DNA from: Bacilli bacterium | GTDB lineage: Bacteria > Bacillota_I > Bacilli_A > RFN20 > CAG-826 | NCBI GenBank assembly: GCA_017447165.1 | Contig: JAFSOD010000003.1 | Span: forward strand, 1 to 64,000 | Reading direction: 5' to 3' | Length of the DNA: 64,000 nucleotides | Notes under the pieces: model-generated | What the model was told of the DNA's origin: nothing | The model's input: only the letters and a program-made list of their open reading frames with translations | The model's database searches: none | Translations under genes and position numbers: made by a program | In this document: one piece after another, positions 1-64,000 of the stretch | How positions within the stretch are numbered: the stretch's first letter is position 1 | Layout of the letters: each line of letters begins with the position of its first letter

Positions 1-38
1 CTTATTCGCTCTTCTATGGTAAAATGTGAGTAGCTCAT
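1..38 (-). CDS. IS30-family transposase, N-terminal fragment cut by window edge
   Basis: Only the first twelve residues (MSYSHFTIEERI) lie in the window. They match the usual opening of IS30-family transposases, a Ser/Thr-Tyr-x-His-hydrophobic-Thr-x-Glu-Glu-Arg pattern that begins the N-terminal helix-turn-helix. A strong Shine-Dalgarno AGGAGG sits six bases before the ATG on the minus strand, so the start is well supported. The catalytic DDE part lies outside. The family call rests on a short match from memory and should be treated as likely, not certain. Confidence 0.6.
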   Translation of the reverse strand, partial: MSYSHFTIEERI

Positions 39-144
39 AAAAAACCTCCTGTAGATAAGTGTCGCAACTATATCTTACACCAGGATTGATATGAGCCTTT
101 ATTTTTGTCTAGAAGTGTTGCACTTGAACGGTAAATTCACCGTT
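1..144 (-). mobile_element. Probable end of an IS30-type insertion sequence
   Basis: The stretch upstream of the transposase start has no gene. It holds two related motifs, AAGTGTCGCAAC (57-68) and AAGTGTTGCAC (113-123), and a short palindrome AACGGT-N6-ACCGTT (127-144) just before the terminator of the flavoprotein gene. A terminal inverted repeat is expected here, but the other end is outside the window, so the exact boundary cannot be fixed. Confidence 0.4.
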
Positions 145-175
145 AAAATAAAAGACCCTTTAATGAAAGGGTCTT
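140..175 (-). terminator. Rho-independent terminator of the flavin oxidoreductase gene
   Basis: A perfect 10-bp stem (AAGACCCTTT / AAAGGGTCTT) with an AATG loop. Read on the minus strand it is followed by TTTTATTTT, placing it a few bases after the stop of the flavoprotein gene. The plus side has GTTTTG, so weak bidirectional action is possible. Confidence 0.8.
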
Positions 176-192
176 GTTTTGTTATTGATTGA

Positions 193-1653
193 TTAGAAGA
201 ATCTACCGATGATATCTTTACTAGCCGCACAAGTATCTTCCATATCACCAAAGGAGATGATTTCTCCTGCGTAATATGTGTTTTTGGTACCTTGAAGAGC
301 TTCTAATTTATCGTACCATCCATCAGCGTAGTCTTTAGCAGAGACATGTGGGCAGTAGTAGACTTCTTGAGCGTATAATTTCTCTTTAATTGGGAAGCCA
401 ACTTTCTTCATGTCTTCATCCATGGTCTTCATCACAACATCATAGTCAACATCAGGTGAACCAGTGTGATTTGCTAATGCGTAGACAGTGGCAGGGCAAT
501 CTCTATCAAGATATTGCCATCTATTATAATAAACCATCGCATGTCCAAGTTTTTCTGGGACCATGTTTTCCACTAAGTAGCCAGAGATATTCGGACTCTT
601 ACCTTCTTCAAATGTTGCGATATAATCGCAATATCTTTCATGAATAATCTTGGAGAAGAGTTCTTTTTCTTCTTTAGTTGCATCAGCGTAGTTAATAAAT
701 CTATCAAGTGGAGTAGTAACAATTAATTTATCAAAGACTTCGGTCTTTTCTTTGCCTGCCTTGTCTTTAGTGGTCACAGAAACTTTACCGTTTTCTCTAA
801 CAACTTTAACAACTTCGTGTTCTAATAAGGCAGGATGCATTAATTTTTTATTCACGTGTTCATAGATTTGTTGAGTGCCGTCTTTCCATGTCCAGAGTTT
901 CATATTGACGAACTCTAACGCAGTGGTAACATCTAAATACTTCATAACTAATGCGGCAGGAATCTCATCAAAGAATCCATATCCGAAAGAGGTAAATGGA
1001 GCGATCCAAATTCTTTGAACGGCTTCTACTTTATTAATCTTACAGAATTCTGCAAATGGTAACGCCAAATCTTTAAGATTTGGATTGGTGCCTTTAATAT
1101 AGTTAGGATAGGAGTTTTCTTTAGTAGCGCCACAATAGCCATCAACTCCTTTAGAGATACCGAAGTATTCACCTTTAGCAACTCCTAAATGTCCATAACA
1201 GTCATAACCAACGTATTTGGTTTGCATTAATTTATTAAGCTTCTTCATTTGCTTCTTAAGCTTGATTAAGCCAAATAACTTTTTAAATGAGAAGTTCACT
1301 TTTGGTTCAAATGGATGATCGATTGTTCCGTCAACTTTGCGGAACTCTCTTCTCATATTTGGTTCGCCCTCTTTAAAGTCAGGGCCAGAATGGTAGTAGC
1401 CACCGAATTCTTCCATTTCACTGACCGCGTGATAGGTGATCGCACCCATAATGGCGCCTGTTTCAAAGGATTTTTCTTCTTCTACTCCGTTATGTTTAAC
1501 TTTAATTTTTGGAGACCAACATTTGCCTCCAACTTTGTTGAGTTTTTCATAGATTACATAATCTTGGTAACCTTTTTTCTCTAAGTACATTGCACAGGAA
1601 AGACCAGCAGGTCCACCGCCAATGATGCAAATTCTTTCTTTAGTATTTGCCAT
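193..1653 (-). CDS. FAD-dependent oxidoreductase, amine-oxidase-like
   Basis: A 486-residue protein opening with a dinucleotide-binding Rossmann motif, GGGPAGLSCAMYLEK at about residues 12-26, followed by the acidic end of the second strand (YEK). The C-terminus has YYAGEIISFGDMEDTCAAS, the second FAD-contact segment typical of flavin amine oxidases and phytoene/protoporphyrinogen-like oxidases. There is no signal peptide or membrane segment, so it should be cytoplasmic. The start is supported by AGGAG about eight bases upstream. The gene stands alone with its own terminator, and neighbours give no hint of substrate. The family is clear; the substrate is unknown. Confidence 0.75.
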   Translation of the reverse strand: MANTKERICIIGGGPAGLSCAMYLEKKGYQDYVIYEKLNKVGGKCWSPKIKVKHNGVEEEKSFETGAIMGAITYHAVSEMEEFGGYYHSGPDFKEGEPNMRREFRKVDGTIDHPFEPKVNFSFKKLFGLIKLKKQMKKLNKLMQTKYVGYDCYGHLGVAKGEYFGISKGVDGYCGATKENSYPNYIKGTNPNLKDLALPFAEFCKINKVEAVQRIWIAPFTSFGYGFFDEIPAALVMKYLDVTTALEFVNMKLWTWKDGTQQIYEHVNKKLMHPALLEHEVVKVVRENGKVSVTTKDKAGKEKTEVFDKLIVTTPLDRFINYADATKEEKELFSKIIHERYCDYIATFEEGKSPNISGYLVENMVPEKLGHAMVYYNRWQYLDRDCPATVYALANHTGSPDVDYDVVMKTMDEDMKKVGFPIKEKLYAQEVYYCPHVSAKDYADGWYDKLEALQGTKNTYYAGEIISFGDMEDTCAASKDIIGRFF

Positions 1654-1728
1654 CTTTATTCTCCTATAAATATTTTATACGATAATTATAACACTGATTT
1701 TTAATTTGATATTAAAATATTGCTGTAT

Positions 1729-2103
1729 ATGAGTAAAAATAGAACGTATGCAGCGATATTTTGTTTCATTTTCGGTTTAGTATGCTTTATAGTTGCAGCC
1801 ATTATTGTTATATCGAATAAAGCAATATGGGTAGCAGTTGGATTTTTTGGATTATCCGCTGTACTTCTAGCTTTATTCTTTATTCTAGATAAACATGCTT
1901 TAAATAGGCCTAATACCAAGACTTCTAAATATAATAAAAGTAGTAGTAAAAGTATAAAGGTTACTAAAAGTAAAAACGTCAATAATTCTACTTATATCGA
2001 CCCAGATGATGAGGTTGAAGATTATTTAAAAGGGAAAAAGGAATTCCACGAAATGAGCGCTGATGCGCAAGTTGATTTTATGGAAAATTGGGATGATGAT
2101 TAA
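1729..2103 (+). CDS. Small two-helix membrane protein with acidic tail
   Basis: A 124-residue protein of unknown function. Two hydrophobic helices occupy about residues 5-27 and 32-52, then a Lys/Ser-rich stretch, then an acidic tail ending ENWDDD. An upstream in-frame TTG could add three residues, but ATG 1729 is the better start; no Shine-Dalgarno is visible. The NUDIX gene follows after three bases, so the two are probably co-transcribed. I do not recognise a family. Confidence 0.65.
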   Translation: MSKNRTYAAIFCFIFGLVCFIVAAIIVISNKAIWVAVGFFGLSAVLLALFFILDKHALNRPNTKTSKYNKSSSKSIKVTKSKNVNNSTYIDPDDEVEDYLKGKKEFHEMSADAQVDFMENWDDD

Positions 2104-2106
2104 TAT

Positions 2107-2667
2107 ATGAAATTATTAGAATTAAAAAAGATCCATCAAGGAAAATTCTTATCGTATTATGTAGCTTCTTATTTAAATAAGGATAATAAGATTAAAGACT
2201 ACGAGTTTATTTCTCGAGATCCTAATTTATCTAAAGAATCATTTGGTAAGAATGTTCCTGCTGGAGTTGGCTTAGTGCCGTTTAATAAAGATAAAACTAT
2301 GATTCTTTTACAATCTGAATTTAGACTTGCTACTAATCACTTTATTTATAATTTCCCTGCTGGACTTATTGATAAAGGAGAAACCGCTGAAGAAGCTGCT
2401 AAAAGAGAATTAAAAGAAGAGACAGGGTTAGACCTTGTTTCTATAGAGGCAGTACTTCCTCCTTCATACGCATCTCCAGGTACGAGTGATGAACAGATGA
2501 AAATTGTCATTTGCACTGTAGAAGGAGAACTTCAAGAATCGTGTTTCGCCGATGAAGAGATTAAAGCTAACTGGTTTACTAAAGATGAAGTTAAGAAACT
2601 CCTGGCTGAAGGAGCGTATATGTCGGTAAGAACACAAATGCTCCTATATATGTGGATTAATGAATAA
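2107..2667 (+). CDS. NUDIX hydrolase, ADP-ribose pyrophosphatase-like
   Basis: A 186-residue protein with a complete Nudix box at residues 86-108: G86, E92, then REL (100-102) and EE (104-105) followed by TGL, giving the Mg-binding helix that cleaves nucleoside diphosphate-X bonds. The preceding FPAGLIDKGE sequence and overall length resemble ADP-ribose pyrophosphatases (NudF/YqkG type), although substrate cannot be proven from sequence. It follows the small membrane protein gene by three bases and is closed by a terminator directly after its stop. Confidence 0.85.
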   Translation: MKLLELKKIHQGKFLSYYVASYLNKDNKIKDYEFISRDPNLSKESFGKNVPAGVGLVPFNKDKTMILLQSEFRLATNHFIYNFPAGLIDKGETAEEAAKRELKEETGLDLVSIEAVLPPSYASPGTSDEQMKIVICTVEGELQESCFADEEIKANWFTKDEVKKLLAEGAYMSVRTQMLLYMWINE

Positions 2668-2688
2668 GCACCGCAAGGTGTTTTTTTC
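2666..2688 (+). terminator. Terminator after the NUDIX gene
   Basis: A short stem with CACC paired to GGTG around a GCAA tetraloop, extended by weak pairs into the following run of seven T. It starts within the stop codon region of the NUDIX gene. Confidence 0.75.
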
Positions 2689-2720
2689 TATGCCTAAAAT
2701 GGACAAAATATTTATTTGTA

Positions 2721-2772
2721 AACAAAGTTGCTTACTATTTTAAGTAATTATTAACTTTGTTAAAGGTATAAT
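2721..2772 (+). promoter_or_regulatory. Large nested palindrome and upstream promoter element before glnA
   Basis: A perfect 9-bp inverted repeat (AACAAAGTT at 2721-2729, AACTTTGTT at 2753-2761) encloses a second one (TTACT 2732-2736, AGTAA 2743-2747). A TATAAT box follows at 2767-2772 without a good -35 at the usual distance, so the palindrome covers the place where polymerase would contact. This looks like an operator for a regulator of glutamine synthesis. It does not match the GlnR box (TGTNAN7TNACA). Confidence 0.5.
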
Positions 2773-2810
2773 GAAACATACTATGTTAACTTTAGTTGCG
2801 CAATTTATTG

Positions 2811-2839
2811 TTGACAATTAAAAGGGAAAATCCTACATT
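2811..2839 (+). promoter_or_regulatory. Proximal glnA promoter
   Basis: TTGACA (2811-2816), a 17-bp spacer and TACATT (2834-2839) form a good housekeeping promoter. It predicts a transcript starting near 2846, which supports ATG 2867 over ATG 2846 as the glnA start. A small inverted repeat, GGGAA (2824-2828) / TTCCC (2841-2845), brackets the -10 box. Confidence 0.6.
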
Positions 2840-2866
2840 ATTCCCATGTTTTTAAAGGATAAATGT

Positions 2867-4201
2867 ATGAATAAAGAAGAAATTAAATTATTAATAAAAG
2901 CCAAAAAGATTTCCTACATCAGATTACAATTCACCGACATGCTAGGAAACATCAAAGCAGTGGAAATCCCTGCTAAAAAGATTGATGACGCTTTAGATAA
3001 TAAAATTATGTTTGACGGTTCTTCTATTGAAGGGTTTGTCAGAATCAAAGAAGCTGATATGTATTTACATCCAGATTTAAATACTTTTTTAGTGCTCCCT
3101 TTTGAAAACAAGAATATCGGTGGAGTTGCTAGATTTATTTGCGATGTTTATATGCCGGATGGTAAGCCATTTATCGGTGATCCACGTTACATCCTAAAAA
3201 GACAAGTCGAAAAGATGAATAAACTCGGCATTGAAAAGATGTATGTGGGATTTGAACCTGAATTTTATTTATTCAAATTGAATAATGATGGTTCCCCTTC
3301 TATTAAATATAGTGATAAAGCTTCTTATTTTGATTTATCACCATTTGATGGTGGAGAAGATATTAGAAGACAAATCTCTTTAATGCTTGAAGAGATGGGA
3401 TTTGCGGTTCAAACATCTCACCATGAAGTTGGTCCTGGACAAAATGAGATTACATTTAAATATTCTGATGTTGTAGAAGCTTGTGATAAAGTACAAACCT
3501 TTAAGCAAGTCGTAAAAGTAGTGGCTAGAGAAAATGGTTATTTAGCTTCCTTTATGCCTAAACCTTTAAATAAACAAGCGGGCAACGGAATGCACACAAA
3601 TTGTTCCTTATATAGCAAAGATAAAGGCGACCTATTCTACGACCCAAAAGCGGATATGGAGTTATCTTTACCATGTAAAAAGTGGATTACAGGTATATTA
3701 AATCATTCTCGTGAATTAAGTTTATTAACAAACCCAATTGTGAACTCTTATAAACGTTTAGTAAGTGGGTATGAGGCTCCTATATACGCTTGTTGGAGTG
3801 ACGCAAATAGAAGTTCTTTAATTAGAATTCCTGCCATTAGAGGTTTATCTACAAGAACTGAATTAAGAAATGTTGATCCTACCGCGAATCCATATCTTGC
3901 TTTAGCAGGTATCTTATCGTGTGGACTTGACGGCATTACAAATACCGACGATAAAGATATCATTCCTCCAGTGAGTGATAACTTATTCTCATTAAGTGAA
4001 GAAGAAATCAAATCTAGAAATATTAAATGCTTACCAGAAACCCTTCACTCAGCGATTGTAGAATTCAAAACCAGTAAGATTTTAAGAGAAACATTAGGCG
4101 ACCATATATTTTATAAATATATAGAAGCCAAAGAAAAAGAGTGGAAAGAATATCACACAACAGTGAGTGAATTCGAACTCGAGAAATATTTGGAGAGATA
4201 A
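2867..4201 (+). CDS. glnA: Glutamine synthetase, type I
   Basis: Makes glutamine from glutamate, ammonia and ATP in the cytoplasm. The 444-residue length is that of short GSI-alpha enzymes. Recognisable motifs are the substrate loop FDGSSIEGF, the ATP-binding segment NGMHTNCSL, and the NRSSLIRIPAIRG and NPYLALAG stretches near the C-terminus. I do not see the longer insertion and adenylylation region expected of GSI-beta enzymes. I chose ATG 2867 because AAAGGA lies eight bases upstream and the promoter start falls near the other possible ATG (2846), which would add seven residues. glmS follows after three bases, coupling glutamine supply to its main amino-sugar consumer. Confidence 0.95.
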   Translation: MNKEEIKLLIKAKKISYIRLQFTDMLGNIKAVEIPAKKIDDALDNKIMFDGSSIEGFVRIKEADMYLHPDLNTFLVLPFENKNIGGVARFICDVYMPDGKPFIGDPRYILKRQVEKMNKLGIEKMYVGFEPEFYLFKLNNDGSPSIKYSDKASYFDLSPFDGGEDIRRQISLMLEEMGFAVQTSHHEVGPGQNEITFKYSDVVEACDKVQTFKQVVKVVARENGYLASFMPKPLNKQAGNGMHTNCSLYSKDKGDLFYDPKADMELSLPCKKWITGILNHSRELSLLTNPIVNSYKRLVSGYEAPIYACWSDANRSSLIRIPAIRGLSTRTELRNVDPTANPYLALAGILSCGLDGITNTDDKDIIPPVSDNLFSLSEEEIKSRNIKCLPETLHSAIVEFKTSKILRETLGDHIFYKYIEAKEKEWKEYHTTVSEFELEKYLER

Positions 4202-4204
4202 ATA

Positions 4205-5983
4205 ATGTGCGGAATTGTTGGGGCGATTGGATTAGATAATCCTCGCGAATATGTTTTAAACGGCTTAAAAACTCTTGATTACCGCGGATATGATTCTGCA
4301 GGTTTAGCCTATTTAAATAAAAGAGAAATCATTGTTCATAAAGATGTTGGCAGTGTGGAACATTTAATGTCTATCACTCCAAAATCTATCCTTACTAATT
4401 TAATGATTGGTCACACTAGATGGGCCACGCATGGCGTTCCTAATAAGGAAAATACCCATCCTCATATTTCCTTTAATAAAACCATTTGCCTAGTTCATAA
4501 CGGAGTGATTGAAAACTATCGAGAAATTAGGGATTTTCTTTTAGAAAAAGGCTACGTATTTTATGGGCAAACCGATTCTGAAATCGTCGCTAATCTATTA
4601 GATTATCATTATCAAAGTAGTGACATTTTAACTTCAATTAGAGAAGTGATTAACGCTTTAAAAGGTAACTACGCTATTGCGTTTTTCTGCTATGATGATG
4701 AATCTAGCTTATATGTTATGAAGAAAGGCTCGCCTTTAGTGATTGGAGAGGGAGAAGGATTTAATCTAGTAGCAAGCGATGCTTCTCCAATGATTAAACT
4801 CACTAATTCATTTATTGAATTAAATGATTTTGAATATGGGAAAATCACTAAAGACAAAGTAAAAATTTATAATTTAAATGGTGAGCTTGTTGAGAAAAAA
4901 GAAATGCACAAGGATGTGGAATCTATTTCTCACGACTTAAAAGGTTATCCTCATTATATGCTTAAGGAAATTGAAGAGATTGAACCATCTGTAAATAACA
5001 TTATTAATGCTTATTATAAAGACGGAAAATTCCTCTTTGACCCTAAACTCATAGAAGCCTTAAAAGAAAGCGATCACATTATGTTTATTGCTTGTGGTAC
5101 TTCTTATCATTCTTCTTTAGTAGGAGGAAGATATTTTGAATATGTTGATAAATCAACAAGTAAATATATTGCCTCCGAATGGGCATTTCATCCGACTTTC
5201 CCAGGAAATAAGCCGTTTATCATCTTAATTTCTCAATCTGGTGAAACTGCGGATTTAATTCATTGCCTACAAATTATTAAGAAACACAATCTCAATTCTT
5301 TAGTCATCACTAACACCGGTGGATCTACTTTAGATAGAAACTGTAAATATTCACTTTTACTTCACGCAGGTATAGAAGTATCTGTAGCCTCAACCAAAGC
5401 GTATGTTGCCCAAGTAACTATGTTAGCGATGCTTTCTTACGCTTTAAAAGAAGATACTAGAGTAATTAATGATTTGAAGAACGCTATAAAGATATTCAAT
5501 ATTATCAAAGATAACTATAAACCAAAAATTATGTCTTTAGCGGATGAACTTAAAGATAAAACCAATATCTTCTATTTAGGTAGAGGATTCGATTATTTCT
5601 TATCTTTAGAGGCTTCTTTAAAACTCAAAGAAGTGAGTTACATTCATTCTGAAGCGGTACCGGGCGGAGAACTTAAACATGGACCAATCGCCTTAATTGA
5701 AAAAGACACTCCAGTCATCGTCTTTATTACTGACCCAGAAACTGCAAGCGGGATGAGAGGTAATATTGAAGAAGTTAAAGCTCGTGGAGCAAAAGTCTAC
5801 GTTATCTCCATTAACAAGTTATCTAAAGAAGAAGACACCATTGTAGTGCCTAACTATGCTTATTATTTATCTAGCGTAGCAATTGCCGCTGTCGCCTTTT
5901 ATTTAGCTTATTATGTTTCTTTAGCGAAAGGCTTAAATGTTGATAAACCAAGAAATCTCGCTAAAAGTGTAACGGTAGAATAG
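4205..5983 (+). CDS. glmS: Glutamine-fructose-6-phosphate aminotransferase
   Basis: Forms glucosamine-6-phosphate from fructose-6-phosphate and glutamine, the first step toward UDP-GlcNAc. The catalytic Cys2 is present in the MCGIVGAIG opening; the N-terminal glutaminase domain (to about residue 230) has TRWATHG and NGVIENY. Two SIS sugar-isomerase domains follow, with CGTSYHS and SQSGETAD, and the C-terminal DKPRNLAKSVTVE is diagnostic. It starts three bases after glnA, so there is no room for a glmS ribozyme leader and regulation must act elsewhere, probably through the glnA promoter. Full length at 592 residues. Confidence 0.96.
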   Translation: MCGIVGAIGLDNPREYVLNGLKTLDYRGYDSAGLAYLNKREIIVHKDVGSVEHLMSITPKSILTNLMIGHTRWATHGVPNKENTHPHISFNKTICLVHNGVIENYREIRDFLLEKGYVFYGQTDSEIVANLLDYHYQSSDILTSIREVINALKGNYAIAFFCYDDESSLYVMKKGSPLVIGEGEGFNLVASDASPMIKLTNSFIELNDFEYGKITKDKVKIYNLNGELVEKKEMHKDVESISHDLKGYPHYMLKEIEEIEPSVNNIINAYYKDGKFLFDPKLIEALKESDHIMFIACGTSYHSSLVGGRYFEYVDKSTSKYIASEWAFHPTFPGNKPFIILISQSGETADLIHCLQIIKKHNLNSLVITNTGGSTLDRNCKYSLLLHAGIEVSVASTKAYVAQVTMLAMLSYALKEDTRVINDLKNAIKIFNIIKDNYKPKIMSLADELKDKTNIFYLGRGFDYFLSLEASLKLKEVSYIHSEAVPGGELKHGPIALIEKDTPVIVFITDPETASGMRGNIEEVKARGAKVYVISINKLSKEEDTIVVPNYAYYLSSVAIAAVAFYLAYYVSLAKGLNVDKPRNLAKSVTVE

Positions 5984-5992
5984 TTTATTCTA
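5976..5992. repeat. Perfect palindrome spanning both convergent stop codons
   Basis: TAGAATA-GTT-TATTCTA is a 7-bp perfect stem with a 3-base loop that contains the stop of glmS and the stop of the opposing hydrolase gene. No T-run follows on either side, so it may only be a weak barrier to convergent transcription. Confidence 0.5.
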
Positions 5993-6908
5993 AAAATTCA
6001 TCTACCACTTTTTTATATCTTTCAGTGTCTGTCATAAAAGAGACACCGTGTTCAGTTTTAGGAAAGAGTTCGTAACGAACTTTTTCTTTATTATCTAAAT
6101 AGATTTGATAAGAGAATTTATGATTAATAACGTGGTCATCATCCCCGTGGATAATTAGCGCTTTAGCTTTACTATTTTTAAGGGCTTTAGAAGCATTATC
6201 CTTAGTAATTGAAGCGTGAGATATTAATAAAGAACTTAATTTAGTTAAAGGCCAAATTAGCCACACTTTTAATTTTAAATTTCTCATAAAAGTAATTAAT
6301 ACTTCACTAGCCTTGTTATAAGGGCAATCACAAATTAATCTAATTGGTTCATCAATATATTGAGAAGCAAATAAAATAGAAGCTGCTCCCATAGAGATTC
6401 CCGCTAAAGTTAGTTCAATATCATTTCCTAATTCTTTTTTAGCAAAGCTAAACCAAGAAAGAACATCACGCTTTTCTTTATAACCAAAAGTAATGCTATG
6501 ACCTTGAGATTCTCCATGCCCTCTTTCATCAACAAGAAAGACGTTATAGCCTTTTTTAATCATATACATCCCAAAGCCAGAAAAGTCTCTTCTAGCTGTA
6601 CCTCTATAGCCGTGGAACATAATAATTACTTTTTTAGAATTAGGATTTCTATATAGTCTAGAATGTAATTTTTTATGATCATAACTAGTAGTGTAGACAT
6701 GTTCACAAGGCTCATTACAAATATCAGTAATTAATTTATTGATAATATCGGTCAAACCTAAAAATTGTGTTGATTCAGTGAGCTGAAAATCATTATTTTG
6801 ACCTTTCATAGGTGTATAAAAGACAATATGATGAATAAATATTAAAACTCCTAATAAAGCAATAATTATTAATCCTAATACACCAAGAGAAATCCACAAT
6901 GCAATCAT
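5985..6908 (-). CDS. Membrane-anchored alpha/beta hydrolase
   Basis: A 307-residue serine hydrolase of the alpha/beta fold. An N-terminal hydrophobic helix (about residues 2-27) should anchor it. The oxyanion region is FHGYRG, the nucleophile elbow is GISMG, the acid is probably the Asp of HGDDDHVI, and the catalytic His lies in TEHGVSF near the C-terminus. It resembles the many anchored esterase/lipase-like proteins of Bacillota; substrate unknown. A TAAAAT box lies six bases before the ATG on the minus strand with no Shine-Dalgarno, suggesting a leaderless message. Confidence 0.8.
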   Translation of the reverse strand: MIALWISLGVLGLIIIALLGVLIFIHHIVFYTPMKGQNNDFQLTESTQFLGLTDIINKLITDICNEPCEHVYTTSYDHKKLHSRLYRNPNSKKVIIMFHGYRGTARRDFSGFGMYMIKKGYNVFLVDERGHGESQGHSITFGYKEKRDVLSWFSFAKKELGNDIELTLAGISMGAASILFASQYIDEPIRLICDCPYNKASEVLITFMRNLKLKVWLIWPLTKLSSLLISHASITKDNASKALKNSKAKALIIHGDDDHVINHKFSYQIYLDNKEKVRYELFPKTEHGVSFMTDTERYKKVVDEFLE

Positions 6909-6951
6909 GATGATATTTTAAGTGAATATTAAAACAAAATAAATAAATTTA

Positions 6952-6981
6952 TTGTCATAAGAAACTAGAGTTCCATATAAT
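6952..6981 (+). promoter_or_regulatory. glyA promoter
   Basis: TTGTCA (6952-6957), 18-bp spacer, TATAAT (6976-6981). The AAAAGG that follows serves as ribosome binding site for ATG 7003. Confidence 0.65.
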
Positions 6982-7002
6982 ATTTTTCAAAAGGTGAAAA
7001 CT

Positions 7003-8211
7003 ATGGAAGATATTATTAGATTATTAGAATTAGAAAAAGATAGACAAAATCAAGGAATTGAACTCATCGCTAGCGAGAATTATTGCTCAAAAGACGTTAG
7101 AGCAATGGCAGGATCAATTCTTACCAATAAATACGCGGAAGGCTATCCTGGTAGAAGATATTATGGTGGCTGTGAATTTGTTGATGAAATTGAACGCATC
7201 GCCATTAAAGAAGCATGCGAATTATTTGGATGTAGCTTTGCTAATGTTCAACCTCATAGTGGTAGTCAAGCTAATGCAGCAGCTTATAGAGCCTTAATGC
7301 CTAGTGGTGGTAAAGTCTTATCTTTAGTTCTTAATGATGGAGGTCACCTAACACACGGCTCTCCTGTATCTTTCTCTTCTAATTTCTACACCTTTGTTCA
7401 TTATCCTTTAGACTCTAATGGCAGAATGAATTATGAGACACTAAGAGAGATTGCTCTAGAAGAGCATCCAGATGTCATTTTATCTGGCTTTAGTGCTTTC
7501 CCTTATGAAATCGATTTCAAAAAGATTAGAGAAATCTGTGATGAAGTTGGTTGCTTAATGATGGTGGATATGGCTCATATTGCTGGCTTAGTGGCCGCTA
7601 AAAAGCATATGTCTCCTATTCCTTATGCCGATATTGTAACCTCTACAACTCATAAGACCTTAAGAGGCCCTAGAGGAGGATTAATCCTCACCAATAATAG
7701 TGAACTTATTAAGAAAATTAACTCTGCTGTTTTCCCCTTTTATCAAGGTGGACCATTAGAGCATATTATCGCTGCTAAAGCGGTCTGCTTCAAAGAAGCA
7801 AGAAAACCAGAATTTGCTAAATATGTGGAAAATTTAATGGAAAACACTAAGGTGTGTTCTGCTAGGTTAAAAGAGTTAGGAGCCTTAGCCACTGATACAG
7901 AGAATCACCTCTTCTTACTTAATACATTAGATTCCTTTGGAATTACTGGATTAGAAGCACAAAAGAAACTAGAAAGTATTGGAGTGACCACAAATAAGAA
8001 TATGATTCCAGGAGATAAATTATCTCCAAAAGAAACCTCTGGTCTTAGAATTGGTTTTGCCGCTGTAACCACGAGGGGTTGCACTAAGGAGAATGCAAAA
8101 GAAATCGCGGAATTAATCTTTAATTTCTTAAGCAATAAAATAAGCGAAGAAGAAGCTAAAGCAAAAGTCAGTAAACTCACTTCTAGCTGGAAAAATATCG
8201 AGGAAATTTGA
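7003..8211 (+). CDS. glyA: Serine hydroxymethyltransferase
   Basis: Interconverts serine and glycine with tetrahydrofolate, supplying one-carbon units. The PLP lysine lies in STTHKTLRGPRGG, and substrate and cofactor segments ELIASENY, YAEGYPGRRYYGG and NVQPHSGSQANAA are intact. ATG 7003 gives 402 residues and has AAAAGG at good spacing; an in-frame GTG at 6994 overlaps that site and is less likely. The gene ends in TGA, direct evidence for the standard code. A membrane protein gene begins one base after the stop. Confidence 0.96.
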   Translation: MEDIIRLLELEKDRQNQGIELIASENYCSKDVRAMAGSILTNKYAEGYPGRRYYGGCEFVDEIERIAIKEACELFGCSFANVQPHSGSQANAAAYRALMPSGGKVLSLVLNDGGHLTHGSPVSFSSNFYTFVHYPLDSNGRMNYETLREIALEEHPDVILSGFSAFPYEIDFKKIREICDEVGCLMMVDMAHIAGLVAAKKHMSPIPYADIVTSTTHKTLRGPRGGLILTNNSELIKKINSAVFPFYQGGPLEHIIAAKAVCFKEARKPEFAKYVENLMENTKVCSARLKELGALATDTENHLFLLNTLDSFGITGLEAQKKLESIGVTTNKNMIPGDKLSPKETSGLRIGFAAVTTRGCTKENAKEIAELIFNFLSNKISEEEAKAKVSKLTSSWKNIEEI

Positions 8212-8212
8212 T

Positions 8213-8716
8213 ATGGTAGATAAAGAGAAATTATTTAAAAAATACCAAAGAATATTCTTATTAGAATATATCGCTATTTTTGCTATCCTAGTTTTAGTTG
8301 GATTTTTAAGACTATTTGATGTGATGGCGTATAGCGAAACTCGATTACTTGTTTATAACATCATCACCTTAATTGGTGTGGCTTATATCATCTTTGATTT
8401 ATGCTGGAATCTTAGAGCCTCAAAAAGAAAAGATTTCTCTCCAGTAGATAAAATTCCACCTTTATTTTTAGCAGCCTTCTTATTAACTTTTGACATTTTA
8501 GTGTTATCTAAGTCCGTAACTGATCCTAACTTTATTAAGTACTCAGTAGTGGCGGTTTTATTCTCTGCTGGTTGCTATTCTTTATTCATGGGAATCTATC
8601 ACTACAAGAAACCACAAAAGATGCTAGTAGAAGCAGTGGAAGAAGCCTATCAAGAAGCCCTTAAAGATGAGCAAGAAGAAGCGAAGAAAAACGAAGAAAA
8701 CAAAACAGAAGAATAG
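8213..8716 (+). CDS. Four-helix membrane protein of unknown function
   Basis: A 167-residue protein with four hydrophobic helices at about residues 15-35, 45-63, 81-98 and 107-126, then a charged Glu/Lys-rich tail (about 135-167) that should lie in the cytoplasm. It begins one base after glyA and is followed by a terminator, so it is the last gene of the glyA unit and probably translated by re-initiation. No family recognised; the genetic link to glyA is the only hint. Confidence 0.6.
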   Translation: MVDKEKLFKKYQRIFLLEYIAIFAILVLVGFLRLFDVMAYSETRLLVYNIITLIGVAYIIFDLCWNLRASKRKDFSPVDKIPPLFLAAFLLTFDILVLSKSVTDPNFIKYSVVAVLFSAGCYSLFMGIYHYKKPQKMLVEAVEEAYQEALKDEQEEAKKNEENKTEE

Positions 8717-8736
8717 TCTTAAATTCATGTTAACAA

Positions 8737-8760
8737 AGGCAGTCTATGGATTGTCTTTTT
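8737..8760 (+). terminator. Terminator after the glyA unit
   Basis: An 8-bp stem including G-U pairs (AGGCAGTC / GATTGTCT) with a TATG loop, followed by T residues. Confidence 0.7.
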
Positions 8761-8881
8761 TATTTGTTAGTGATATTTGGTGATAGAAAATGACTAAAAA
8801 TTCAATTTCAAAATAATTTGATAACATCATAACTTTTTTAATGATTTATTGCATATGTAAATAAAACTTAACAAAAGTTCT

Positions 8882-8935
8882 TTGTAGATTATTACTATAG
8901 TGTTATGATATTGAACGTTCGCAACCAATAGTTGC
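8882..8935 (+). promoter_or_regulatory. Promoter and candidate operator of the glmM operon
   Basis: TTGTAG (8882-8887), 16-bp spacer, TATGAT (8904-8909), predicting a start near 8916. A perfect 8-bp palindrome GAACGTTC (8913-8920) lies over that start, followed by a small hairpin GCAAC/GTTGC (8921-8935) before the Shine-Dalgarno. The palindrome position suits a repressor; the HTH domain encoded by the next gene is an obvious candidate, but that is inference. Confidence 0.5.
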
Positions 8936-8950
8936 AAAGAGGATAGAAAT

Positions 8951-10588
8951 ATGACATTAGCTGAAAAAATCACACATTTAAGAATTGTCAATAATATCTC
9001 CCAAGAACAATTAGCGGATCAACTTGGTGTGACCCGTCAATCAGTCTCTAAATGGGAAAGTGGTGAATCCATGCCACAAATTGATAAAGTCTTAGAATTA
9101 TGTGAATTATTTAAGATTACCGCTGACGAATTAATTAATGACAACATTGTTATTCACCGCGGCAAAAAACTCCCGATGAGTATTGGAGAAGATATTAAAA
9201 CCAAATATTTTGGTACCGATGGATTTAGAGGAGAAGCCAATAAGACTTTAACCGCCAGTCATGCCTATAAAATCGGTAGATTCTTAGGTTGGTTCTATGG
9301 CAATCCTAAATTCAACTCTCAGAAACCTGGATATAAACCAAAAGTGGTAATCGGTAAAGATACTAGAAGAAGTAGTTATATGTTAGAGTATGCGGTTGCT
9401 GCTGGATTAGCGGCATCTGGTGCGGATGTTTCCTTACTCCACGTTACTACGACTCCAAGCGTTTCTTACATAGTAAGACAAGACTGCTTTGATTGTGGTG
9501 TGATGATTACCGCATCTCATAACCCATTTTATGATAATGGTATTAAAGTTATTAACTCTAATGGTGAAAAATTAGAAGATGCTGTTGCTTTCTTAGCGGA
9601 AGCATATATCGATGGTGATTTAAAGAAATTAGAAGTGGAAGGTGATGACCTCCCATTTGCCGAAAGAGGTAATATTGGTTCTATCACCGATTATAGTTCT
9701 GGAAGAAATAGATACATTGGCTATCTCATCTCCTTAGCAAAACACTCCATGAAGCCTCTTAAAATCGGTTTAGACGCTGCTAATGGAGCGAGCTGGATGA
9801 TCGCTAAGAGTGTCTTTGATGCTTTAGGAGCCCAAACCTTTGTTATTAATAACAATCCTGATGGATTAAATATTAATTTAGACGCTGGAAGTACTCATAT
9901 TGAGAAGTTCTGTAAATATGTTAAAGACAATGACTTAGATTTAGGTTTTGCCTTTGATGGAGATGCCGATAGATGTATCGCTGTTGATGAAAATGGTAAA
10001 GAAGTGGATGGAGATAAGATTATGTATCTCTTATCCTGCAAATTAAAAGATGAAGGCGCTTTAGAAAAGAACACCTTAGTCACAACCATTATGTCTAATA
10101 GCGGTCTTACCAAAGCTTTAAAGGCTATTGGAGTGAGCAACGTCCAAACCAAAGTTGGTGATAGATTCGTTTACGAAAAGATGCAAAAAGACGGTTATTC
10201 ATTAGGTGGAGAACAATCTGGTCACGTTATTATCAAGAAATACGCTACAACTGGTGATGGTGTTCTTACCGCTATCATGGTTACTGAACAAGTTCTTGAG
10301 AAGAAAGAGAAACTTTCTAAGCTTGTCGCTCCAGTGAAATTACTCCCACAAATCACTAGAAATGTCAGAGTTACAAATAAAGCGGCAGTTGTCGCCGATG
10401 AAGAAGTTCAAGCAAAATTTAACGAAGTTAATAAAGAAATTGGTGATGATGGTAGAGCTCTTCTTAGACAATCTGGTACCGAACCAGTAGTGAGAATCAT
10501 GATCGAACTCGATTCTAAAGAAAAATGTGAAGAATACATTACTCGTATTTATAACGTTATTAAGAAAAGAGGATACGTCTGTGAATAA
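8951..10588 (+). CDS. glmM: Phosphoglucosamine mutase fused to an N-terminal XRE helix-turn-helix
   Basis: A 545-residue protein, about 95 longer than ordinary GlmM. Residues 1-65 form a canonical Cro/XRE domain with recognition segment LGVTRQSVSKWESGESMP. After a short linker comes a complete mutase from about residue 85: FGTDGFRG, the phosphoserine loop TASHNPFYDNGIK, metal-binding DGDADR, GlmM-type sugar loop GGEQSGH and phosphate loop RQSGTEPVVR. It converts glucosamine-6-phosphate to glucosamine-1-phosphate. AGAGGAT before ATG 8951 supports the long form; an internal Met76 (9176) would give a normal-sized GlmM but lacks a clear Shine-Dalgarno. The fusion may bind DNA and control amino-sugar genes. 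Heads an operon with a GlmU-like protein and nagB. Confidence 0.9.
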   Translation: MTLAEKITHLRIVNNISQEQLADQLGVTRQSVSKWESGESMPQIDKVLELCELFKITADELINDNIVIHRGKKLPMSIGEDIKTKYFGTDGFRGEANKTLTASHAYKIGRFLGWFYGNPKFNSQKPGYKPKVVIGKDTRRSSYMLEYAVAAGLAASGADVSLLHVTTTPSVSYIVRQDCFDCGVMITASHNPFYDNGIKVINSNGEKLEDAVAFLAEAYIDGDLKKLEVEGDDLPFAERGNIGSITDYSSGRNRYIGYLISLAKHSMKPLKIGLDAANGASWMIAKSVFDALGAQTFVINNNPDGLNINLDAGSTHIEKFCKYVKDNDLDLGFAFDGDADRCIAVDENGKEVDGDKIMYLLSCKLKDEGALEKNTLVTTIMSNSGLTKALKAIGVSNVQTKVGDRFVYEKMQKDGYSLGGEQSGHVIIKKYATTGDGVLTAIMVTEQVLEKKEKLSKLVAPVKLLPQITRNVRVTNKAAVVADEEVQAKFNEVNKEIGDDGRALLRQSGTEPVVRIMIELDSKEKCEEYITRIYNVIKKRGYVCE

Positions 10589-11252
10589 GTTAAACATTAA
10601 AACCAAAGAATTATTCTCTACCGAAGTTCCTTATTTAAAAGAAGTATTCGATAAATCTACTTATCCTTGGGAAATTCTTCCTCAAATTAAAGAGATTGTC
10701 GCTAAAGTTATTGCTAGTGGATTAGAAGGATATAAAGAAATTGAACCAGGAATCTTAGTCGCAGAGAACGTGAAAATCGCAAAAACTGCAACAATTGAAG
10801 CTCCTGCTATTATTGGTAAAGATACAGAGTTAAGACCAGGCGCTTATTTAAGAGGCAATGTTATTGTTGGCGAAAAATGCGTAGTTGGTAACTCTTCAGA
10901 GTTAAAGAACTGCATTTTACTCAATCACGTCCAAGTTCCACATTATAACTATGTTGGAGATTCTATCTTAGGAGACTACGCCCACATGGGTGCAGGAAGT
11001 ATTCTTTCTAATTTAAAAAGCGGTGGAAAGAATATCGTTATCCACGGAGACAAAGAATATGAAACTGGTTTAAGAAAGATTGGTGGTTTCTTAGGCGAAC
11101 ACGCTGATATCGGCTGCGGATCAGTCTTAAATCCAGGAACAATCATCGGCAAAAACACCCAAGTTTATCCATTAAGTATGCTTAGGGGTTGTTTTCCTGA
11201 AAACAGTATTGTAAAATCTCAAACTGTTGTCGTTGATAAAATTGAGCAATAA
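10581..11252 (+). CDS. Left-handed beta-helix protein, GlmU C-terminal-like
   Basis: A 223-residue protein rich in hexapeptide repeats (IGKDTELRPGAYLRG, VGEKCVVGNSSEL, IGKNTQVYP) that fold into a left-handed beta-helix, the fold of GlmU acetyltransferases. The HYNYVGDS and GAGSILSNLKS stretches resemble the acetyltransferase half of GlmU. There is no uridylyltransferase domain. It could acetylate glucosamine-1-phosphate or bind a nucleotide sugar; not proven. I chose GTG 10581, which has AGAGGA nine bases upstream and overlaps the glmM stop by eight bases; an earlier GTG at 10527 would overlap far more. nagB follows. Confidence 0.75.
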   Translation: MNKLNIKTKELFSTEVPYLKEVFDKSTYPWEILPQIKEIVAKVIASGLEGYKEIEPGILVAENVKIAKTATIEAPAIIGKDTELRPGAYLRGNVIVGEKCVVGNSSELKNCILLNHVQVPHYNYVGDSILGDYAHMGAGSILSNLKSGGKNIVIHGDKEYETGLRKIGGFLGEHADIGCGSVLNPGTIIGKNTQVYPLSMLRGCFPENSIVKSQTVVVDKIEQ

Positions 11253-11274
11253 ATATTTATAGGAGATTTATAAA

Positions 11275-11997
11275 ATGAAAGTTATTGTTGGTAGTGAAGA
11301 GAAAATCAGTGAATTAATTGCTGAAGAATTCATTAAACAAGTTAACGCTAAACCAAATTCCGTTTTAGGCTTAGCAACTGGTACTTCACCTTTAGGTGTT
11401 TACGCTAATTTAGTGAAGGCTAATAAAGAAGGTAGAGTCTCTTTCAAAGACGTTGTCACTTTCAACCTTGATGAATATATCGGTTTAGAAGGCACTCACA
11501 ATCAATCTTATCGTTATTTCATGAATGTCAATTTATTTGACCACATCGATATCGATAAGAGTAAGACCCACGTTTTAAAAGGTGTTGGTGATTATCTTGC
11601 TTATGCTAATCAATATGATGATGAAATCGCTTCCTTTGGTGGAATCGACTTACAAATCCTCGGTATTGGTAGTGATGGCCACATCGCTTTTAATGAACCA
11701 GGCACACCATTTGATTCCTTAACTCACGTTGCCGAACTTGCAGAAAGTACAATTGTTGATAACTCCAGATTATTCAATGATATCTCTGAAGTTCCTACTA
11801 AAGCAGTGACTATGGGCTTAAAGAGCATCATGAATGCGAGAAAAATTGTCTTAATCGCAACAGGCATCAATAAGGCAAAAGCAATTAAGAACTTATTAAG
11901 AGGAGATAAGACTGAAGAAGTCCCTTGCTCCATCTTACAAGATCACCCAGATTGCACAATCTACGTTGATAAAGACGCTTATAGTTTAGTTAAATAA
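11275..11997 (+). CDS. nagB: Glucosamine-6-phosphate deaminase
   Basis: Converts glucosamine-6-phosphate to fructose-6-phosphate and ammonia, the catabolic reverse of GlmS. Full length at 240 residues. Visible motifs are GLATGTSPLG (phosphate loop), the LDEYIGL segment and the active-site GIGSDGHIAFNEPG. It has AGGAG eight bases before ATG and is the last gene of the glmM operon, closed by a strong terminator. Having NagB in one transcript with GlmM means flux toward cell-wall precursors and flux back to glycolysis are expressed together, so control at the protein level would be needed to avoid a futile cycle. Confidence 0.95.
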   Translation: MKVIVGSEEKISELIAEEFIKQVNAKPNSVLGLATGTSPLGVYANLVKANKEGRVSFKDVVTFNLDEYIGLEGTHNQSYRYFMNVNLFDHIDIDKSKTHVLKGVGDYLAYANQYDDEIASFGGIDLQILGIGSDGHIAFNEPGTPFDSLTHVAELAESTIVDNSRLFNDISEVPTKAVTMGLKSIMNARKIVLIATGINKAKAIKNLLRGDKTEEVPCSILQDHPDCTIYVDKDAYSLVK

Positions 11998-12015
11998 TTA
12001 AAGTAGTCTTATAAG

Positions 12016-12042
12016 AACGTCCTAAAAGGACGTTTTTATTTT
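12016..12042 (+). terminator. Terminator of the glmM-nagB operon
   Basis: Perfect 8-bp stem AACGTCCT / AGGACGTT with a 3-base loop, followed by TTTATTTT. Confidence 0.85.
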
Positions 12043-12068
12043 ACTTAAATTAAAAAGAATAAAAATTC

Positions 12069-12097
12069 TTTATAAATAATTTTTGTTTCTATACAAT
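12069..12097 (+). promoter_or_regulatory. Promoter of the phosphatase-lipid kinase-plsC operon
   Basis: TTTATA, 17-bp spacer, TACAAT (12092-12097), only seven bases before the ATG. No Shine-Dalgarno can fit between, so the message is predicted to be leaderless. Confidence 0.5.
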
Positions 12098-12104
12098 AGT
12101 AGCA

Positions 12105-12887
12105 ATGAAAAAGAAGATTAAAGGATTGTCCTTATTCGACGATCTTAAAAATATTAAAACCGAAGAAAATAAAAAGATTAGAAAAGGGGTTTTATACCGT
12201 TCTAGTCATTTCGCTAAACTCGAAGATGGTGATGAAGAAAAACTATTAAAGTATTACAAACTTCATCACGTAGTGGATTTAAGAACCGAAGAAGAAGCGA
12301 CCAAAATGGCAGAACTTGCCGATAGCAAGATTAATCGTTACTGGTATCCTCTTTTAGAGTCTCATGAAAATAGAATGATCACCAAAGAGAATAGAATGCC
12401 AATTCTTAAAGAAATGGCCGCTCAACCTGGTGGAGCAAAGCAATCAATGATTGATTATTATTGTTTACTCATCACTTCTAAAAAAGCCCAGAAAGCTTAT
12501 AAGAATTTCTTTGATACTTTATTAAAAATAAACAAAGATGAAGCTTTAGCGTTCCACTGTACTCAAGGTAAAGACCGTACAGGGGTGACTTTGATGCTTC
12601 TTTTGAGCGTCTTAGGCGTTGATAGAAAGACAATCACTAAGAAATACTTACAATATAACAAAATCAAGTTCCATTTCCGTTTTTGGGCTTTTGTGGGTAT
12701 GACTTTATTCATCTCTCCTAGACTCGCTAGACATTTAGATAAAATCCTAGGTGCGAGAAAAGAATATATTGAGGCAAGTTACCAAACAATTGAAAAGGAA
12801 TATCAAAATATTGATAATTATATTAGAAACGTTATCGGTTTATCCGATGAAAATATAAAACAATTACGATTAAAATATTTATATTAA
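12105..12887 (+). CDS. Tyrosine/dual-specificity protein phosphatase
   Basis: A 260-residue phosphatase with the CX5R loop HCTQGKDRTG (Cys152, Arg158), and the upstream RSSHFAKL and VVDLRTEEE segments seen in the Tyr_phosphatase3 group of bacterial enzymes that act on phosphotyrosine or phosphoinositide-like substrates. No signal peptide, so cytoplasmic. It heads a unit with a diacylglycerol-kinase-like gene (12 bases away) and plsC, which hints at a role near lipid metabolism, but the substrate is unknown. The start codon lies seven bases after a -10 box and has no ribosome binding site. Confidence 0.85.
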   Translation: MKKKIKGLSLFDDLKNIKTEENKKIRKGVLYRSSHFAKLEDGDEEKLLKYYKLHHVVDLRTEEEATKMAELADSKINRYWYPLLESHENRMITKENRMPILKEMAAQPGGAKQSMIDYYCLLITSKKAQKAYKNFFDTLLKINKDEALAFHCTQGKDRTGVTLMLLLSVLGVDRKTITKKYLQYNKIKFHFRFWAFVGMTLFISPRLARHLDKILGARKEYIEASYQTIEKEYQNIDNYIRNVIGLSDENIKQLRLKYLY

Positions 12888-12899
12888 GGAGAACTTTAA

Positions 12900-13874
12900 A
12901 TGAAGCATTTAATCATTCTTAACGGCAAGGCTGGACAAGAAAAAGACATCGAAGCTTTTAAAAAGGAAATTGAAGAAGTTTTCAAAGGTCTTGAACATGA
13001 AATCTATTTAACTACAGGTCCTAGATCGGTTATTCCATTTTTAAAGGAATATTTCAAAAAGAATAGCAAAGACACAGTTAGAGTATACGCTTGTGGTGGA
13101 GACGGCACAGTCCATGAAGTGGCTAATGGCTTAGTTGGTATTAAAAATGCTGAACTTGCAGTATACGCTGTTGGTACTGGTAATGACTTTGTTAAATCCT
13201 ATGCTAAAAGCAAGGATTATGATGAAATCATCACTAATAAAGCTGGTGAAAATCGTTTTAAAGATTTCAAAGCCCTTATTGAAGGCAAGGCTGAAGAAAT
13301 TGATTTATCAAAACTCACTAGCCCAAGTTTAAAAGAGCCAATGTACTCCATTAATGTTATTAACTTTGGTTTTGATGCTATTGTGGGAGCAATGGGTAAC
13401 TATTATAAAGAACATGGTTATCCAGAAAAAGCTAAGGCTAAAGGTATGACTCCTTATGACTATGCTCTTAAAAATGACGCCATGAAACATGGCCGATTCA
13501 ACGACATCACCGTTTACGCTGATGGCGAAAGACTTAATGAAAAGAAAATGTTACTTGCAACCTTAGCTCAAGGTAGATTCGTTGGTGGCACCTTCTTATG
13601 CGCTCCTAAGAGTGATAATAAAGACGGCTTAATCGATGTTTGTGTTATCAAGACCATGACCTTAATTGGCTTAGGATTATTCATTGGACCTTATACCAAA
13701 GGCAAACACTTAGATAAACCAAAGAAGAAAATTGCTTATAGACAAGCAAAAGTGGTTAAATTCGAATCTCCAAACGAAATCGATGTTTGTGTCGATGGAG
13801 AAATGATTAAAGGCAAGACTTTCGAAGTCGAAGTTTGTCCAAAGGCTATTAAATTTGTCGTTCCAAATAATTAA
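12900..13874 (+). CDS. Diacylglycerol/lipid kinase, DagK catalytic family
   Basis: A 324-residue kinase with the nucleotide-binding GGDGTVHEV at residues 66-74 and NGKAG at 8-12, both characteristic of the DagK/YegS/sphingosine kinase family, plus the TLAQGRFVGG and C-terminal beta-sandwich. Probably phosphorylates diacylglycerol to phosphatidic acid (DgkB-like recycling). An AAGGAG site precedes the ATG. It sits directly upstream of plsC, whose product also makes phosphatidic acid, which supports a phospholipid role. Confidence 0.88.
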   Translation: MKHLIILNGKAGQEKDIEAFKKEIEEVFKGLEHEIYLTTGPRSVIPFLKEYFKKNSKDTVRVYACGGDGTVHEVANGLVGIKNAELAVYAVGTGNDFVKSYAKSKDYDEIITNKAGENRFKDFKALIEGKAEEIDLSKLTSPSLKEPMYSINVINFGFDAIVGAMGNYYKEHGYPEKAKAKGMTPYDYALKNDAMKHGRFNDITVYADGERLNEKKMLLATLAQGRFVGGTFLCAPKSDNKDGLIDVCVIKTMTLIGLGLFIGPYTKGKHLDKPKKKIAYRQAKVVKFESPNEIDVCVDGEMIKGKTFEVEVCPKAIKFVVPNN

Positions 13875-13879
13875 TTAAA

Positions 13880-14704
13880 ATGTTAGTAGAATTTGTAATT
13901 ATATCTTTGGATATAGCATTTACAGTCTTATTATCTTTATTCTGTATCCCAAAAGGACACGGATATCTTTATTGGACTCCATTTTTGATCCTGATAGCGG
14001 GATATATCGCTAGCTTAGTGTTCGTTTGGATTACAATGTCTATTGTTTGTCAGTTCTATTCCAAAAAGAAGACATACACTAAGCCTTCTAAGACGGCAAA
14101 CTTCTTATTAAGACACTGTGTTGGTTATATTAATAACCATGCAGGAGTGAGACTAAAGGTTACTCAAAATGAACCCTGGCCAAAAGAAAGATTCCTATTA
14201 GTGTGTAATCATTTATCAAGATTTGATCCAATGATTGTCATTCATCGATATGGAAAACTTGGCTTAGCGTTCATCACCAAACCTTCAAACTTCAAAATTC
14301 CAATTGGTGGTCACTTCATGAAGGCAGGCTGCTATATGGCGATTGATAGAGAAGACAAATTAAAGTCTCTTGAAGTGATGAAAGAAGCTTCTAGATTAAT
14401 CGAAGAAGACCTCGCTTCCGTGGGTGTTTATCCAGAAGGAACTAGAAGAGAAGTGGAAGACCATGTAGGTGAATTCCATGAGGGTGTCTTCGCGATCGCT
14501 ATGAAGGCTAATGCCCCAATTGTTGTAACCTCAATAATTGGCAGTGAAAACATCGCTAAGAACTTCCCTAAAAAATTCACAAAAGTGAAGTTCAATATCA
14601 TCAAAGTTATCTATCCTAGCGAGTATCAAGGAAAGACTACAAAGGCTGTAAGTGATTACGCTAGACAGTTAATGAAAGAATCAATTGAAAAGGAGATGCA
14701 GTAG
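13880..14704 (+). CDS. plsC: 1-acyl-glycerol-3-phosphate acyltransferase
   Basis: Makes phosphatidic acid from lysophosphatidic acid. Two N-terminal membrane helices (about residues 3-22 and 31-58) anchor it. The catalytic HX4D motif is NHLSRFDP (His111, Asp116) and the substrate motif is YPEGTR (about residues 184-189). Length 274 is slightly above the usual 240 because of the second N-terminal helix. It begins five bases after the kinase stop with no strong Shine-Dalgarno, so coupling is likely. A terminator overlaps its stop codon. Confidence 0.9.
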   Translation: MLVEFVIISLDIAFTVLLSLFCIPKGHGYLYWTPFLILIAGYIASLVFVWITMSIVCQFYSKKKTYTKPSKTANFLLRHCVGYINNHAGVRLKVTQNEPWPKERFLLVCNHLSRFDPMIVIHRYGKLGLAFITKPSNFKIPIGGHFMKAGCYMAIDREDKLKSLEVMKEASRLIEEDLASVGVYPEGTRREVEDHVGEFHEGVFAIAMKANAPIVVTSIIGSENIAKNFPKKFTKVKFNIIKVIYPSEYQGKTTKAVSDYARQLMKESIEKEMQ

Positions 14705-14717
14705 CATCCCCTTTTTC
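14692..14717 (+). terminator. Terminator overlapping the plsC stop codon
   Basis: GGAGATGC pairs with GCATCCCC (one A-C mismatch) around an AGTA loop that contains most of the TAG stop, followed by CTTTTTCTT. Confidence 0.75.
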
Positions 14718-14721
14718 TTAT

Positions 14722-14738
14722 ACTAATTAAATACTAAT
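14722..14738. repeat. ACTAAT pair, 11-bp period (site A)
   Basis: ACTAAT at 14722-14727 and 14733-14738; the longer unit TACTAATTA repeats exactly at 11 bp. It lies between the plsC terminator and the stop of the opposing permease gene. One of four such sites in the window. Confidence 0.7.
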
Positions 14739-15544
14739 TATTTAATATCTCTGTGAGAGAAGATAAACGCTCCACCGAGGAAGAATATTGCGGACCAATA
14801 TAATGGAGTTAATAAGCCTGCAATAATCATTAGAGTGGTTTGATAATATAACTTAGAGACATCTGCTCCAGCTTTGCTTAAGAAATTAAATATACTAGCA
14901 GAATTAGAGTAGAAACCAATCATATATAATGGGTTAATCCACATCTGCATATTTTCTGGTGTGAAATCTGCTTGAGCGGTTGCTAATGTAATGATTAAAG
15001 GAATCATTCCAAGTAAGACTAAGGTGACAACAGAAATAGAAATAGAGCCACCAATATTTCTCATTAAAGCGCCAAAGAAAACAGATAATGAGGTAACAAA
15101 TACATAAGCAGCCAAGAAATAAGCTAAATAGGAACCAATAAATCGCCCTTCACCAATTGCAGCAGCATTAAATCCACCGATTGCGCTACTAATACCCACA
15201 AGTAGGCCTAAATAGACAATCATTAAAGAGAATGTAAATACTAAACCAGTTAAGAATAATCCGGTATAGATTTTAAATTTTGAATGTCCGGCAATGATCT
15301 TGTTTCTAATAGTGCCGAAAGTAAATTCACTTACAGTGAATACTACTAAGTTGATAGGGACTGTTAAACCAAAGTTTTGGCTTGGGCTAACGCCTGCTAA
15401 AAACATACTATGGCCGTTAAGTTGACCAATACCAGCGTTAATACCGATTAATAAACCTGCTAAACCTAGACCCACAATCATGGTGATTCTAAAGGTCCAG
15501 TCTTTAAATAATTTAAATAATGAGGCGCGAATAATATTAAACAT
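14738..15544 (-). CDS. ABC-2-type exporter permease
   Basis: A 268-residue integral membrane protein with about six helices, paired with an ABC ATPase gene that overlaps its start by eight bases. The arrangement, the N-terminal amphipathic start (MFNIIRASLFKLFKD) and helix spacing fit ABC-2 permeases of the BcrB/natB type, used for antibiotic, peptide or ion export. I take ATG 15544; an upstream ATG at 15583 would overlap the ATPase gene by 47 bases. Substrate unknown. Confidence 0.8.
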   Translation of the reverse strand: MFNIIRASLFKLFKDWTFRITMIVGLGLAGLLIGINAGIGQLNGHSMFLAGVSPSQNFGLTVPINLVVFTVSEFTFGTIRNKIIAGHSKFKIYTGLFLTGLVFTFSLMIVYLGLLVGISSAIGGFNAAAIGEGRFIGSYLAYFLAAYVFVTSLSVFFGALMRNIGGSISISVVTLVLLGMIPLIITLATAQADFTPENMQMWINPLYMIGFYSNSASIFNFLSKAGADVSKLYYQTTLMIIAGLLTPLYWSAIFFLGGAFIFSHRDIK

Positions 15545-16454
15545 TTTTCTCACCTCCGATAAGACTAAGATAATAATCTTCAACGTTCATTTCTGAAGTT
15601 TTCACATCATTAATCTCAATTCCTTTCTTATCTAAAGCCTTTAAAAGCTCTAAAGGTTTAACATCATCATAGATTCTCACGGAATTTGGGAATTCTTTGA
15701 CATTTGTATAGCCAAGAGCCTTTAATTCTTTTTCTAGAGTAACTGGATCATTAGATTTAAGGTCAGTGTATTTCTGACATTCTAAAGCGAGGTCAGATGC
15801 AGAAATTTCTTTGATTAGTTTGCCGTGGCTGATGAAACCATAATGGGTTGCGACCTTTTCTAATTCAGAAAGAATGTGACTAGAAATAATAAAGGTTATA
15901 CCTTTCTTATTTAAATCGATAATGAGATTTCTTAATTCTGCAACACCAGAAGGATCTAAGCCGTTCATTGGTTCATCTAAAAGCATCAAGGTTGGATTAT
16001 TGAGTAATAACACAGCAATACCAAGTCTTTGTCTCATACCAAGTGAGAAGTTTTTCGCGGCTTTCTTGCCAGTATTTTCTAAGCCAACATTTTTTAATGC
16101 TTCTGGAATTACTTCTTTATAATTGGTAATCCCGTAATATAGACATGCATATTTAAGATTGTCATAGGCACTTAGTGATGGCACTAAAGATGGTGCTTCC
16201 ACAATCGCGGAAATATGATGTCTCACTTCTTGGATTTTACGATCTTTGGAATCCGTTCCAAATAGGGCATATCGACCATTAGTAGGAATTGCTAAACCCA
16301 TTAATAAACGCATAATAGTGGTTTTACCACTTCCGTTTTCCCCAACAAAGCCGTAAACTGATCCTTGAGGAACATGCATATTGACGCCATTAACTGCAAG
16401 TTTATCTCCGTACTTTTTAGTTAACCCTTGAGTTTCAATAACATAATTTTCCAT
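15537..16454 (-). CDS. ABC exporter ATP-binding protein, BcrA-like
   Basis: A 305-residue ATPase with Walker A GENGSGKTT (about residues 39-47), signature FSLGMRQRLG, Walker B LMLLDEP and the switch His in ISSHILSE. The C-terminal extension after about residue 215 is typical of the bacitracin-resistance/lantibiotic-immunity (BcrA) type. It forms a two-gene unit with the downstream permease. A promoter TTAACA-17-TAAGAT ends eight bases before its ATG without a ribosome binding site, so it looks leaderless. No sensor kinase or regulator is nearby, unlike Bce-type modules. Confidence 0.88.
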   Translation of the reverse strand: MENYVIETQGLTKKYGDKLAVNGVNMHVPQGSVYGFVGENGSGKTTIMRLLMGLAIPTNGRYALFGTDSKDRKIQEVRHHISAIVEAPSLVPSLSAYDNLKYACLYYGITNYKEVIPEALKNVGLENTGKKAAKNFSLGMRQRLGIAVLLLNNPTLMLLDEPMNGLDPSGVAELRNLIIDLNKKGITFIISSHILSELEKVATHYGFISHGKLIKEISASDLALECQKYTDLKSNDPVTLEKELKALGYTNVKEFPNSVRIYDDVKPLELLKALDKKGIEINDVKTSEMNVEDYYLSLIGGEKNV

Positions 16455-16462
16455 ACTTAAAT

Positions 16463-16491
16463 ATCTTACTCTTATTTGCCTTAAGTGTTAA
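16463..16491 (-). promoter_or_regulatory. Promoter of the ABC exporter genes
   Basis: On the minus strand, TTAACA, 17-bp spacer, TAAGAT, then eight bases to the ATG. Confidence 0.6.
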
Positions 16492-16538
16492 ATTATTTGG
16501 AAAAATTAGATTTATCCTAATAAAAATTCTTTTATTTC

Positions 16539-16567
16539 TTGCGAGAAAATGTGTATATGCCTATAAT
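16539..16567 (+). promoter_or_regulatory. Promoter of the 16592 membrane protein gene
   Basis: TTGCGA (16539-16544), 17-bp spacer, TATAAT (16562-16567). This transcript has a normal leader with GAGG before its ATG. Confidence 0.65.
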
Positions 16568-16591
16568 ATTTTGTGAATTGAGGTCATTTAT

Positions 16592-17854
16592 ATGAAAAAA
16601 GAAAAACAAGCATTTTCGAAAGTCTCGAAAGCTGCTCTTGTTTGCTTAGTGGTCTTAGTCCTAGTCGCAGGTTGGACAAATATCTATATTTGGATGTCTC
16701 CAACTCTTAAACAATTAGGATTCCCAGGAACATTAAGCATGTTATTTGACTACTCTAGATATGCTGGAGGAGCCCATGGAGCAAGGTTTTCTGGACAACT
16801 TTTATCTAACCTTGTTGCTTACGTCTTTATGCTTGCAGCAGTGTTACTATTTGTATTATCACTTGTGCTTATTAAGCACAACAAAGGTGTTAAGGTAAAA
16901 TGTGCGATTCTCGGATTAGGTGTTTTAATCCCAGCAACATTTGGTTTAACCGGTGGTATTATCAACTTTATCGGTGAAGGTATTGGTACCTTATTAAAGT
17001 TAGGTGGTAGCTCAATCGCTGCTTTACTTGCCTTAGTTATCGTTACTTTCTTACTCGATATCGTTTACTTAGTATTAGCCACTATTTGCTTAGTTAAAGG
17101 CATTAAAACTGCTGTTAAAGTTAATAGAGGCGAACTCCCAGCTTATGAAGAGGAAGAAGAAAGCTGCTGTTGCAGACACGAAGAAACCCCTGAAGAAAAA
17201 GCTGAAAGAGAAGAAAGAGAAGCTGCTCAAAGAGTGGCATTACTCGAAGACATCCGTAAGGTTGTTAAAGAAGAATTAGAGAAACTTGATAAAGTGGTGA
17301 TCGCTAAATCAGTTCCAGTGGTCTATGTTGAAGCTAAAAACCCAACTATGGTTCCTAAAAAAGAAGAACCAAAACCAGCACCTGCTCCAGTGAAGGAAGA
17401 GGAAGAAGAAAGTAAGAAAAAATCCGCTCCTAGAATTCCATTCGCAGAAAAAATGGTGAAGGCTGATAAAGAACTTCAAGACAAATATAATGAAATCAAG
17501 AATGAAATTCTTGCTTATGGTGTGAATTCCCGTGTATCCATCGCTTGTGATACCTTCAGATTACACCGTAAAGCCTATGTGAAAATTAACATCGTTGGCA
17601 AAACTCTTAAAGTTTACTTTGCTTTAAGACCAAAAGACTTTGTTGATTCTCCAATCCCAGTGATGGATGCTTCTGATAAAGTGGCATACGAAGAAGTCCC
17701 AGCTTTATTAAAAGTGAAATCCAACTTATCTGTGAAACGTGCTAAAGAATTAGTGAGGCTTGCTATGGAAGCAGATGGCATCGCTAAGGAAAACGTTGCT
17801 GAAGAACATAACTGGATTAGAGACTTAAGAGCAGACTTAAGAAGCAAGAAATAA
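16592..17854 (+). CDS. Four-helix membrane protein with Cys cluster and conserved C-terminal domain
   Basis: A 420-residue protein of unknown function. Four membrane helices lie at about residues 12-32, 66-90, 97-120 and 140-170. Then comes an acidic stretch with three adjacent cysteines (ESCCCRHEE), a charged coiled-coil-like segment, a Pro/Glu/Lys linker, and a compact C-terminal domain (about residues 285-400) starting RIPFAEKM and containing RVSIACDTFRLHRK and GKTLKVYFAL. I recall similar C-terminal domains in other Bacillota proteins of unknown role. The Cys cluster could bind metal or be lipidated; neither is shown. Single gene with its own promoter and terminator. Confidence 0.7.
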   Translation: MKKEKQAFSKVSKAALVCLVVLVLVAGWTNIYIWMSPTLKQLGFPGTLSMLFDYSRYAGGAHGARFSGQLLSNLVAYVFMLAAVLLFVLSLVLIKHNKGVKVKCAILGLGVLIPATFGLTGGIINFIGEGIGTLLKLGGSSIAALLALVIVTFLLDIVYLVLATICLVKGIKTAVKVNRGELPAYEEEEESCCCRHEETPEEKAEREEREAAQRVALLEDIRKVVKEELEKLDKVVIAKSVPVVYVEAKNPTMVPKKEEPKPAPAPVKEEEEESKKKSAPRIPFAEKMVKADKELQDKYNEIKNEILAYGVNSRVSIACDTFRLHRKAYVKINIVGKTLKVYFALRPKDFVDSPIPVMDASDKVAYEEVPALLKVKSNLSVKRAKELVRLAMEADGIAKENVAEEHNWIRDLRADLRSKK

Positions 17855-17867
17855 TCTTATTTAAGCT

Positions 17868-17896
17868 AAAAGGAGTTCATTGTGAACTCCTTTTTT
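17868..17896. terminator. Bidirectional terminator between convergent genes
   Basis: Perfect 12-bp stem AAAAGGAGTTCA / TGAACTCCTTTT with a 3-base loop, T-rich on both strands. It serves the 16592 gene and the opposing yggS gene. Confidence 0.9.
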
Positions 17897-17897
17897 A

Positions 17898-18530
17898 TTA
17901 TTCTCCGAATAATATTCTTCCTAACCTTATATGAGTGGCGCCTTCTTTGATGGCCTCTAGATAATCTTCTGACATCCCCATGGATAAGTAAGGGATTTTA
18001 ATATTTAACGACTTTTCAATTTTATCTCTTAGATCAACTAATTTAGCGAATTGATTATCTTTATCATCGCTCGCTCTTATGGTCATCATCATGAGCCCTA
18101 CAAGATTGATCTTCTTATATTTTAATAAGGATTTAATAAAGTCCTCAGTTTCATAATAAGGAACGCCATTTTTAGACTCTTCTAAATTTATAGATACTTC
18201 TACAAAAGTATTAAGCGGAGTGGTGCGATATTTTTCTATTTCATCTGCAAGTTTTAAGGAGTCTAAAGAGTGGAGATAATCAATTTTATTAATGACTTCT
18301 TTAGCCTTATTTCTTTGTAAGTGACCAATAAAATGCCAAGAGATGTTCAAGTCTTTTAATGCTTTATATTTATTTAAAAAGGCATCAACTCGGTTTTCTC
18401 CAAAGTTAGTAACTCCAGAATTAAAAAGAGATTTCATCTCGATGGAATCGACATATTTTGTAGCCGCCACTAAAGTGATATCGCTAGGAACAGTCTTAAT
18501 AAACTCTCTGATATCATTTCTAACTTTCAT
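17898..18530 (-). CDS. yggS: YggS/YlmE-family PLP homeostasis protein
   Basis: A 210-residue single-domain fold-type III PLP protein. The Schiff-base lysine is in LVAATKYVD near the N-terminus; FGENRVDAF, WHFIGHLQRNK and LSMGMSEDYLEAI are family hallmarks, and GATHIRLGRILFG closes the barrel. Members balance PLP pools and amino-acid metabolism and have no known catalysis. In many Bacillota this gene sits in the division cluster (sepF neighbours); here it stands alone. TAGAAT lies eight bases before its ATG with TTGCGT 16 bp further upstream, so it is another leaderless candidate. Confidence 0.92.
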   Translation of the reverse strand: MKVRNDIREFIKTVPSDITLVAATKYVDSIEMKSLFNSGVTNFGENRVDAFLNKYKALKDLNISWHFIGHLQRNKAKEVINKIDYLHSLDSLKLADEIEKYRTTPLNTFVEVSINLEESKNGVPYYETEDFIKSLLKYKKINLVGLMMMTIRASDDKDNQFAKLVDLRDKIEKSLNIKIPYLSMGMSEDYLEAIKEGATHIRLGRILFGE

Positions 18531-18538
18531 CGCTTTTT

Positions 18539-18566
18539 ATTCTATCACTCTAGTTTATTTACGCAA
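18539..18566 (-). promoter_or_regulatory. yggS promoter
   Basis: Minus strand: TTGCGT, 16-bp spacer, TAGAAT, then eight bases to the ATG. Confidence 0.5.
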
Positions 18567-18607
18567 TTTTGGTTGTTTATTTCTATATTCTATTTAATAA
18601 TAAGAAT

Positions 18608-20443
18608 ATGGAAAATTTTACTAGAGACGAAACAACATTCGAAGGTTCTGATTTATTAGAACCACTTAATTTTTACAAAACTCAATTAAAAGATGCCTTC
18701 CACGAAAACGGGGAAGAATATTTCAAAAAACTTACTGAGAAAGCGCAAACAGATGTTGAAGGAAATAAGGAAGCCTGCAAAAAGTATTACGCTGAAACAG
18801 CTAAGATCTCAACTTTAAACAAAGATTTAGGAAAGAAAAAAGGACTCAAGGGGTTTTATATCTTCTTAATGATTATGGCCGCGATACTTGCTGTCGTAGG
18901 CATTGTATTATATTTTGTCGTTCCTAACTTCCCAATCGCCGTTACTATTGCTGTACCAATTGTAATGGTTGGTGCATTTATTGGCTTAATCTTTGCAGTT
19001 AAAGCTATCAAGAAGGTTATTAATAACCTCAATGAAGTCATTGCTAAACATCAAAAAGTCGCTAATGAATATAAAGCTCAAGCTGAACAAACAATGGCAT
19101 CGTTAAACGCTTTATTCGAAGCGAATATGGCGGCGACATTAATGAGCAAAACTACTCCAGTCGTGGATTTGGATAGAGAATTTGATCCAGAGAAATATTC
19201 ATATTTACATGAGAAATATGGTTATGAAACTAGTAGTAGCATTGATGAATCTGTTTTATTTGTTCAATCCGGTAATATCTTAGGTAATCCATTTATTTTT
19301 GAAAAAACATATAACCAAAATATGCGTGATCACACCTATACAGGTACATTAACCATTACTTGGACTGAAAGAGTTAGTGATGGTAAAGGTGGATATCGTA
19401 CAGTGGTAAGAACTCAAGTTTTAACCGCTCATGTTACTGCTCCAGAGCCAGCTTATTACACCAAAACTACATTAATTTATGGTAATGGTGCAGCTCCAAA
19501 ACTCTCATTCTCTAGAAGACCAACAGGTCATGGTAGTGATGATGATAAGAAACTAGAAAAATACGTCAGAGACTTTGATAAAGAACTTGATAAGAGAGTG
19601 GAGAAAGACCTCAAAAAGGGTGGCAAAGGATTTACTAGATTACATAATGAACAATTCGAAGCATTATTTAATGCTTTAGATAGAGATAACGAAACTGAAT
19701 TCCGCTTACTTTTCACCCCACTCGCTCAAAAGAATATGGTCAATTTAATTAGAGACCCAGAGCATGTTGGTTATGGTGATGACTTCAGCTTCACAAAGAG
19801 AAAAGAACTCAACTATATTGGTTCTGGTCACTTACAAGGTAGTAGATATCTCGACTTCGGTCCAGAGAACTTAAGACACTTCGATTATGAAGTCTGCCAT
19901 AAGAACTTCATTGATTATTGCGATCAATACTGTAAACAAATCTACTTCGCTTTAGCACCATTAGTGGCCATCCCTTTATATCAACAACATAAGACTAGAG
20001 AATATATCTATGATGGTAAGTTTGGTCACAATGTGACCACTGCGGAAGCAGAAGCAGCCGCTAATATCCATGATTGGAAGCTCTTTAAGCATCCTGCTAC
20101 TAGAAGTTTAGGTGTCATCTTGAAGAGTAGATTTAACAAAGTAAACGACACAGTTGATGAATGTATAATTACCGCCCATTCATTCCAAGGTATTGATAGA
20201 TTAACTTATGTCTCGGTTTATGGAGGAGATGGCAAATATCATCAAGTTCCAGTTCACTGGATTGAATATAATCGTATTCAAAAAGACACACCATTTGCTA
20301 TTGGTAGAGCTAAAGAAACTGAATATCCAGACTTTAGTAACTCTTATAGAGATGGCAGTTATAAAGAATTATTATCTCGCTATCAAATATCAGATACTGT
20401 ATTATATAAGAAAGGATTATTTTCTTTCGTTAAGAAAGATTAA
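18608..20443 (+). CDS. Large two-helix membrane protein next to lemA
   Basis: A 611-residue protein. Residues 1-80 are charged and helical; two membrane helices follow at about 81-104 and 109-132; a heptad-rich stretch (about 135-180) leads to a roughly 430-residue soluble domain with no motif I know, containing a Lys/Asp-rich patch near residues 310-350. The topology (two central helices, big cytoplasmic domain) resembles DUF3137-like proteins often found beside LemA, but that is only a resemblance. The lemA gene follows after 28 bases, so they probably work together at the membrane. ATG 18608 lies seven bases after a TAATAA box; no Shine-Dalgarno. An earlier start would add 13 residues and lacks support. 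Confidence 0.7.
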   Translation: MENFTRDETTFEGSDLLEPLNFYKTQLKDAFHENGEEYFKKLTEKAQTDVEGNKEACKKYYAETAKISTLNKDLGKKKGLKGFYIFLMIMAAILAVVGIVLYFVVPNFPIAVTIAVPIVMVGAFIGLIFAVKAIKKVINNLNEVIAKHQKVANEYKAQAEQTMASLNALFEANMAATLMSKTTPVVDLDREFDPEKYSYLHEKYGYETSSSIDESVLFVQSGNILGNPFIFEKTYNQNMRDHTYTGTLTITWTERVSDGKGGYRTVVRTQVLTAHVTAPEPAYYTKTTLIYGNGAAPKLSFSRRPTGHGSDDDKKLEKYVRDFDKELDKRVEKDLKKGGKGFTRLHNEQFEALFNALDRDNETEFRLLFTPLAQKNMVNLIRDPEHVGYGDDFSFTKRKELNYIGSGHLQGSRYLDFGPENLRHFDYEVCHKNFIDYCDQYCKQIYFALAPLVAIPLYQQHKTREYIYDGKFGHNVTTAEAEAAANIHDWKLFKHPATRSLGVILKSRFNKVNDTVDECIITAHSFQGIDRLTYVSVYGGDGKYHQVPVHWIEYNRIQKDTPFAIGRAKETEYPDFSNSYRDGSYKELLSRYQISDTVLYKKGLFSFVKKD

Positions 20444-20471
20444 TAATAAAACATTATAGGAGGAAATTATA

Positions 20472-21134
20472 ATGGCTAATGAATTAGATGAAATGACTGG
20501 TCCAGTTAATACAGCTGGTAGAGATGTTAATGTCATCAAAAAACAAATCAAAGTGGAAATGACCACAGGGCTAAAAGTTCTCAACGTCATGGTGTGGGTT
20601 CCAGGCTTTATTCTCTTATTTATTCCACCTCTCGTGTGGTTATATAAGAAAGCTAAGGCGAAAGAACACTTCCAAAAGTTACAACAAAAGATTCAACACG
20701 ATGCTTCTCAAATTGATAACTTCTTAGAACAAAGAGTGATGATTCTTCAAAACGTTGCTCGCTTATTAGACAAAGCAATTGATTTAGATAAATCAACATT
20801 CACCGAAATCGCTAAGAACAGAAGTGCTGGTAACTTAAACGGCACCGCCGAAGGCATTGAAAGCATTAATAAAGCAATCAACGTTTCCTTAGAGGCTTAT
20901 CCAGACCTTAGAGCTCACGGAGAAATTGCTGATGCTATGCAACAAAACTCTTATTTACAAAGAGAAATTACTGCTGCTAGAGAAGTCTATAACGATTCCG
21001 TCGCTCAATGGAACAGAGACATCCAAACTTGGGGTGCTAAAAAGTATGTTGCTGCTCGTGACGGCTATACCACCAGAATTCCATTTACAACATCTAGTGA
21101 GATTAAACAAGCCGCTCGTGGCGTATTCTTCTAA
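20472..21134 (+). CDS. LemA family protein
   Basis: A 220-residue protein. One membrane helix lies at about residues 34-58, followed by the long helical LemA domain: QIDNFLEQRVMILQNVARLL, then LEAYPDLRA and the hallmark LQREITAAREVYNDSVAQWN. LemA proteins have a single helix near the N-terminus and a helical bundle outside or inside the membrane; their biochemical role is unsettled. The N-terminal tail before the helix is longer than usual. AGGAGG precedes the ATG. It lies in a three-gene unit with the large membrane protein and the rubredoxin-like mini-protein. Confidence 0.85.
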   Translation: MANELDEMTGPVNTAGRDVNVIKKQIKVEMTTGLKVLNVMVWVPGFILLFIPPLVWLYKKAKAKEHFQKLQQKIQHDASQIDNFLEQRVMILQNVARLLDKAIDLDKSTFTEIAKNRSAGNLNGTAEGIESINKAINVSLEAYPDLRAHGEIADAMQQNSYLQREITAAREVYNDSVAQWNRDIQTWGAKKYVAARDGYTTRIPFTTSSEIKQAARGVFF

Positions 21135-21137
21135 TCT

Positions 21138-21263
21138 ATGAAATATAGATGCAAAGTTTGTGGTCAAATTATTGAAGTTGAAAAGGGTGACAGCTGCCCA
21201 ATCTGTGGCGCTTCTCCTGATCGCTTAGAACCACTTGAAGAAAAAGAAGAAGACGATAAATAA
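21138..21263 (+). CDS. Mini rubredoxin-like Cys4 protein
   Basis: A 41-residue protein starting MKYRCKVCGQIIE and containing two CxxC knuckles (CKVC and CPIC), the pattern of rubredoxin and of the C-terminal rubredoxin domain of rubrerythrin, and ending in an acidic tail. It should bind one iron or zinc. It begins three bases after lemA with no own Shine-Dalgarno, so translation is probably coupled, and a terminator follows the stop. True rubredoxins are about 52 residues and have extra aromatic core residues, so this may be a zinc ribbon instead of an electron carrier. Confidence 0.75.
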   Translation: MKYRCKVCGQIIEVEKGDSCPICGASPDRLEPLEEKEEDDK

Positions 21264-21270
21264 TAAAACT

Positions 21271-21295
21271 GGAGCAATTTATTTGCTCCTTTTTT
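21271..21295 (+). terminator. Terminator of the lemA unit
   Basis: Stem GGAGCAA / TTGCTCC with a TTTAT loop and six T. Its 3' arm also provides the -35 box of the next promoter. Confidence 0.88.
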
Positions 21296-21311
21296 ATATC
21301 TTAAATATAAT
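21283..21311 (+). promoter_or_regulatory. rarA promoter embedded in the preceding terminator
   Basis: TTGCTC (21283-21288), 17-bp spacer, TATAAT (21306-21311), eight bases before the ATG; predicted leaderless. Confidence 0.65.
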
Positions 21312-21319
21312 ATTTACAT

Positions 21320-22552
21320 ATGAGCGTTCCTTTTGCAGAACAATTTAGACCAAGTTCAATTGAAGAAATGGTGGGGCAACCTCACTTATTTTCAAAGGAT
21401 TCGATTTTTTATAAAACGATTAGTAAGAATCATATCCCAAATATGATATTTTATGGCCCACCTGGAGTAGGAAAGACAACAGTCGCTAACATTATTGCCA
21501 AGAACACCGAAATGCTTCTCTGTAAGCTTAACGGCACAACTGCGTCTTTAGACGATGTTAAAAAAGTAATTGATGATTCAAAGAGTGTCTTCGCCTCTAA
21601 AGGAGTACTTTTATATTTAGACGAGATTCAATACTTTAATAAAAAGCAACAGCAATCCTTATTAGAATACGTTGAAAAAGGTTTAATTACTTTAATTGCC
21701 TCCACAACTGAGAATCCATATTTCTATATCTATCCTGCATTATTGTCTAGATGCACAGTTTTCGAATTCAAACTAATTTCTAAAGACGAAATCAAAAAGG
21801 GATTAGAAAGAATTATTAATCTTAAAAAGATTAAGATTGAAGATGAAGCGGTGGATAGACTTGCTTTAGCTTCTAATGGGGATATCAGAAAAGCAATTAA
21901 TAATTTAGAAGTGGTTTATCTAGCGATTGGTAATAAAACTATTAAGCTTAAAGATGTTGATGAAATAGTGGATAAAGCCCACATTGTTTATGATAAAAGT
22001 GAAGATAAACACTTTGATCATTTAAGCGCTTTAATGAAGTCCTTAAGAGGAAGCGATCCTGATGCGGCAATTTTCTATTTAGCGAAGATGCTTGAGGCTG
22101 GCGATTTACAGGCTGTTTGTAGAAGAATCTTATGCTCTGTAAATGAAGATGTTGGCTTAGCTTATCCTGGATTAATTCCAATTGTGAAATCATGCGTTGA
22201 TATTGCCCTACAAATTGGTATGCCAGAAGCAAAATTACCTTTGAGTAATGCGGTTATTTTAATAGCGACTGCCCCTAAGAGTAATTCTGCATATATGGCT
22301 TACGCTAAGGCGGTAGCTGATATTCAAATGGGTAAAGGAAGTTCAGTTCCTAGAACTTTACAAAATACACATTTCGATGGAGAAGACCAGGCTAATAAAG
22401 GACAAAACTATAAATATCCTCATGATTATAAAAATCATTATGTTAAACAACAATATCTCCCAGATGATGTAAAAGATGCACATTACTATATCTATGGAAA
22501 TAACAAATTTGAGCAGGCTCTAAAAGAGTATTGGGATAAAATTAAGAAATAA
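21320..22552 (+). CDS. rarA: RarA/MgsA-type AAA+ replication-recombination ATPase
   Basis: A 410-residue clamp-loader-like ATPase that acts at stalled replication forks. Walker A is GPPGVGKTT, Walker B LYLDEIQYF, sensor 1 ASTTENPYF and the arginine finger region PALLSRC. The C-terminal tetramer domain has AIFYLAKMLEAGD, and KGSSVPRTLQNTHFDGE matches the conserved family C-terminus. Its ATG follows a -10 box by eight bases and lacks a Shine-Dalgarno. It shares a two-base gap with the next gene, so both are probably co-transcribed. Confidence 0.92.
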   Translation: MSVPFAEQFRPSSIEEMVGQPHLFSKDSIFYKTISKNHIPNMIFYGPPGVGKTTVANIIAKNTEMLLCKLNGTTASLDDVKKVIDDSKSVFASKGVLLYLDEIQYFNKKQQQSLLEYVEKGLITLIASTTENPYFYIYPALLSRCTVFEFKLISKDEIKKGLERIINLKKIKIEDEAVDRLALASNGDIRKAINNLEVVYLAIGNKTIKLKDVDEIVDKAHIVYDKSEDKHFDHLSALMKSLRGSDPDAAIFYLAKMLEAGDLQAVCRRILCSVNEDVGLAYPGLIPIVKSCVDIALQIGMPEAKLPLSNAVILIATAPKSNSAYMAYAKAVADIQMGKGSSVPRTLQNTHFDGEDQANKGQNYKYPHDYKNHYVKQQYLPDDVKDAHYYIYGNNKFEQALKEYWDKIKK

Positions 22553-22553
22553 T

Positions 22554-23459
22554 ATGGATAGCTTAAAGAGTTTATTAGATAAAAAACAATACGATTTAGT
22601 GCTAAAACTAACCGAGACCAGCACAACTAGTAATGATCTTTTTTATCGGATCTCTGCTTTTATCTTTTTAGGCAAGTACGAAGATGCTTTATATGTGATT
22701 CAAGACCATCAAGAAGCTTTAGAGTCTAATCTAGCAGCCTTAATTAACGCTCACATCAACTTACTATGTGTTCTAGGAAGGTTTGAACAAGCTTATACAG
22801 TCTTAGATTATTACGCTAACCTACCTTATCAGTCACAAGTAGTTGAGGAAATCTTAAGAAAAATGCCTAAAATTATTGAGGCCGAAGAAAAGAAACAAAA
22901 TACTTTTAAGTTCTATTCTGATGAAGAACTTGAAGAAATGCTTAAATCTGAAAAATTCGAAGATGTCTTATTAGCTTTAGATGTCATCAAAAACCGTGAT
23001 GTTTTAGCGTTTCTTCCTTTCTTAAAAGATTTACTCGTCTATTCGAAAAAGGAATCTATTAAGAGTTATATTTTAATGATGCTTGTAAAAAAGGAAGTTG
23101 ATCGCGATTTAGTGATATCTAAAAATGGACAATTACTCAATGTGAATCCTAAAAAGTTAAAGCCTCCATTTATAGGAGAAATCTTTGACGGAGTTGTTAA
23201 AGGATTCGACAGAGAATATAAAGATTCCACTTTAAGTCAAATTGCTACTCAATTATTCTCGCAATATTCCATATATATTTATCCAGAAGAATATAAATAT
23301 TCGATTAATGAATATCTTGCTGTATTCTACTTATTATCAAAAGACTACGCTTCTAGCGGAAGCGAAGACTTATCTTTATTAAGCTTTGCAGATGAATTAG
23401 ATTTAGATGAAATCAAGCAAATCAAAGAAGAAATCGATAAGATGCTTGAAGAGTTCTAA
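22554..23459 (+). CDS. Helical-repeat protein of unknown function
   Basis: A 301-residue acidic, soluble protein. The first 110 residues look like tetratricopeptide-type helical hairpins (IFLGKYEDALYVIQ; LGRFEQAYTVLDYY). A middle segment is rich in Glu/Lys and another helical array follows. There is no signal peptide or catalytic motif. It starts one base after rarA, ends with a terminator and precedes tig. Function unknown; such repeats usually bind partner proteins. Confidence 0.65.
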   Translation: MDSLKSLLDKKQYDLVLKLTETSTTSNDLFYRISAFIFLGKYEDALYVIQDHQEALESNLAALINAHINLLCVLGRFEQAYTVLDYYANLPYQSQVVEEILRKMPKIIEAEEKKQNTFKFYSDEELEEMLKSEKFEDVLLALDVIKNRDVLAFLPFLKDLLVYSKKESIKSYILMMLVKKEVDRDLVISKNGQLLNVNPKKLKPPFIGEIFDGVVKGFDREYKDSTLSQIATQLFSQYSIYIYPEEYKYSINEYLAVFYLLSKDYASSGSEDLSLLSFADELDLDEIKQIKEEIDKMLEEF

Positions 23460-23484
23460 TTTATTTATAAATTAGCAAATAAAG

Positions 23485-23506
23485 AATCCCTATTTAGGGA
23501 TTTTTT
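23485..23506 (+). terminator. Terminator before tig
   Basis: AATCCC / GGGATT stem with a TATTTA loop and a T-tract. Confidence 0.78.
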
Positions 23507-23520
23507 AATTGGTGTTTCAT

Positions 23521-23549
23521 TTGCCTTAAATTATCAATTAATTTATAAT
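23521..23549 (+). promoter_or_regulatory. tig promoter
   Basis: TTGCCT (23521-23526), 17-bp spacer, TATAAT (23544-23549). A short leader with AAGGAGA precedes the ATG. Confidence 0.65.
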
Positions 23550-23584
23550 TTATCACGCATGTAAATTTATAAGGAGAAATTCTC

Positions 23585-24856
23585 ATGGAAAGAAAAGTAA
23601 CAAAAATTAAACCATGTCACGTGGAAGTTCATGTTGTCGTGGATGAAAAGAGTTGGAAAGACGCTCAAGAAGCATCTACCAAGAAATTATGTAAAGAAGT
23701 TCAAGTCGATGGCTTTAGAAAAGGTAATGTTCCTGAAGCAATCGCTAAAAGACACATTAACCAAGGTAAGATGTTAGATGAAGCAATCAATTCTTTATTA
23801 CCAAGTATCTATAAAGAAATCATAGAAGAAGAAAAGATTGAACCATTTGCTCAACCACAAGTTGATGTTACCAAAATTAGTGATACTAATTTAGAAGTCA
23901 AATTTGTCATCGTCACCGCTCCTGAAGTGGTCTTAGGTGAATATAAAGGCTTAAAGATTGGCAAGAAAGAAGTCAAAGTTACCGATAAAGAAGTCGATGA
24001 AGAAATTCAAAAATTATTAGCGGAAAATGCTTCCTTAGTCTTAAAAGAAGGTGCAGCAGAATTAGGAGATACTTTAGTATTTGATTTTGCTGGATCAGTT
24101 GACGGTAAAGCCTTTGAAGGCGGCACCGCTCAAAACTATTCTTTAGAATTAGGTAGCCATCAATTCATCCCAGGATTTGAAGAACAATTAGTTGGTGTTA
24201 AAGCTGGCGAACATAAAGACGTCAATGTCACTTTCCCAGAACAATACACTCCAGAATTAGCGGGTAAAGCGGCAGTGTTTGCTTGCGACGTTCACGAAGT
24301 GAAATCTAAGAAATTACCTGAATTAAACGATGAATTCGTTAAAGAACTCAACAGAGGCGTTGAAACTGTTGAAGCTTTAAAAGAATCCACCAAAAAGAAT
24401 ATTGTCGCTAAAAAAGAACAAGATAGCAAACGCGAATTCTTAGAAAAACTCTATGAAAAGATCGCCAGTGGTTCCAAAGTCGAAATCCCAGAAGAAATGA
24501 TTAAGGAACAAGCTGCGAATATGAAGAAAGATATGGAACAAAGAATGGCTCAATCTGGCTTAACTTTAGAACAATATCTCCAATTCACTGGTCAAAAACC
24601 AGAAGATTTCGAAGCTCAACTTGAAAAAGATGCTAAGAAAGACATTACCAACTACTTCATCTTAGAAGAAGTCGGTAAGAAAGAAAAATTAGAATTAACT
24701 GATGCTGATGTGGAATTCGAATATGCCAAATTAGCAGAACAATACAACATGAAGCTAGAAGATGTGAAAAAAGCTTTAGAAAAACAAAACGCTCAATTCC
24801 GTCACAACTTAAAAATGACAAGAATTGAAGAATTCTTAATCAAAGAAAACGCTTAA
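23585..24856 (+). CDS. tig: Trigger factor
   Basis: Ribosome-associated chaperone and prolyl isomerase that meets nascent chains at the exit tunnel. The ribosome-binding signature is GFRKGNVPEAIAKR (about residues 41-54). The FKBP-type isomerase domain runs from about 150 to 240 (LGDTLVFDFAGSVDG, GFEEQLVGVKAGE), and the helical C-terminal chaperone arms follow. Length 423 is normal. AAGGAGA lies before the ATG. lon follows after 30 bases, so folding and proteolysis genes are adjacent; in many Bacillota the order is tig-clpX-lon-engB, and clpX is missing here. Confidence 0.95.
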   Translation: MERKVTKIKPCHVEVHVVVDEKSWKDAQEASTKKLCKEVQVDGFRKGNVPEAIAKRHINQGKMLDEAINSLLPSIYKEIIEEEKIEPFAQPQVDVTKISDTNLEVKFVIVTAPEVVLGEYKGLKIGKKEVKVTDKEVDEEIQKLLAENASLVLKEGAAELGDTLVFDFAGSVDGKAFEGGTAQNYSLELGSHQFIPGFEEQLVGVKAGEHKDVNVTFPEQYTPELAGKAAVFACDVHEVKSKKLPELNDEFVKELNRGVETVEALKESTKKNIVAKKEQDSKREFLEKLYEKIASGSKVEIPEEMIKEQAANMKKDMEQRMAQSGLTLEQYLQFTGQKPEDFEAQLEKDAKKDITNYFILEEVGKKEKLELTDADVEFEYAKLAEQYNMKLEDVKKALEKQNAQFRHNLKMTRIEEFLIKENA

Positions 24857-24886
24857 TTAAATTTAATTTAAAAGGAGGACTTACCT

Positions 24887-27214
24887 ATGGCAAATAGCCT
24901 ATCCTCATTAACTCTCCCTTTATTAATTACTAAGGGAATGATTCTCTATCCTAAAAATCAAAAATTAATTGATGCTGGCAGAGATTTTTCCGTCAACTCT
25001 ATTAGAGTTAGTAGAGATAAAGCGGACTCATTAATCTTAATCTCGTCTCAAAGAGAAGGGGATATCGAAAACCCAACTAGCGATGATGTTTATCATGTTG
25101 GTGTTTTAGCGCGTATTATTTCTGTCTCTGAAAGAGAAAAACGCTTAAGAGCCAGAGTGGAAGTTATTGATCGTGTTTCTTTAAGCAATATTGAACTTGA
25201 TAACGATGATAACTGTTTTATCGCTAAAGCGACAATGATTGAACCTATTCAAATTGATGAAAAGAGTAGCGAGACTATCGTTAACTCCATTAACCACGAG
25301 TTAGAGAAATATCCAACTGTTATCTCCAAACTTCCAAAGAATATTTTAACTTTATGTAGCGATAAATCTGCAGCTTTAGAAGTTTGCTACGCATTAGCAG
25401 GATTCTTTGATGGACCAATCGAGATTAAACAGAAGATGTTAGAAACAAACGACATAGTCGTTTTAGCGGAAAACATCTTAGCCTTTATCTCTGGAGAAAA
25501 CACCAAAGAACAAATTGAAAGAAATATTTCTGACACTGTTAGAGAATCAACTGAGAAATCTCAAAAAGAGTATTTCTTAAGAGAAAAACTCAAAGCCATT
25601 AAGAAAGAATTAGGAGAAGATACTTCTAGTAGCAACTCTCCGGATAAAATCTTAGAGAAACTTGATAAGTACCCTTATCCAGAAAACATCAAGGCTAAGG
25701 TTAAAGCAGAAATCAAAAAATATGAAATGATGCCTCAAGGATCTTTAGAAGCCGCCCTTATTTTATCATACTTAGACATTTTAATGTCTATCCCATGGTG
25801 GCAAAAAACAGAAGATGATGAAGATTTAAAACATGTCGAAGACATTTTAAATGAAGATCATTATGGCTTAGAGAATCCTAAAAAGAGAATCATTGAATAT
25901 CTCGCCGTTAAGAAATTAACAGGTAATTTAAAGAGCCCTATTTTATGTTTCTTCGGCCCACCAGGAACAGGTAAAACTTCTCTAGGTAAGAGCATCGCTC
26001 GTGCATTAGGAAGAAAATTCGTGAAATGTTCTTTAGGTGGCATCTCTGATGAAGCGGAAATTAGAGGTCATAGAAGAACCTATGTTGGTTCTATGCCAGG
26101 AAGAATTATTCAAGGTATGAGAAAAGCAGGAGTCGCTAATCCAGTATTTTTACTCGACGAAGTCGATAAACTCGCTTCTAGTTATAAAGGAGACCCTGCT
26201 AGTGCTCTTTTAGAAGTCTTAGATCCAGAACAAAACTTCATGTTTAACGACAACTATGTTGAAGAGCCATATGATTTAAGCGATGTTTTATTCATTTGTA
26301 CTGCAAACTATTTAGAAAACATCCCTGGACCACTTAGAGATAGACTTGAATTAATTCAACTTTCTAGTTATACCGAAATTGAGAAAAAACATATTGCTTT
26401 TGAACACTTAATCAAAAAGCAAGTTGCTCTTAACGGTTTAAAGCCAGAAAATGTTACTTTCACTGACGAGGCAATTAGTTACATTTTACATTACTACACC
26501 CGTGAAGCTGGTGTTCGTGATTTAGAAAGAAAGATTGCATCTTGTCTAAGAAAAGTAGCGGTTCAAATTGTCAAAGATCCAAGTATTACCCATGTCGATA
26601 TTGATGAAAAGAAGGTTAGAGAATACTTAGGTGTTGAAGTCTTTGATTACTCTAAAAAAGAAAAAGAAAAACAAGTAGGTGTTATTACCGGACTTGCTTA
26701 TACAGAATATGGAGGAGATATTCTTCCTATCGAAGTCACTTATTTTAAAGGTAAAGGTGGACTTGTCTTAACTGGTAAATTAGGTGATGTAATGAAGGAA
26801 AGTGCAACCATTGCTCTTGACTATGTCAAGGCAAACGCCGTCAAATATAATATTGATCCTCAATTATTCATTGATAATGACATTCATATTCACGTTCCAG
26901 AAGGAGCAGTTCCAAAAGATGGACCTTCTGCTGGCGTGGCCATGACTTTAGCGATTATTTCCGCTTTAAGCAAATCTCCAGTTTCTCCAGATATTGCTTT
27001 AACTGGTGAAGTTACTTTAAGAGGTAACGCTTTACCTATTGGTGGGTTAAGAGAAAAATCTCTAGCCGCCCTTAGAAGTGGAATTAAAACCATCATCGTT
27101 CCTAAAGAAAACAAGAAGGATGTTGATGAACTTCCAAGTGAAGTAAAAGAGTCACTCAAGATCTTATATATGAAAGATGTTGATGATGCTCATAAAGTAG
27201 TGTTCAAGGATTAA
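24887..27214 (+). CDS. lon: ATP-dependent protease Lon
   Basis: Degrades damaged and regulatory proteins in the cytoplasm. The N-terminal substrate domain covers about 1-200, a coiled-coil follows, then AAA+ with Walker A GPPGTGKTS, Walker B VFLLDEVDKL, and the serine-lysine protease domain with Ser in KDGPSAGVAM and Lys in LPIGGLREKSLAA. 775 residues is typical. A strong AAAGGAGG lies at good distance before the ATG. engB begins one base after the stop, the conserved Bacillota order. Confidence 0.97.
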   Translation: MANSLSSLTLPLLITKGMILYPKNQKLIDAGRDFSVNSIRVSRDKADSLILISSQREGDIENPTSDDVYHVGVLARIISVSEREKRLRARVEVIDRVSLSNIELDNDDNCFIAKATMIEPIQIDEKSSETIVNSINHELEKYPTVISKLPKNILTLCSDKSAALEVCYALAGFFDGPIEIKQKMLETNDIVVLAENILAFISGENTKEQIERNISDTVRESTEKSQKEYFLREKLKAIKKELGEDTSSSNSPDKILEKLDKYPYPENIKAKVKAEIKKYEMMPQGSLEAALILSYLDILMSIPWWQKTEDDEDLKHVEDILNEDHYGLENPKKRIIEYLAVKKLTGNLKSPILCFFGPPGTGKTSLGKSIARALGRKFVKCSLGGISDEAEIRGHRRTYVGSMPGRIIQGMRKAGVANPVFLLDEVDKLASSYKGDPASALLEVLDPEQNFMFNDNYVEEPYDLSDVLFICTANYLENIPGPLRDRLELIQLSSYTEIEKKHIAFEHLIKKQVALNGLKPENVTFTDEAISYILHYYTREAGVRDLERKIASCLRKVAVQIVKDPSITHVDIDEKKVREYLGVEVFDYSKKEKEKQVGVITGLAYTEYGGDILPIEVTYFKGKGGLVLTGKLGDVMKESATIALDYVKANAVKYNIDPQLFIDNDIHIHVPEGAVPKDGPSAGVAMTLAIISALSKSPVSPDIALTGEVTLRGNALPIGGLREKSLAALRSGIKTIIVPKENKKDVDELPSEVKESLKILYMKDVDDAHKVVFKD

Positions 27215-27215
27215 A

Positions 27216-27788
27216 ATGATTAATTTCTCAAATACCAGCTTTGTAAAAAGCGCCCCAAATTTAGCTAATGCACCTCAAGGAGGCTTCCCAGAGGTGCTTT
27301 TAGTCGGTCGCTCCAATGTTGGTAAGTCATCTTTAATCAACGCTTTATGTAATAAAAAGGCATTAGCCTATACATCTTCTAAACCAGGACATACCCGTTT
27401 ACTTAATTATTATAATGTTGACGATAAGCTCTACTTAGTGGACGCTCCTGGGTATGGCTTTGCTAAAGGTGGTTTTGATTTAGATAAGTTATTTGGAGAA
27501 ATGATGGAAGATTATTTCTCTAAGGCTAGTCGTATCAAACGTGTCTTAGTGCTGCTCGATTCTCGTAGAGAATTAAACGAAGATGATGTTGATATCATTA
27601 ACTTCTTAGTGGAGAAAGACATTAAATACACCTTAATCTTTACTAAAGTTGATAAAGTGAATCAATCTGAGAAATATCATTTAGTGAAATCACTTAAAGA
27701 AATGGGTGTCGATGAAAAAGAAATCATCTTTACCTCAATCTTAAAACCAAGAACTTTAGAGCCTGTAAGAAGTGTTCTAAGTAAATAA
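27216..27788 (+). CDS. engB: Ribosome biogenesis GTPase EngB/YsxC
   Basis: A 190-residue TrmE-Era-like GTPase needed for 50S assembly. G1 is GRSNVGKSS, G2 region SSKPGHTR, G3 DAPGYGFA, G4 TKVD. It is directly coupled to lon by a one-base gap without an evident separate Shine-Dalgarno, in the same order as Bacillus. The valS T-box follows. Confidence 0.95.
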   Translation: MINFSNTSFVKSAPNLANAPQGGFPEVLLVGRSNVGKSSLINALCNKKALAYTSSKPGHTRLLNYYNVDDKLYLVDAPGYGFAKGGFDLDKLFGEMMEDYFSKASRIKRVLVLLDSRRELNEDDVDIINFLVEKDIKYTLIFTKVDKVNQSEKYHLVKSLKEMGVDEKEIIFTSILKPRTLEPVRSVLSK

Positions 27789-27814
27789 ATATAGATTATA
27801 TATATAACCTAATA

Positions 27815-28026
27815 TATAATATGTGCGTTCGATGAATTAGAGGAGTAATCAAGTCCTCTTCTTATAGAGAACTAGGGACGGTGGAAGCCTAGTAGAAGAG
27901 CTTGATGAAGGTCGCTAAGGAGAACTGATTCTAATAATTTAGAAAATGAAGTGCCGATAACAAGTTTATCGGAACTAAGGTGGTACCACGTGAAATGCGT
28001 CCTTAGAATAAGGACGTTTTATTTTT
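27815..28026 (+). promoter_or_regulatory. T-box leader controlling valS (Val, GUC specifier)
   Basis: A TATAAT box (27815-27820) starts a leader with a complete T-box. Stem I is closed by GAATTAG / CTGATTC (27834-27840 with 27925-27931), contains the arm CTCTTCT / AGAAGAG and a distal hairpin ACTAGG / CCTAGT with the GGACGGTGGAAG apical loop. The specifier GTC sits at 27911-27913 inside GAAGGTCGC. Stem III is CCGATAA / TTATCGG. The T-box core AAGGTGGTACCACG (27978-27990) gives a TGGT bulge for the tRNA acceptor end. A terminator CGTCCTT / AAGGACG plus T-run follows. Uncharged tRNA-Val should antiterminate. Confidence 0.93.
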
Positions 28027-28037
28027 AGGAGGCGCTT

Positions 28038-30623
28038 ATGTTAGATAAAAGATATTCTCCACAAGAAGTGGAAAAAGGTAAATACGAGACCTGGAAAGAA
28101 AAAGGTTATTTTACCGCTGGAGATAAAAGTAAAAATCCTTTCTCCATGGTTATTCCTCCTCCAAACGTTACTGGTAAACTACATTTAGGGCATGCTTGGA
28201 ACACAACTATTCAAGATATCATCGCTAGATATAAGAAAATGCAAGGCTATGATGTTTTATGGCTTCCAGGTATGGATCACGCTGGTATTGCTACCCAAGC
28301 TAAAGTAATGGCTAAACTTGTCTCCATGGGAATTGATGTCACTAAGATTACTAGAGAAGAATTTTTAGAGTATGCTTGGGCGTGGAAAAATGAATATGCT
28401 GAAAACATTCATAATCAATGGGCAAAAATGGGTTTAATGCTCGACTATAGTCGAGAAAGATTCACTTTAGATGAAGGACTTAATCTCGCTGTAAGAAAAG
28501 TATTCGTTGATTTATATAATAAAGGACTAATTTATCAAGGTGAGAGAATTATCTCCTGGGATCCAGTCCAACAAACCGCTTTAAGTAATATTGAAGTCAT
28601 TCACCAAGATGATGAAGGCTATATGTATTATTTCAAATATCACGTTGTAGATAGTGATGACTATTTAGAAGTCGCAACAACTAGACCAGAAACAATGTTT
28701 GGTGATACTTGTGTCTGTGTTAATCCTAACGATGAAAGATATTTAAAATATCATCATTCTAAAGTTGTTAATCCTGCCAATGGAGAAATAATCCCAATTA
28801 TTCCTGATGAATATGTTGATATTAGCTTTGGCACTGGAGCGATGAAATGTACTCCTGCTCATGACCCAAATGACTTTAATATTGGTAAAAAATACGGCTT
28901 AGAAATGCCAACCATCTTTAATAAAGATGCTTCTATGAATGAGAAATGCGGTAAATATGTCGGTATGGACCGCTTTGAATGTCGTGAAGCTCTATTAAAA
29001 GATATTGAAAGTCGTGGTGATTTCATTAAAAAAGAAAAGATTATTCATGCGGTTGGTCACTCTCAAAGAAATAACTGTGTTGTGGAACCAATGTTATCAA
29101 AACAATGGTTTGTAAAAATGAAACCACTCGCTGAAGAATCAATTAAAAACCAACAAGGTAAAGATAGAGTAAATTTTGTACCTCAAAGATTTGAAAATAC
29201 ATTCTTACAATGGATGAATAACATCGAAGATTGGTGTATTTCCCGTCAACTTTGGTGGGGTCATAGAATTCCAGCCTATTACCATATGGTAACTGGCGAA
29301 GTAATTGTTAGTGAAAATCCTCCAAAAGACATGGAAAACTATGTCCAAGATAATGACGTCTTAGATACATGGTTCTCTAGTGGTTTATGGCCATTCTCAA
29401 CCCTAGGTTGGCCAAGTAAGACCGAAGACTTAGAAAGATATTTCCCAACAAGCTGTCTAGTGACCGCATACGACATCATTTTCTTCTGGGTGAGTAGAAT
29501 GATCTTCCAAAGCTTAAATATCACTGGCAGAAAGCCTTTTAGCGATGTGGTAATACATGGCTTAGTTAGAGATGAGTTAGGAAGAAAAATGTCCAAGAGT
29601 TTAGGTAATGGAGTGGACCCAATCGACGTTATCGATAAATATGGGGTGGATGCTTTAAGATATTTCTTAACCACAAACTCCACACCAGGTCAAGACATGC
29701 GATATATTGAAGAAAAAGTATCTTCAGGAGCGAACTATTTAAATAAGATTTGGAACTCCGCGAGATACGTATTAAGCGTTATTCCAGAAGGATTTAAAGA
29801 AGTTGAATTATCTAAAGATAATTTGTCTGTTTTAGATAAGTGGCTTTTAACTAGATTAAATATCACCATTAAAAACGTTACTAGCAATATGGAAAAATAT
29901 GATTTCAACGCGGCTAGTAGTCACTTATATAATTTTGTTTATGATGACTTCTGTTCTCAATATCTTGAGATGAGCAAAGTGAAATTATATGGCGATGATG
30001 CTTCGAAAAACGTGACTATCACTGTCTTACTTAAAGCGTTGCGCACAATTATCTTGCTCATCTATCCATATACTCCATTTATCGCAGAAGAATTATATTT
30101 AAATCTCCCATCTCACCTAGAAAGTGTGATGCTAGAGTCTTATCCAAAAGTAGAGAAAGAATTCATTTTTAAAGATGGTTTAGAAGAAATCGAATTATTA
30201 TTCGATATGATTAAAGATGTCAGAAACTACAAAATCACTAATCAATTAGCCCCTAATGCCAAATTAGGCTTAAGCATCTCTTTAAAGATTAAAGTCAGTG
30301 AAGATTTCAAAGCTTTATTAAATAGATTCACATTCTCTGAATTTGAAATAAAAGATGACTTAAGTTCATTAAGCGGAGAATTATTCTCTTATAACTATGG
30401 ATCGATGATTATTAGCTCAGGAGTTTCTAAAGAAGAAGCTAAGGAAAAATTAGAAAAAGAAATTGCCTTTGAAAAGAGTGAAATCAAACGTTCAGAAGGT
30501 ATGCTTAATAATCCTAACTTCCTAGCCAAAGCACCTAAAGAAAAAGTGGAAACAGAGAAAGCAAAATTAAAACTTCATCAAGACAATCTTAGAGATCTTG
30601 AAGAAAAGTTGAAAAAAATATAA
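28038..30623 (+). CDS. valS: Valyl-tRNA synthetase
   Basis: Class I synthetase charging tRNA-Val. HIGH-type motif is LHLGHAW near residue 50, the editing domain spans about 190-330 (TTRPETMFGDTCV, GTGAMKCTPAHDPNDF), the KMSKS motif is KMSKSLGNG, and a C-terminal coiled-coil arm covers about 795-861. 861 residues is normal. AGGAGG precedes the ATG. Transcription is governed by the T-box directly upstream and ended by a terminator just after the stop. Confidence 0.97.
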   Translation: MLDKRYSPQEVEKGKYETWKEKGYFTAGDKSKNPFSMVIPPPNVTGKLHLGHAWNTTIQDIIARYKKMQGYDVLWLPGMDHAGIATQAKVMAKLVSMGIDVTKITREEFLEYAWAWKNEYAENIHNQWAKMGLMLDYSRERFTLDEGLNLAVRKVFVDLYNKGLIYQGERIISWDPVQQTALSNIEVIHQDDEGYMYYFKYHVVDSDDYLEVATTRPETMFGDTCVCVNPNDERYLKYHHSKVVNPANGEIIPIIPDEYVDISFGTGAMKCTPAHDPNDFNIGKKYGLEMPTIFNKDASMNEKCGKYVGMDRFECREALLKDIESRGDFIKKEKIIHAVGHSQRNNCVVEPMLSKQWFVKMKPLAEESIKNQQGKDRVNFVPQRFENTFLQWMNNIEDWCISRQLWWGHRIPAYYHMVTGEVIVSENPPKDMENYVQDNDVLDTWFSSGLWPFSTLGWPSKTEDLERYFPTSCLVTAYDIIFFWVSRMIFQSLNITGRKPFSDVVIHGLVRDELGRKMSKSLGNGVDPIDVIDKYGVDALRYFLTTNSTPGQDMRYIEEKVSSGANYLNKIWNSARYVLSVIPEGFKEVELSKDNLSVLDKWLLTRLNITIKNVTSNMEKYDFNAASSHLYNFVYDDFCSQYLEMSKVKLYGDDASKNVTITVLLKALRTIILLIYPYTPFIAEELYLNLPSHLESVMLESYPKVEKEFIFKDGLEEIELLFDMIKDVRNYKITNQLAPNAKLGLSISLKIKVSEDFKALLNRFTFSEFEIKDDLSSLSGELFSYNYGSMIISSGVSKEEAKEKLEKEIAFEKSEIKRSEGMLNNPNFLAKAPKEKVETEKAKLKLHQDNLRDLEEKLKKI

Positions 30624-30630
30624 TTGATTA

Positions 30631-30657
30631 GACCTGCTTAGCAGGTCTTTTCTTTTG
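30631..30657 (+). terminator. valS terminator
   Basis: Perfect 8-bp stem AGACCTGC / GCAGGTCT with a TTA loop, followed by TTTCTTTT. Confidence 0.9.
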
Positions 30658-30717
30658 CCTTATTTCTTTTGGAACTTTTTTTCACAAGGTTAGCGATTTT
30701 GGCCGTCTTTATATATA

Positions 30718-30790
30718 TGAGGGGGGCAGAATATGACCTCAATAATTCTTTTACTAAATTTTCCCATATCCAAATGTCTCTCCCCCCTCA
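30718..30790 (+). promoter_or_regulatory. G-tract/C-tract long-range hairpin in the peptide-radC leader
   Basis: TGAGGGGGG (30718-30726) and CCCCCCTCA (30782-30790) are perfectly complementary over 9 bp, very GC-rich for this genome. The 3' arm ends where the Shine-Dalgarno AGGAGG (30790-30795) begins. A possible promoter (TTAGCG, 16 bp, TATATA) ends just before the G-tract, so the transcript may begin in or near the six G. The fold could hide or present the ribosome binding site, or the G-tract could allow slippage at initiation. Both are inference. Confidence 0.6.
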
Positions 30791-30802
30791 GGAGGTTTGC
30801 TT

Positions 30803-30985
30803 ATGAAATATGAATTATTAACCGATTCCGAGATGGAACAACAAATTAGTGGTGAAGCTTTAACTTTAACCACAGTTATGGCAGTACTCGCCACAGCGAT
30901 TATCGCTGTTATTGTTTATAAGATGTTTTTATCTGATAAAGGTAATGCAACTGTTCCTGGCGGATGGAAGTTTAGCTGGAATTAA
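30803..30985 (+). CDS. Small leader-like hydrophobic peptide
   Basis: A 60-residue peptide with an acidic N-terminal part reading LTDSEMEQQISGEA, similar in layout to leaders of exported bacteriocin or signal peptides (hydrophobic-x-x-x-E-M...I-x-G), then a hydrophobic helix (about residues 20-43) and a short polar end, GNATVPGGWKFSWN. It has a strong AGGAGG. Its TAA overlaps the ATG of radC by one base (TAATG), so the two are translationally coupled. No dedicated exporter or immunity gene is in the window. It might be a membrane peptide, an exported peptide or a leader that controls radC; I cannot decide. Confidence 0.65.
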   Translation: MKYELLTDSEMEQQISGEALTLTTVMAVLATAIIAVIVYKMFLSDKGNATVPGGWKFSWN

Positions 30986-31674
30986 TGGCTAATATTAAAG
31001 AACTGCCAGAATATGATCGCCCAAGAGAAAAAGCACTGAGATATGGGGTGAATTCCTTGAGCGATAGTGAGCTATTGTCCCTTTTGTTAAATAAAGGATA
31101 TCGAGGGTCTAATATTTTAGAAATGTCCACAAGTTTGTTATCAAAATATGGAGGGCTAGTAGGCCTTATTAATATCCCAATTTCGGAGTTAAAAAAGAAC
31201 AAAGGAATCAAGGATGTAGGTGCGCTTAAAATCGCAATTATTGGTGAATTTTATAAGCGTGTTTCTGAAAAGAAAAACTATCTTCCAAAAGAAAAAATAG
31301 ATAGTGAATATTTATATAATAAATATAAAGGACAATTTCTTAACTCTGATCAAGAGTATCTGATACTTATAATTTTAAATCGCAATAAGCGTATTATTTA
31401 TGAAACCACTCTATATAAAGGCGGAAGAGATTTTATCAAATATTCCTTTGAAGACATTCATAAAAAAATATCGAAGTTTGATGGTAGGTATTTTTATCTT
31501 ATCCATAACCATCCAAATGGAGACTGTAATCCTAGCGAAGAAGATATCCTTGCCACTTTAGAAATCAAACAAGAAAGTAAAAGAGCACATATTCATCTAA
31601 TTGATCACATAATCATTGGGGAGGACTGTTATTATTCTTTTATCAAAAAAGAAAAAATAACAATTTCTTATTGA
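30985..31674 (+). CDS. radC: RadC-family JAB/MPN domain protein
   Basis: A 229-residue protein with an N-terminal helix-hairpin-helix-like region (DRPREKAL, LSDSELLSLLL) and a C-terminal JAB domain whose metal-binding motif IHNHPNGDCNPSEED is intact (HxHPxGxxxPSxxD). Despite the name, a direct repair role is doubtful in the family; the fold is that of metal-dependent isopeptidases. Translation is coupled to the upstream 60-residue peptide. It ends in TGA. In Bacillus radC precedes mreB; here it precedes rplU. Confidence 0.9.
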   Translation: MANIKELPEYDRPREKALRYGVNSLSDSELLSLLLNKGYRGSNILEMSTSLLSKYGGLVGLINIPISELKKNKGIKDVGALKIAIIGEFYKRVSEKKNYLPKEKIDSEYLYNKYKGQFLNSDQEYLILIILNRNKRIIYETTLYKGGRDFIKYSFEDIHKKISKFDGRYFYLIHNHPNGDCNPSEEDILATLEIKQESKRAHIHLIDHIIIGEDCYYSFIKKEKITISY

Positions 31675-31689
31675 ACTAGACTTATAACT

Positions 31690-31805
31690 TATGTTATATT
31701 TACTAACGTTGTCGCCTCACTAGCTACAACCGCATAGAAAAGGTTTAAAAAACCTTAGGGTTACCTTAATAGCGAGTCCTTAGTGAAATTTAATAAAAGG
31801 AGGGA
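31690..31805 (+). promoter_or_regulatory. Ribosomal protein L21 leader
   Basis: The transcript from a promoter at the radC end (TTGAAC near 31673, then TTATAT) has a structured leader. TCACTA (31717-31722) pairs with TAGTGA (31781-31786) as the outer stem, and AAGGTTT-AAA-AAACCTT (31740-31756) is an inner hairpin. Position, size and layout agree with the L21 leader of Bacillota, by which L21 represses its own operon. The assignment is from context and rough fold, not a covariance search. Confidence 0.6.
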
Positions 31806-31809
31806 CATT

Positions 31810-32118
31810 ATGTACGCAATTATCGAAACTGGTGGAAAACAAGTTCGCGTAGAAGTCGGCGCTAGAATCTTCGTTGAGAAATTAAACGCTGAAGTCGGTT
31901 CAACTGTTACCTTAGACAAAGTTCTCCTCGTTTGTGACAAGAAAGCAAAAGTCGGAACTCCATATGTCGAAGGTGCTAACGTTGTCGCCAAAGTTGAGAA
32001 ACAAGGTAAATCCAAGAAAATCCGTGTTTTCACCTATAAGAATAAGGCTAACGAAAGACGCACATTGGGTCATCGTCAACCTTACACATGCTTAGTCATT
32101 GAATCAATCAATGCTTAA
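31810..32118 (+). CDS. rplU: 50S ribosomal protein L21
   Basis: A 102-residue large-subunit protein that binds 23S rRNA. The [15 protein letters not shown] opening and the C-terminal [25 protein letters not shown] are diagnostic. Start chosen at ATG 31810 because AAAGGAGGG lies just upstream and the family begins exactly here; an in-frame ATG at 31783 would add nine residues from the leader. First gene of rplU-prp-rpmA. Confidence 0.97.
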
Positions 32119-32126
32119 TTGTAACT

Positions 32127-32435
32127 ATGATTAAAATAGTTATCAAACGAGACGAATCTTCTCAAAAGATAACTTCTATCGAGGTTAAAGGACATTCTGG
32201 AAAGGATGTCAAAGGAAAAGATCTAGTATGCGCTGCTATAAGCGCGATAATGACCGGAGGAATGAATGCTCTATCCGATAAGGAATATGACTTCAAACTC
32301 GAAAGTGGTCATGCCTATATCAAACATCTAGATATTCCAAGTGAATATGACGCAGTTGTTCTTAGAACAATTGAAACACAATTCAAAACCGTAGAAGAAA
32401 GTGAAAAAGATTTCGTCCGAGTCGAAAATTTATAA
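32127..32435 (+). CDS. prp: Ribosomal-processing cysteine protease Prp
   Basis: A 102-residue protease of the YsxB/Prp family that removes the N-terminal extension of L27. The catalytic His and Cys are in KGHSGKDVKGKDLVCAAISA (His22 and Cys34, the spacing known in the family). Located between rplU and rpmA as in all Bacillota with an extended L27. Eight bases separate it from rplU. Confidence 0.93.
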   Translation: MIKIVIKRDESSQKITSIEVKGHSGKDVKGKDLVCAAISAIMTGGMNALSDKEYDFKLESGHAYIKHLDIPSEYDAVVLRTIETQFKTVEESEKDFVRVENL

Positions 32436-32453
32436 GAAAGGATGAATCACATT

Positions 32454-32738
32454 ATGATGTTTAAATTAGATTTACAACTCTTTGCTTCTAAAAAGGGTGT
32501 TGGTTCCACTAAAAACGGCCGTGATTCCGCTGGTCGTAGGTTAGGTGCTAAAGTCGCTGATGGACAATGGTGCCATGCCGGTAGCATTATCTACCGTCAA
32601 AGAGGTACAAGAATTTATCCAGGCGAAAATACCAAAAAAGGTAAGGATGATACAATCTTCGCTTTAGTGAGCGGCGTTGTAAAATATGAACGCTTAGGTA
32701 AAGACCGTAAGCAAGTCAGAGTTGTTGCTGACAAATAA
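32454..32738 (+). CDS. rpmA: 50S ribosomal protein L27 with Prp-cleaved extension
   Basis: A 94-residue precursor. The N-terminus [20 protein letters not shown] contains the Prp site (LQLF/ASKKG); removal exposes the tail that reaches the peptidyl transferase centre. Start taken as ATG 32454, with AAAGGA 11 bases upstream; ATG 32457 would also fit the family, while ATG 32442 overlaps the ribosome binding site and is unlikely. Presence of Prp next door supports cleavage. Confidence 0.95.
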
Positions 32739-32759
32739 GCAAAATTAAAAATGCATATT

Positions 32760-32785
32760 AGACCACATTAAATTGTGGTCTTTTA
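32760..32785 (+). terminator. Terminator of rplU-prp-rpmA
   Basis: Stem AGACCACA / TGTGGTCT with a TTAAAT loop, followed by T-rich sequence. Confidence 0.85.
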
Positions 32786-32813
32786 TTATTTTTTATAGTA
32801 ACATATTTTATAT

Positions 32814-34091
32814 ATGTTTATCGATCGAGCTGTTATTGAAGTTAGAAGTGGTAAAGGTGGCGACGGAGCCATCGCTTTTAGACGTGAAAAATACGTGCCT
32901 AAAGGTGGACCTGCTGGCGGTAATGGGGGAAGAGGTGCTTCCATCATTTTAAAAGCCAACAGTAAAATCAATACTTTATTCAATTTCCGTCACTCCAAAT
33001 GCTTTATTGGAGAAGATGGTGAAAAAGGTGGAATTAAAAACCAATACGGGAAAAATAGTGAAGATGTCATTATTGAAGTCCCTGTTGGCACGATGGTCTT
33101 CGAAGAAAAAGAACACAGATTCCTTGGTGATCTCTCTACAGATGGCTTAACTTTAAAAGTTGCCAAAGGTGGAAGAGGTGGCAGAGGCAACACTTGCTTT
33201 AAGAGTTCCACTAATAGAGTTCCTCGAATTGCAGAAAATGGAGAACCTGGCGAATCTAAACGTTTAATTCTCGAATTAAAGTTACTCGCTGATGTTGGAT
33301 TGGTGGGATTTCCAAGTGTTGGAAAATCCACATTACTTTCTGTTGTTAGTAGTGCAAAACCTGAAATCGCTGATTATCCATTTACCACAATCATCCCTAA
33401 TTTAGGAGTGGTTAGAGTTAAAGATGGACGTAACTTCGTTTTAGCGGATCTTCCAGGAATTATTGAAGGCGCTCATCAAGGCAAAGGTTTAGGGCTACAA
33501 TTCTTAAGACATATCGAAAGATGTAGAATCATTATTCATGTCATAGACATGTCTGAATCCGGTAGAGATCCATATGAAGACTATAAGATTATCCAAAAAG
33601 AGCTTAAAGAATACGGCTTTGGATTAGATAAACGTCCAGTTATTTTAGTGGCATCCAAAATGGATGAAGATGGTGCATTAGAAAGATTAAAATCTTTTGA
33701 GAAGAAAGCCAAAGTTAAATGTTTGCCTATTTCTGCTTTAACGGAAGAGGGAGTGGAGGAATTAATGTATCAGGCTGCTGATTTGTTAGATAAGACTCCA
33801 GCTTTCCCACTTTTCGATAAAGATGAAGAAGAACTTGAAAACAAAGTTTATACTCTCCCAGAAGAAGAAACCGAGTTTGAAATTAAACACCCAACTAACA
33901 ATACTTGGGTTATTACCGGAGATAAAATTATTAAATTTTATAAGATGACTAATATTTCCACTGATGATGGAATGATGAAATTATTAACGAGATTAAGAAA
34001 ACTTAAAGTTGATGATAAATTAGAAGAATTAGGAGCAAAAGATGGCGATCTCGTCTATTTAGACGATTTCGTGTTTGAATACTATCGATAA
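32814..34091 (+). CDS. obgE: GTPase ObgE/CgtA
   Basis: A 425-residue GTPase for 50S maturation and stress signalling. The glycine-rich Obg domain (about 1-157) has GGDGAIAFRREKYVPKGGP; the G domain has G1 FPSVGKST, switch II DLPGIIEGAHQGKGLG and NKXD replaced by SKMD; the C-terminal OCT domain is present (about 345-425). SKMD instead of NKMD is a mild G4 variation also seen in other GTPases. Begins a unit with nadE, ruvA and ruvB. No clear Shine-Dalgarno precedes the ATG. Confidence 0.96.
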   Translation: MFIDRAVIEVRSGKGGDGAIAFRREKYVPKGGPAGGNGGRGASIILKANSKINTLFNFRHSKCFIGEDGEKGGIKNQYGKNSEDVIIEVPVGTMVFEEKEHRFLGDLSTDGLTLKVAKGGRGGRGNTCFKSSTNRVPRIAENGEPGESKRLILELKLLADVGLVGFPSVGKSTLLSVVSSAKPEIADYPFTTIIPNLGVVRVKDGRNFVLADLPGIIEGAHQGKGLGLQFLRHIERCRIIIHVIDMSESGRDPYEDYKIIQKELKEYGFGLDKRPVILVASKMDEDGALERLKSFEKKAKVKCLPISALTEEGVEELMYQAADLLDKTPAFPLFDKDEEELENKVYTLPEEETEFEIKHPTNNTWVITGDKIIKFYKMTNISTDDGMMKLLTRLRKLKVDDKLEELGAKDGDLVYLDDFVFEYYR

Positions 34092-34093
34092 TT

Positions 34094-34831
34094 ATGAAAC
34101 TAAAAGAATATTTAAAAGTTATTGAGAAATTTGTCGCTGATTATCTTGAAGATAATAATATGAAACATTATGTTTTAGGATTATCTGGAGGAGTCGATTC
34201 TTCTTTATGTGCGGCTATTTTAAAAGCGGCGGTGGGCAAAGAAAACTTTACCTGCATCAATATGCCAATAGATTCTAATCCTGCTGATCAAGAAGATGCT
34301 GCTCAACTCGCTAAAGACTTAGATTTAAATTATCTTGTTATTGATGGTAGCGAATCCTTTCATAAGACTGTTGAAGAATTCAAAAAACAAGGTATTGAAT
34401 TAGATAGATCTACCTTATCTAACTTAAAAGTTAGAATTAGGATGACCATTCTATATGCCTATGCGCAAAAAATGTCTGGATTAGTTGTCGGAACTGACAA
34501 TATGGACGAAAGATATACAGGCTACTTCACTAAACACGGTGATGGAGCCGCAGATATTATGCCGATTGTCTATCTCACTAAAGGTGAAGTTGTTCAAGCC
34601 TGTAAATTATATGGAATTAGTGATCGCTTAGCCGAACGCGTTCCTACAGCAGGTTTATTCGAAGGACAAACAGATGAAACCGAAATGGGCGTCAAATACT
34701 CCGATTTAGATAACTATCTATTAGGTGAGAAGATTGATGAAAAGAGTGTTCAAAGAATTGAACATCTCCACCGTATTAGCGAGCATAAAAGAGTACCAGC
34801 ACCAACTCCAAAGGAATTTATTAGAGACTAA
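34094..34831 (+). CDS. nadE: Ammonia-dependent NAD synthetase
   Basis: A 245-residue PP-loop enzyme that amidates nicotinate adenine dinucleotide to NAD. The ATP loop is LGLSGGVDSSL, and VVGTDNMDERYTGYFTKHGDGAADIMP is the substrate region. There is no glutaminase domain, so it depends on free ammonia. Two bases after obgE; a tiny gene overlaps its stop by one base. Together with NadD-YqeK in this window it covers the last two steps of NAD synthesis. Confidence 0.95.
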   Translation: MKLKEYLKVIEKFVADYLEDNNMKHYVLGLSGGVDSSLCAAILKAAVGKENFTCINMPIDSNPADQEDAAQLAKDLDLNYLVIDGSESFHKTVEEFKKQGIELDRSTLSNLKVRIRMTILYAYAQKMSGLVVGTDNMDERYTGYFTKHGDGAADIMPIVYLTKGEVVQACKLYGISDRLAERVPTAGLFEGQTDETEMGVKYSDLDNYLLGEKIDEKSVQRIEHLHRISEHKRVPAPTPKEFIRD

Positions 34832-34920
34832 TGAAAAAGGTAGATTTAGTATTTTTAAGTGGAATAATTGCATCAGTTATTGCTTTAGCAATAATGTTGA
34901 TATTTGTACTTATCAATTAA
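34831..34920 (+). CDS. 29-residue membrane micropeptide
   Basis: A possible tiny gene, MKKVDLVFLSGIIASVIALA then IMLIFVLIN, a Lys-Lys start and one hydrophobic helix (about residues 6-28). Its ATG overlaps the nadE stop (TAATG), and ruvA begins 12 bases later with its own Shine-Dalgarno, so it fills exactly the gap in the operon. It has no separate ribosome binding site and would rely on coupling. Positive-inside topology is plausible. No function known; a chance short frame cannot be excluded. Confidence 0.45.
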   Translation: MKKVDLVFLSGIIASVIALAIMLIFVLIN

Positions 34921-34932
34921 GGAGGTAAAACA

Positions 34933-35484
34933 ATGATTTATTTCTTAAGAGGAGAAATCCATCAAGTTGACAGCGATAGTGTTGTTATTGATGTGAATAA
35001 TGTCGGCTATCAAGTTTTAGTAAGCCACGCTGATAATTACGAAGTCGGACAAAAAGTTCTGCTTTATACTTATAATGTTGTTAGAGAAGACGAGAATTAC
35101 CTCATTGGTTTTTCTGACATCGAAGAAAGAAATGTTTTCCTATCCTTAATCAAAGTTAAAGGTTTAGGCCCAAAAACCGTTATCGGTGCTTTAAGTGCAA
35201 CCACCCCACAAGATGTTATAAATGCGATTAGTTCCAATAACGTTGCTTTCTTAAAGAAACTTCCAGGATTAGGAGCGAAAGCGGCTGGTCAAATCATCTT
35301 AGATTTAAAAGGCGAATTAACTGGTTCGAAAGGTAATCCAAAACAATATGAAGAAGTCTATGATGCCTTAAAGGCATTAGGCTTTAAAGGAGCGGCTATT
35401 GACCGTGTATTAGCGACCATCAATGAACCAAATGCTTCGACAGAAGACATTTTAAGAATTGCTTTAAGCAGGTTAAGAAAATAA
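34933..35484 (+). CDS. ruvA: Holliday junction DNA helicase subunit RuvA
   Basis: Tetrameric junction-binding subunit. N-terminal OB fold (MIYFLRGEI... to about 62), tandem helix-hairpin-helix motifs ([35 protein letters not shown]) and a C-terminal domain that contacts RuvB. 183 residues, slightly short. GGAGG precedes the ATG. ruvB starts one base after the stop. Confidence 0.96.
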
Positions 35485-35485
35485 T

Positions 35486-36487
35486 ATGAGTAGATTATTA
35501 GACGCTAAACCAAATCAAGAAGAATCTTTAGATACTTCTTTAAGACCAGTAACTCTAAAAGAGTATGTTGGTCAAAAAGATTTAAAGGAAAACCTAAAGG
35601 TTTTTATTGGTGCGGCTCTTCATAGAAACGAATCACTTGATCACGTTTTACTTTATGGGCCACCTGGTTTAGGCAAGACTACTCTCGCCCATGTTATAGC
35701 GCATGAAATGGGAACTAATATCAGAGTGGTGACAGGTACCACAATTGAAAAAACTGGTGATCTAGCCGCAATATTATCGGAATTAGAACCAGGCGATGTT
35801 CTATTTATCGATGAAATTCATCGTTTACCTAGAGTGGTTGAAGAGTCGCTTTATTCAGCGATGGAAGATTTTAGATTTGATATCATCATCAACAAAGATT
35901 CTGCTAGTAAATCTATAAGTATTAATCTACCTCCATTTACTTTAATTGGAGCAACAACTAGAGCTGGTGATTTATCTGCTCCTTTAAGAGCAAGATTTGG
36001 CATTGTTGAGAAGCTTAATTTCTACTCTGTTGATGAAATCAAAGACATCGTTAAGCGTACCGCTCGTGTGTTAAATACAGAGATTGATAAAGAAGCAGAA
36101 TTAGAGATTGCAAAAAGAAGTCGTGGAACCCCGAGAATCGCTAATCGTTTATTTAAACGTGTTCGAGATTTTGCTAACTATCAACATAAAGATGCCATAT
36201 CGCATTATGATGCTATTAGCGCATTAAATGCATTAAAAGTTGATTCAATCGGTTTAGACGATGTTGATATCCGTTACTTGCATACATTAATTGAAAGATT
36301 CAAGGGAGGTCCTGTTGGCTTAGAGACACTCGCTAACGCCATTGGGGAAGAAATTATGAATCTCGAAGATGTGTACGAACCATACTTATTACAAATTGGA
36401 TTTATTGATCGCACCCCGAGAGGAAGGGTAGCTAGCGATAAAGCATATAAGCATTTGAAAATCACTCACCAAGACTCACTTTTTTGA
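35486..36487 (+). CDS. ruvB: Holliday junction DNA helicase subunit RuvB
   Basis: AAA+ motor that drives branch migration. Walker [10 protein letters not shown], Walker [10 protein letters not shown], sensor 1 GATTRAG, arginine finger RARFG, and the C-terminal winged helix with [13 protein letters not shown]. 333 residues, normal. Stop codon is TGA. The ruvAB-secDF order matches the ruvAB-queA-tgt-yajC-secDF region of Bacillota with the middle genes lost. Confidence 0.97.
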
Positions 36488-36601
36488 GTGCGTGTATAGC
36501 GCGTACGCAATAAATAATTGCATAATGTGAGTGAATAATGTATTTTATTCATTAGGCGCGTTTGCGTAAGACTGTATAAAAATAACTGGAGGTATCTAGA
36601 T
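36488..36601 (+). promoter_or_regulatory. secDF promoter and structured leader
   Basis: TTGCAT (36518-36523), 17-bp spacer, TATTTT (36541-36546). Several inverted repeats are packed here: TGCGT/ACGCA near 36490-36510, GAATAA/TTATTC around 36533-36550, and two GCGCGT copies, unusually GC-rich for an intergenic region of this genome. CTGGAGG precedes the secDF ATG. Function of the folds is unknown. Confidence 0.45.
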
Positions 36602-39304
36602 ATGAGAAGATTATGGGCATACATTATTGTTATCTTCGCTGCTGTCGTAGCAGTTATTGCCTCTTTCCCAGCGGTTGCTAAAGGATTAGCGACAGATGGC
36701 GATTTCAAAACTCGTCGTGTGTTCACCTTCCAACTCACTGAAAGAGATAACGAACTTGATCCTGATGTCACACCAAAAGCATTAACTGATGATAGTGCTA
36801 AAGAAATTGCTGACATCATGAAGACAAGATTAGAAGCATATAATGTTTCTTCTTACGATCTTAAGACTGTCGGTGACGACATTATTACTGTTTCCTTTTC
36901 AGCGGAAAACGATACTAAATATCAACAAATCATTACCTATTTAGGATTTAGTGGTTCTTTTGCTTTAGTCAACAAAGCCAATAGCTTAGTAAAAGGAAAA
37001 GAATTCCTTAATGGTGCCGCCTACACCAAATCATATGCAGTCAATGAATACCCAACAGTCATTATTCCAGTTAAAACAGATTCAGAAGCCTATGCAGATT
37101 TAATTGATAAATGTGTTTCCGAGCCAGAACAACAAACCGAAGGTGAAGGTGAAGAAGCTACCACCACAGATATCGGTAGAATTTATGTTTTATATAACTG
37201 GCAAGAAGGTGAAACTTACGACGTTTTGACCGAAACCAATCAATTAACCGCTAAAACATTATTAACAATTGATTTCCAATTAGACGATGAGAAAACCGGT
37301 TTATATTACGATAGCAACAAAAACTCATTCTCTAAAGTTTGTGGCTTCCAAGATGCTAACGGAAATGGTTATGCCGACCCTAACGAAGTTCGTGAAGCTT
37401 ATGCTCAAGCTGATTATTTAGTGAATTTATTCTCCGCTTCTGCCTATGATTACGAAGTAAAATGTATCAAAGGTTTAGCAGAAGGCACCAAAGAATATAT
37501 CGACGTTAAAGTTGAAAGAGTTACTAATCCAGATACTGGAAGATTAGTTTGGAACCGCACTTTAACTGCAGTTGTTGCTTTAACTATTATCGTTTCCTTA
37601 TTACTCGTCTTCTTCTATAAAGCTGGTGCAGCAAGTGTCATTGCTACAACAATGGTTTCTGCTTTCTTTGCTTTATTAGTAATGATGAAGACCGGATTAG
37701 AATATAACTCTTTAGGAGTTGTTGGCCTTGTCACTGTTGCCTTACTTTCAATTGTCAGCGGCATTATCTACTTAAACAAAATCAAAGAAGACTCTTATAG
37801 AGGACACACTTTAAAGAAAGCTAACGCTGAAGCCAGCAAGAAGAGCTTGCTCCCAATTATTGATATCCATGTTGTAGCATTAATTATTGGCATTATGCTT
37901 TATGCATTTGGCGGAACTCCACTTAGAACAATGGCTGCTGTTTTAACTATTGGTAGCATTATCTCTGGTTTAATCAGCATCTTTGGTTTAAAAGGCTTAA
38001 TGTGGTTAATCACTAACGCCACCGTGATGAACGGCCGCTATGATTTACTTGGCATTAATAAAGAGAATGTCCCAGATCATATGGCAGAAGAAAAACAAAA
38101 CTATTACGGACCATATGCTGATAAAGAATTCTCTAAACGCAAAAAACCAGTTGGCTTAGTGGCGCTTGGTACATTTGTACTCGCTTTAGTTGGCGTTATT
38201 ACATTTGCTAGTGTGAGAGGTGGAGATTTATTTAAACAACCAAGTTCTCAATCATTAGGCAATGAAATCTATGTTCAAAACAGGATCTTAGTCACTAACG
38301 ACGAAACATCTCCGTTAACCGATACTTCTTTAGATTCCATCCTAGATGACATTTTAATTGAAAGTAAAAAAGGTGTAGAAATTGATGAAGCTAATGAAGA
38401 AACATACATCACCCTAAAAGAATGTGTCAAAGATAAAATTTTATTCACAACCAGTGAAACCAAAGTTGAAGAAACTATCTCTAATAACTATGTTGATACT
38501 TACTTCCGTTTGACTTTGTCAAAACAATTATCCGGAGAAGAGGTTGCGAGAGTACGAGGCGAATCTTCTACAACTTTAAATGAAGTTTTAGATGAATACT
38601 TTAATATCACCTCAACATTCTCTTCTTCAGTAGAGAATAAAATGACTTTAAAAGCAGTTAATACAGTAGTGAACCCTGCTTCACCAAAATGGGGTAAAGT
38701 AATTTTAGGAACATACGTTGCTGTGTTAATTATCACTGTTTACTTAATGCTTAGATATCGCTTAAGCCGTGGTTTATCTTCACTTGTCTTCCCAGTTGTT
38801 AGTAGCTTAATTACTATCGGCATCATGCTCTTACTCAACTTATTCTTAAGCATGTCTGCTTCAGTAATTATTGCTGCTCCAATCGTTTGCTTATTTAGCT
38901 ACTTATATCTCATTCAATTCTATAATCGCGAAAGAGAATTATTGCTTGAAGATAAAGTTAAAGATAATTCCAAAGAACATCGTGCTGAAGTTGCTAAACG
39001 CGCATTAGGAATGGCGTATGCACCAATTCTTGTAACTGCGGTTATTGGAATTTATTGCTTGATCAACTTCTTTGGATTTGCCCCATCAGTGATGTCTGTT
39101 GCTTATGCGGCAATGTTCATTGGAGCCCTTATTGCTTTAGGCTTAGCCCAAGTTCTTGTTGTTCCAGTTTCTAATTGGTTATTCAATTTATTCTCCAAAG
39201 TAAAGATTAATAGAAAGCCAAAAGAGAACAAAAAGAACAAGAATAAACCAGTTAAGAAATCAGCAGAACCAGAAGAAGCTATCTTTATTGGTATTAACGA
39301 CTAA
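36602..39304 (+). CDS. secDF: SecDF protein-export membrane protein, divergent fused form
   Basis: A 900-residue fused SecD-SecF that uses ion gradients to assist Sec export. One N-terminal helix, a large periplasmic-side domain (about 30-310) starting with the SecD segment ADIMKTRLEAYNV, a first five-helix bundle, a second outer domain (about 540-690) and a second bundle. The usual SecD motif DxNxTT reads IDIHVVALI and the SecF motif DRIRE reads YNRERE, so the proton-relay acidic residue in SecF seems replaced by Asn. This marks a strongly diverged copy. Good Shine-Dalgarno; terminator after stop. Confidence 0.88.
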   Translation: MRRLWAYIIVIFAAVVAVIASFPAVAKGLATDGDFKTRRVFTFQLTERDNELDPDVTPKALTDDSAKEIADIMKTRLEAYNVSSYDLKTVGDDIITVSFSAENDTKYQQIITYLGFSGSFALVNKANSLVKGKEFLNGAAYTKSYAVNEYPTVIIPVKTDSEAYADLIDKCVSEPEQQTEGEGEEATTTDIGRIYVLYNWQEGETYDVLTETNQLTAKTLLTIDFQLDDEKTGLYYDSNKNSFSKVCGFQDANGNGYADPNEVREAYAQADYLVNLFSASAYDYEVKCIKGLAEGTKEYIDVKVERVTNPDTGRLVWNRTLTAVVALTIIVSLLLVFFYKAGAASVIATTMVSAFFALLVMMKTGLEYNSLGVVGLVTVALLSIVSGIIYLNKIKEDSYRGHTLKKANAEASKKSLLPIIDIHVVALIIGIMLYAFGGTPLRTMAAVLTIGSIISGLISIFGLKGLMWLITNATVMNGRYDLLGINKENVPDHMAEEKQNYYGPYADKEFSKRKKPVGLVALGTFVLALVGVITFASVRGGDLFKQPSSQSLGNEIYVQNRILVTNDETSPLTDTSLDSILDDILIESKKGVEIDEANEETYITLKECVKDKILFTTSETKVEETISNNYVDTYFRLTLSKQLSGEEVARVRGESSTTLNEVLDEYFNITSTFSSSVENKMTLKAVNTVVNPASPKWGKVILGTYVAVLIITVYLMLRYRLSRGLSSLVFPVVSSLITIGIMLLLNLFLSMSASVIIAAPIVCLFSYLYLIQFYNRERELLLEDKVKDNSKEHRAEVAKRALGMAYAPILVTAVIGIYCLINFFGFAPSVMSVAYAAMFIGALIALGLAQVLVVPVSNWLFNLFSKVKINRKPKENKKNKNKPVKKSAEPEEAIFIGIND

Positions 39305-39312
39305 TTTAAATT

Positions 39313-39336
39313 GCTACACTTGAGTGTAGCTTTTTT
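39313..39336 (+). terminator. secDF terminator
   Basis: Stem GCTACAC / GTGTAGC, TTGA loop, six T; eight bases upstream of the recJ ATG. Confidence 0.88.
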
Positions 39337-39343
39337 AACTTAT

Positions 39344-40900
39344 ATGAATAAATCCTTATTAGAACGACTTTTAGACTATTATCAGATAAGTTATGAGGAT
39401 TATCTTAAAATCACTAAGAAAACCTCATTACTAACTTTTAGTGATGGTCATAAATTTAATGATATTGATAACGCTGTTAATTTAGTTAAAGGAGTTATCG
39501 CCAATAAAGGAAAAATCGTTATTTATGGAGATTATGACGCTGATGGCATTATGGGAACATCAATCTTAGTAAAGATGTTTCAATATCTTGATGTGGTAGT
39601 TGATTATTATATCCCTAATCGTTATTTAGATGGTTATGGGCTTAATTTGATTCACACTCAAGAATATATCGATGCTAAATACGATTTAGTAATTACTGTA
39701 GATAATGGAATTACCGCCTTTGAGCCTATTGATTTATTGAATAAATCAGGTGTTAAGGTTTTAATATTAGATCATCATCAAACTCAAGATACAGTTCCTA
39801 ATGCGGATGCGATATGTCATCCAATTTATTCAAAATTTGGGGAAGTGAGCTCTAGTGGAGCCTTTACTGCCTTTATGTTTTCAATTGCTTTACTTGATAG
39901 AGTAGATAAATATTTATCAATCTTAGCGTCTATCTCCTTAATTAGTGATATGATGCCTCTACTTGAATATAACCGTAATTTACTAAGAAGTGTTTTCGAA
40001 GTTTATCGACACGGAGAATTCTTAGCGGTTGATTTATTAGGAGATAAAGAAGAATTTAACGAACAATTAATCGGGATGAAAATCGCCCCTCGAATTAACG
40101 CGATTGGCCGATTGTGTGAAGATACTTCGATTAGTGAAATAGTGAAATATTTTGTCACTGATGATAAAGATTTCATTTTGTCCTACTTTTCGCATATTAT
40201 TGAGATGAATAACGCTAGAAAAACTCTTTCTAAAGAAGAGATTGATGAAAGCGAAATATCCCCTGAGGATAAAGGCATAGTCTTATTTGGTGAATATAAA
40301 GAAGGAATCATCGGACTTGTTGCCAATTCGATTATGAATAAGCATCATCTTCCAACTGTGGTTTTCACTAAAACAGTGGATGGAAGTTTAAAAGGAAGCG
40401 CTAGAGCCCCAGAAGGTTTTGACATTGTCGAAGCTTTTAATGAATTGGGCGATATTTTATTAACAAGTGGTGGCCACGCAATGGCGGGAGGCTGCTCAAT
40501 CTTAGAAAAGGATTACGATGAATTCTCGCGTCGATTTAAAGAAATTGCTAAAAACAAACCTTTAAAAAAGGTTGAACATCAAACTATCGATATTGGAATG
40601 AGTGAACTTATCTTGGAAAATTATGAATTAATTCATTCTTTTTCGCCGTTTGGAGAATCTTGGCCAACTCCATTATTCAAACTTAGCCACATCAAGGTTA
40701 GTTCATTAACGTATTCAAGGGATCATAAACACATCATCACAAGTTTAGGAAATAGATTAAAAATAGTTTATTTTAACTATCCAAAGGAAGAATTAGAATC
40801 ACTTGGTTTTGTGGATTTTATAGGCACAATTAATAAAAAAGATTTTAAAGGTTTTGTTTATCTAGAATTTTCCGTTAAAGAGATGATTCCAAATAAATAA
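39344..40900 (+). CDS. recJ: Single-strand exonuclease RecJ (DHH family)
   Basis: A 518-residue DHH phosphoesterase. Motifs: IYGDYDADGI (I), VDNG (II), DHHQTQ (III), and the DHHA1 domain motif SGGHAMAGG. Much shorter than Bacillus RecJ (over 750 residues) and close to the E. coli size, but without an obvious extra C-terminal domain. Start at ATG 39344, after the terminator; a TTG at 39311 lies inside the terminator and is rejected. No clear Shine-Dalgarno. Precedes the rel gene, similar to the recJ-apt-relA order of Bacillota but without apt. Confidence 0.9.
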   Translation: MNKSLLERLLDYYQISYEDYLKITKKTSLLTFSDGHKFNDIDNAVNLVKGVIANKGKIVIYGDYDADGIMGTSILVKMFQYLDVVVDYYIPNRYLDGYGLNLIHTQEYIDAKYDLVITVDNGITAFEPIDLLNKSGVKVLILDHHQTQDTVPNADAICHPIYSKFGEVSSSGAFTAFMFSIALLDRVDKYLSILASISLISDMMPLLEYNRNLLRSVFEVYRHGEFLAVDLLGDKEEFNEQLIGMKIAPRINAIGRLCEDTSISEIVKYFVTDDKDFILSYFSHIIEMNNARKTLSKEEIDESEISPEDKGIVLFGEYKEGIIGLVANSIMNKHHLPTVVFTKTVDGSLKGSARAPEGFDIVEAFNELGDILLTSGGHAMAGGCSILEKDYDEFSRRFKEIAKNKPLKKVEHQTIDIGMSELILENYELIHSFSPFGESWPTPLFKLSHIKVSSLTYSRDHKHIITSLGNRLKIVYFNYPKEELESLGFVDFIGTINKKDFKGFVYLEFSVKEMIPNK

Positions 40901-40948
40901 TATTTAAACTACATTTTTTAAGATTTATTTAATAAAAATTATCGAATT

Positions 40949-40976
40949 GAGTCGTACAAAACGATTCTATTTTTTT
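40949..40976 (+). terminator. recJ terminator
   Basis: GAGTCGT / ACGATTC stem (one G-T pair) with an ACAAA loop, then TATTTTTTT. Confidence 0.75.
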
Positions 40977-40995
40977 ATTAAGTAATTTTTATTAC

Positions 40996-41024
40996 TTTAT
41001 TAAAGCAATAAATAAGACTAAAAT
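40996..41024 (+). promoter_or_regulatory. rel promoter
   Basis: TTTATT, 17-bp spacer, TAAAAT (41019-41024), exactly seven bases before the rel ATG; no ribosome binding site, predicted leaderless. Confidence 0.5.
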
Positions 41025-41031
41025 AATTTAC

Positions 41032-43245
41032 ATGAATAAAACTAGTACAGGCAAAATCAATGGTGGATACCCTCTACATACCTTTGAGCAACTAGAGGAA
41101 AAATATAAAGAATACATCTCAGAAACTAGTGATCTTGAGAAAATCAAAGAAGCCTATCTTTTTGCTTGTGAGAAACATAAAGGCCAATTTAGAAAAAGTG
41201 GTGAGCCATATTATCATCACCTTTTAGAAGTAGCCTATATCTTAGCCTCTTTAAGAACCGGTCCAGCGACTATTATTTCTGGTTTATTACACGATGTTGT
41301 CGAAGACACTGATGTCAAAATTGAAGAAATTGAAAAACGCTGGGGCGAAGAAGTTGCTAAAATAGTTGACGCTTTAACTAAAATTCAAAGATTAAAACTT
41401 TCAAGAATCGAAAGCGAAGATTTTGAAGCCGAAGATCATCGTAAAATTTTCATTGGCATGGCTAAAGATATCCGTGTCATTATCATCAAGCTCGCGGATA
41501 GGTTGCATAATATGAGAACATTGGACTCCTTGAGTCCAGAAAGACAGATTGCGCTTTCTAAAGAAACAAGCCAAGTCTTTGTCCCTATTGCCCATCGATT
41601 AGGTTTAGACAATATTAAATGTGAACTCGCGGATTTATGTTTGAAATATTTAGAACCAGAAAGATATAAGGAAATCGTTTCATTACTTTCTCAAAAAGAG
41701 AAAAAATTAAAGAGATCTCTCGATGTTTTCCAAAAGAAAATCGCGGATATCATTTTTGAGCACAACATTCCATTTGAAATATTCTCAAGAGTGAAATCCA
41801 TTTCTTCAATTTATGACAAGATATATAAGAAAGGTCATCAATTTGATGAAATATACGATATTCTCGCTTTAAGAATTATTTGTGAAACCGAGATTCAATG
41901 TTATGAAATCTTAGGTTTAATTCACCAAACTTATAAACCAGTTCCAGGTCGCTTTAAAGATTATATTGCGATGCCTAAGCCAAACATGTATCAATCTTTG
42001 CACACCACAGTTATTTCTGGTGATGGCAACTTCTATGAAGTACAAATCAGAACCAAAGAAATGGATGAAGTTGCAGAAAGTGGTGTTGCTGCTCACTGGG
42101 CATATAAAGAGAAATCCGGATACAATCCAAAAGAAGAACAAAAAGAAATTGAGAATAAACTCCATTGGTTTAGAGACTTTGTCTCTATTAGTAGTGAAGA
42201 ACACACTGATGCGACCGAATACATGGATACACTTACACATGATATTTTCGATGCGAACGTCTACGTATTCACACCTAACGGGAAGGTTATCGAATTAATG
42301 CAAGGATCAACTCCAGTTGATTTTGCATATCGTATCCACACAAAAGTTGGTGATAGCTGCGTTGGTGCAATTGTCAACGGAGTAATGGTTCCACTTAATA
42401 CTATCCTTAAGACTGGTGATAAAGTGGAAATTAAAACCAGTAAATCTTCTCCAGGACCAAACGAAGGCTGGTTAGAATTTGTTAAGACTGGATTAGCAAG
42501 AAGCCAGATTAAGAAATTCTTAGCGAAAAAGAACGCTGAATTATTAAAAGAAGAAAAGATTGCCAAAGGCAAACAATCCGCAATTGATGCTTTTAAAGAT
42601 CGTGGAATCGAAGAAGCAGAAATGATGGAAATGCTTTCTAGTGAAAAGGTTCTCAAAGAATTTGATTTTGAAAATGTTGATGACTTATTCATCGGTATTT
42701 CCAATAGGAAGCCAGTTCCTAGTGCAATTATTAATTTCTTAGATATTAAAAAGCCAGTTACTTTACCAACTGGCAAAGCCAGAAATAGAACCGGTGAATC
42801 TATTCCGGTATATTGTCGTGGAGCGGATAATATTGCTATTTCTTTAGCAAACTGCTGTACGCCAATTCCTGGAGATAATATTGTTGGCTATGTTACCAAA
42901 GGTAAGGGTATTGCGGTTCATAGATCAAATTGTCCAAATATCGCTAATGAAACACAAAGACTTATCGATGTTTATTGGAAAGATGATATCGAATATGCAA
43001 CATATCCGGTCGACGTTTCTGTCGAAGCTAATGATAGAGCAAACTTATTAGTTGATATTATGAACACAATGAGTAGTGCAAAGGTGATTGTTAGTAGCCT
43101 TCACGCTCAAATTCAAAGACATAATACGTCACTTGTGACTGTCACTATGACGATATATGTTAGTGATGCAAAACGATTAAATGATATTTTTAATATCATG
43201 CTAAATATTAGAGGCGTCTATGACGTCAAACGAGTAATTCATTAA
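41032..43245 (+). CDS. relA: Bifunctional (p)ppGpp synthetase/hydrolase Rel
   Basis: A 737-residue long RSH protein. The hydrolase domain has the HD pair (YYHHLLEVA; GLLHDVVEDT). The synthetase domain has RVKSISSIYDK and RFKDYIAMPKPNMYQSLHT; the RxKD signature (instead of ExDD) marks a bifunctional enzyme. A TGS domain (about 395-455), a zinc-finger-like CCTPIPGD region and a C-terminal ACT domain complete it. Its message looks leaderless. hisS follows after 12 bases with its own AGGAGG; the dtd gene usual between them is missing. Control of rel together with two tRNA synthetases fits stringent response logic. Confidence 0.95.
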   Translation: MNKTSTGKINGGYPLHTFEQLEEKYKEYISETSDLEKIKEAYLFACEKHKGQFRKSGEPYYHHLLEVAYILASLRTGPATIISGLLHDVVEDTDVKIEEIEKRWGEEVAKIVDALTKIQRLKLSRIESEDFEAEDHRKIFIGMAKDIRVIIIKLADRLHNMRTLDSLSPERQIALSKETSQVFVPIAHRLGLDNIKCELADLCLKYLEPERYKEIVSLLSQKEKKLKRSLDVFQKKIADIIFEHNIPFEIFSRVKSISSIYDKIYKKGHQFDEIYDILALRIICETEIQCYEILGLIHQTYKPVPGRFKDYIAMPKPNMYQSLHTTVISGDGNFYEVQIRTKEMDEVAESGVAAHWAYKEKSGYNPKEEQKEIENKLHWFRDFVSISSEEHTDATEYMDTLTHDIFDANVYVFTPNGKVIELMQGSTPVDFAYRIHTKVGDSCVGAIVNGVMVPLNTILKTGDKVEIKTSKSSPGPNEGWLEFVKTGLARSQIKKFLAKKNAELLKEEKIAKGKQSAIDAFKDRGIEEAEMMEMLSSEKVLKEFDFENVDDLFIGISNRKPVPSAIINFLDIKKPVTLPTGKARNRTGESIPVYCRGADNIAISLANCCTPIPGDNIVGYVTKGKGIAVHRSNCPNIANETQRLIDVYWKDDIEYATYPVDVSVEANDRANLLVDIMNTMSSAKVIVSSLHAQIQRHNTSLVTVTMTIYVSDAKRLNDIFNIMLNIRGVYDVKRVIH

Positions 43246-43257
43246 GGAGGACGAAAA

Positions 43258-44562
43258 ATGGAAGAAATCAAGAATGTCAAAGGCACTCATGACGTATTTG
43301 GTGATGAAAATAATGCTTATGAAAAAGTTGAGAGCTTAATGAAATCAATCGCGGAGATTTATGCCTATAAAGGTGTTAGACCTCCAGTCCTTGAATACAA
43401 TTCAGTATTCGTAAGAGGAGTGGGAGAATCTAGCGATGTTGTCAGAAAAGAAATGTATACATTTGCTGATAAAGGTGGACGTGATTTGACATTGCGCCCA
43501 GAATTTACCGCAGGTATTATGCGTTTAGCAATTCAAAATAAGCTTTATGCGACTAACGAACTCCCATTAAAGTTATATTATTTAGGACCTGTCTTTCGTT
43601 ACGAAAGACCACAATTAGGCAGATACCGTCAATTTAATCAATTTGGTGTCGAATCCATTGGTCATAATTCTCCCATGAATGACGTTGAAGTGATTGTCCT
43701 TGCTTATACCATCCTCTCATCCTTAGGATTAGAAAATGTGAAAATTAAAATTAACACTTTAGGTGATGAGGCAAGTAGAAATGCTTATAGAGCAGCTTTA
43801 AAAGAGTATTTTGCTAAATATATCGACAACATGTGTGTTGATTGTAAGAGCAGATTTGAATTAAATCCTTTAAGGATTTTAGACTGTAAAGTTCCCGATG
43901 ATCGTCCAATTATTGACGAAGCTCCTAAAATCGGTGCCTACCTTTCTAAAGAAAGCAAAGAAAGATTTGATGCGGTGTTAGAGGCTTTAGAATCTTTGCA
44001 AATCCCTTATGAAATCGATCAAGGTTTAGTAAGAGGCTTAGATTATTATTCAGAAACCGTCTTCGAGTTCCATTATAAGAGCGCAAAAGGCAATGACTAT
44101 GGCGCGATTGGTGCTGGTGGACATTATGGTAGCTTAATGAAAGAATTAGGCGGACCTGACTTACCAGGTGTTGGCTTCTCTTTCGGTATTGAAAGAGTGG
44201 TTTCTGTTTTAAGTGATAACGACTTATTAAACGATATCGCTTATGAATTAGATGCCTATATTATGCCATTAGATAAATCTTTAGATTTATACGCTCAAGA
44301 AGTCGCTGTTATTTTAAGAAATAGTGGCGGCTATAAAGTGGATGTCTGCTTTGACAATGTCAAACTTGGCAATATGTTCAAGCGTGCCACCACAAAGAAT
44401 GCGAAATACGCGATTATCATTGGCGAAGATGAAGCTAAAGCAGAGTCTGTAGTCTTAAAAGACTTAGCGACACAAGAACAACAAACTGTAAAAATCGAAG
44501 ATTTAGTTGATAAACTCGATGAATTATATGAATCGTCATATCCTGAGGAGGAAGATAAGTAA
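43258..44562 (+). CDS. hisS: Histidyl-tRNA synthetase
   Basis: Class II synthetase, 434 residues. Motif 1 region, motif 2 (PVFRYERPQLGRYRQFNQFG) and the His-specific motif GLVRGLDYYSETVFE are present, with a C-terminal anticodon-binding domain. AGGAGG before ATG. Its stop overlaps the aspS start by one base (TAATG), the conserved hisS-aspS pair. Confidence 0.96.
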   Translation: MEEIKNVKGTHDVFGDENNAYEKVESLMKSIAEIYAYKGVRPPVLEYNSVFVRGVGESSDVVRKEMYTFADKGGRDLTLRPEFTAGIMRLAIQNKLYATNELPLKLYYLGPVFRYERPQLGRYRQFNQFGVESIGHNSPMNDVEVIVLAYTILSSLGLENVKIKINTLGDEASRNAYRAALKEYFAKYIDNMCVDCKSRFELNPLRILDCKVPDDRPIIDEAPKIGAYLSKESKERFDAVLEALESLQIPYEIDQGLVRGLDYYSETVFEFHYKSAKGNDYGAIGAGGHYGSLMKELGGPDLPGVGFSFGIERVVSVLSDNDLLNDIAYELDAYIMPLDKSLDLYAQEVAVILRNSGGYKVDVCFDNVKLGNMFKRATTKNAKYAIIIGEDEAKAESVVLKDLATQEQQTVKIEDLVDKLDELYESSYPEEEDK

Positions 44563-46295
44563 TGAAAAGAACTTGTTTTAATACCGAATTAAATGAGAAG
44601 AACGTTGGCCAAGAGGTCACTCTTGTTGGCTGGGTTTCTAAAAGAAGAAATCTTGGTTCTTTACTCTTTATCGATTTAAGAGATCGTAGTGGAATTATCC
44701 AAGTCACCGTTAACGAAGGGGTGGAAGTTCCTGATATTCGTAATGAATATATCATCTCGGTTACCGGTAAAGTTTCTCTTAAAGAGAAAGCTAACCCAAA
44801 TTTAAAGACCGGTAAGATTGAAGTGATTGCTTCTAAAGTTGAAGTGATTAACACCGCGAAAACCACACCTTTAATCATTGCTGATGAAACCGACGCATTA
44901 GAGGATACTAGATTAAAATATCGTTATCTCGACTTACGTCGTCCAGTAATGCAGTCCTATTTAGATATTCGTCACCAAATCAAATTAGCGGTTCACGAAT
45001 ATTTATCTAAAGAACACTTCATAGAAGTGGAAACACCAATTCTTACATTATCTACACCAGAAGGCGCTCGTGATTATTTAGTGCCTAGCCGTGTACATCA
45101 TGGAAAGTTCTACGCTCTTCCTCAATCACCGCAAATCTTTAAGCAATTATTAATGATTGGTGGAGTGGAACGCTATTATCAAATAGCGAGATGCTTTAGA
45201 GATGAAGATTTAAGAGCGGATAGACAACCAGATTTCACCCAAATTGATATTGAAACTAGTTTCCTTGATCAAGATCAATTCCTTACCATGATGGAAGGAT
45301 TGATTAAAGAAATCTTTAAAAAGACCGTGAACTATGATGTAAAACTCCCATTAAGAAGACTTCCTTATAAGGAAGCAATGGATAATTATGGTAGCGATAA
45401 ACCTGACACCAGATTCGACATCAAACTCCAAGATGTTAAAGAGATTTTCGCTAATAGCGAATTCGGTGGCTTTAAGGATGTTGAAGCAATTAGAGCTATC
45501 GTTGTTAATGGAGTTGCTTCTATAACTTCTAGAAAAGTTATTGATGAATTAACTTTAGAAGCGAAGAAGTTCGGATTAGGCGGTTTAAGCGTTATTAAAG
45601 TGGAGAACGAGGAATTAACCGGCTCATTCGTTAAATTCCTTTCAGAAGCTGAAAAGAGTGCTTTAAAAGCCAAATTAGGTTTTGTTAATGATGATATTAT
45701 TATCATCGCAGCTGGTAAATACAACCGCGTCTGCCCACTCTTAGGCGCATTAAGACTTAAATATGCTAAACAATTAGGTTTAATTAAACCTAACACATAT
45801 GATTTATTATGGGTCGTGGATTTCCCACTCTTTGAAAGAGACGTGGAAAATGGTGCAATCACCTCAACTCACCACCCATTTACTAGACCTAGAGACGAAG
45901 ACCTCAAGTATCTAGATACAGATCCAACCAAGATTTTAAGCTATGCTTACGATATCGTAATCAATGGCTATGAAGCTGGTGGTGGATCTTTAAGAATCTA
46001 TGACCAAGACGTCCAAAAGAAGATTTTCTCAGTTCTCGGATTATCTGACGAAGACATTAAGAGAAAATTTGGCTTCTTTGTGGATGCGTTCCAATATGGA
46101 ACGCCACCTCATGCAGGTATGGCCTTTGGCTTAGATAGATTAACGATGATTCTAGGTGGCACTGATAATATCAGAGATGTCATTGCCTTCCCTAAGAACT
46201 TAGCAGCTGTCTGTCCAATGTCTATGGCCCCAAATACCGTAGATGAAGCGCAATTAAAAGAGCTTGGAATTGCGGTTACAGATTACGAAAAATAG
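44562..46295 (+). CDS. aspS: Aspartyl-tRNA synthetase
   Basis: Class II synthetase of the bacterial type, 577 residues. N-terminal OB anticodon domain (about 1-105), motif 2 RCFRDEDLRADRQPDFTQID, GAD insertion domain (about 285-410), and motif 3 GMAFGLDRLTMILGG. Whether it is discriminating or also charges tRNA-Asn cannot be settled from this window. Coupled to hisS. GAGGAGG overlaps the end of hisS as ribosome binding site. Confidence 0.96.
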   Translation: MKRTCFNTELNEKNVGQEVTLVGWVSKRRNLGSLLFIDLRDRSGIIQVTVNEGVEVPDIRNEYIISVTGKVSLKEKANPNLKTGKIEVIASKVEVINTAKTTPLIIADETDALEDTRLKYRYLDLRRPVMQSYLDIRHQIKLAVHEYLSKEHFIEVETPILTLSTPEGARDYLVPSRVHHGKFYALPQSPQIFKQLLMIGGVERYYQIARCFRDEDLRADRQPDFTQIDIETSFLDQDQFLTMMEGLIKEIFKKTVNYDVKLPLRRLPYKEAMDNYGSDKPDTRFDIKLQDVKEIFANSEFGGFKDVEAIRAIVVNGVASITSRKVIDELTLEAKKFGLGGLSVIKVENEELTGSFVKFLSEAEKSALKAKLGFVNDDIIIIAAGKYNRVCPLLGALRLKYAKQLGLIKPNTYDLLWVVDFPLFERDVENGAITSTHHPFTRPRDEDLKYLDTDPTKILSYAYDIVINGYEAGGGSLRIYDQDVQKKIFSVLGLSDEDIKRKFGFFVDAFQYGTPPHAGMAFGLDRLTMILGGTDNIRDVIAFPKNLAAVCPMSMAPNTVDEAQLKELGIAVTDYEK

Positions 46296-46301
46296 TGAAA
46301 T

Positions 46302-46350
46302 ATATACAAAGTATATACAAATACTAATTTACTACTAATTAAAAACTAAT
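46302..46350. repeat. Two 11-bp-period arrays before tkt (site B)
   Basis: ATATACAAA repeats at 46302 and 46313, then ACTAAT at 46323, 46334 and 46345. Both arrays have exactly 11-bp period. Together they fill the aspS-tkt gap up to the tkt ribosome binding site. Confidence 0.75.
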
Positions 46351-46369
46351 CATAAATAAGGAGAAAATT

Positions 46370-48343
46370 ATGAAAGAAATCGACAAATTATCAGTAGCGA
46401 CAATCAGAAGTTTGTGCATTGATATGATTAACAAGGCCAATTCTGGTCACCCAGGTATGGCGTTAGGTAGCGCCCCTATTATGTACGCGTTATTCAGCAA
46501 ACACTTAGTAGCAGACCCAAAAGATCCAGAATGGATTAACCGTGACCGCTTTGTTTTATCAGCAGGACATGCTTCAAGCCTTCTCTACACCATGCTCCAC
46601 TTAAGTGGATATGAATTAAGTTTAGAAGATTTAAAGAGATTTAGACAAATTGGTTCATTAACTCCGGGTCACCCAGAATATCATTGGACAAAAGGCGTTG
46701 ATGCTACTAGTGGTCCTTTAGGACAAGGTATTGCACAAGCTGTTGGTATGGCTTTAGCGGAAGAGTCAATCGCTGCTAATTACGCTGAAGGCAAAAAGAT
46801 TATGAATCATTACACATATGTGTTATGTGGTGATGGCTGTTTACAAGAAGGTTTATCTCAAGAAGCCATCTCTTTTGCTGGACACCAAAAATTAAATAAA
46901 TTGATTTTATTCTATGACGCTAATCAAGTTACACTTGATGGTGCCTTAGATCTTTCATTCTCTGAAAGTGTGAAAAATAGATTCTTAGCCAGTGAATGGG
47001 AAGTATTAGAAGTTAAAGATGGAAATGATGTTGATGCAATCGACGAAGCTATCAAGAAAGCTAAGACCTCCAAAGAAAAACCAGTGATGATTATGGTTCA
47101 TACCGTTATTGGTTATGGAAGCGCCAAACAAGGAACTTGCAAAGTCCATGGTTCACCTTTAGGTGTGGAAGACGGTAAACACGCGAAAGTCGATGTTTAT
47201 GGTTTTGATCATGAAGACTTCTTTGTTCCTGAAGAAGTTAGAAAACATTTCGAAGAAACATTTGCTGCTCGTGGTGCTAAGGCACATGAAGAATATAAGA
47301 AAGCATTTGAAGCCTATCGTAAAGACCACAAGGCTGAAGCTGATAGATTTGAATCTTTAGCTGGTTTAGATTTATCTAAATACTTACCAGAAGAAATGCC
47401 AGAGTTTGTCGCTGGTAGTTCTACAAGTACACGTGTCGCCAGTGGAAAAGCCTTAAATGATTATATGTTAAGCGTACCAATGCTTGTTGGTGGATCTGCT
47501 GACGTTGCTGGTAGTGTGATGACAAAGCTCAACGGAGGAGTGGATTTTACTCCTGAACACCGTGAAGGCCATAACGTCAACTGGGGTATTAGAGAATTCG
47601 CTATGGGCTGTATGCAAAACGGTATGCTTTTACATGGTGGTATCAGAAGCTATGTTGGCTGCTTTGCTGTTTTCTCAGATTATATGAAACCTGCCATTAG
47701 AATGGCAGCATTATCTCACTTACCAGGTATCTATCTCTTCTCACATGATAGTATCGCTGTTGGTGAAGATGGCCCAACCCATCAACCAATTGAACAATTA
47801 GCGATGTTACGTTCTATTCCAAATGTCAGAGTCCTTAGACCTGCAGATGAAAGAGAAACCTATGCTTGTTGGAGAGAAGCTTTAAGAAGCACTAAAACTC
47901 CAAGCGCCCTCATTTTGTCTAGACAAAATCTTCCTTTATTAGAAGGTAGCAGTGACGAAGGTGTTAAACGTGGTGCTTATATTGTATCTAAAGAAGATAA
48001 GAAAGCTGATTTAGTGTTAATCGCTACTGGTAGTGAAGTTTCTTTAGCTATCGAAGCACAAAAGAAATTATTAGAAAAGAAAATCGATGTTCGTGTTGTT
48101 TCCATGCCTTCATGGGAATTATTTGCCGAACAAGATAAAGAATATAGACGTGAAGTCTTACTCTTACCAAGCGAAAGAAGAGTGTCTGTTGAGATGCTTT
48201 CAACCTTTGGTTGGAGTAAATGGGCCAAGTACCATATGGGCTTAGATGAGTTCGGTGCTAGTGCTCCTGCAAAAGACGTGATTTCTCACTTCAACTTCAC
48301 CTCTGATAGATTAGTGGAACTCTGTGAATCCATTCTCAAATAA
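46370..48343 (+). CDS. tkt: Transketolase
   Basis: A 657-residue TPP enzyme of the non-oxidative pentose phosphate pathway. Motifs: ANSGHPGM, GHASSLLYTMLHLSGY, TPP motif CGDGCLQEG...NKLILFYDAN, catalytic Glu in NWGIREFAMG and the DSIAVGEDGPTHQP loop. The C-terminal domain is complete. AAGGAG before the ATG. Repeat arrays directly upstream may be a regulator site. With DeoB it links pentose and nucleoside metabolism. Confidence 0.96.
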   Translation: MKEIDKLSVATIRSLCIDMINKANSGHPGMALGSAPIMYALFSKHLVADPKDPEWINRDRFVLSAGHASSLLYTMLHLSGYELSLEDLKRFRQIGSLTPGHPEYHWTKGVDATSGPLGQGIAQAVGMALAEESIAANYAEGKKIMNHYTYVLCGDGCLQEGLSQEAISFAGHQKLNKLILFYDANQVTLDGALDLSFSESVKNRFLASEWEVLEVKDGNDVDAIDEAIKKAKTSKEKPVMIMVHTVIGYGSAKQGTCKVHGSPLGVEDGKHAKVDVYGFDHEDFFVPEEVRKHFEETFAARGAKAHEEYKKAFEAYRKDHKAEADRFESLAGLDLSKYLPEEMPEFVAGSSTSTRVASGKALNDYMLSVPMLVGGSADVAGSVMTKLNGGVDFTPEHREGHNVNWGIREFAMGCMQNGMLLHGGIRSYVGCFAVFSDYMKPAIRMAALSHLPGIYLFSHDSIAVGEDGPTHQPIEQLAMLRSIPNVRVLRPADERETYACWREALRSTKTPSALILSRQNLPLLEGSSDEGVKRGAYIVSKEDKKADLVLIATGSEVSLAIEAQKKLLEKKIDVRVVSMPSWELFAEQDKEYRREVLLLPSERRVSVEMLSTFGWSKWAKYHMGLDEFGASAPAKDVISHFNFTSDRLVELCESILK

Positions 48344-48360
48344 TATTTGGTTAACTCATT

Positions 48361-48780
48361 ATGGAATTTAGTAGAAATCAACAACAATACATAATTATGG
48401 TCTCGATTTATAACGAGCTCACTGATTTTACTTTTGGTGAAAAGCAAGTAAGTCGATCCGCGGAGGACGTTATCGCTAGTTTATGCGAATGCGACATTAA
48501 GGATGTCCCACCATATATTATTGATTCTGTGATGGTTTCTTTATCTAAATATGGAGAGATAAAGTTAGCATATGCTCCATACTTAAAAAAATGGAAATGG
48601 GAAAGACTTCCTTTATTAACCCAAGCCATTTTATTAATGAGTTATACACATTTCTATTTTATAGATAAGGCTGATAAAGCAGTGATTATTAATATCGCCG
48701 TGGAATTAGCAAAAAAATATATCGATGATAAACAAGCGAAGTTTATTAATGCGATATTAGATTCAGGGGTTTTGAAGTAA
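48361..48780 (+). CDS. nusB: Transcription antitermination factor NusB
   Basis: A 139-residue all-helical RNA-binding protein for rRNA antitermination. The C-terminal half is typical: LPLLTQAILLMSYTHF and AVIINIAVELAKKYID followed by FINAILDSGVLK. The N-terminal half is divergent. No strong Shine-Dalgarno. Its stop overlaps the xseA ATG by one base, the common nusB-xseA-xseB-dxs order; folD is missing. Confidence 0.88.
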   Translation: MEFSRNQQQYIIMVSIYNELTDFTFGEKQVSRSAEDVIASLCECDIKDVPPYIIDSVMVSLSKYGEIKLAYAPYLKKWKWERLPLLTQAILLMSYTHFYFIDKADKAVIINIAVELAKKYIDDKQAKFINAILDSGVLK

Positions 48781-49919
48781 TGTTTGAAAGCGCTCCTGTT
48801 ATCTTAGTCAGCGATGTTAACTCTTATATCAAGAGTCTTTTGAATAATGATGAGAGACTTAAATATATCCGTGTTAAAGGTGAAATAAGTAACTTCAAGG
48901 CTTATCCAAGCGGACATTTATATTTCTCGCTTAAAGATCAAAATTCCGTTATCAGCGCGGTGATGTTTAATAACTACGCAAAGCGTATTGCCTTTTCTCC
49001 TAAAGATGGAGATGAAGTAATCGTCCTTGCTAGTGTCGACGCTTATATCCCTAGAGGTAGCTATAATCTTAACATCTTTGAAATGGAGGAAGTGGGATTA
49101 GGGCAACAACTCATAGAGTTAGAAAAGCTTAAGAAACAGCTCGCTAGCGAAGGCCTATTTGATGAATCAAGAAAAAGACCAATCAATATCTATCCTAAGG
49201 CCATTGGAGTGATTACCGCTCCTAATGGAGCAGCGGTGAGAGATATCGTTACTAACATCAAAAGAAGATATCCTATCGCTGACATTTATGTCTTCCCTAG
49301 CTTAGTGCAAGGAGAACAAGCTCCTGAAAAACTATTAAAAGCCTTCAATAAGTCTCAAGAATATGACTTAGACACCTTGATTATTGGCCGAGGTGGTGGG
49401 GCTAGTGAAGATCTAAGTGCCTTCAACGACGAAACTTTAGTAAGAGCGGTTGCTAAAAGCAAAATGCCAATTATCGCCGCGGTTGGTCACGAGATTGACA
49501 CCACATTAATCGACTATATAGCCGATAAAAGAGCCTCAACTCCTACTGGAGCAGCAGAACTCGCTACAGTGGATAGAAGAGAGTTAGAGAATTTATTCTC
49601 TCAGTCTAAACTCTTAATGGAGCAAGCCTTATATGACTCCATCGAAGACAAAAAAGAAGAGATTGATGAATTAAAAGAAGAGTTAATCAATTCTTTGAAA
49701 GAATTAGTGAAACATCAATCTGATGAATTAGACAAATATTCTAAGCAATTAGAAATATTAAATCCAAAAGCAGTGTTATCTAGAGGTTATTCCATATCTA
49801 TAGATGAATCTGGAAAACCAATCAAGAACACTAAATCATTAAAACCTGGACATAAAGTCCAGACAATATTAGAAGACGGTAGCTTCGAAAGTGAAGTTAT
49901 CAAAATCCAAGGAGAGTAG
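48780..49919 (+). CDS. xseA: Exodeoxyribonuclease VII large subunit
   Basis: A 379-residue subunit with N-terminal OB fold (VKGEISNFKAYPSGHLYFSL) and catalytic core IIGRGGGASEDLSAFNDE, AVGHEIDTTLIDYIADKRASTPTGAAEL. A coiled-coil arm follows. Shorter than the E. coli protein by about 75 residues, mainly in the coiled-coil. Overlaps nusB by one base and is followed by xseB after two bases. Confidence 0.95.
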   Translation: MFESAPVILVSDVNSYIKSLLNNDERLKYIRVKGEISNFKAYPSGHLYFSLKDQNSVISAVMFNNYAKRIAFSPKDGDEVIVLASVDAYIPRGSYNLNIFEMEEVGLGQQLIELEKLKKQLASEGLFDESRKRPINIYPKAIGVITAPNGAAVRDIVTNIKRRYPIADIYVFPSLVQGEQAPEKLLKAFNKSQEYDLDTLIIGRGGGASEDLSAFNDETLVRAVAKSKMPIIAAVGHEIDTTLIDYIADKRASTPTGAAELATVDRRELENLFSQSKLLMEQALYDSIEDKKEEIDELKEELINSLKELVKHQSDELDKYSKQLEILNPKAVLSRGYSISIDESGKPIKNTKSLKPGHKVQTILEDGSFESEVIKIQGE

Positions 49920-49921
49920 TT

Positions 49922-50116
49922 ATGGCGCAAGAAGTGAACTTTGAAAAAGAACTAAATCGATTAAAAGAGATTGTTTCTTTAATCCAACAAAAAGAACTCT
50001 CTTTAGATGAAAGTTTAAAGCTTTATGAAGAAGGCAATAAAATTGTCAAACTTCTTAACGAAGAATTAAAGAAAGCCGAAGAAAAAGTTGAAAAGATTAT
50101 TGAAGTAGAAAAATAA
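49922..50116 (+). CDS. xseB: Exodeoxyribonuclease VII small subunit
   Basis: A 64-residue helical hairpin: FEKELNRLKEIVSLIQQ, ELSLDESLKLYEEGNKI, family hallmarks. Several copies wrap the XseA coiled-coil. GGAG near the xseA end serves as ribosome binding site. dxs starts two bases after the stop; ispA, normally between, is absent. Confidence 0.93.
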   Translation: MAQEVNFEKELNRLKEIVSLIQQKELSLDESLKLYEEGNKIVKLLNEELKKAEEKVEKIIEVEK

Positions 50117-50118
50117 AC

Positions 50119-51969
50119 ATGGCCAAAGAAATCAAACACGTTGACTTGAAAGCAATTACTGGTCCAGAGTTTCTTAATGAATTAAGTTACAAAGAGCTAG
50201 ATGTTTTAAGTGATGACATAAAAGATTATATCTTAGATATAACCAGCAAAAATGGTGGTCATCTATCTGCAAATTTAGGCACCATCGACGCCACAATTGC
50301 TTTATGTCGTACTTTTGATTTCAAAAAAGACAAAATCATCTTTGATGTTGGTCATCAATGTTATACCTATAAGTTACTTACAGGCCGTCAACTCGACACT
50401 TTAAGACAAAAAGACGGTATTAGCGGCTTCCAAAAGATGGATGAATCGCCTTATGATCATTTTGAAGCTGGTCACTCCTCTACGAGCATTAGTGCCGCTA
50501 CTGGTATGGCCTTTGCCCGTGATCTCAAAGGCGAGAAATACGATATTGTCGCTTTTATTGGTGATTCCTCTATTCAAAACGGCTTAGCATTTGAAGGATT
50601 AAATAATTTAACCCAATCAAATCACAAAGTGATTGTAGTGCTTAACGATAACGGCATGTCTATCTCTCAACCAGTTGGAGGATTATCTAAAGCCTTTAGA
50701 AAAATGTCTGGATCCTCATTCTATATTAAGAGTAAGAATGCCTTTAGAAAATTCTTCTTCTTAACGAGATTTGGAAAATGGATGTGGGTGAAATTCACTA
50801 AGGTGAAAAACTGGTTTAAGCGCAAAGTTATTGGCTTTAACTTATTTGACACAATGGGCTTTAATTATATCGGACCAGTGGATGGGCACTATATTAGACA
50901 CGTAGAAAAAGCCCTCAAGCAAGCCAAAAAAACTATTAAACCTGTCATTGTTCATATCAAAACCATTAAAGGAAAAGGCTATCAATACGCTGAAGATGAT
51001 ATGGAAGGTTCATGGCATGGTGTTTCTAAATTTGATGTTGCTACTGGTGAGATTAAAACTAAAGACGCAGTGGTCTCTTGGAGTGAGCAATATAAATTCT
51101 TATTAAAGAATGAGATGGCTAATAATAAAGATATTGTTACTGTTGTTCCTGCTACTGAACACGGCTCAGATTTAGATTCGTTATTTACCGAATTCCCAAA
51201 TAGAACTATTGATGTCGGTATTGCCGAAGAGCACGCCTTTACTTTAGCAGGTGGCTTAGCTAGTAGTGGTATTCATCCAGTAATCTCAATTTATTCCACC
51301 TTCTTACAAAGAGGCTATGATGAATTATCTCATGATGTCGCTAGAATGAATTTCAACTGCACAATTTTAATTGATCGTGCTGGACTCGTAGGAAATGATG
51401 GGGAAACTCATCAAGGCATTTATGATGAAGCTTTCTTATATACAATTCCTAATGTCACAATCGCTATGGCTAGTAGAAGCAACGAAGCTCTTTCAATAAT
51501 GAAAGAATCGCTTTGTAAACACGGTCCATTTGCGATTAGATATCCTCGTGAATTCTTCTCAGTACAAACTGAAGGAGTGAAAAAGATTCCTTATGGAACT
51601 TGGAAAGTAGAATTAGAGGCAAAAACTAAAGATGTTGCGATTGTTTCAGTTGGTCCAATTACTGTAGATCTTAAAAAGAAACTACAAGAATTAGACAAAG
51701 ACGTCACTTTATATAATGCAATTTATCTTAGACCAATGGATGAAAATAAAGTGTTAGAACTTCTTAACTATAAGAAGGTCATTATTTATAATGCTTACGC
51801 GACTAAAGAAGGCTTTGCTAACGCGTTAGAAAGTAAATTAATGAGCCTTGGCTTTAAAGGAAAGGTCGTTGTTAAGACTGTTCCAACGGAGTTTGTTAAA
51901 CAAGCCACAATCGATGAACAAAGAGAATTATTCGGTATCAAAATCGATAATATTATCGATTTGCTATAA
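50119..51969 (+). CDS. dxs: 1-deoxy-D-xylulose-5-phosphate synthase
   Basis: First enzyme of the MEP isoprenoid pathway, 616 residues. TPP-dependent; the TPP/Mg motif is GDSSIQNGLAFEGLNN where the third residue, normally Gly or Ala, is Ser. Other motifs are intact: HLSANLGTIDATIAL, GHQCYTYKLLTG, GPVDGHY, DVGIAEEHAFTLAGGLA and DRAGLVGNDGETHQG. A Lys/Phe/Trp-rich insertion near residues 200-245 is unusual and basic. Runs straight on from xseB. Together with the missing ispA this suggests the rest of the pathway is encoded elsewhere. Confidence 0.93.
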   Translation: MAKEIKHVDLKAITGPEFLNELSYKELDVLSDDIKDYILDITSKNGGHLSANLGTIDATIALCRTFDFKKDKIIFDVGHQCYTYKLLTGRQLDTLRQKDGISGFQKMDESPYDHFEAGHSSTSISAATGMAFARDLKGEKYDIVAFIGDSSIQNGLAFEGLNNLTQSNHKVIVVLNDNGMSISQPVGGLSKAFRKMSGSSFYIKSKNAFRKFFFLTRFGKWMWVKFTKVKNWFKRKVIGFNLFDTMGFNYIGPVDGHYIRHVEKALKQAKKTIKPVIVHIKTIKGKGYQYAEDDMEGSWHGVSKFDVATGEIKTKDAVVSWSEQYKFLLKNEMANNKDIVTVVPATEHGSDLDSLFTEFPNRTIDVGIAEEHAFTLAGGLASSGIHPVISIYSTFLQRGYDELSHDVARMNFNCTILIDRAGLVGNDGETHQGIYDEAFLYTIPNVTIAMASRSNEALSIMKESLCKHGPFAIRYPREFFSVQTEGVKKIPYGTWKVELEAKTKDVAIVSVGPITVDLKKKLQELDKDVTLYNAIYLRPMDENKVLELLNYKKVIIYNAYATKEGFANALESKLMSLGFKGKVVVKTVPTEFVKQATIDEQRELFGIKIDNIIDLL

Positions 51970-51976
51970 CTTTTAG

Positions 51977-52005
51977 TTAACATAATAAATTAATGCATTT
52001 ATAAT
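51977..52005 (+). promoter_or_regulatory. dinB promoter
   Basis: TTAACA (51977-51982), 17-bp spacer, TATAAT (52000-52005), then six bases to the ATG. Transcript should begin at or next to the start codon (leaderless). No LexA-type box seen here. Confidence 0.65.
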
Positions 52006-52011
52006 GGAAAT

Positions 52012-53196
52012 ATGGCTAGAGTAATTGTCCATATTGACTTAAATGCTTTTTTTGTAAGAGCGGAAGAAATTAGAGACCCTTCTTTAGAAAATAAACCAGT
52101 GGCTATCGGTCACTTAGGTCGAGGAGGAGTTGTTTCTACTTGCTCTTATGAAGCGAGAAAATACGGTGTTAGCAGTGCGATGCCGATGAATAAGGCAGTC
52201 AAACTTTGTCCTAATTTAATCATTGTTCCACCTGATTATCGTTTTTATATTACTTTATCACATCAATTCAAAAACTATATTCGAAGCATTACCCCAAAAG
52301 TAGAATCTGCATCTATAGATGAGTTATTCGCGGATTTCACCGATGTTGTTAAAGGTAAGAAAAATGTTGTCACGTACTTTAAGTCTATTCAATTAGAGTT
52401 ATTTAAAAGAACCGGTCTTAAATGTTCTATTGGAGTGGGGCCTACGAGATTTTTAGCGAAAATGGGTAGTGACTATCAAAAACCAATGGGTATCACCATT
52501 ATTAGAAGAAAAGATATCAAAAATATCTTATATCCACTTCCTATTAAAGATATGTTTGGTGTTGGTAAAAAAACCGCACCTAGATTAGAACATATGGGAG
52601 TAAAGACTATTGGTGATTTAGCCAATAGATTAAACAGTGATGACGAGGCAACTTTAAGATTATTAGGTAAATTTGCCGAAGAGTTAAAACTCTGGGTTAA
52701 CGGTTATGGATCAGATGAAATCTATATGGAATATGACAATCCAAAATCTATTGGCAACTCAACCACTTTAAAAAGTGACACGAATCAATTTGAAATCATT
52801 AAACAAACATACGCCATGTTAGCGGAAGAAGTATCAATGCGCGCTAAAAAAGATTCTATGGTGGGCAATACCATTCAAATCATGGTGAAAGACACTAACT
52901 ATCAGGCGCGTAATAAATCCGCAACATTAGATAAACTCACTAACGATAGCAAGGATATTTTAAATATGGCCTTAAAGCTATATGAACGTAATTTCTTAGA
53001 TTTAACCGTAAGAGCAGTGGGTGTCACACTTCAAAACCTTGTCAGTATTAAAGATTCTTCCATTCAAATGACGTTTTTTGACTACGAGAGACACGAAGAG
53101 GAGAATCGCACTAAATTAATCATCAATGATTTAAATCGTCGCTTAAAAGGAGCGAATTTGAAAAGGGCGAGTGAACTAAAAAATGGAAATAAATGA
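52012..53196 (+). CDS. dinB: Y-family DNA polymerase IV
   Basis: A 394-residue translesion polymerase. The palm has HIDLNAFFVRAEEI and SIDELFADFTD with the catalytic acidic residues, the thumb region has PIKDMFGVGKKTAPRLEHMG (helix-hairpin-helix), and a little-finger domain follows. The C-terminal tail has QMTFFDYE, a probable beta-clamp-binding QxxFF-like motif. Its end overlaps the xerD start by 14 bases. Start codon follows a -10 box closely. Confidence 0.93.
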   Translation: MARVIVHIDLNAFFVRAEEIRDPSLENKPVAIGHLGRGGVVSTCSYEARKYGVSSAMPMNKAVKLCPNLIIVPPDYRFYITLSHQFKNYIRSITPKVESASIDELFADFTDVVKGKKNVVTYFKSIQLELFKRTGLKCSIGVGPTRFLAKMGSDYQKPMGITIIRRKDIKNILYPLPIKDMFGVGKKTAPRLEHMGVKTIGDLANRLNSDDEATLRLLGKFAEELKLWVNGYGSDEIYMEYDNPKSIGNSTTLKSDTNQFEIIKQTYAMLAEEVSMRAKKDSMVGNTIQIMVKDTNYQARNKSATLDKLTNDSKDILNMALKLYERNFLDLTVRAVGVTLQNLVSIKDSSIQMTFFDYERHEEENRTKLIINDLNRRLKGANLKRASELKNGNK

Positions 53197-54067
53197 TGCA
53201 GTAAATCAATTTGCCCAATATCTATTAGTGGAAAAAGGCTTATCTAATAAAACCGTAGAAGCTTATATCACTGATTTAAAGTTGTTTTTTAGATTCTATA
53301 AAGACAAAAAAGACACGAGTGATTTGGGTCCATATGATTTGAACTCTTTTATGATTTATGAAATGAGCTCTGGAGAAATTAAAGCTCCAACGGTTATTAG
53401 AAGAGCGTCTTCTATTAAACATTTCTACTCTTTCTTAAAGAAAGATGGGCTTTATAATGACGAATTGCCTGATATAGAAAAGCCTAAAAAGGAAAAAATC
53501 CTCCCAACATATTTGTCGGTAGAAGAAGTCGAGATGCTTTTGAACGCTCCTAATATGAAATCTTTAAGCGGAATTAGAGATAAAGCCATGCTTGAGTTAA
53601 TGTACGCAAGCGGACTACGTGTTTCTGAACTTTTAGGTTTAGAAAAGGCTAACATCAATTTAAAAAAAGGCATAGTAATCGTTTTTGGCAAAGGGGCTAA
53701 AGAAAGAAAAGTTCCAATGGGAGACTTTGCTTTAGAGTATGTGGTGAAATATATCAACCAAGTTAGAGGCAAATTCCACGGAGCGGATTCCAAATATCTT
53801 TTCTTAAATAGAAAAGGTAAGCCGTTAAGTAGAATTTATTTCTTTAAACAAATTAGAAAATACGCAGCGGAAGTAGGTATTCAAAAAGAAATCTCTCCAC
53901 ATACATTAAGACATTGCTTTGCCACGCACCTATTAGAAGGTGGGGCACAGCTAAGAACTGTTCAAGAAATGTTAGGGCACGCTAATATTGCTACCACACA
54001 AATTTATACGCATGTATCTAGAGAAAGAATTATTAGTGCATATGATTTGTTTATTAACAAAAAATAA
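53183..54067 (+). CDS. xerD: Site-specific tyrosine recombinase XerD
   Basis: A 294-residue chromosome-dimer resolution recombinase. N-terminal SAM-like domain (about 1-95). The catalytic set is visible: Arg in YASGLRVSELLGL, His-x-x-Arg in SPHTLRHCFATHLLEGGA, His in MLGHANIATTQIYTHV with the nucleophile Tyr. Length and motifs match the housekeeping enzyme, not a phage integrase. It overlaps the end of dinB and precedes deoB, as xerD-deoB in Bacillus. Confidence 0.94.
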   Translation: MEINDAVNQFAQYLLVEKGLSNKTVEAYITDLKLFFRFYKDKKDTSDLGPYDLNSFMIYEMSSGEIKAPTVIRRASSIKHFYSFLKKDGLYNDELPDIEKPKKEKILPTYLSVEEVEMLLNAPNMKSLSGIRDKAMLELMYASGLRVSELLGLEKANINLKKGIVIVFGKGAKERKVPMGDFALEYVVKYINQVRGKFHGADSKYLFLNRKGKPLSRIYFFKQIRKYAAEVGIQKEISPHTLRHCFATHLLEGGAQLRTVQEMLGHANIATTQIYTHVSRERIISAYDLFINKK

Positions 54068-54072
54068 GATAT

Positions 54073-54095
54073 TATAATTTCGAGGTAAGAAACAT
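54073..54095 (+). promoter_or_regulatory. deoB promoter -10 and ribosome binding site
   Basis: TATAAT at 54073-54078 with TTTATT 17 bp upstream inside xerD; CGAGG follows before the ATG. Confidence 0.45.
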
Positions 54096-55313
54096 ATGTC
54101 ATATCCTTATAAAAGAATTTTTGTAATCGTCGCGGACTCGGCTGGCGTCGGTTATGAACCAGATGCCGACAAGTTTTTTAATGCTGGTCATAGTGACTGG
54201 GGCAGTAACACCTTTGGACATATCGCTGAGAAGATGCCAAACGGCTTGCATATCCCAAATATGGAAGCGATGGGTATTGCTGATTTAACTGAAGTTAAAG
54301 GTACTAAAAAAGTCGCTCACCCACACGCATTTGCCGCTCGTAGTAGAGAAGTCTCTAACGGTAAAGACACCATGACTGGTCACTGGGAAATGATGGGTAT
54401 TTATACTAAAGAACCATTCAAAACATTTACTGATACCGGATTCCCAAAAGAATTAATGGATGAACTTGAAAGAAGAACCGGACATAAATTAATTGGTAAC
54501 TGCGCTGCAAGTGGAACCGAGATTATTAAAGAATTAGGCGAAGAACAAATAAGAGACAATTCTCTTATCGTCTATACATCTAGTGATTCTGTATTACAAA
54601 TCGCTGCTAGTGAAGAAGTTACTGGATTAGAAGAGCTATATAGATGCTGCGAAATCGCTAGAGAAATCTGTATGAAACCAGAATGGATGGTGGGTAGAGT
54701 AATTGCCCGTCCATATGTTGGTAAGACTCCTGACACATTCAAAAGAACATCAAATAGACACGACTTGGCCTTGAGGCCAACTCACCCAACAGTTATGAAT
54801 GTTATGCAAGATAACGGCTTCATGACTAGCTGTGTTGGTAAGATTGGCGACATCTTTGATGGATATGGTGTTGGTAAGACCCAAAAGACCGTTTCTAATG
54901 AAGATGGTATGGACAAGACCATCGACGAATTATTAAATCATGATTTCACCGGTATGTGCTTCGTGAACTTAGTAGAATTCGATAGTGAATACGGTCATAG
55001 AAGAGACCCAATTGGCTATGGCGAAGCTCTTGAAAGATTCGATAAACGTGTTGGAGAATTTATCTCCAAGATGAGAGAAGATGATTTATTAATCATCACT
55101 GCAGACCACGGTAACGATCCAACTTGGCCAGGAACCGATCACACTAGAGAAAAAATTCCTCTACTCATGTACTCACCAAGCATTAAAAATGGTAGATACT
55201 TAGAAGAAAGAGAATGCTTCGGAGATATCGGAGCGACAATCTTAGAAAACTTTGGTCTTAAGATGCCTTCTGATTTAGTTGGCAAACCAATGATGGAAGT
55301 TCTTAAAAAATAA
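54096..55313 (+). CDS. deoB: Phosphopentomutase
   Basis: A 405-residue alkaline-phosphatase-superfamily enzyme that interconverts ribose/deoxyribose 1- and 5-phosphates. Metal site segments: FVIVADSAGVGYEPDA at the N-terminus, VSNGKDTMTGHWEMMG with the phosphothreonine region, and LIITADHGNDPTWPGTDHTREKIP near the C-terminus. Slightly longer than usual. Placed after xerD with its own -10 and GAGG site. No nucleoside phosphorylase genes adjoin it here. Confidence 0.95.
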   Translation: MSYPYKRIFVIVADSAGVGYEPDADKFFNAGHSDWGSNTFGHIAEKMPNGLHIPNMEAMGIADLTEVKGTKKVAHPHAFAARSREVSNGKDTMTGHWEMMGIYTKEPFKTFTDTGFPKELMDELERRTGHKLIGNCAASGTEIIKELGEEQIRDNSLIVYTSSDSVLQIAASEEVTGLEELYRCCEIAREICMKPEWMVGRVIARPYVGKTPDTFKRTSNRHDLALRPTHPTVMNVMQDNGFMTSCVGKIGDIFDGYGVGKTQKTVSNEDGMDKTIDELLNHDFTGMCFVNLVEFDSEYGHRRDPIGYGEALERFDKRVGEFISKMREDDLLIITADHGNDPTWPGTDHTREKIPLLMYSPSIKNGRYLEERECFGDIGATILENFGLKMPSDLVGKPMMEVLKK

Positions 55314-55328
55314 CAATTAAAAAATATT

Positions 55329-55358
55329 CCAGATGATTAATTCTCGTCTGGATTTTTT
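55329..55358. terminator. Bidirectional terminator between deoB and the ABC permease
   Basis: CCAGATGA / TCGTCTGG stem (one G-T) with a 7-base loop that contains the stop of the opposing permease gene; T-run on the plus side and T-rich sequence on the minus side. Confidence 0.78.
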
Positions 55359-56116
55359 ATATGTAAAGCGCGTTTTAAGATAAACACTAATAAAGAAACA
55401 ATAAGCATTATTAATATAGCAATAAAGGCGTATGCGAAAGTGGATATTAAGCCATCAGTTTGGTTAGCAAACTCAACGGCGATTGCTCTACCTAAACCAT
55501 ATGATTGGCTTGTAGATGTTAGAGTCTCCGCCATAATCTCTATCTTAAAAGATAGAGCAAAGCTAGTGGTTAATCCAACAGCGATATAAGGCATGCTTAA
55601 AGGTAATTTAATTTTAAAGTTTTTTTGTAAATAACTATTGCCATCAAGTTTCATTGCCATTAAAACTTGCTTATCAATATGTTGATATCCACTGACAGTG
55701 GCTTCATAAACCATTGGAAAGACAATAACACCAACAACATAAGGAGAGGCATTATCAAATCCTGCTAAATGCAATATTAAGAACACAATTGCCGCAGTAG
55801 GTATGCTTCTTAAAGCAATCATTGTTGGATTAAAAACATGCTTAAGTTTGAGATGATTGCCAACGATCATTCCAATAAAAATAGCAACAATAGAGGCTAC
55901 TCCAAAACCGATTAACATGCGGTATAAAGAACCCCATATACATTTATATAGATAAGCATCTCCAAATAATTCAAATGATCTTTTAATCGTGGTAAATGGA
56001 TCAGGAAAAACGTAAATGCTTTTACCTGCTAATATAAATATTAGATACCACAGTAAAAAGAATAGAATAACTCCAAGAAAAGTTAGAAAATATCGATTAG
56101 TAATATACTTCTTCAT
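55337..56116 (-). CDS. ABC importer permease, SsuC/TauC-like
   Basis: A 259-residue permease with six helices and the cytoplasmic EAA loop (AMKLDGNSYLQKNFKIKLPL) typical of nitrate/sulfonate/taurine/thiamine-precursor type importers. It overlaps the substrate-binding gene by 20 bases, so the two are co-expressed. No ATPase gene adjoins; a shared ATPase elsewhere must energise it. Substrate unknown. Confidence 0.85.
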   Translation of the reverse strand: MKKYITNRYFLTFLGVILFFLLWYLIFILAGKSIYVFPDPFTTIKRSFELFGDAYLYKCIWGSLYRMLIGFGVASIVAIFIGMIVGNHLKLKHVFNPTMIALRSIPTAAIVFLILHLAGFDNASPYVVGVIVFPMVYEATVSGYQHIDKQVLMAMKLDGNSYLQKNFKIKLPLSMPYIAVGLTTSFALSFKIEIMAETLTSTSQSYGLGRAIAVEFANQTDGLISTFAYAFIAILIMLIVSLLVFILKRALHIKNPDEN

Positions 56117-57032
56117 CTAACTCCAAATTTAAATCCAAGATGTCATTGATAAAATAATCAATTTCTTCTTGAGCGTCTTTTGCCTTTTGATAACCTAAAC
56201 CTAATCCGTTATTATCAATCATCGCGTTATATACCGCACCTGCAGCAACACCAAACATATTTTTTTGTTCTGATTCTCCACCAAATAAGTTGAATGTGTT
56301 TACAATGTTATTTGGATCAGTAACAGCCATAGACATATCTTGCTCTAATAAAGATAAGAATTCGTCAGCTTTTTCTTTATTTGTGTTTTTATTAATAAAA
56401 ACAGCTGCTTGAATAATTCTTTTCCCGTTAGTCTTTTTAGCAAAAGCGTCAGAAGCTTTTTCAACAACTTGAGATGTCTTTTTTACATTGCTAATTACAG
56501 GATAAGCGGAAAAAATATAATCAAGTTCAACTGTACCTGATGAAGAAGAATATGTTCCTGTATTTAGCGGACTTACTGTGGCAGAAACATCCGGCACTTC
56601 ATAGACATTTAGTTCCAAATCTCCATATAAGTATTCGAATACAGATCCAGGAATATCTGTCTTTTGGAATATTAAGACATTATCGCCAGCATCTAATGTG
56701 CCATTGTCGTCTTTTCCAGTAGAAACAAGGGCAAAGTTACCAAAGGTAACAACAGCTGCCATTTGATATGCAGCATTTTGTTTAACGATTTGTGTTAAAC
56801 CTCCTTTTGCAGGAGCGACAATAACATCAAAATTATCTTTTTTGAATTCTGGCATTAGTTCTGATGCAGGATTAATAACAGTGTGAAGCCCATTAACAAA
56901 GTTATACATAGAAACTGCAGGAGCTCCTGTTGGAGAAATGATTTTTAAATCAGTTTGTCTCAAAGATTGATTTGTACCTCCGCAGCTAGCTGCTAAAGCA
57001 ATTGTTGGAATTAATAGTGTAAGTTTTTTCAT
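56097..57032 (-). CDS. ABC importer substrate-binding lipoprotein, NMT1/SsuA-like
   Basis: A 311-residue lipoprotein: signal peptide about residues 1-17 with lipobox LAASC, lipidated Cys17. The rest is a two-lobed binding fold resembling NMT1/SsuA proteins (ISPTGAPAVSMYNFV; FDVIVAPAKGGLTQIV). The C-terminus has YQKAKDAQEEIDYFINDI. AGGT lies before the ATG. Expression begins at a promoter that shares an operator with the divergent Crp-type gene. Ligand cannot be predicted; candidates in the family include sulfonates, pyrimidine-type thiamine precursors and nitrate. Confidence 0.85.
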   Translation of the reverse strand: MKKLTLLIPTIALAASCGGTNQSLRQTDLKIISPTGAPAVSMYNFVNGLHTVINPASELMPEFKKDNFDVIVAPAKGGLTQIVKQNAAYQMAAVVTFGNFALVSTGKDDNGTLDAGDNVLIFQKTDIPGSVFEYLYGDLELNVYEVPDVSATVSPLNTGTYSSSSGTVELDYIFSAYPVISNVKKTSQVVEKASDAFAKKTNGKRIIQAAVFINKNTNKEKADEFLSLLEQDMSMAVTDPNNIVNTFNLFGGESEQKNMFGVAAGAVYNAMIDNNGLGLGYQKAKDAQEEIDYFINDILDLNLELDEEVYY

Positions 57033-57047
57033 TTTTATATACCTCGA

Positions 57048-57095
57048 TTGTTATTTTATTTAGAAATAAGTATAATAAATGTGATTTGAATCACA
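57048..57095. promoter_or_regulatory. Divergent promoters with shared Crp-type palindromic operator
   Basis: Plus strand: TTGTTA (57048-57053), 17 bp, TATAAT (57071-57076) for the regulator gene. The palindrome TGTGATTTGAATCACA (57080-57095) covers its start site and lies three bases before the ATG. On the minus strand the same palindrome supplies the TTGTGA -35 region of the importer promoter (TTGTGA, 16 bp, TATACT). The TGTGA-N6-TCACA form is the classic Crp/Fnr-family target. Binding would block both promoters. Confidence 0.8.
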
Positions 57096-57098
57096 AAA

Positions 57099-57686
57099 AT
57101 GAATAATATTGTCCAAACACTAAATAAATATCCTCAACATATAGAAAAAAGGCGTTTTAAAACTGCTGAAACCATTTTTTTGGAAAATGATACATGCAAA
57201 TCAGTTGGAATCGTTAAAACGGGTGAAATAAGCATTAAATCGTATTTCGCTAATGGCAAAGAAGTTACTTATAACACATTAAAAGAAGGACAGATGTTCG
57301 GAAATAATCTTATTTTTTCTTCTACACCTAGATATAGGGGTGACGTTATAGCTCAAAAGGAATCTGAAATATGGTTTATTAGCAAAGACAATCTTTTAAA
57401 ATTACTAAAATTAGACGAAACGTTCTTACTTGAGTACTTGACCCAACAATCAGATTTTTCAAAAACGCTTAATCTAAAGATCAAATTATTAACAATAAGT
57501 ATGGCTGAAGATAGACTAGAATATTATCTTACATTTAATAAAAATAAATTAACTTATGAATCGATAACAAAACTCGCAAACGAGCTATATTTAAGTCGCG
57601 AATCATTAAGCAGAACAATAACAAAATTAGTTAAAAATAGAAAGATCAAGAAAATAGGAAAAACACTCGAATTAGTGGTGCAATAA
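57099..57686 (+). CDS. Crp/Fnr-family transcriptional regulator
   Basis: A 195-residue regulator with an N-terminal cyclic-nucleotide-binding-like beta-barrel (about 15-110), a long dimer helix, and a C-terminal winged helix with recognition segment LYLSRESLSRTITKL. Arg-Glu-xxx-Arg in this helix is the set that reads TGTGA in Crp/Fnr proteins, matching the palindrome before the gene. Only one Cys (Cys33) is present, so an Fnr-type iron-sulfur sensor is unlikely; the effector is unknown. No Shine-Dalgarno: the predicted 5' leader is about 16 bases and almost all operator. Probably autorepressed and controlling the divergent importer. Confidence 0.9.
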   Translation: MNNIVQTLNKYPQHIEKRRFKTAETIFLENDTCKSVGIVKTGEISIKSYFANGKEVTYNTLKEGQMFGNNLIFSSTPRYRGDVIAQKESEIWFISKDNLLKLLKLDETFLLEYLTQQSDFSKTLNLKIKLLTISMAEDRLEYYLTFNKNKLTYESITKLANELYLSRESLSRTITKLVKNRKIKKIGKTLELVVQ

Positions 57687-57914
57687 TTAAATTAGTAGAT
57701 AATTAGTAGGTGGAAAGGACACATATTTGTGGATAAAATCATCTACTTTTTTAATAGTTAACAAGAAATACACACAAAATGATTATTATTTTTATTTTGA
57801 TTAAATCACATCTTTTATATAGTTTAGTTAACATAATGACACTTATGCGAAGTAATGGTTATCGAAAAAAAATCCACTTTAGCAGCGGATCTTCTATTTC
57901 TCACTATATCTTCT
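57687..57914. other. Intergenic gap after the Crp-type gene
   Basis: Contains an ATTAGT repeat pair (site C), an inverted pair AGTAGAT / ATCTACT followed by TTTTTT that could terminate the Crp-type transcript, and AT-rich sequence with no convincing gene. A 66-codon frame from 57779 runs into the end of nadD/yqeK on the other strand and is not credible. Confidence 0.5.
57691..57710. repeat. AATTAGTAG pair, 11-bp period (site C)
   Basis: The 9-mer AATTAGTAG occurs at 57691 and 57702. This is the reverse complement of the CTACTAATT unit at sites B and D. It begins five bases after the Crp-type stop codon. Confidence 0.7.
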
Positions 57915-59000
57915 TTATTTTAAATATTGATCTAGGCACGCCATTTGTAATTCATTCTTATAATCAATGCCGTGTTTAACATAGTACTCAATATTTGATT
58001 TTAAGACTTCTACAAATCCGTCAATTAAACTACTTTTTAATCCATTTATCAGATTTTCAGACTTAAAACCACGTGTTGGTTCTATTTTATCAGCACAATG
58101 AACGATAATTGCCACATCAGACATGTTCGAATTCGCTGTTGTATGGTATTTGATAGCTTCTAAAATCACTGGATCAGTAATTCCAAAGTCTTTTTCTACT
58201 AAATATGCCCCGATAAATTGATGATAAATGACCGGAGGATAGTCAATATACTTCTTAAAATGATTTGCCATAATTTCTTTTTGCTCAGCAATAGGCATTT
58301 CCTTACCGATATCATGTAGTAATGCGGCGATAAGAGCTTTTTTAGCATCCTTTAGATTGTTTGCTAATGCGATTTCATAAGATAGTTTAGCCGTACTAAT
58401 TGTGTGTTCTAATCTTTTCTCACCCATATAGGATGCGATTCTTTTCATAAAATAAAGTTTATTATTGATTATGTAATCAATAACGCAGTTTGGTGTATCT
58501 AAAGATTTTAGTTCTCTGATTTCTGTAGAGGATTCATCCTTAAGCTCTCCAATAATCTCCACCATTTCAAATTCTTTAACGTTATTTAAATCCACCACCA
58601 TGTCTGGTCTTTTAAAATATGCTATTTTAGCTAATTTAGATAACTCTTTAGCGTCTTTCCATTTATGGAAGCTATTTACATGATCTGTACCAATTAGATA
58701 GTAAATATTACTATCTGGGTATCCTTTTTTGAAATGTTTAACTGTGTCTATTGAATAGTTAACTTCTTCTTTAGAATCGGCTTCGAATCTAGACAAATGT
58801 AATCCAGGATGGTCTTTAATTGCGAGCTCCACCATTTTAATTTTATCTTCTATTGGTGCAGACTCACTTTTCCATACCGAGATTTTGGCGGGAATAAAGA
58901 AAATATCGGCATCTAGTTGAGTAGATGCTTCTAACGCCATATTTATATGGCCATTATGAATTGGATCAAAAGCACCACCAAAGAGGACGATATTTTTCAT
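57915..59000 (-). CDS. nadD: Nicotinate-nucleotide adenylyltransferase fused to a YqeK HD hydrolase
   Basis: A 361-residue fusion. Residues 1-190 are NadD: GGAFDPIHNGHINMA (nucleotidyltransferase loop) and STEIRELKS. Residues about 190-361 are YqeK: an HD phosphohydrolase with HTISTAKLSYEIA, the metal pair in LLHDIGKEMP, and YHTTAN with VHCADKIEPTRG. NadD makes deamido-NAD; YqeK proteins hydrolyse diadenosine tetraphosphate. In most Bacillota these are adjacent genes; fused forms are known in mycoplasmas. It starts one base after yhbY in the yqeG operon. RsfS, normally next, is absent. Confidence 0.92.
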   Translation of the reverse strand: MKNIVLFGGAFDPIHNGHINMALEASTQLDADIFFIPAKISVWKSESAPIEDKIKMVELAIKDHPGLHLSRFEADSKEEVNYSIDTVKHFKKGYPDSNIYYLIGTDHVNSFHKWKDAKELSKLAKIAYFKRPDMVVDLNNVKEFEMVEIIGELKDESSTEIRELKSLDTPNCVIDYIINNKLYFMKRIASYMGEKRLEHTISTAKLSYEIALANNLKDAKKALIAALLHDIGKEMPIAEQKEIMANHFKKYIDYPPVIYHQFIGAYLVEKDFGITDPVILEAIKYHTTANSNMSDVAIIVHCADKIEPTRGFKSENLINGLKSSLIDGFVEVLKSNIEYYVKHGIDYKNELQMACLDQYLK

Positions 59001-59001
59001 T

Positions 59002-59295
59002 TTATTTGCAAAGTTTGATTTTTGGATTTTCTTTATTTCTACGGAATAACACTATCACTCGACCCACAGCTTGAACCACATCAGCGTGCAATTTACTTGA
59101 TAAATCAAGTGTCAACTCCATTACTGGGGTAGTTGCAGACTTTAAAACTTCAATTTTAATTAACTCACGAGCAGTTAAAGCCTTGTCTAACATATCTAAA
59201 AGAGCGTTTGTGACTTCGCTCTTTCCAATTTGATATTTTGTCTTATCTTGGACAATTAAGGCTTTTAATTGCTTCTTTTGAGATTGAGTTAACAT
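59002..59295 (-). CDS. yhbY: YhbY-family RNA-binding protein (CRM domain)
   Basis: A 97-residue CRM-domain protein associated with pre-50S particles. Opening LTQSQKKQLKALI and the C-terminal AVGRVIVLFRRNKENPKI are characteristic; the GxxG-like loop reads IGKSEVT. Five bases after yqeH in the conserved yqeG-yqeH-(aroE)-yhbY-nadD-yqeK operon. Confidence 0.93.
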   Translation of the reverse strand: MLTQSQKKQLKALIVQDKTKYQIGKSEVTNALLDMLDKALTARELIKIEVLKSATTPVMELTLDLSSKLHADVVQAVGRVIVLFRRNKENPKIKLCK

Positions 59296-59300
59296 TCTAA

Positions 59301-60437
59301 TTACCTAATCTTGGATAACGATTCCTTAACGGCGACACCTTTTGGTAAAAGGATACGGACAGTTTGTCCTTTTCCTTTAATGGAGAACCAGCATAATCCT
59401 TCAACAGAAATGTCGTGTCTTAAATCATCGGATTCTAAATCATATTCAAAGATATCGTAATCTCTGAAAGATGTATATCTTTCTGAAACAGGTTTTAAAG
59501 ATTTCTTCTTTAAATTGGAAGCAAGGAAATCATCGATTTTATTGGTATCAATAACTTTAAATTCGACTTTCTCGCCCGCAAAAACACGTACAGATGTATG
59601 ATGTCCGCGAATGATAGAGAAGCAAGCTAAGTTACCAACCACAATTGTGGATCCAGCACCAATGAACTTTCTATTTAGTGCCACTTCTTTTCTTGGAGTG
59701 ATTGTTCTTTGAACACTCGCTTCTACACGCGAGAACACAGATGTGTTATTGCTCAAGTCTGGAAGTTCATAGAAGAATGAGGAATTAGTTAAAGGAATTT
59801 CTAATACATTAGAATTTGTTCCTGGGTATAATTCAGATTTAATTTGCCATCTGGTGTTATTTTTGTAGTCTTTTAACATTTTGTTAACAAATGTTGTTTT
59901 ACCACTGTTGAGTTCGCCGATTAAATAGACGTCTCTACCTTTTCTAAGTTCGCCAAGTTTGGTTAGTTTTTCTTTGATGTCAATAGAATCTTCACTTCCA
60001 ATTAAATCAATATTAATTGGGTTGATACCAACATCAGAGAATCTCTCGTCGATGTATCTGATGAGCATTTCATCGGTAGCCGCTGATGGCATTAAGTCTC
60101 TTTTGGAACCAATAACGACGATATCTAATTTTTTTACGCGCTTAACAACGTCTGGATTTAATGTCCCATTAAATGTAAAGAGGTCCACCATCCACACGAT
60201 TAAAGAATCAGTAGCGACTGCGTCTTTAAGAATTTTTAAAATATCCTTATCGGTTTCATGATCAAGGGAACTACTATTGAGGGCAAGCATCTTTTCGTAA
60301 CACGAATTACAATAAGGAATTCTTGGAACTCCACTTTCAATAACGGCTTTAGAAATAAAACCTGGTTTACTTTTAGATTCAGTTTGGAGAATTGCTCCGC
60401 AACTTTGACATCTAATTACTCTTCTTGCATTTGCCAT
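59301..60437 (-). CDS. yqeH: Ribosome biogenesis GTPase YqeH
   Basis: A 378-residue circularly permuted GTPase for 30S assembly. N-terminal zinc finger RCQSCG...YCNSCYEKM (residues about 9-45). G motifs appear in permuted order: G4 SKRDL first, then G1 GELNSGKTT, then G3-like ELPDL. The C-terminal treble domain follows. Starts one base after yqeG; TTGGAGGAA in the yqeG end is the ribosome binding site. Confidence 0.94.
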   Translation of the reverse strand: MANARRVIRCQSCGAILQTESKSKPGFISKAVIESGVPRIPYCNSCYEKMLALNSSSLDHETDKDILKILKDAVATDSLIVWMVDLFTFNGTLNPDVVKRVKKLDIVVIGSKRDLMPSAATDEMLIRYIDERFSDVGINPINIDLIGSEDSIDIKEKLTKLGELRKGRDVYLIGELNSGKTTFVNKMLKDYKNNTRWQIKSELYPGTNSNVLEIPLTNSSFFYELPDLSNNTSVFSRVEASVQRTITPRKEVALNRKFIGAGSTIVVGNLACFSIIRGHHTSVRVFAGEKVEFKVIDTNKIDDFLASNLKKKSLKPVSERYTSFRDYDIFEYDLESDDLRHDISVEGLCWFSIKGKGQTVRILLPKGVAVKESLSKIR

Positions 60438-60438
60438 A

Positions 60439-60963
60439 TTATTTGTTCCTCCAATCTATAAGATTACCTCTTTTCCTATGGTATCTTCTAATTGGCTTAT
60501 CCATCAATCTATTGATGTGTGTAGTCCATTGGTCTTCCTTAACAACCTTTTCTGTTAAAACCACTCGGATTTTAGCTTTATGGGCCGCTAGGACATCAGT
60601 CATCATCTGATCTCCAACCAACATGACTTCGTCATTAGTTCTACCACGTCTAGCAATTTCTTGTTTGATTCTTTTTGCGCCTGGTTTGCGAGCGCTCGCT
60701 AAGAATTCGATGCCCGCCTTTTCCGCGAAACCGCACACACGATGGGGCTTATTGTTGGAAATAATCACGGGTTCGATACCAGCAGATTTTAACTTATTAA
60801 TATAACTAATAGTGTGCTCTTTTGGCTCTCGAGATTTATAACTGTCTAATGTATTGTCTAAATCCACAAATAATGTTTTCACACCATTTCTTTTAAAAAA
60901 CTCTGGATCAATTTCATAAATTGATTGAGCGTGAGCAAATGGAACAAACTTCTTAAACATCAT
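60439..60963 (-). CDS. yqeG: YqeG-family HAD phosphatase
   Basis: A 174-residue HAD-superfamily IIIA phosphatase. Motif I FVDLDNTLDSY, motif II IISNNK, motif III Lys in KPGAKRIKQ, motif IV GDQMMTDVLAA. Related proteins include mitochondrial phosphatidylglycerophosphatases, but the bacterial role is unclear. First gene of the yqeGH-yhbY-nadD/yqeK operon; GAGG precedes ATG. The upstream region carries repeat site D and a hairpin. Confidence 0.93.
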   Translation of the reverse strand: MMFKKFVPFAHAQSIYEIDPEFFKRNGVKTLFVDLDNTLDSYKSREPKEHTISYINKLKSAGIEPVIISNNKPHRVCGFAEKAGIEFLASARKPGAKRIKQEIARRGRTNDEVMLVGDQMMTDVLAAHKAKIRVVLTEKVVKEDQWTTHINRLMDKPIRRYHRKRGNLIDWRNK

Positions 60964-60987
60964 AATCCTCAGTAAATAGTCTATATG

Positions 60988-61013
60988 AAAAAGTCTTATA
61001 ATAATAGACTTTT
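60988..61013 (-). terminator. Hairpin between parC and yqeG, probable parC terminator
   Basis: AAAGTCT / AGACTTT stem with a 9-base loop. In minus orientation it is followed by TTTTTC. It lies about 110 bases after the parC stop and 25 before yqeG. Confidence 0.55.
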
Positions 61014-61070
61014 ATAAAAAATCGCTCAAAATTATTTCTTTTTAAAAGAAAAAAGTAGTCAATTATATAT

Positions 61071-61087
61071 ACTAATTAACTACTAAT
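61071..61087. repeat. ACTAAT pair, 11-bp period (site D)
   Basis: ACTAAT at 61071-61076 and 61082-61087, with a degraded third copy (AACTAT) at the next 11-bp step. It lies between parC and yqeG, upstream of a TTGACT element on the minus strand. Confidence 0.7.
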
Positions 61088-61124
61088 TTCTAACTATTTT
61101 TTATATTATATAACTATGTTATAT

Positions 61125-63737
61125 TTAATCCAAATCATCGAATATTGAGATTTGTTCGAAGCTTGTTTCTTCCTTCTCAGATTTGTTTTCTTCTTGTTCA
61201 ACTACTTCAGATTCAATCTCACTATTTTCAGGTTCTTCAACTTCCTTAACTGCTACTGGATGAGAGACTATATCTTTATTCACAACAATTACTTCGGAAT
61301 CAAACACGAATGCGATATGTTGCTTGGCGGTAATCTCATCAATGTTCTTTTTCGCATATTGGGCTTCAGTATTTCTTAAGTCATCAACTGTGATTATCTT
61401 GTTTGTTCTATCATTTAAATATAAATTTATATTTAAACTATCATCACGTTTGGCTTTGAAGACACTAACCACATTGTGTGGATCGCCCTTAAATGATTGT
61501 AAGATTGATTGCACTTTACCTAATCTACTAGTCTTGAAGAATTTAGAAATGTCTGTAACACGCATGTGTCCTTTATTAGTAAATAATATAATTTTAGACT
61601 TTTCTTCCTTCTCAAAAGCTAATAGGCCCACTAATTGATTATTTCCTAATCCAGAGATAGATTTCACGCCACCAGCTTTATTTCCTAGGATAGTTAATTC
61701 ATTCTCATTAAAGAAGGAACAATTACCGTTATTAGTAATAACTAATAAATCGCTATCTCCACTCACTAATTGGATGCCGGCAATAGAGTCATTTTGTAAT
61801 AATTTCATATATTTGGCAGGACGTGAACGTTTAACAACTTCAATGCTGGAAAGAGCCATACGTTTGATTTGACCAAATTTAGTTAAAATAACTAAATATA
61901 GGTCATTTCTAAGTTCACTAATGGCCATAACCTTAATGATTTTTTCGCCACTAGAAAGGGTTGTGAATTCATTGATATGGGTTCCTTCGTCTTTCCATTT
62001 TGTATCTGTTAATGAATGAACTGGAATGGACGCATAGTTGCCTTGATTTGTAAAACAAATCAGATAATCAGTTGTTAAAGCTTTGCCACTACCAACAAGC
62101 ATATCTCCATCTTTTAAGCCTGGTAGATCTCCGTTGCTACTAGAGAAGCTTCTAATTGAGCTACGTTTTAAATAGCCATCATAGCTAACAGCAACCATAA
62201 CTTCTTCTTTAGCGATAAGGTCACGTTTATCAATTTCTTTAGTTTCGCCTTTTTCCACAATTTGAGTTCTTCTGTCATCTCCATATTTATCAGAAAGATT
62301 TTTTAAATCTTTCACGATTACTCTATTGAGTTTATTTGGATCTTCAAGAATCTCTTTTAATTTGGCGATGTCTTTTTCTAATTCAGCCTTTTCTTGCTCT
62401 AAAATAAGCTCATCAGTATGGCTTAATTTGTATAAAGGCATGGTAACAATTGCTTCAGATTGTTCGTTTGACAATTCGAAACGCTTGATTAAGTTAACTT
62501 TAGAATCATTTTTGTCTTTGCTCTTACGAATAATGTCCACAACTTCATTGATGTTTAGCGAAGCTAAAATAAGTCCGTTGACGATATGTAAACGATTAGA
62601 ATATTTTTCTAAATCAAATTTACTTTTTCTAGTAACAACATCAACTTGGTGTGCAATATAAGCATCAATATAATCGATTAAAGAAAGAGTCTTTGGTCTT
62701 CCATCAACAATCGCCACCATATTGGCGGTATAGCCAGTTTGAAGATTAGTTTTCTTCATTAAATATTGAAGAATGAGGTCAATTTTTGCGCTCTTTTTGA
62801 TGTCAACAGCAATTCTAATTCCCTTGTAATCAGATTCATCTCTAACTTCGATAATGCCATCAATCGCCTTTGAGTGCCTAATTTTGTCTATTTCATAGAC
62901 AAGCTGAATTTTCACCACTTTATAAGGCACTTCAGTGATAATTATTTGATTAATATCCTTTTTCTCGACGATTTCCGCTTTACCAGCAATTTCGATTCTA
63001 CCACGGCCGGTTAAATACATTTGTTGGAGTCCTGGGGAGTCGTAAATAAAGCCACCAGTTGGAAAATCTGGACCTTTAACGAACTGCATTAAATCTTCCA
63101 CTGTTGCGGTCTTGTGATTGATGCGGTAAATAGTTGCGTCGATCATTTCTCTAAGGTTATGAGGTGGGATTTCAGTTGCTAAAGCAACTGCAATACCTTC
63201 GGTACCATTTACAAAGAGATTTGGGAATCTAGAAGGAAGAACAGTTGGTTCTAACTCTGTATCATCAAAGTTATACTGCATATCCACTGTTTTCTTCTCA
63301 ATATCAGAGATTAATTCATTAGATAATTCGCTTAATCTAGATTCAGTATAACGGTAGGCCGCTGGAGAATCTCCATCGATAGAACCATTATTACCTTGGA
63401 AGTCAATTAATGGGTATCTAACTTTCCAATCTTGACTCATTCTGGCTAAAGCTTCATAAATTGAGGTATCGCCATGTGGGTGATAGGTACCCATAACAGC
63501 ACCAACAGTGTGAGCGCATTTTTTGGTTGGTTTATTAAAAGTGTTGCCACTTTTATACATAGAGAAAATGATTCTTCTTTGAACAGGTTTTAAGCCGTCC
63601 CTAACATCAGGAATGGCACGATCTTGGATGACATATTTTGCATAGGTTGCATAACGATCGCCCATGACATCTTCAAGGGGCTCAACAGAAATATTCTCGA
63701 CGATATTTTCTTCAATTACTTCAGGTTTTTTCGCCAT
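61125..63737 (-). CDS. parC: DNA topoisomerase IV subunit A
   Basis: An 870-residue type IIA topoisomerase subunit that decatenates chromosomes. The catalytic Tyr is in SPAAYRYTESRLS (about residue 125), the quinolone region has GTYHPHGDTSIYEALARM, and the C-terminal beta-pinwheel (about 500-815) ends in a Glu-rich tail. I see no GyrA box (QRRGGRG), favouring ParC over GyrA. It starts one base after parE, the standard parE-parC pair. Confidence 0.92.
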   Translation of the reverse strand: MAKKPEVIEENIVENISVEPLEDVMGDRYATYAKYVIQDRAIPDVRDGLKPVQRRIIFSMYKSGNTFNKPTKKCAHTVGAVMGTYHPHGDTSIYEALARMSQDWKVRYPLIDFQGNNGSIDGDSPAAYRYTESRLSELSNELISDIEKKTVDMQYNFDDTELEPTVLPSRFPNLFVNGTEGIAVALATEIPPHNLREMIDATIYRINHKTATVEDLMQFVKGPDFPTGGFIYDSPGLQQMYLTGRGRIEIAGKAEIVEKKDINQIIITEVPYKVVKIQLVYEIDKIRHSKAIDGIIEVRDESDYKGIRIAVDIKKSAKIDLILQYLMKKTNLQTGYTANMVAIVDGRPKTLSLIDYIDAYIAHQVDVVTRKSKFDLEKYSNRLHIVNGLILASLNINEVVDIIRKSKDKNDSKVNLIKRFELSNEQSEAIVTMPLYKLSHTDELILEQEKAELEKDIAKLKEILEDPNKLNRVIVKDLKNLSDKYGDDRRTQIVEKGETKEIDKRDLIAKEEVMVAVSYDGYLKRSSIRSFSSSNGDLPGLKDGDMLVGSGKALTTDYLICFTNQGNYASIPVHSLTDTKWKDEGTHINEFTTLSSGEKIIKVMAISELRNDLYLVILTKFGQIKRMALSSIEVVKRSRPAKYMKLLQNDSIAGIQLVSGDSDLLVITNNGNCSFFNENELTILGNKAGGVKSISGLGNNQLVGLLAFEKEEKSKIILFTNKGHMRVTDISKFFKTSRLGKVQSILQSFKGDPHNVVSVFKAKRDDSLNINLYLNDRTNKIITVDDLRNTEAQYAKKNIDEITAKQHIAFVFDSEVIVVNKDIVSHPVAVKEVEEPENSEIESEVVEQEENKSEKEETSFEQISIFDDLD

Positions 63738-63738
63738 A

Positions 63739-64000
63739 TTACTTCGCCTCCTTTAAGAATGAATCAACGTTAGTAAAATCAACGTTTTCTTCAACCCATT
63801 TTCTTCTTAGTGAGGCATCTTTTCCCATCAAAACGTTAACACGTTTTTCCACTAAGAATGGGTCGTTAATATCTACTTGAATCAAAAGTCTAGTTCTTGG
63901 ATCCATCGTAGTTTCTTTTAATTGAATAGCATCCATTTCACCAAGACCTTTGTATCGGTTAATTTTACATCCACCGCCAACTTTCTTTTTGGCAGCTTCT
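63739..64000 (-). CDS. parE: DNA topoisomerase IV subunit B, C-terminal part
   Basis: The last 86 residues of ParE; the gene continues beyond the right edge. NRYKGLGEMDAIQLKETTMD is the highly conserved TOPRIM-end segment of ParE/GyrB, and the tail RRKWVEENVDF closes the subunit. One base from parC. Confidence 0.93.
   Translation of the reverse strand, partial: EAAKKKVGGGCKINRYKGLGEMDAIQLKETTMDPRTRLLIQVDINDPFLVEKRVNVLMGKDASLRRKWVEENVDFTNVDSFLKEAK

Follow-up and report, generated by a model that had tools for sequence, protein, structure and literature searches.

The analysis covered a 64,000-nucleotide stretch (positions 1 to 64,000, forward strand) of contig JAFSOD010000003.1 from a Bacilli bacterium, assembly GCA_017447165.1, which is referred to as the window. 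A short gene encoding a peptide precursor is located here between valS and radC, followed by rplU. The features of this region are:

30630..30648, plus strand: intrinsic-terminator-like stem of 8 pairs with a T-rich tail, 3' of valS, recognized from the sequence
30710..30717, plus strand: −10-like AT box TATATATA, with a similar box at the same place in most members of the genus
30718..30726, plus strand: 5' arm of a hairpin, TGAGGGGGG, covarying with the 3' arm in the genus
30782..30790, plus strand: 3' arm of the hairpin, CCCCCCTCA, pairing perfectly with the 5' arm
30790..30795, plus strand: Shine-Dalgarno (SD) sequence AGGAGG of the peptide gene, sharing the last base of the 3' arm
30803..30985, plus strand: peptide precursor gene (60 amino acids plus stop), a radC-linked double-glycine-type membrane peptide
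30803..30853, plus strand: leader, residues 1 to 17, MKYELLTDSEMEQQISG
30854..30931, plus strand: hydrophobic helix, residues 18 to 43, hydropathy 2.5 over 19 amino acids
30932..30982, plus strand: C-terminal tail, residues 44 to 60, SDKGNATVPGGWKFSWN, a predicted beta hairpin
30985..31674, plus strand: radC (UPF0758), 229 amino acids, with an intact JAMM motif; a passenger in the model proposed below
31718..31790, plus strand: L21 leader RNA (RF00559, 44.4 bits), start of the unit rplU-ysxB-rpmA-obgE
31810..32118, plus strand: rplU (L21), directly 3' of the peptide gene in radC-less genomes and mollicutes

The stop codon of the peptide gene (TAA, 30983-30985) and the ATG of radC at 30985 overlap by one base in the sequence TAATG. 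With a terminator-like stem closing valS on one side and the L21 leader beginning at 31718 on the other, the peptide gene and radC look like a separate unit, and radC is probably cotranscribed with the peptide gene. A T-box leader (RF00230, 111.6 bits) precedes valS at 27823-28007. The first-pass annotation had described a 60-residue peptide with a leader, a hydrophobic helix and a PGGWKFSW end, its TAATG coupling to an intact RadC, and a perfect 9-bp hairpin touching the SD sequence; all of these were found in place.

The open reading frame starting with ATG at 30803 encodes MKYELLTDSEMEQQISGEALTLTTVMAVLATAIIAVIVYKMFLSDKGNATVPGGWKFSWN. A protein search recovered a single-copy homologue in 54 of 59 relatives from eight families, among them 42 of the 42 good-quality genomes, and profile A1, built from 51 peptide sequences, matched all 55 genomes of the same order in a sample of the class. 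The dN/dS ratio of about 0.03 to 0.14 within the genus of the window indicates strong purifying selection. Judged by this distribution, the peptide gene is a core housekeeping gene that has been kept vertically across the order. The AlphaFold2 model of the peptide (mean pLDDT 80) contained a single long helix of residues 18 to 43 and a hairpin of residues 47-51/55-59 in the tail, the C terminus of which carries the conserved motif PGG(W/F)KFxW. No family was found for the window peptide in Pfam, NCBIfam or the PDB sequences. The close relatives that carry a name are uncultured Bacilli from rumen and gut metagenomes, labeled Erysipelotrichaceae or Bacillales.

Among the 51 homologues, Gly17 at the end of the leader was conserved in 50 and Glu10 in 47, and 25 ended with GG. 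Members of the family matched double-glycine models, TIGR03949 with a best E value of 3e-5 and TIGR01847 with 0.007, and the outer members are textbook double-glycine precursors of the form MRELTIEEMKNLKGG followed by ELTV.... A double-glycine-type leader is thus present across the family, albeit in a weaker form in the window peptide itself, which has SG. The cut-site motif is mostly SG, AG or VG and not GG in the genus of the window, and VG in the sister genera. Known C39 enzymes favor Gly at −2, so that SG or VG instead of GG in this genus counts against cleavage by C39. A prepilin-type signal, judged by eye, is improbable because a Glu at +5 is missing and the leader fits the double-glycine models.

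A C39 (double-glycine) peptidase was present in 54 of the 55 same-order genomes, including all ten that lack radC. In a separate count, Peptidase_C39 matches were obtained in 51 of 54 peptide-positive relatives and in all 36 further genomes of the order, the radC-less ten again included; in G023, G033 and G051, a leadered peptide but no C39 was found. The gene is located directly upstream of ybeY in the neighborhoods read, including those of families f20, f25, f11 and f22. In the genome of the window, the order is dnaJ-C39-ybeY-cdd-era-recO-glyS, and a rearranged genome, G429, carries both loci in one row, valS-peptide-radC-rplU-ysxB-C39-ybeY. Over 28 C39 proteins, C12 and H87 were invariant and Q6 and D103 were conserved in at least 90%, and a C39 with the catalytic Q/C/H/D accompanies the peptide order-wide, with the copy of the window genome being truncated. 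This C39-TMD gene (contig C3, about 83580-85310; locus L128, 5581-7310, outside the window) is without its N-terminal half and the catalytic Cys, and the N-terminal piece of an IS30-like transposase is joined to it, while the peptide gene is intact. The truncation was apparently caused by the IS30-like fragment, with an assembly fault being possible. A single clade for the ybeY-linked C39 copies was not rejected in the C39 tree (p-AU 0.47), which allows one origin for them. The assumption that all PF03412 matches represent the same gene was dropped, because those in f17, f18, f28 and G145 are not near ybeY. Some genomes of the window's genus also carry a separate, ordinary PCAT of 720 to 730 amino acids (L120-L127).

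The chain containing the C39 domain differs between lineages. The complete PCAT architecture C39-TMD-NBD, with an ATP-binding domain in the same chain, occurs in f20 and f22. Most members of the window's order encode C39-TMD, and in f2, f4 and f25 the protein consists of a bare C39 domain of 116 to 170 amino acids. In the f11 protein (612 amino acids), no NBD was recognized. The C39-TMD protein of the window's order gave no ABC_tran match, and its profile match ended at position 447 of the 730 of PCAT1; its predicted fold is that of PCAT1 (6v9z, E value of 3e-13).

Family f25 contains both states of the peptide. In genomes G351, G289 and G423, the peptide carries its leader and ybeY is preceded by a small C39. 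In G412 and in the two congeneric genomes G177 and G251, the peptide consists of the core only; it has about 40 amino acids, starts with the helix and is encoded directly before radC. In G177 and G412, C39 is absent before ybeY, and PF03412 was without a match in either genome. Neither peptide nor C39 was present in seven further f25 genomes for which the two loci were read. The leaderless peptides in genomes without C39 indicate that leader and peptidase are lost together, as judged from two genera.

The RadC protein of the window is an ordinary member of its family, with both domains (PF20582, 2e-20; PF04002, 5e-24) and the motif HxHP...PS..D intact, and its score of 150.7 is below the NCBIfam equivalog cutoff of 180. 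In all 52 loci of the order with both genes on the contig, the peptide gene and radC were on the same strand. In 51 of these loci they overlapped or were separated by no more than 9 bases, and the JAMM motif was intact in 51 of the 52. The pair is kept even where valS or rplU no longer adjoins. Nevertheless, 10 of the 55 same-order genomes, 95 to 100% complete and from the same family (genera g38, g39 and g41), possess the complete peptide gene but gave no RadC match; the order there is valS-peptide-rplU, with radC gone from between. Judged by gene content, RadC is therefore dispensable for retention of the peptide. The first-pass annotation had asked whether homologues of the peptide always precede radC, which does not hold in these ten genomes or in the mollicutes. 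It had also named independent occurrence of peptide and radC together with a nonconserved hairpin as evidence against its proposal, and part of this was observed: the peptide does occur without radC, and the hairpin is kept only within the genus. A gene for a SPOR-like membrane protein of about 120 to 145 amino acids was observed between the peptide gene and radC in f20 and f25 (L100, L102, L110, L113, L114). One genome, G034, gave four RadC matches, with RadC being single copy elsewhere in the order.

The family extends into the mollicutes. Profile A3 matched a peptide before rplU in G218 (6e-8), and reading UGA as Trp revealed double-glycine-type open reading frames upstream of rplU in G061, G074, G123 and others. 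Profile A4, built from five mollicute sequences, gave matches in one family, in 51 of its 60 genomes, mostly directly before rplU. In profile-profile comparisons, the mollicute peptides aligned over their full length with the family of the window (A1, probability 93%, E value of 4e-7; A3, probability 95%, 5e-8). No radC is beside them, and in each of the five mollicute genomes inspected at ybeY, C39 is the gene before it.

When the leader upstream of the peptide gene is folded as a single sequence, its stability is close to that expected from base composition (z = −0.8), which says little about the hairpin. Within the genus, compensatory arm pairs were found (TGAGAGGGGTAA/TTACCCCTCTCA, TGTGGGGGG/CCCCCCACA and TGAGGGGCCC/GGGCCCCTCA), and the arms paired with −17.4 kcal/mol in their own combination versus −11.6 kcal/mol when swapped (permutation P = 5e-5, 20 rows, relatedness partly controlled). 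This covariation indicates that the hairpin is more than chance. A competing local hairpin at 30779-30795 would bury the SD sequence of the peptide gene; with the 5' arm present, the SD sequence was predicted to be freer in at best seven of nine genus members, clearly in about five and often slightly, and its accessibility was lowered in two. Outside the genus the hairpin is mostly absent, and many members have CCTCCTA...TAGGAGGTTTTTT, a terminator-like hairpin with the SD sequence as its 3' arm. In the sister genera (L018, L020, L210, L215-L225), a CCTCC...GGAGG stem with a T run overlaps the SD sequence of the peptide gene, so the valS terminator and the SD sequence may share one hairpin. 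Regulation by the leader RNA is likely on these sequence patterns. Rfam contained no match for the leader hairpin. Since a consensus sigma-70 promoter was not called at 30710..30717, the AT box can be regarded as a putative promoter only. In pyrG-type leaders, a G tract near the transcript start pairs with a downstream C tract. The window resembles these reiterative initiation leaders in that a G tract near the probable start pairs with a downstream C tract, but the 3' arm abuts the SD sequence and is not part of a terminator, several genus members have only GGGG or an interrupted tract (GAGAGGGG), and the start site is putative.

Taken together, the gene and its conservation, the leader, its co-occurrence and joint loss with C39, the independence from radC and the covariation of the hairpin, all read from sequences, point to a leader-guided, C39-matured housekeeping membrane microprotein with a dispensable RadC and hairpin-tuned translation in the genus, with a probability of roughly 0.7. 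The LxxxE...xG leader of the precursor would be read and cut after Gly17 by the dedicated, ybeY-linked C39. The mature product released in this way, about 43 residues long, would comprise a single membrane helix and the short, conserved hairpin at the C terminus (PGG[WF]KFxW). By the positive-inside rule, this terminal hairpin should be in the cytoplasm, and it may bind a partner. By linking the SD region with the probable start of the transcript, the RNA hairpin of the genus would tune translation, perhaps by keeping the C tract off the SD sequence. Export does not seem to be the point, since the PCAT is without ATPase in the window's order, C39 is bare elsewhere and the peptide is leaderless where C39 is absent.

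Alternatively, the product may be a membrane microprotein that is functionally linked to RadC, for instance by tethering, with C39 only adjusting its maturation. That the gene is tightly coupled to radC throughout the order, and directly linked to it in the leaderless f25 forms, would agree with this. It is unlikely, however, because the peptide is kept in radC-less genomes and in mollicutes, the SPOR-like gene often stands between the two genes in f20, and the linkage may simply reflect an old valS-radC-rplU gene order.

Double-glycine/C39 systems are known for bacteriocins and pheromones, and the peptide could be one of these, exported by its PCAT; the first-pass annotation had considered a bacteriocin- or competence-like unit. 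In line with this are the leader with its matches to bacteriocin models, the NBD-containing complete PCAT of f20 and f22, and, in f20, a tandem array of two or three double-glycine peptide genes ahead of radC (L112, 3582-4171; L118, 2-639). Vertical inheritance as an order-wide core gene with purifying selection also on core and tail, the neighbors valS, radC and rplU with no immunity gene seen, the missing exporter ATPase in the window's order, the missing transporter in f4 and f25, and the existence of leaderless forms render it improbable, and this part of the annotation was not supported. Similarity to class IIb bacteriocins (TIGR03949 and kin) is in the leader of the family; unlike them, the window peptide is single, and its core and tail matched no curated class II family above cutoff.

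The first-pass annotation had suggested a pair of peptide and processing protease. In this reading, RadC as a JAMM metallopeptidase would process the peptide, either at the leader or at the PGG near the C terminus, and both would form a dedicated pair. The same-strand adjacency with an intact motif, the persistence of the pair where outer neighbors change, and the lack of radC also in the five peptide-negative relatives are what a dedicated pair would produce. All five double negatives are less than 90% complete, however, and the processor reading is rejected as very improbable because ten near-complete genomes keep a leadered peptide without RadC; the mollicute homologues likewise have no adjoining radC, and the leader is lost together with C39, not with radC. 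Maturation by a protease remains probable from the annotation, with C39 at ybeY and not RadC tracking the leader. The neighbor resembles other RadC/UPF0758 proteins and JAMM isopeptidases in its motif, but is not needed for retention of the peptide. An open reading frame serving solely as leader or attenuator of radC, as its shortness, the stop/start overlap and the upstream hairpin might suggest, is contradicted by selection at the amino acid level and by homologues elsewhere without radC.

The C39-matured microprotein shares with PCAT/C39 systems such as PCAT1-CtA and ComA-ComC an LxxxE..xGG-type leader, a hydrophobic core and the conserved C39 residues Q/C/H/D, and with PCAT1 also the predicted fold of the C39-TMD protein. 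It differs from them by a core housekeeping peptide gene whose locus is fixed and separate from that of the peptidase, by loss of the ATPase in the window's order and of the whole transporter in other lineages, by leaderless variants where C39 is absent, and by a conserved C-terminal tail. A double-glycine/C39 system appears to have been converted to a core, non-export task, the maturation of a very small membrane protein, while its transporter was eroded stepwise.

For the C39 protein 0401 of the minimal cell JCVI-syn3A, no double-glycine peptide was identified (Breuer et al. 2019, PMC6609329), and a literature search by the locus tags 0401 and 0502 of syn3A gave nothing beyond PMC6609329. 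UGA=Trp mollicutes offer a parallel to this orphan, with C39 encoded just ahead of ybeY and a double-glycine-type peptide just ahead of rplU; the parallel is drawn from the mollicute genomes read here (same genomes or family). The peptide family may therefore be a concrete candidate substrate for 0401 and for mycoplasma C39 proteins called substrate-less in the literature. The protein 0500 of syn3A was ruled out as the peptide because it is the L27 protease. The wider claim, that a new, vertically inherited peptide-C39 pair of Bacilli and Mollicutes performs housekeeping maturation of a membrane microprotein and that its mollicute form, encoded directly 5' of rplU, supplies the substrate that the orphan C39 in JCVI-syn3A or its parent has so far lacked, has about an even chance of being correct. 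It turns a question on a gene kept in a minimal cell into a simple cleavage and deletion test. In one mollicute peptide (L353, G191), the motif is KEVAASG versus KGGAASG in its sisters, which may mean that the cleavage site has been lost there.
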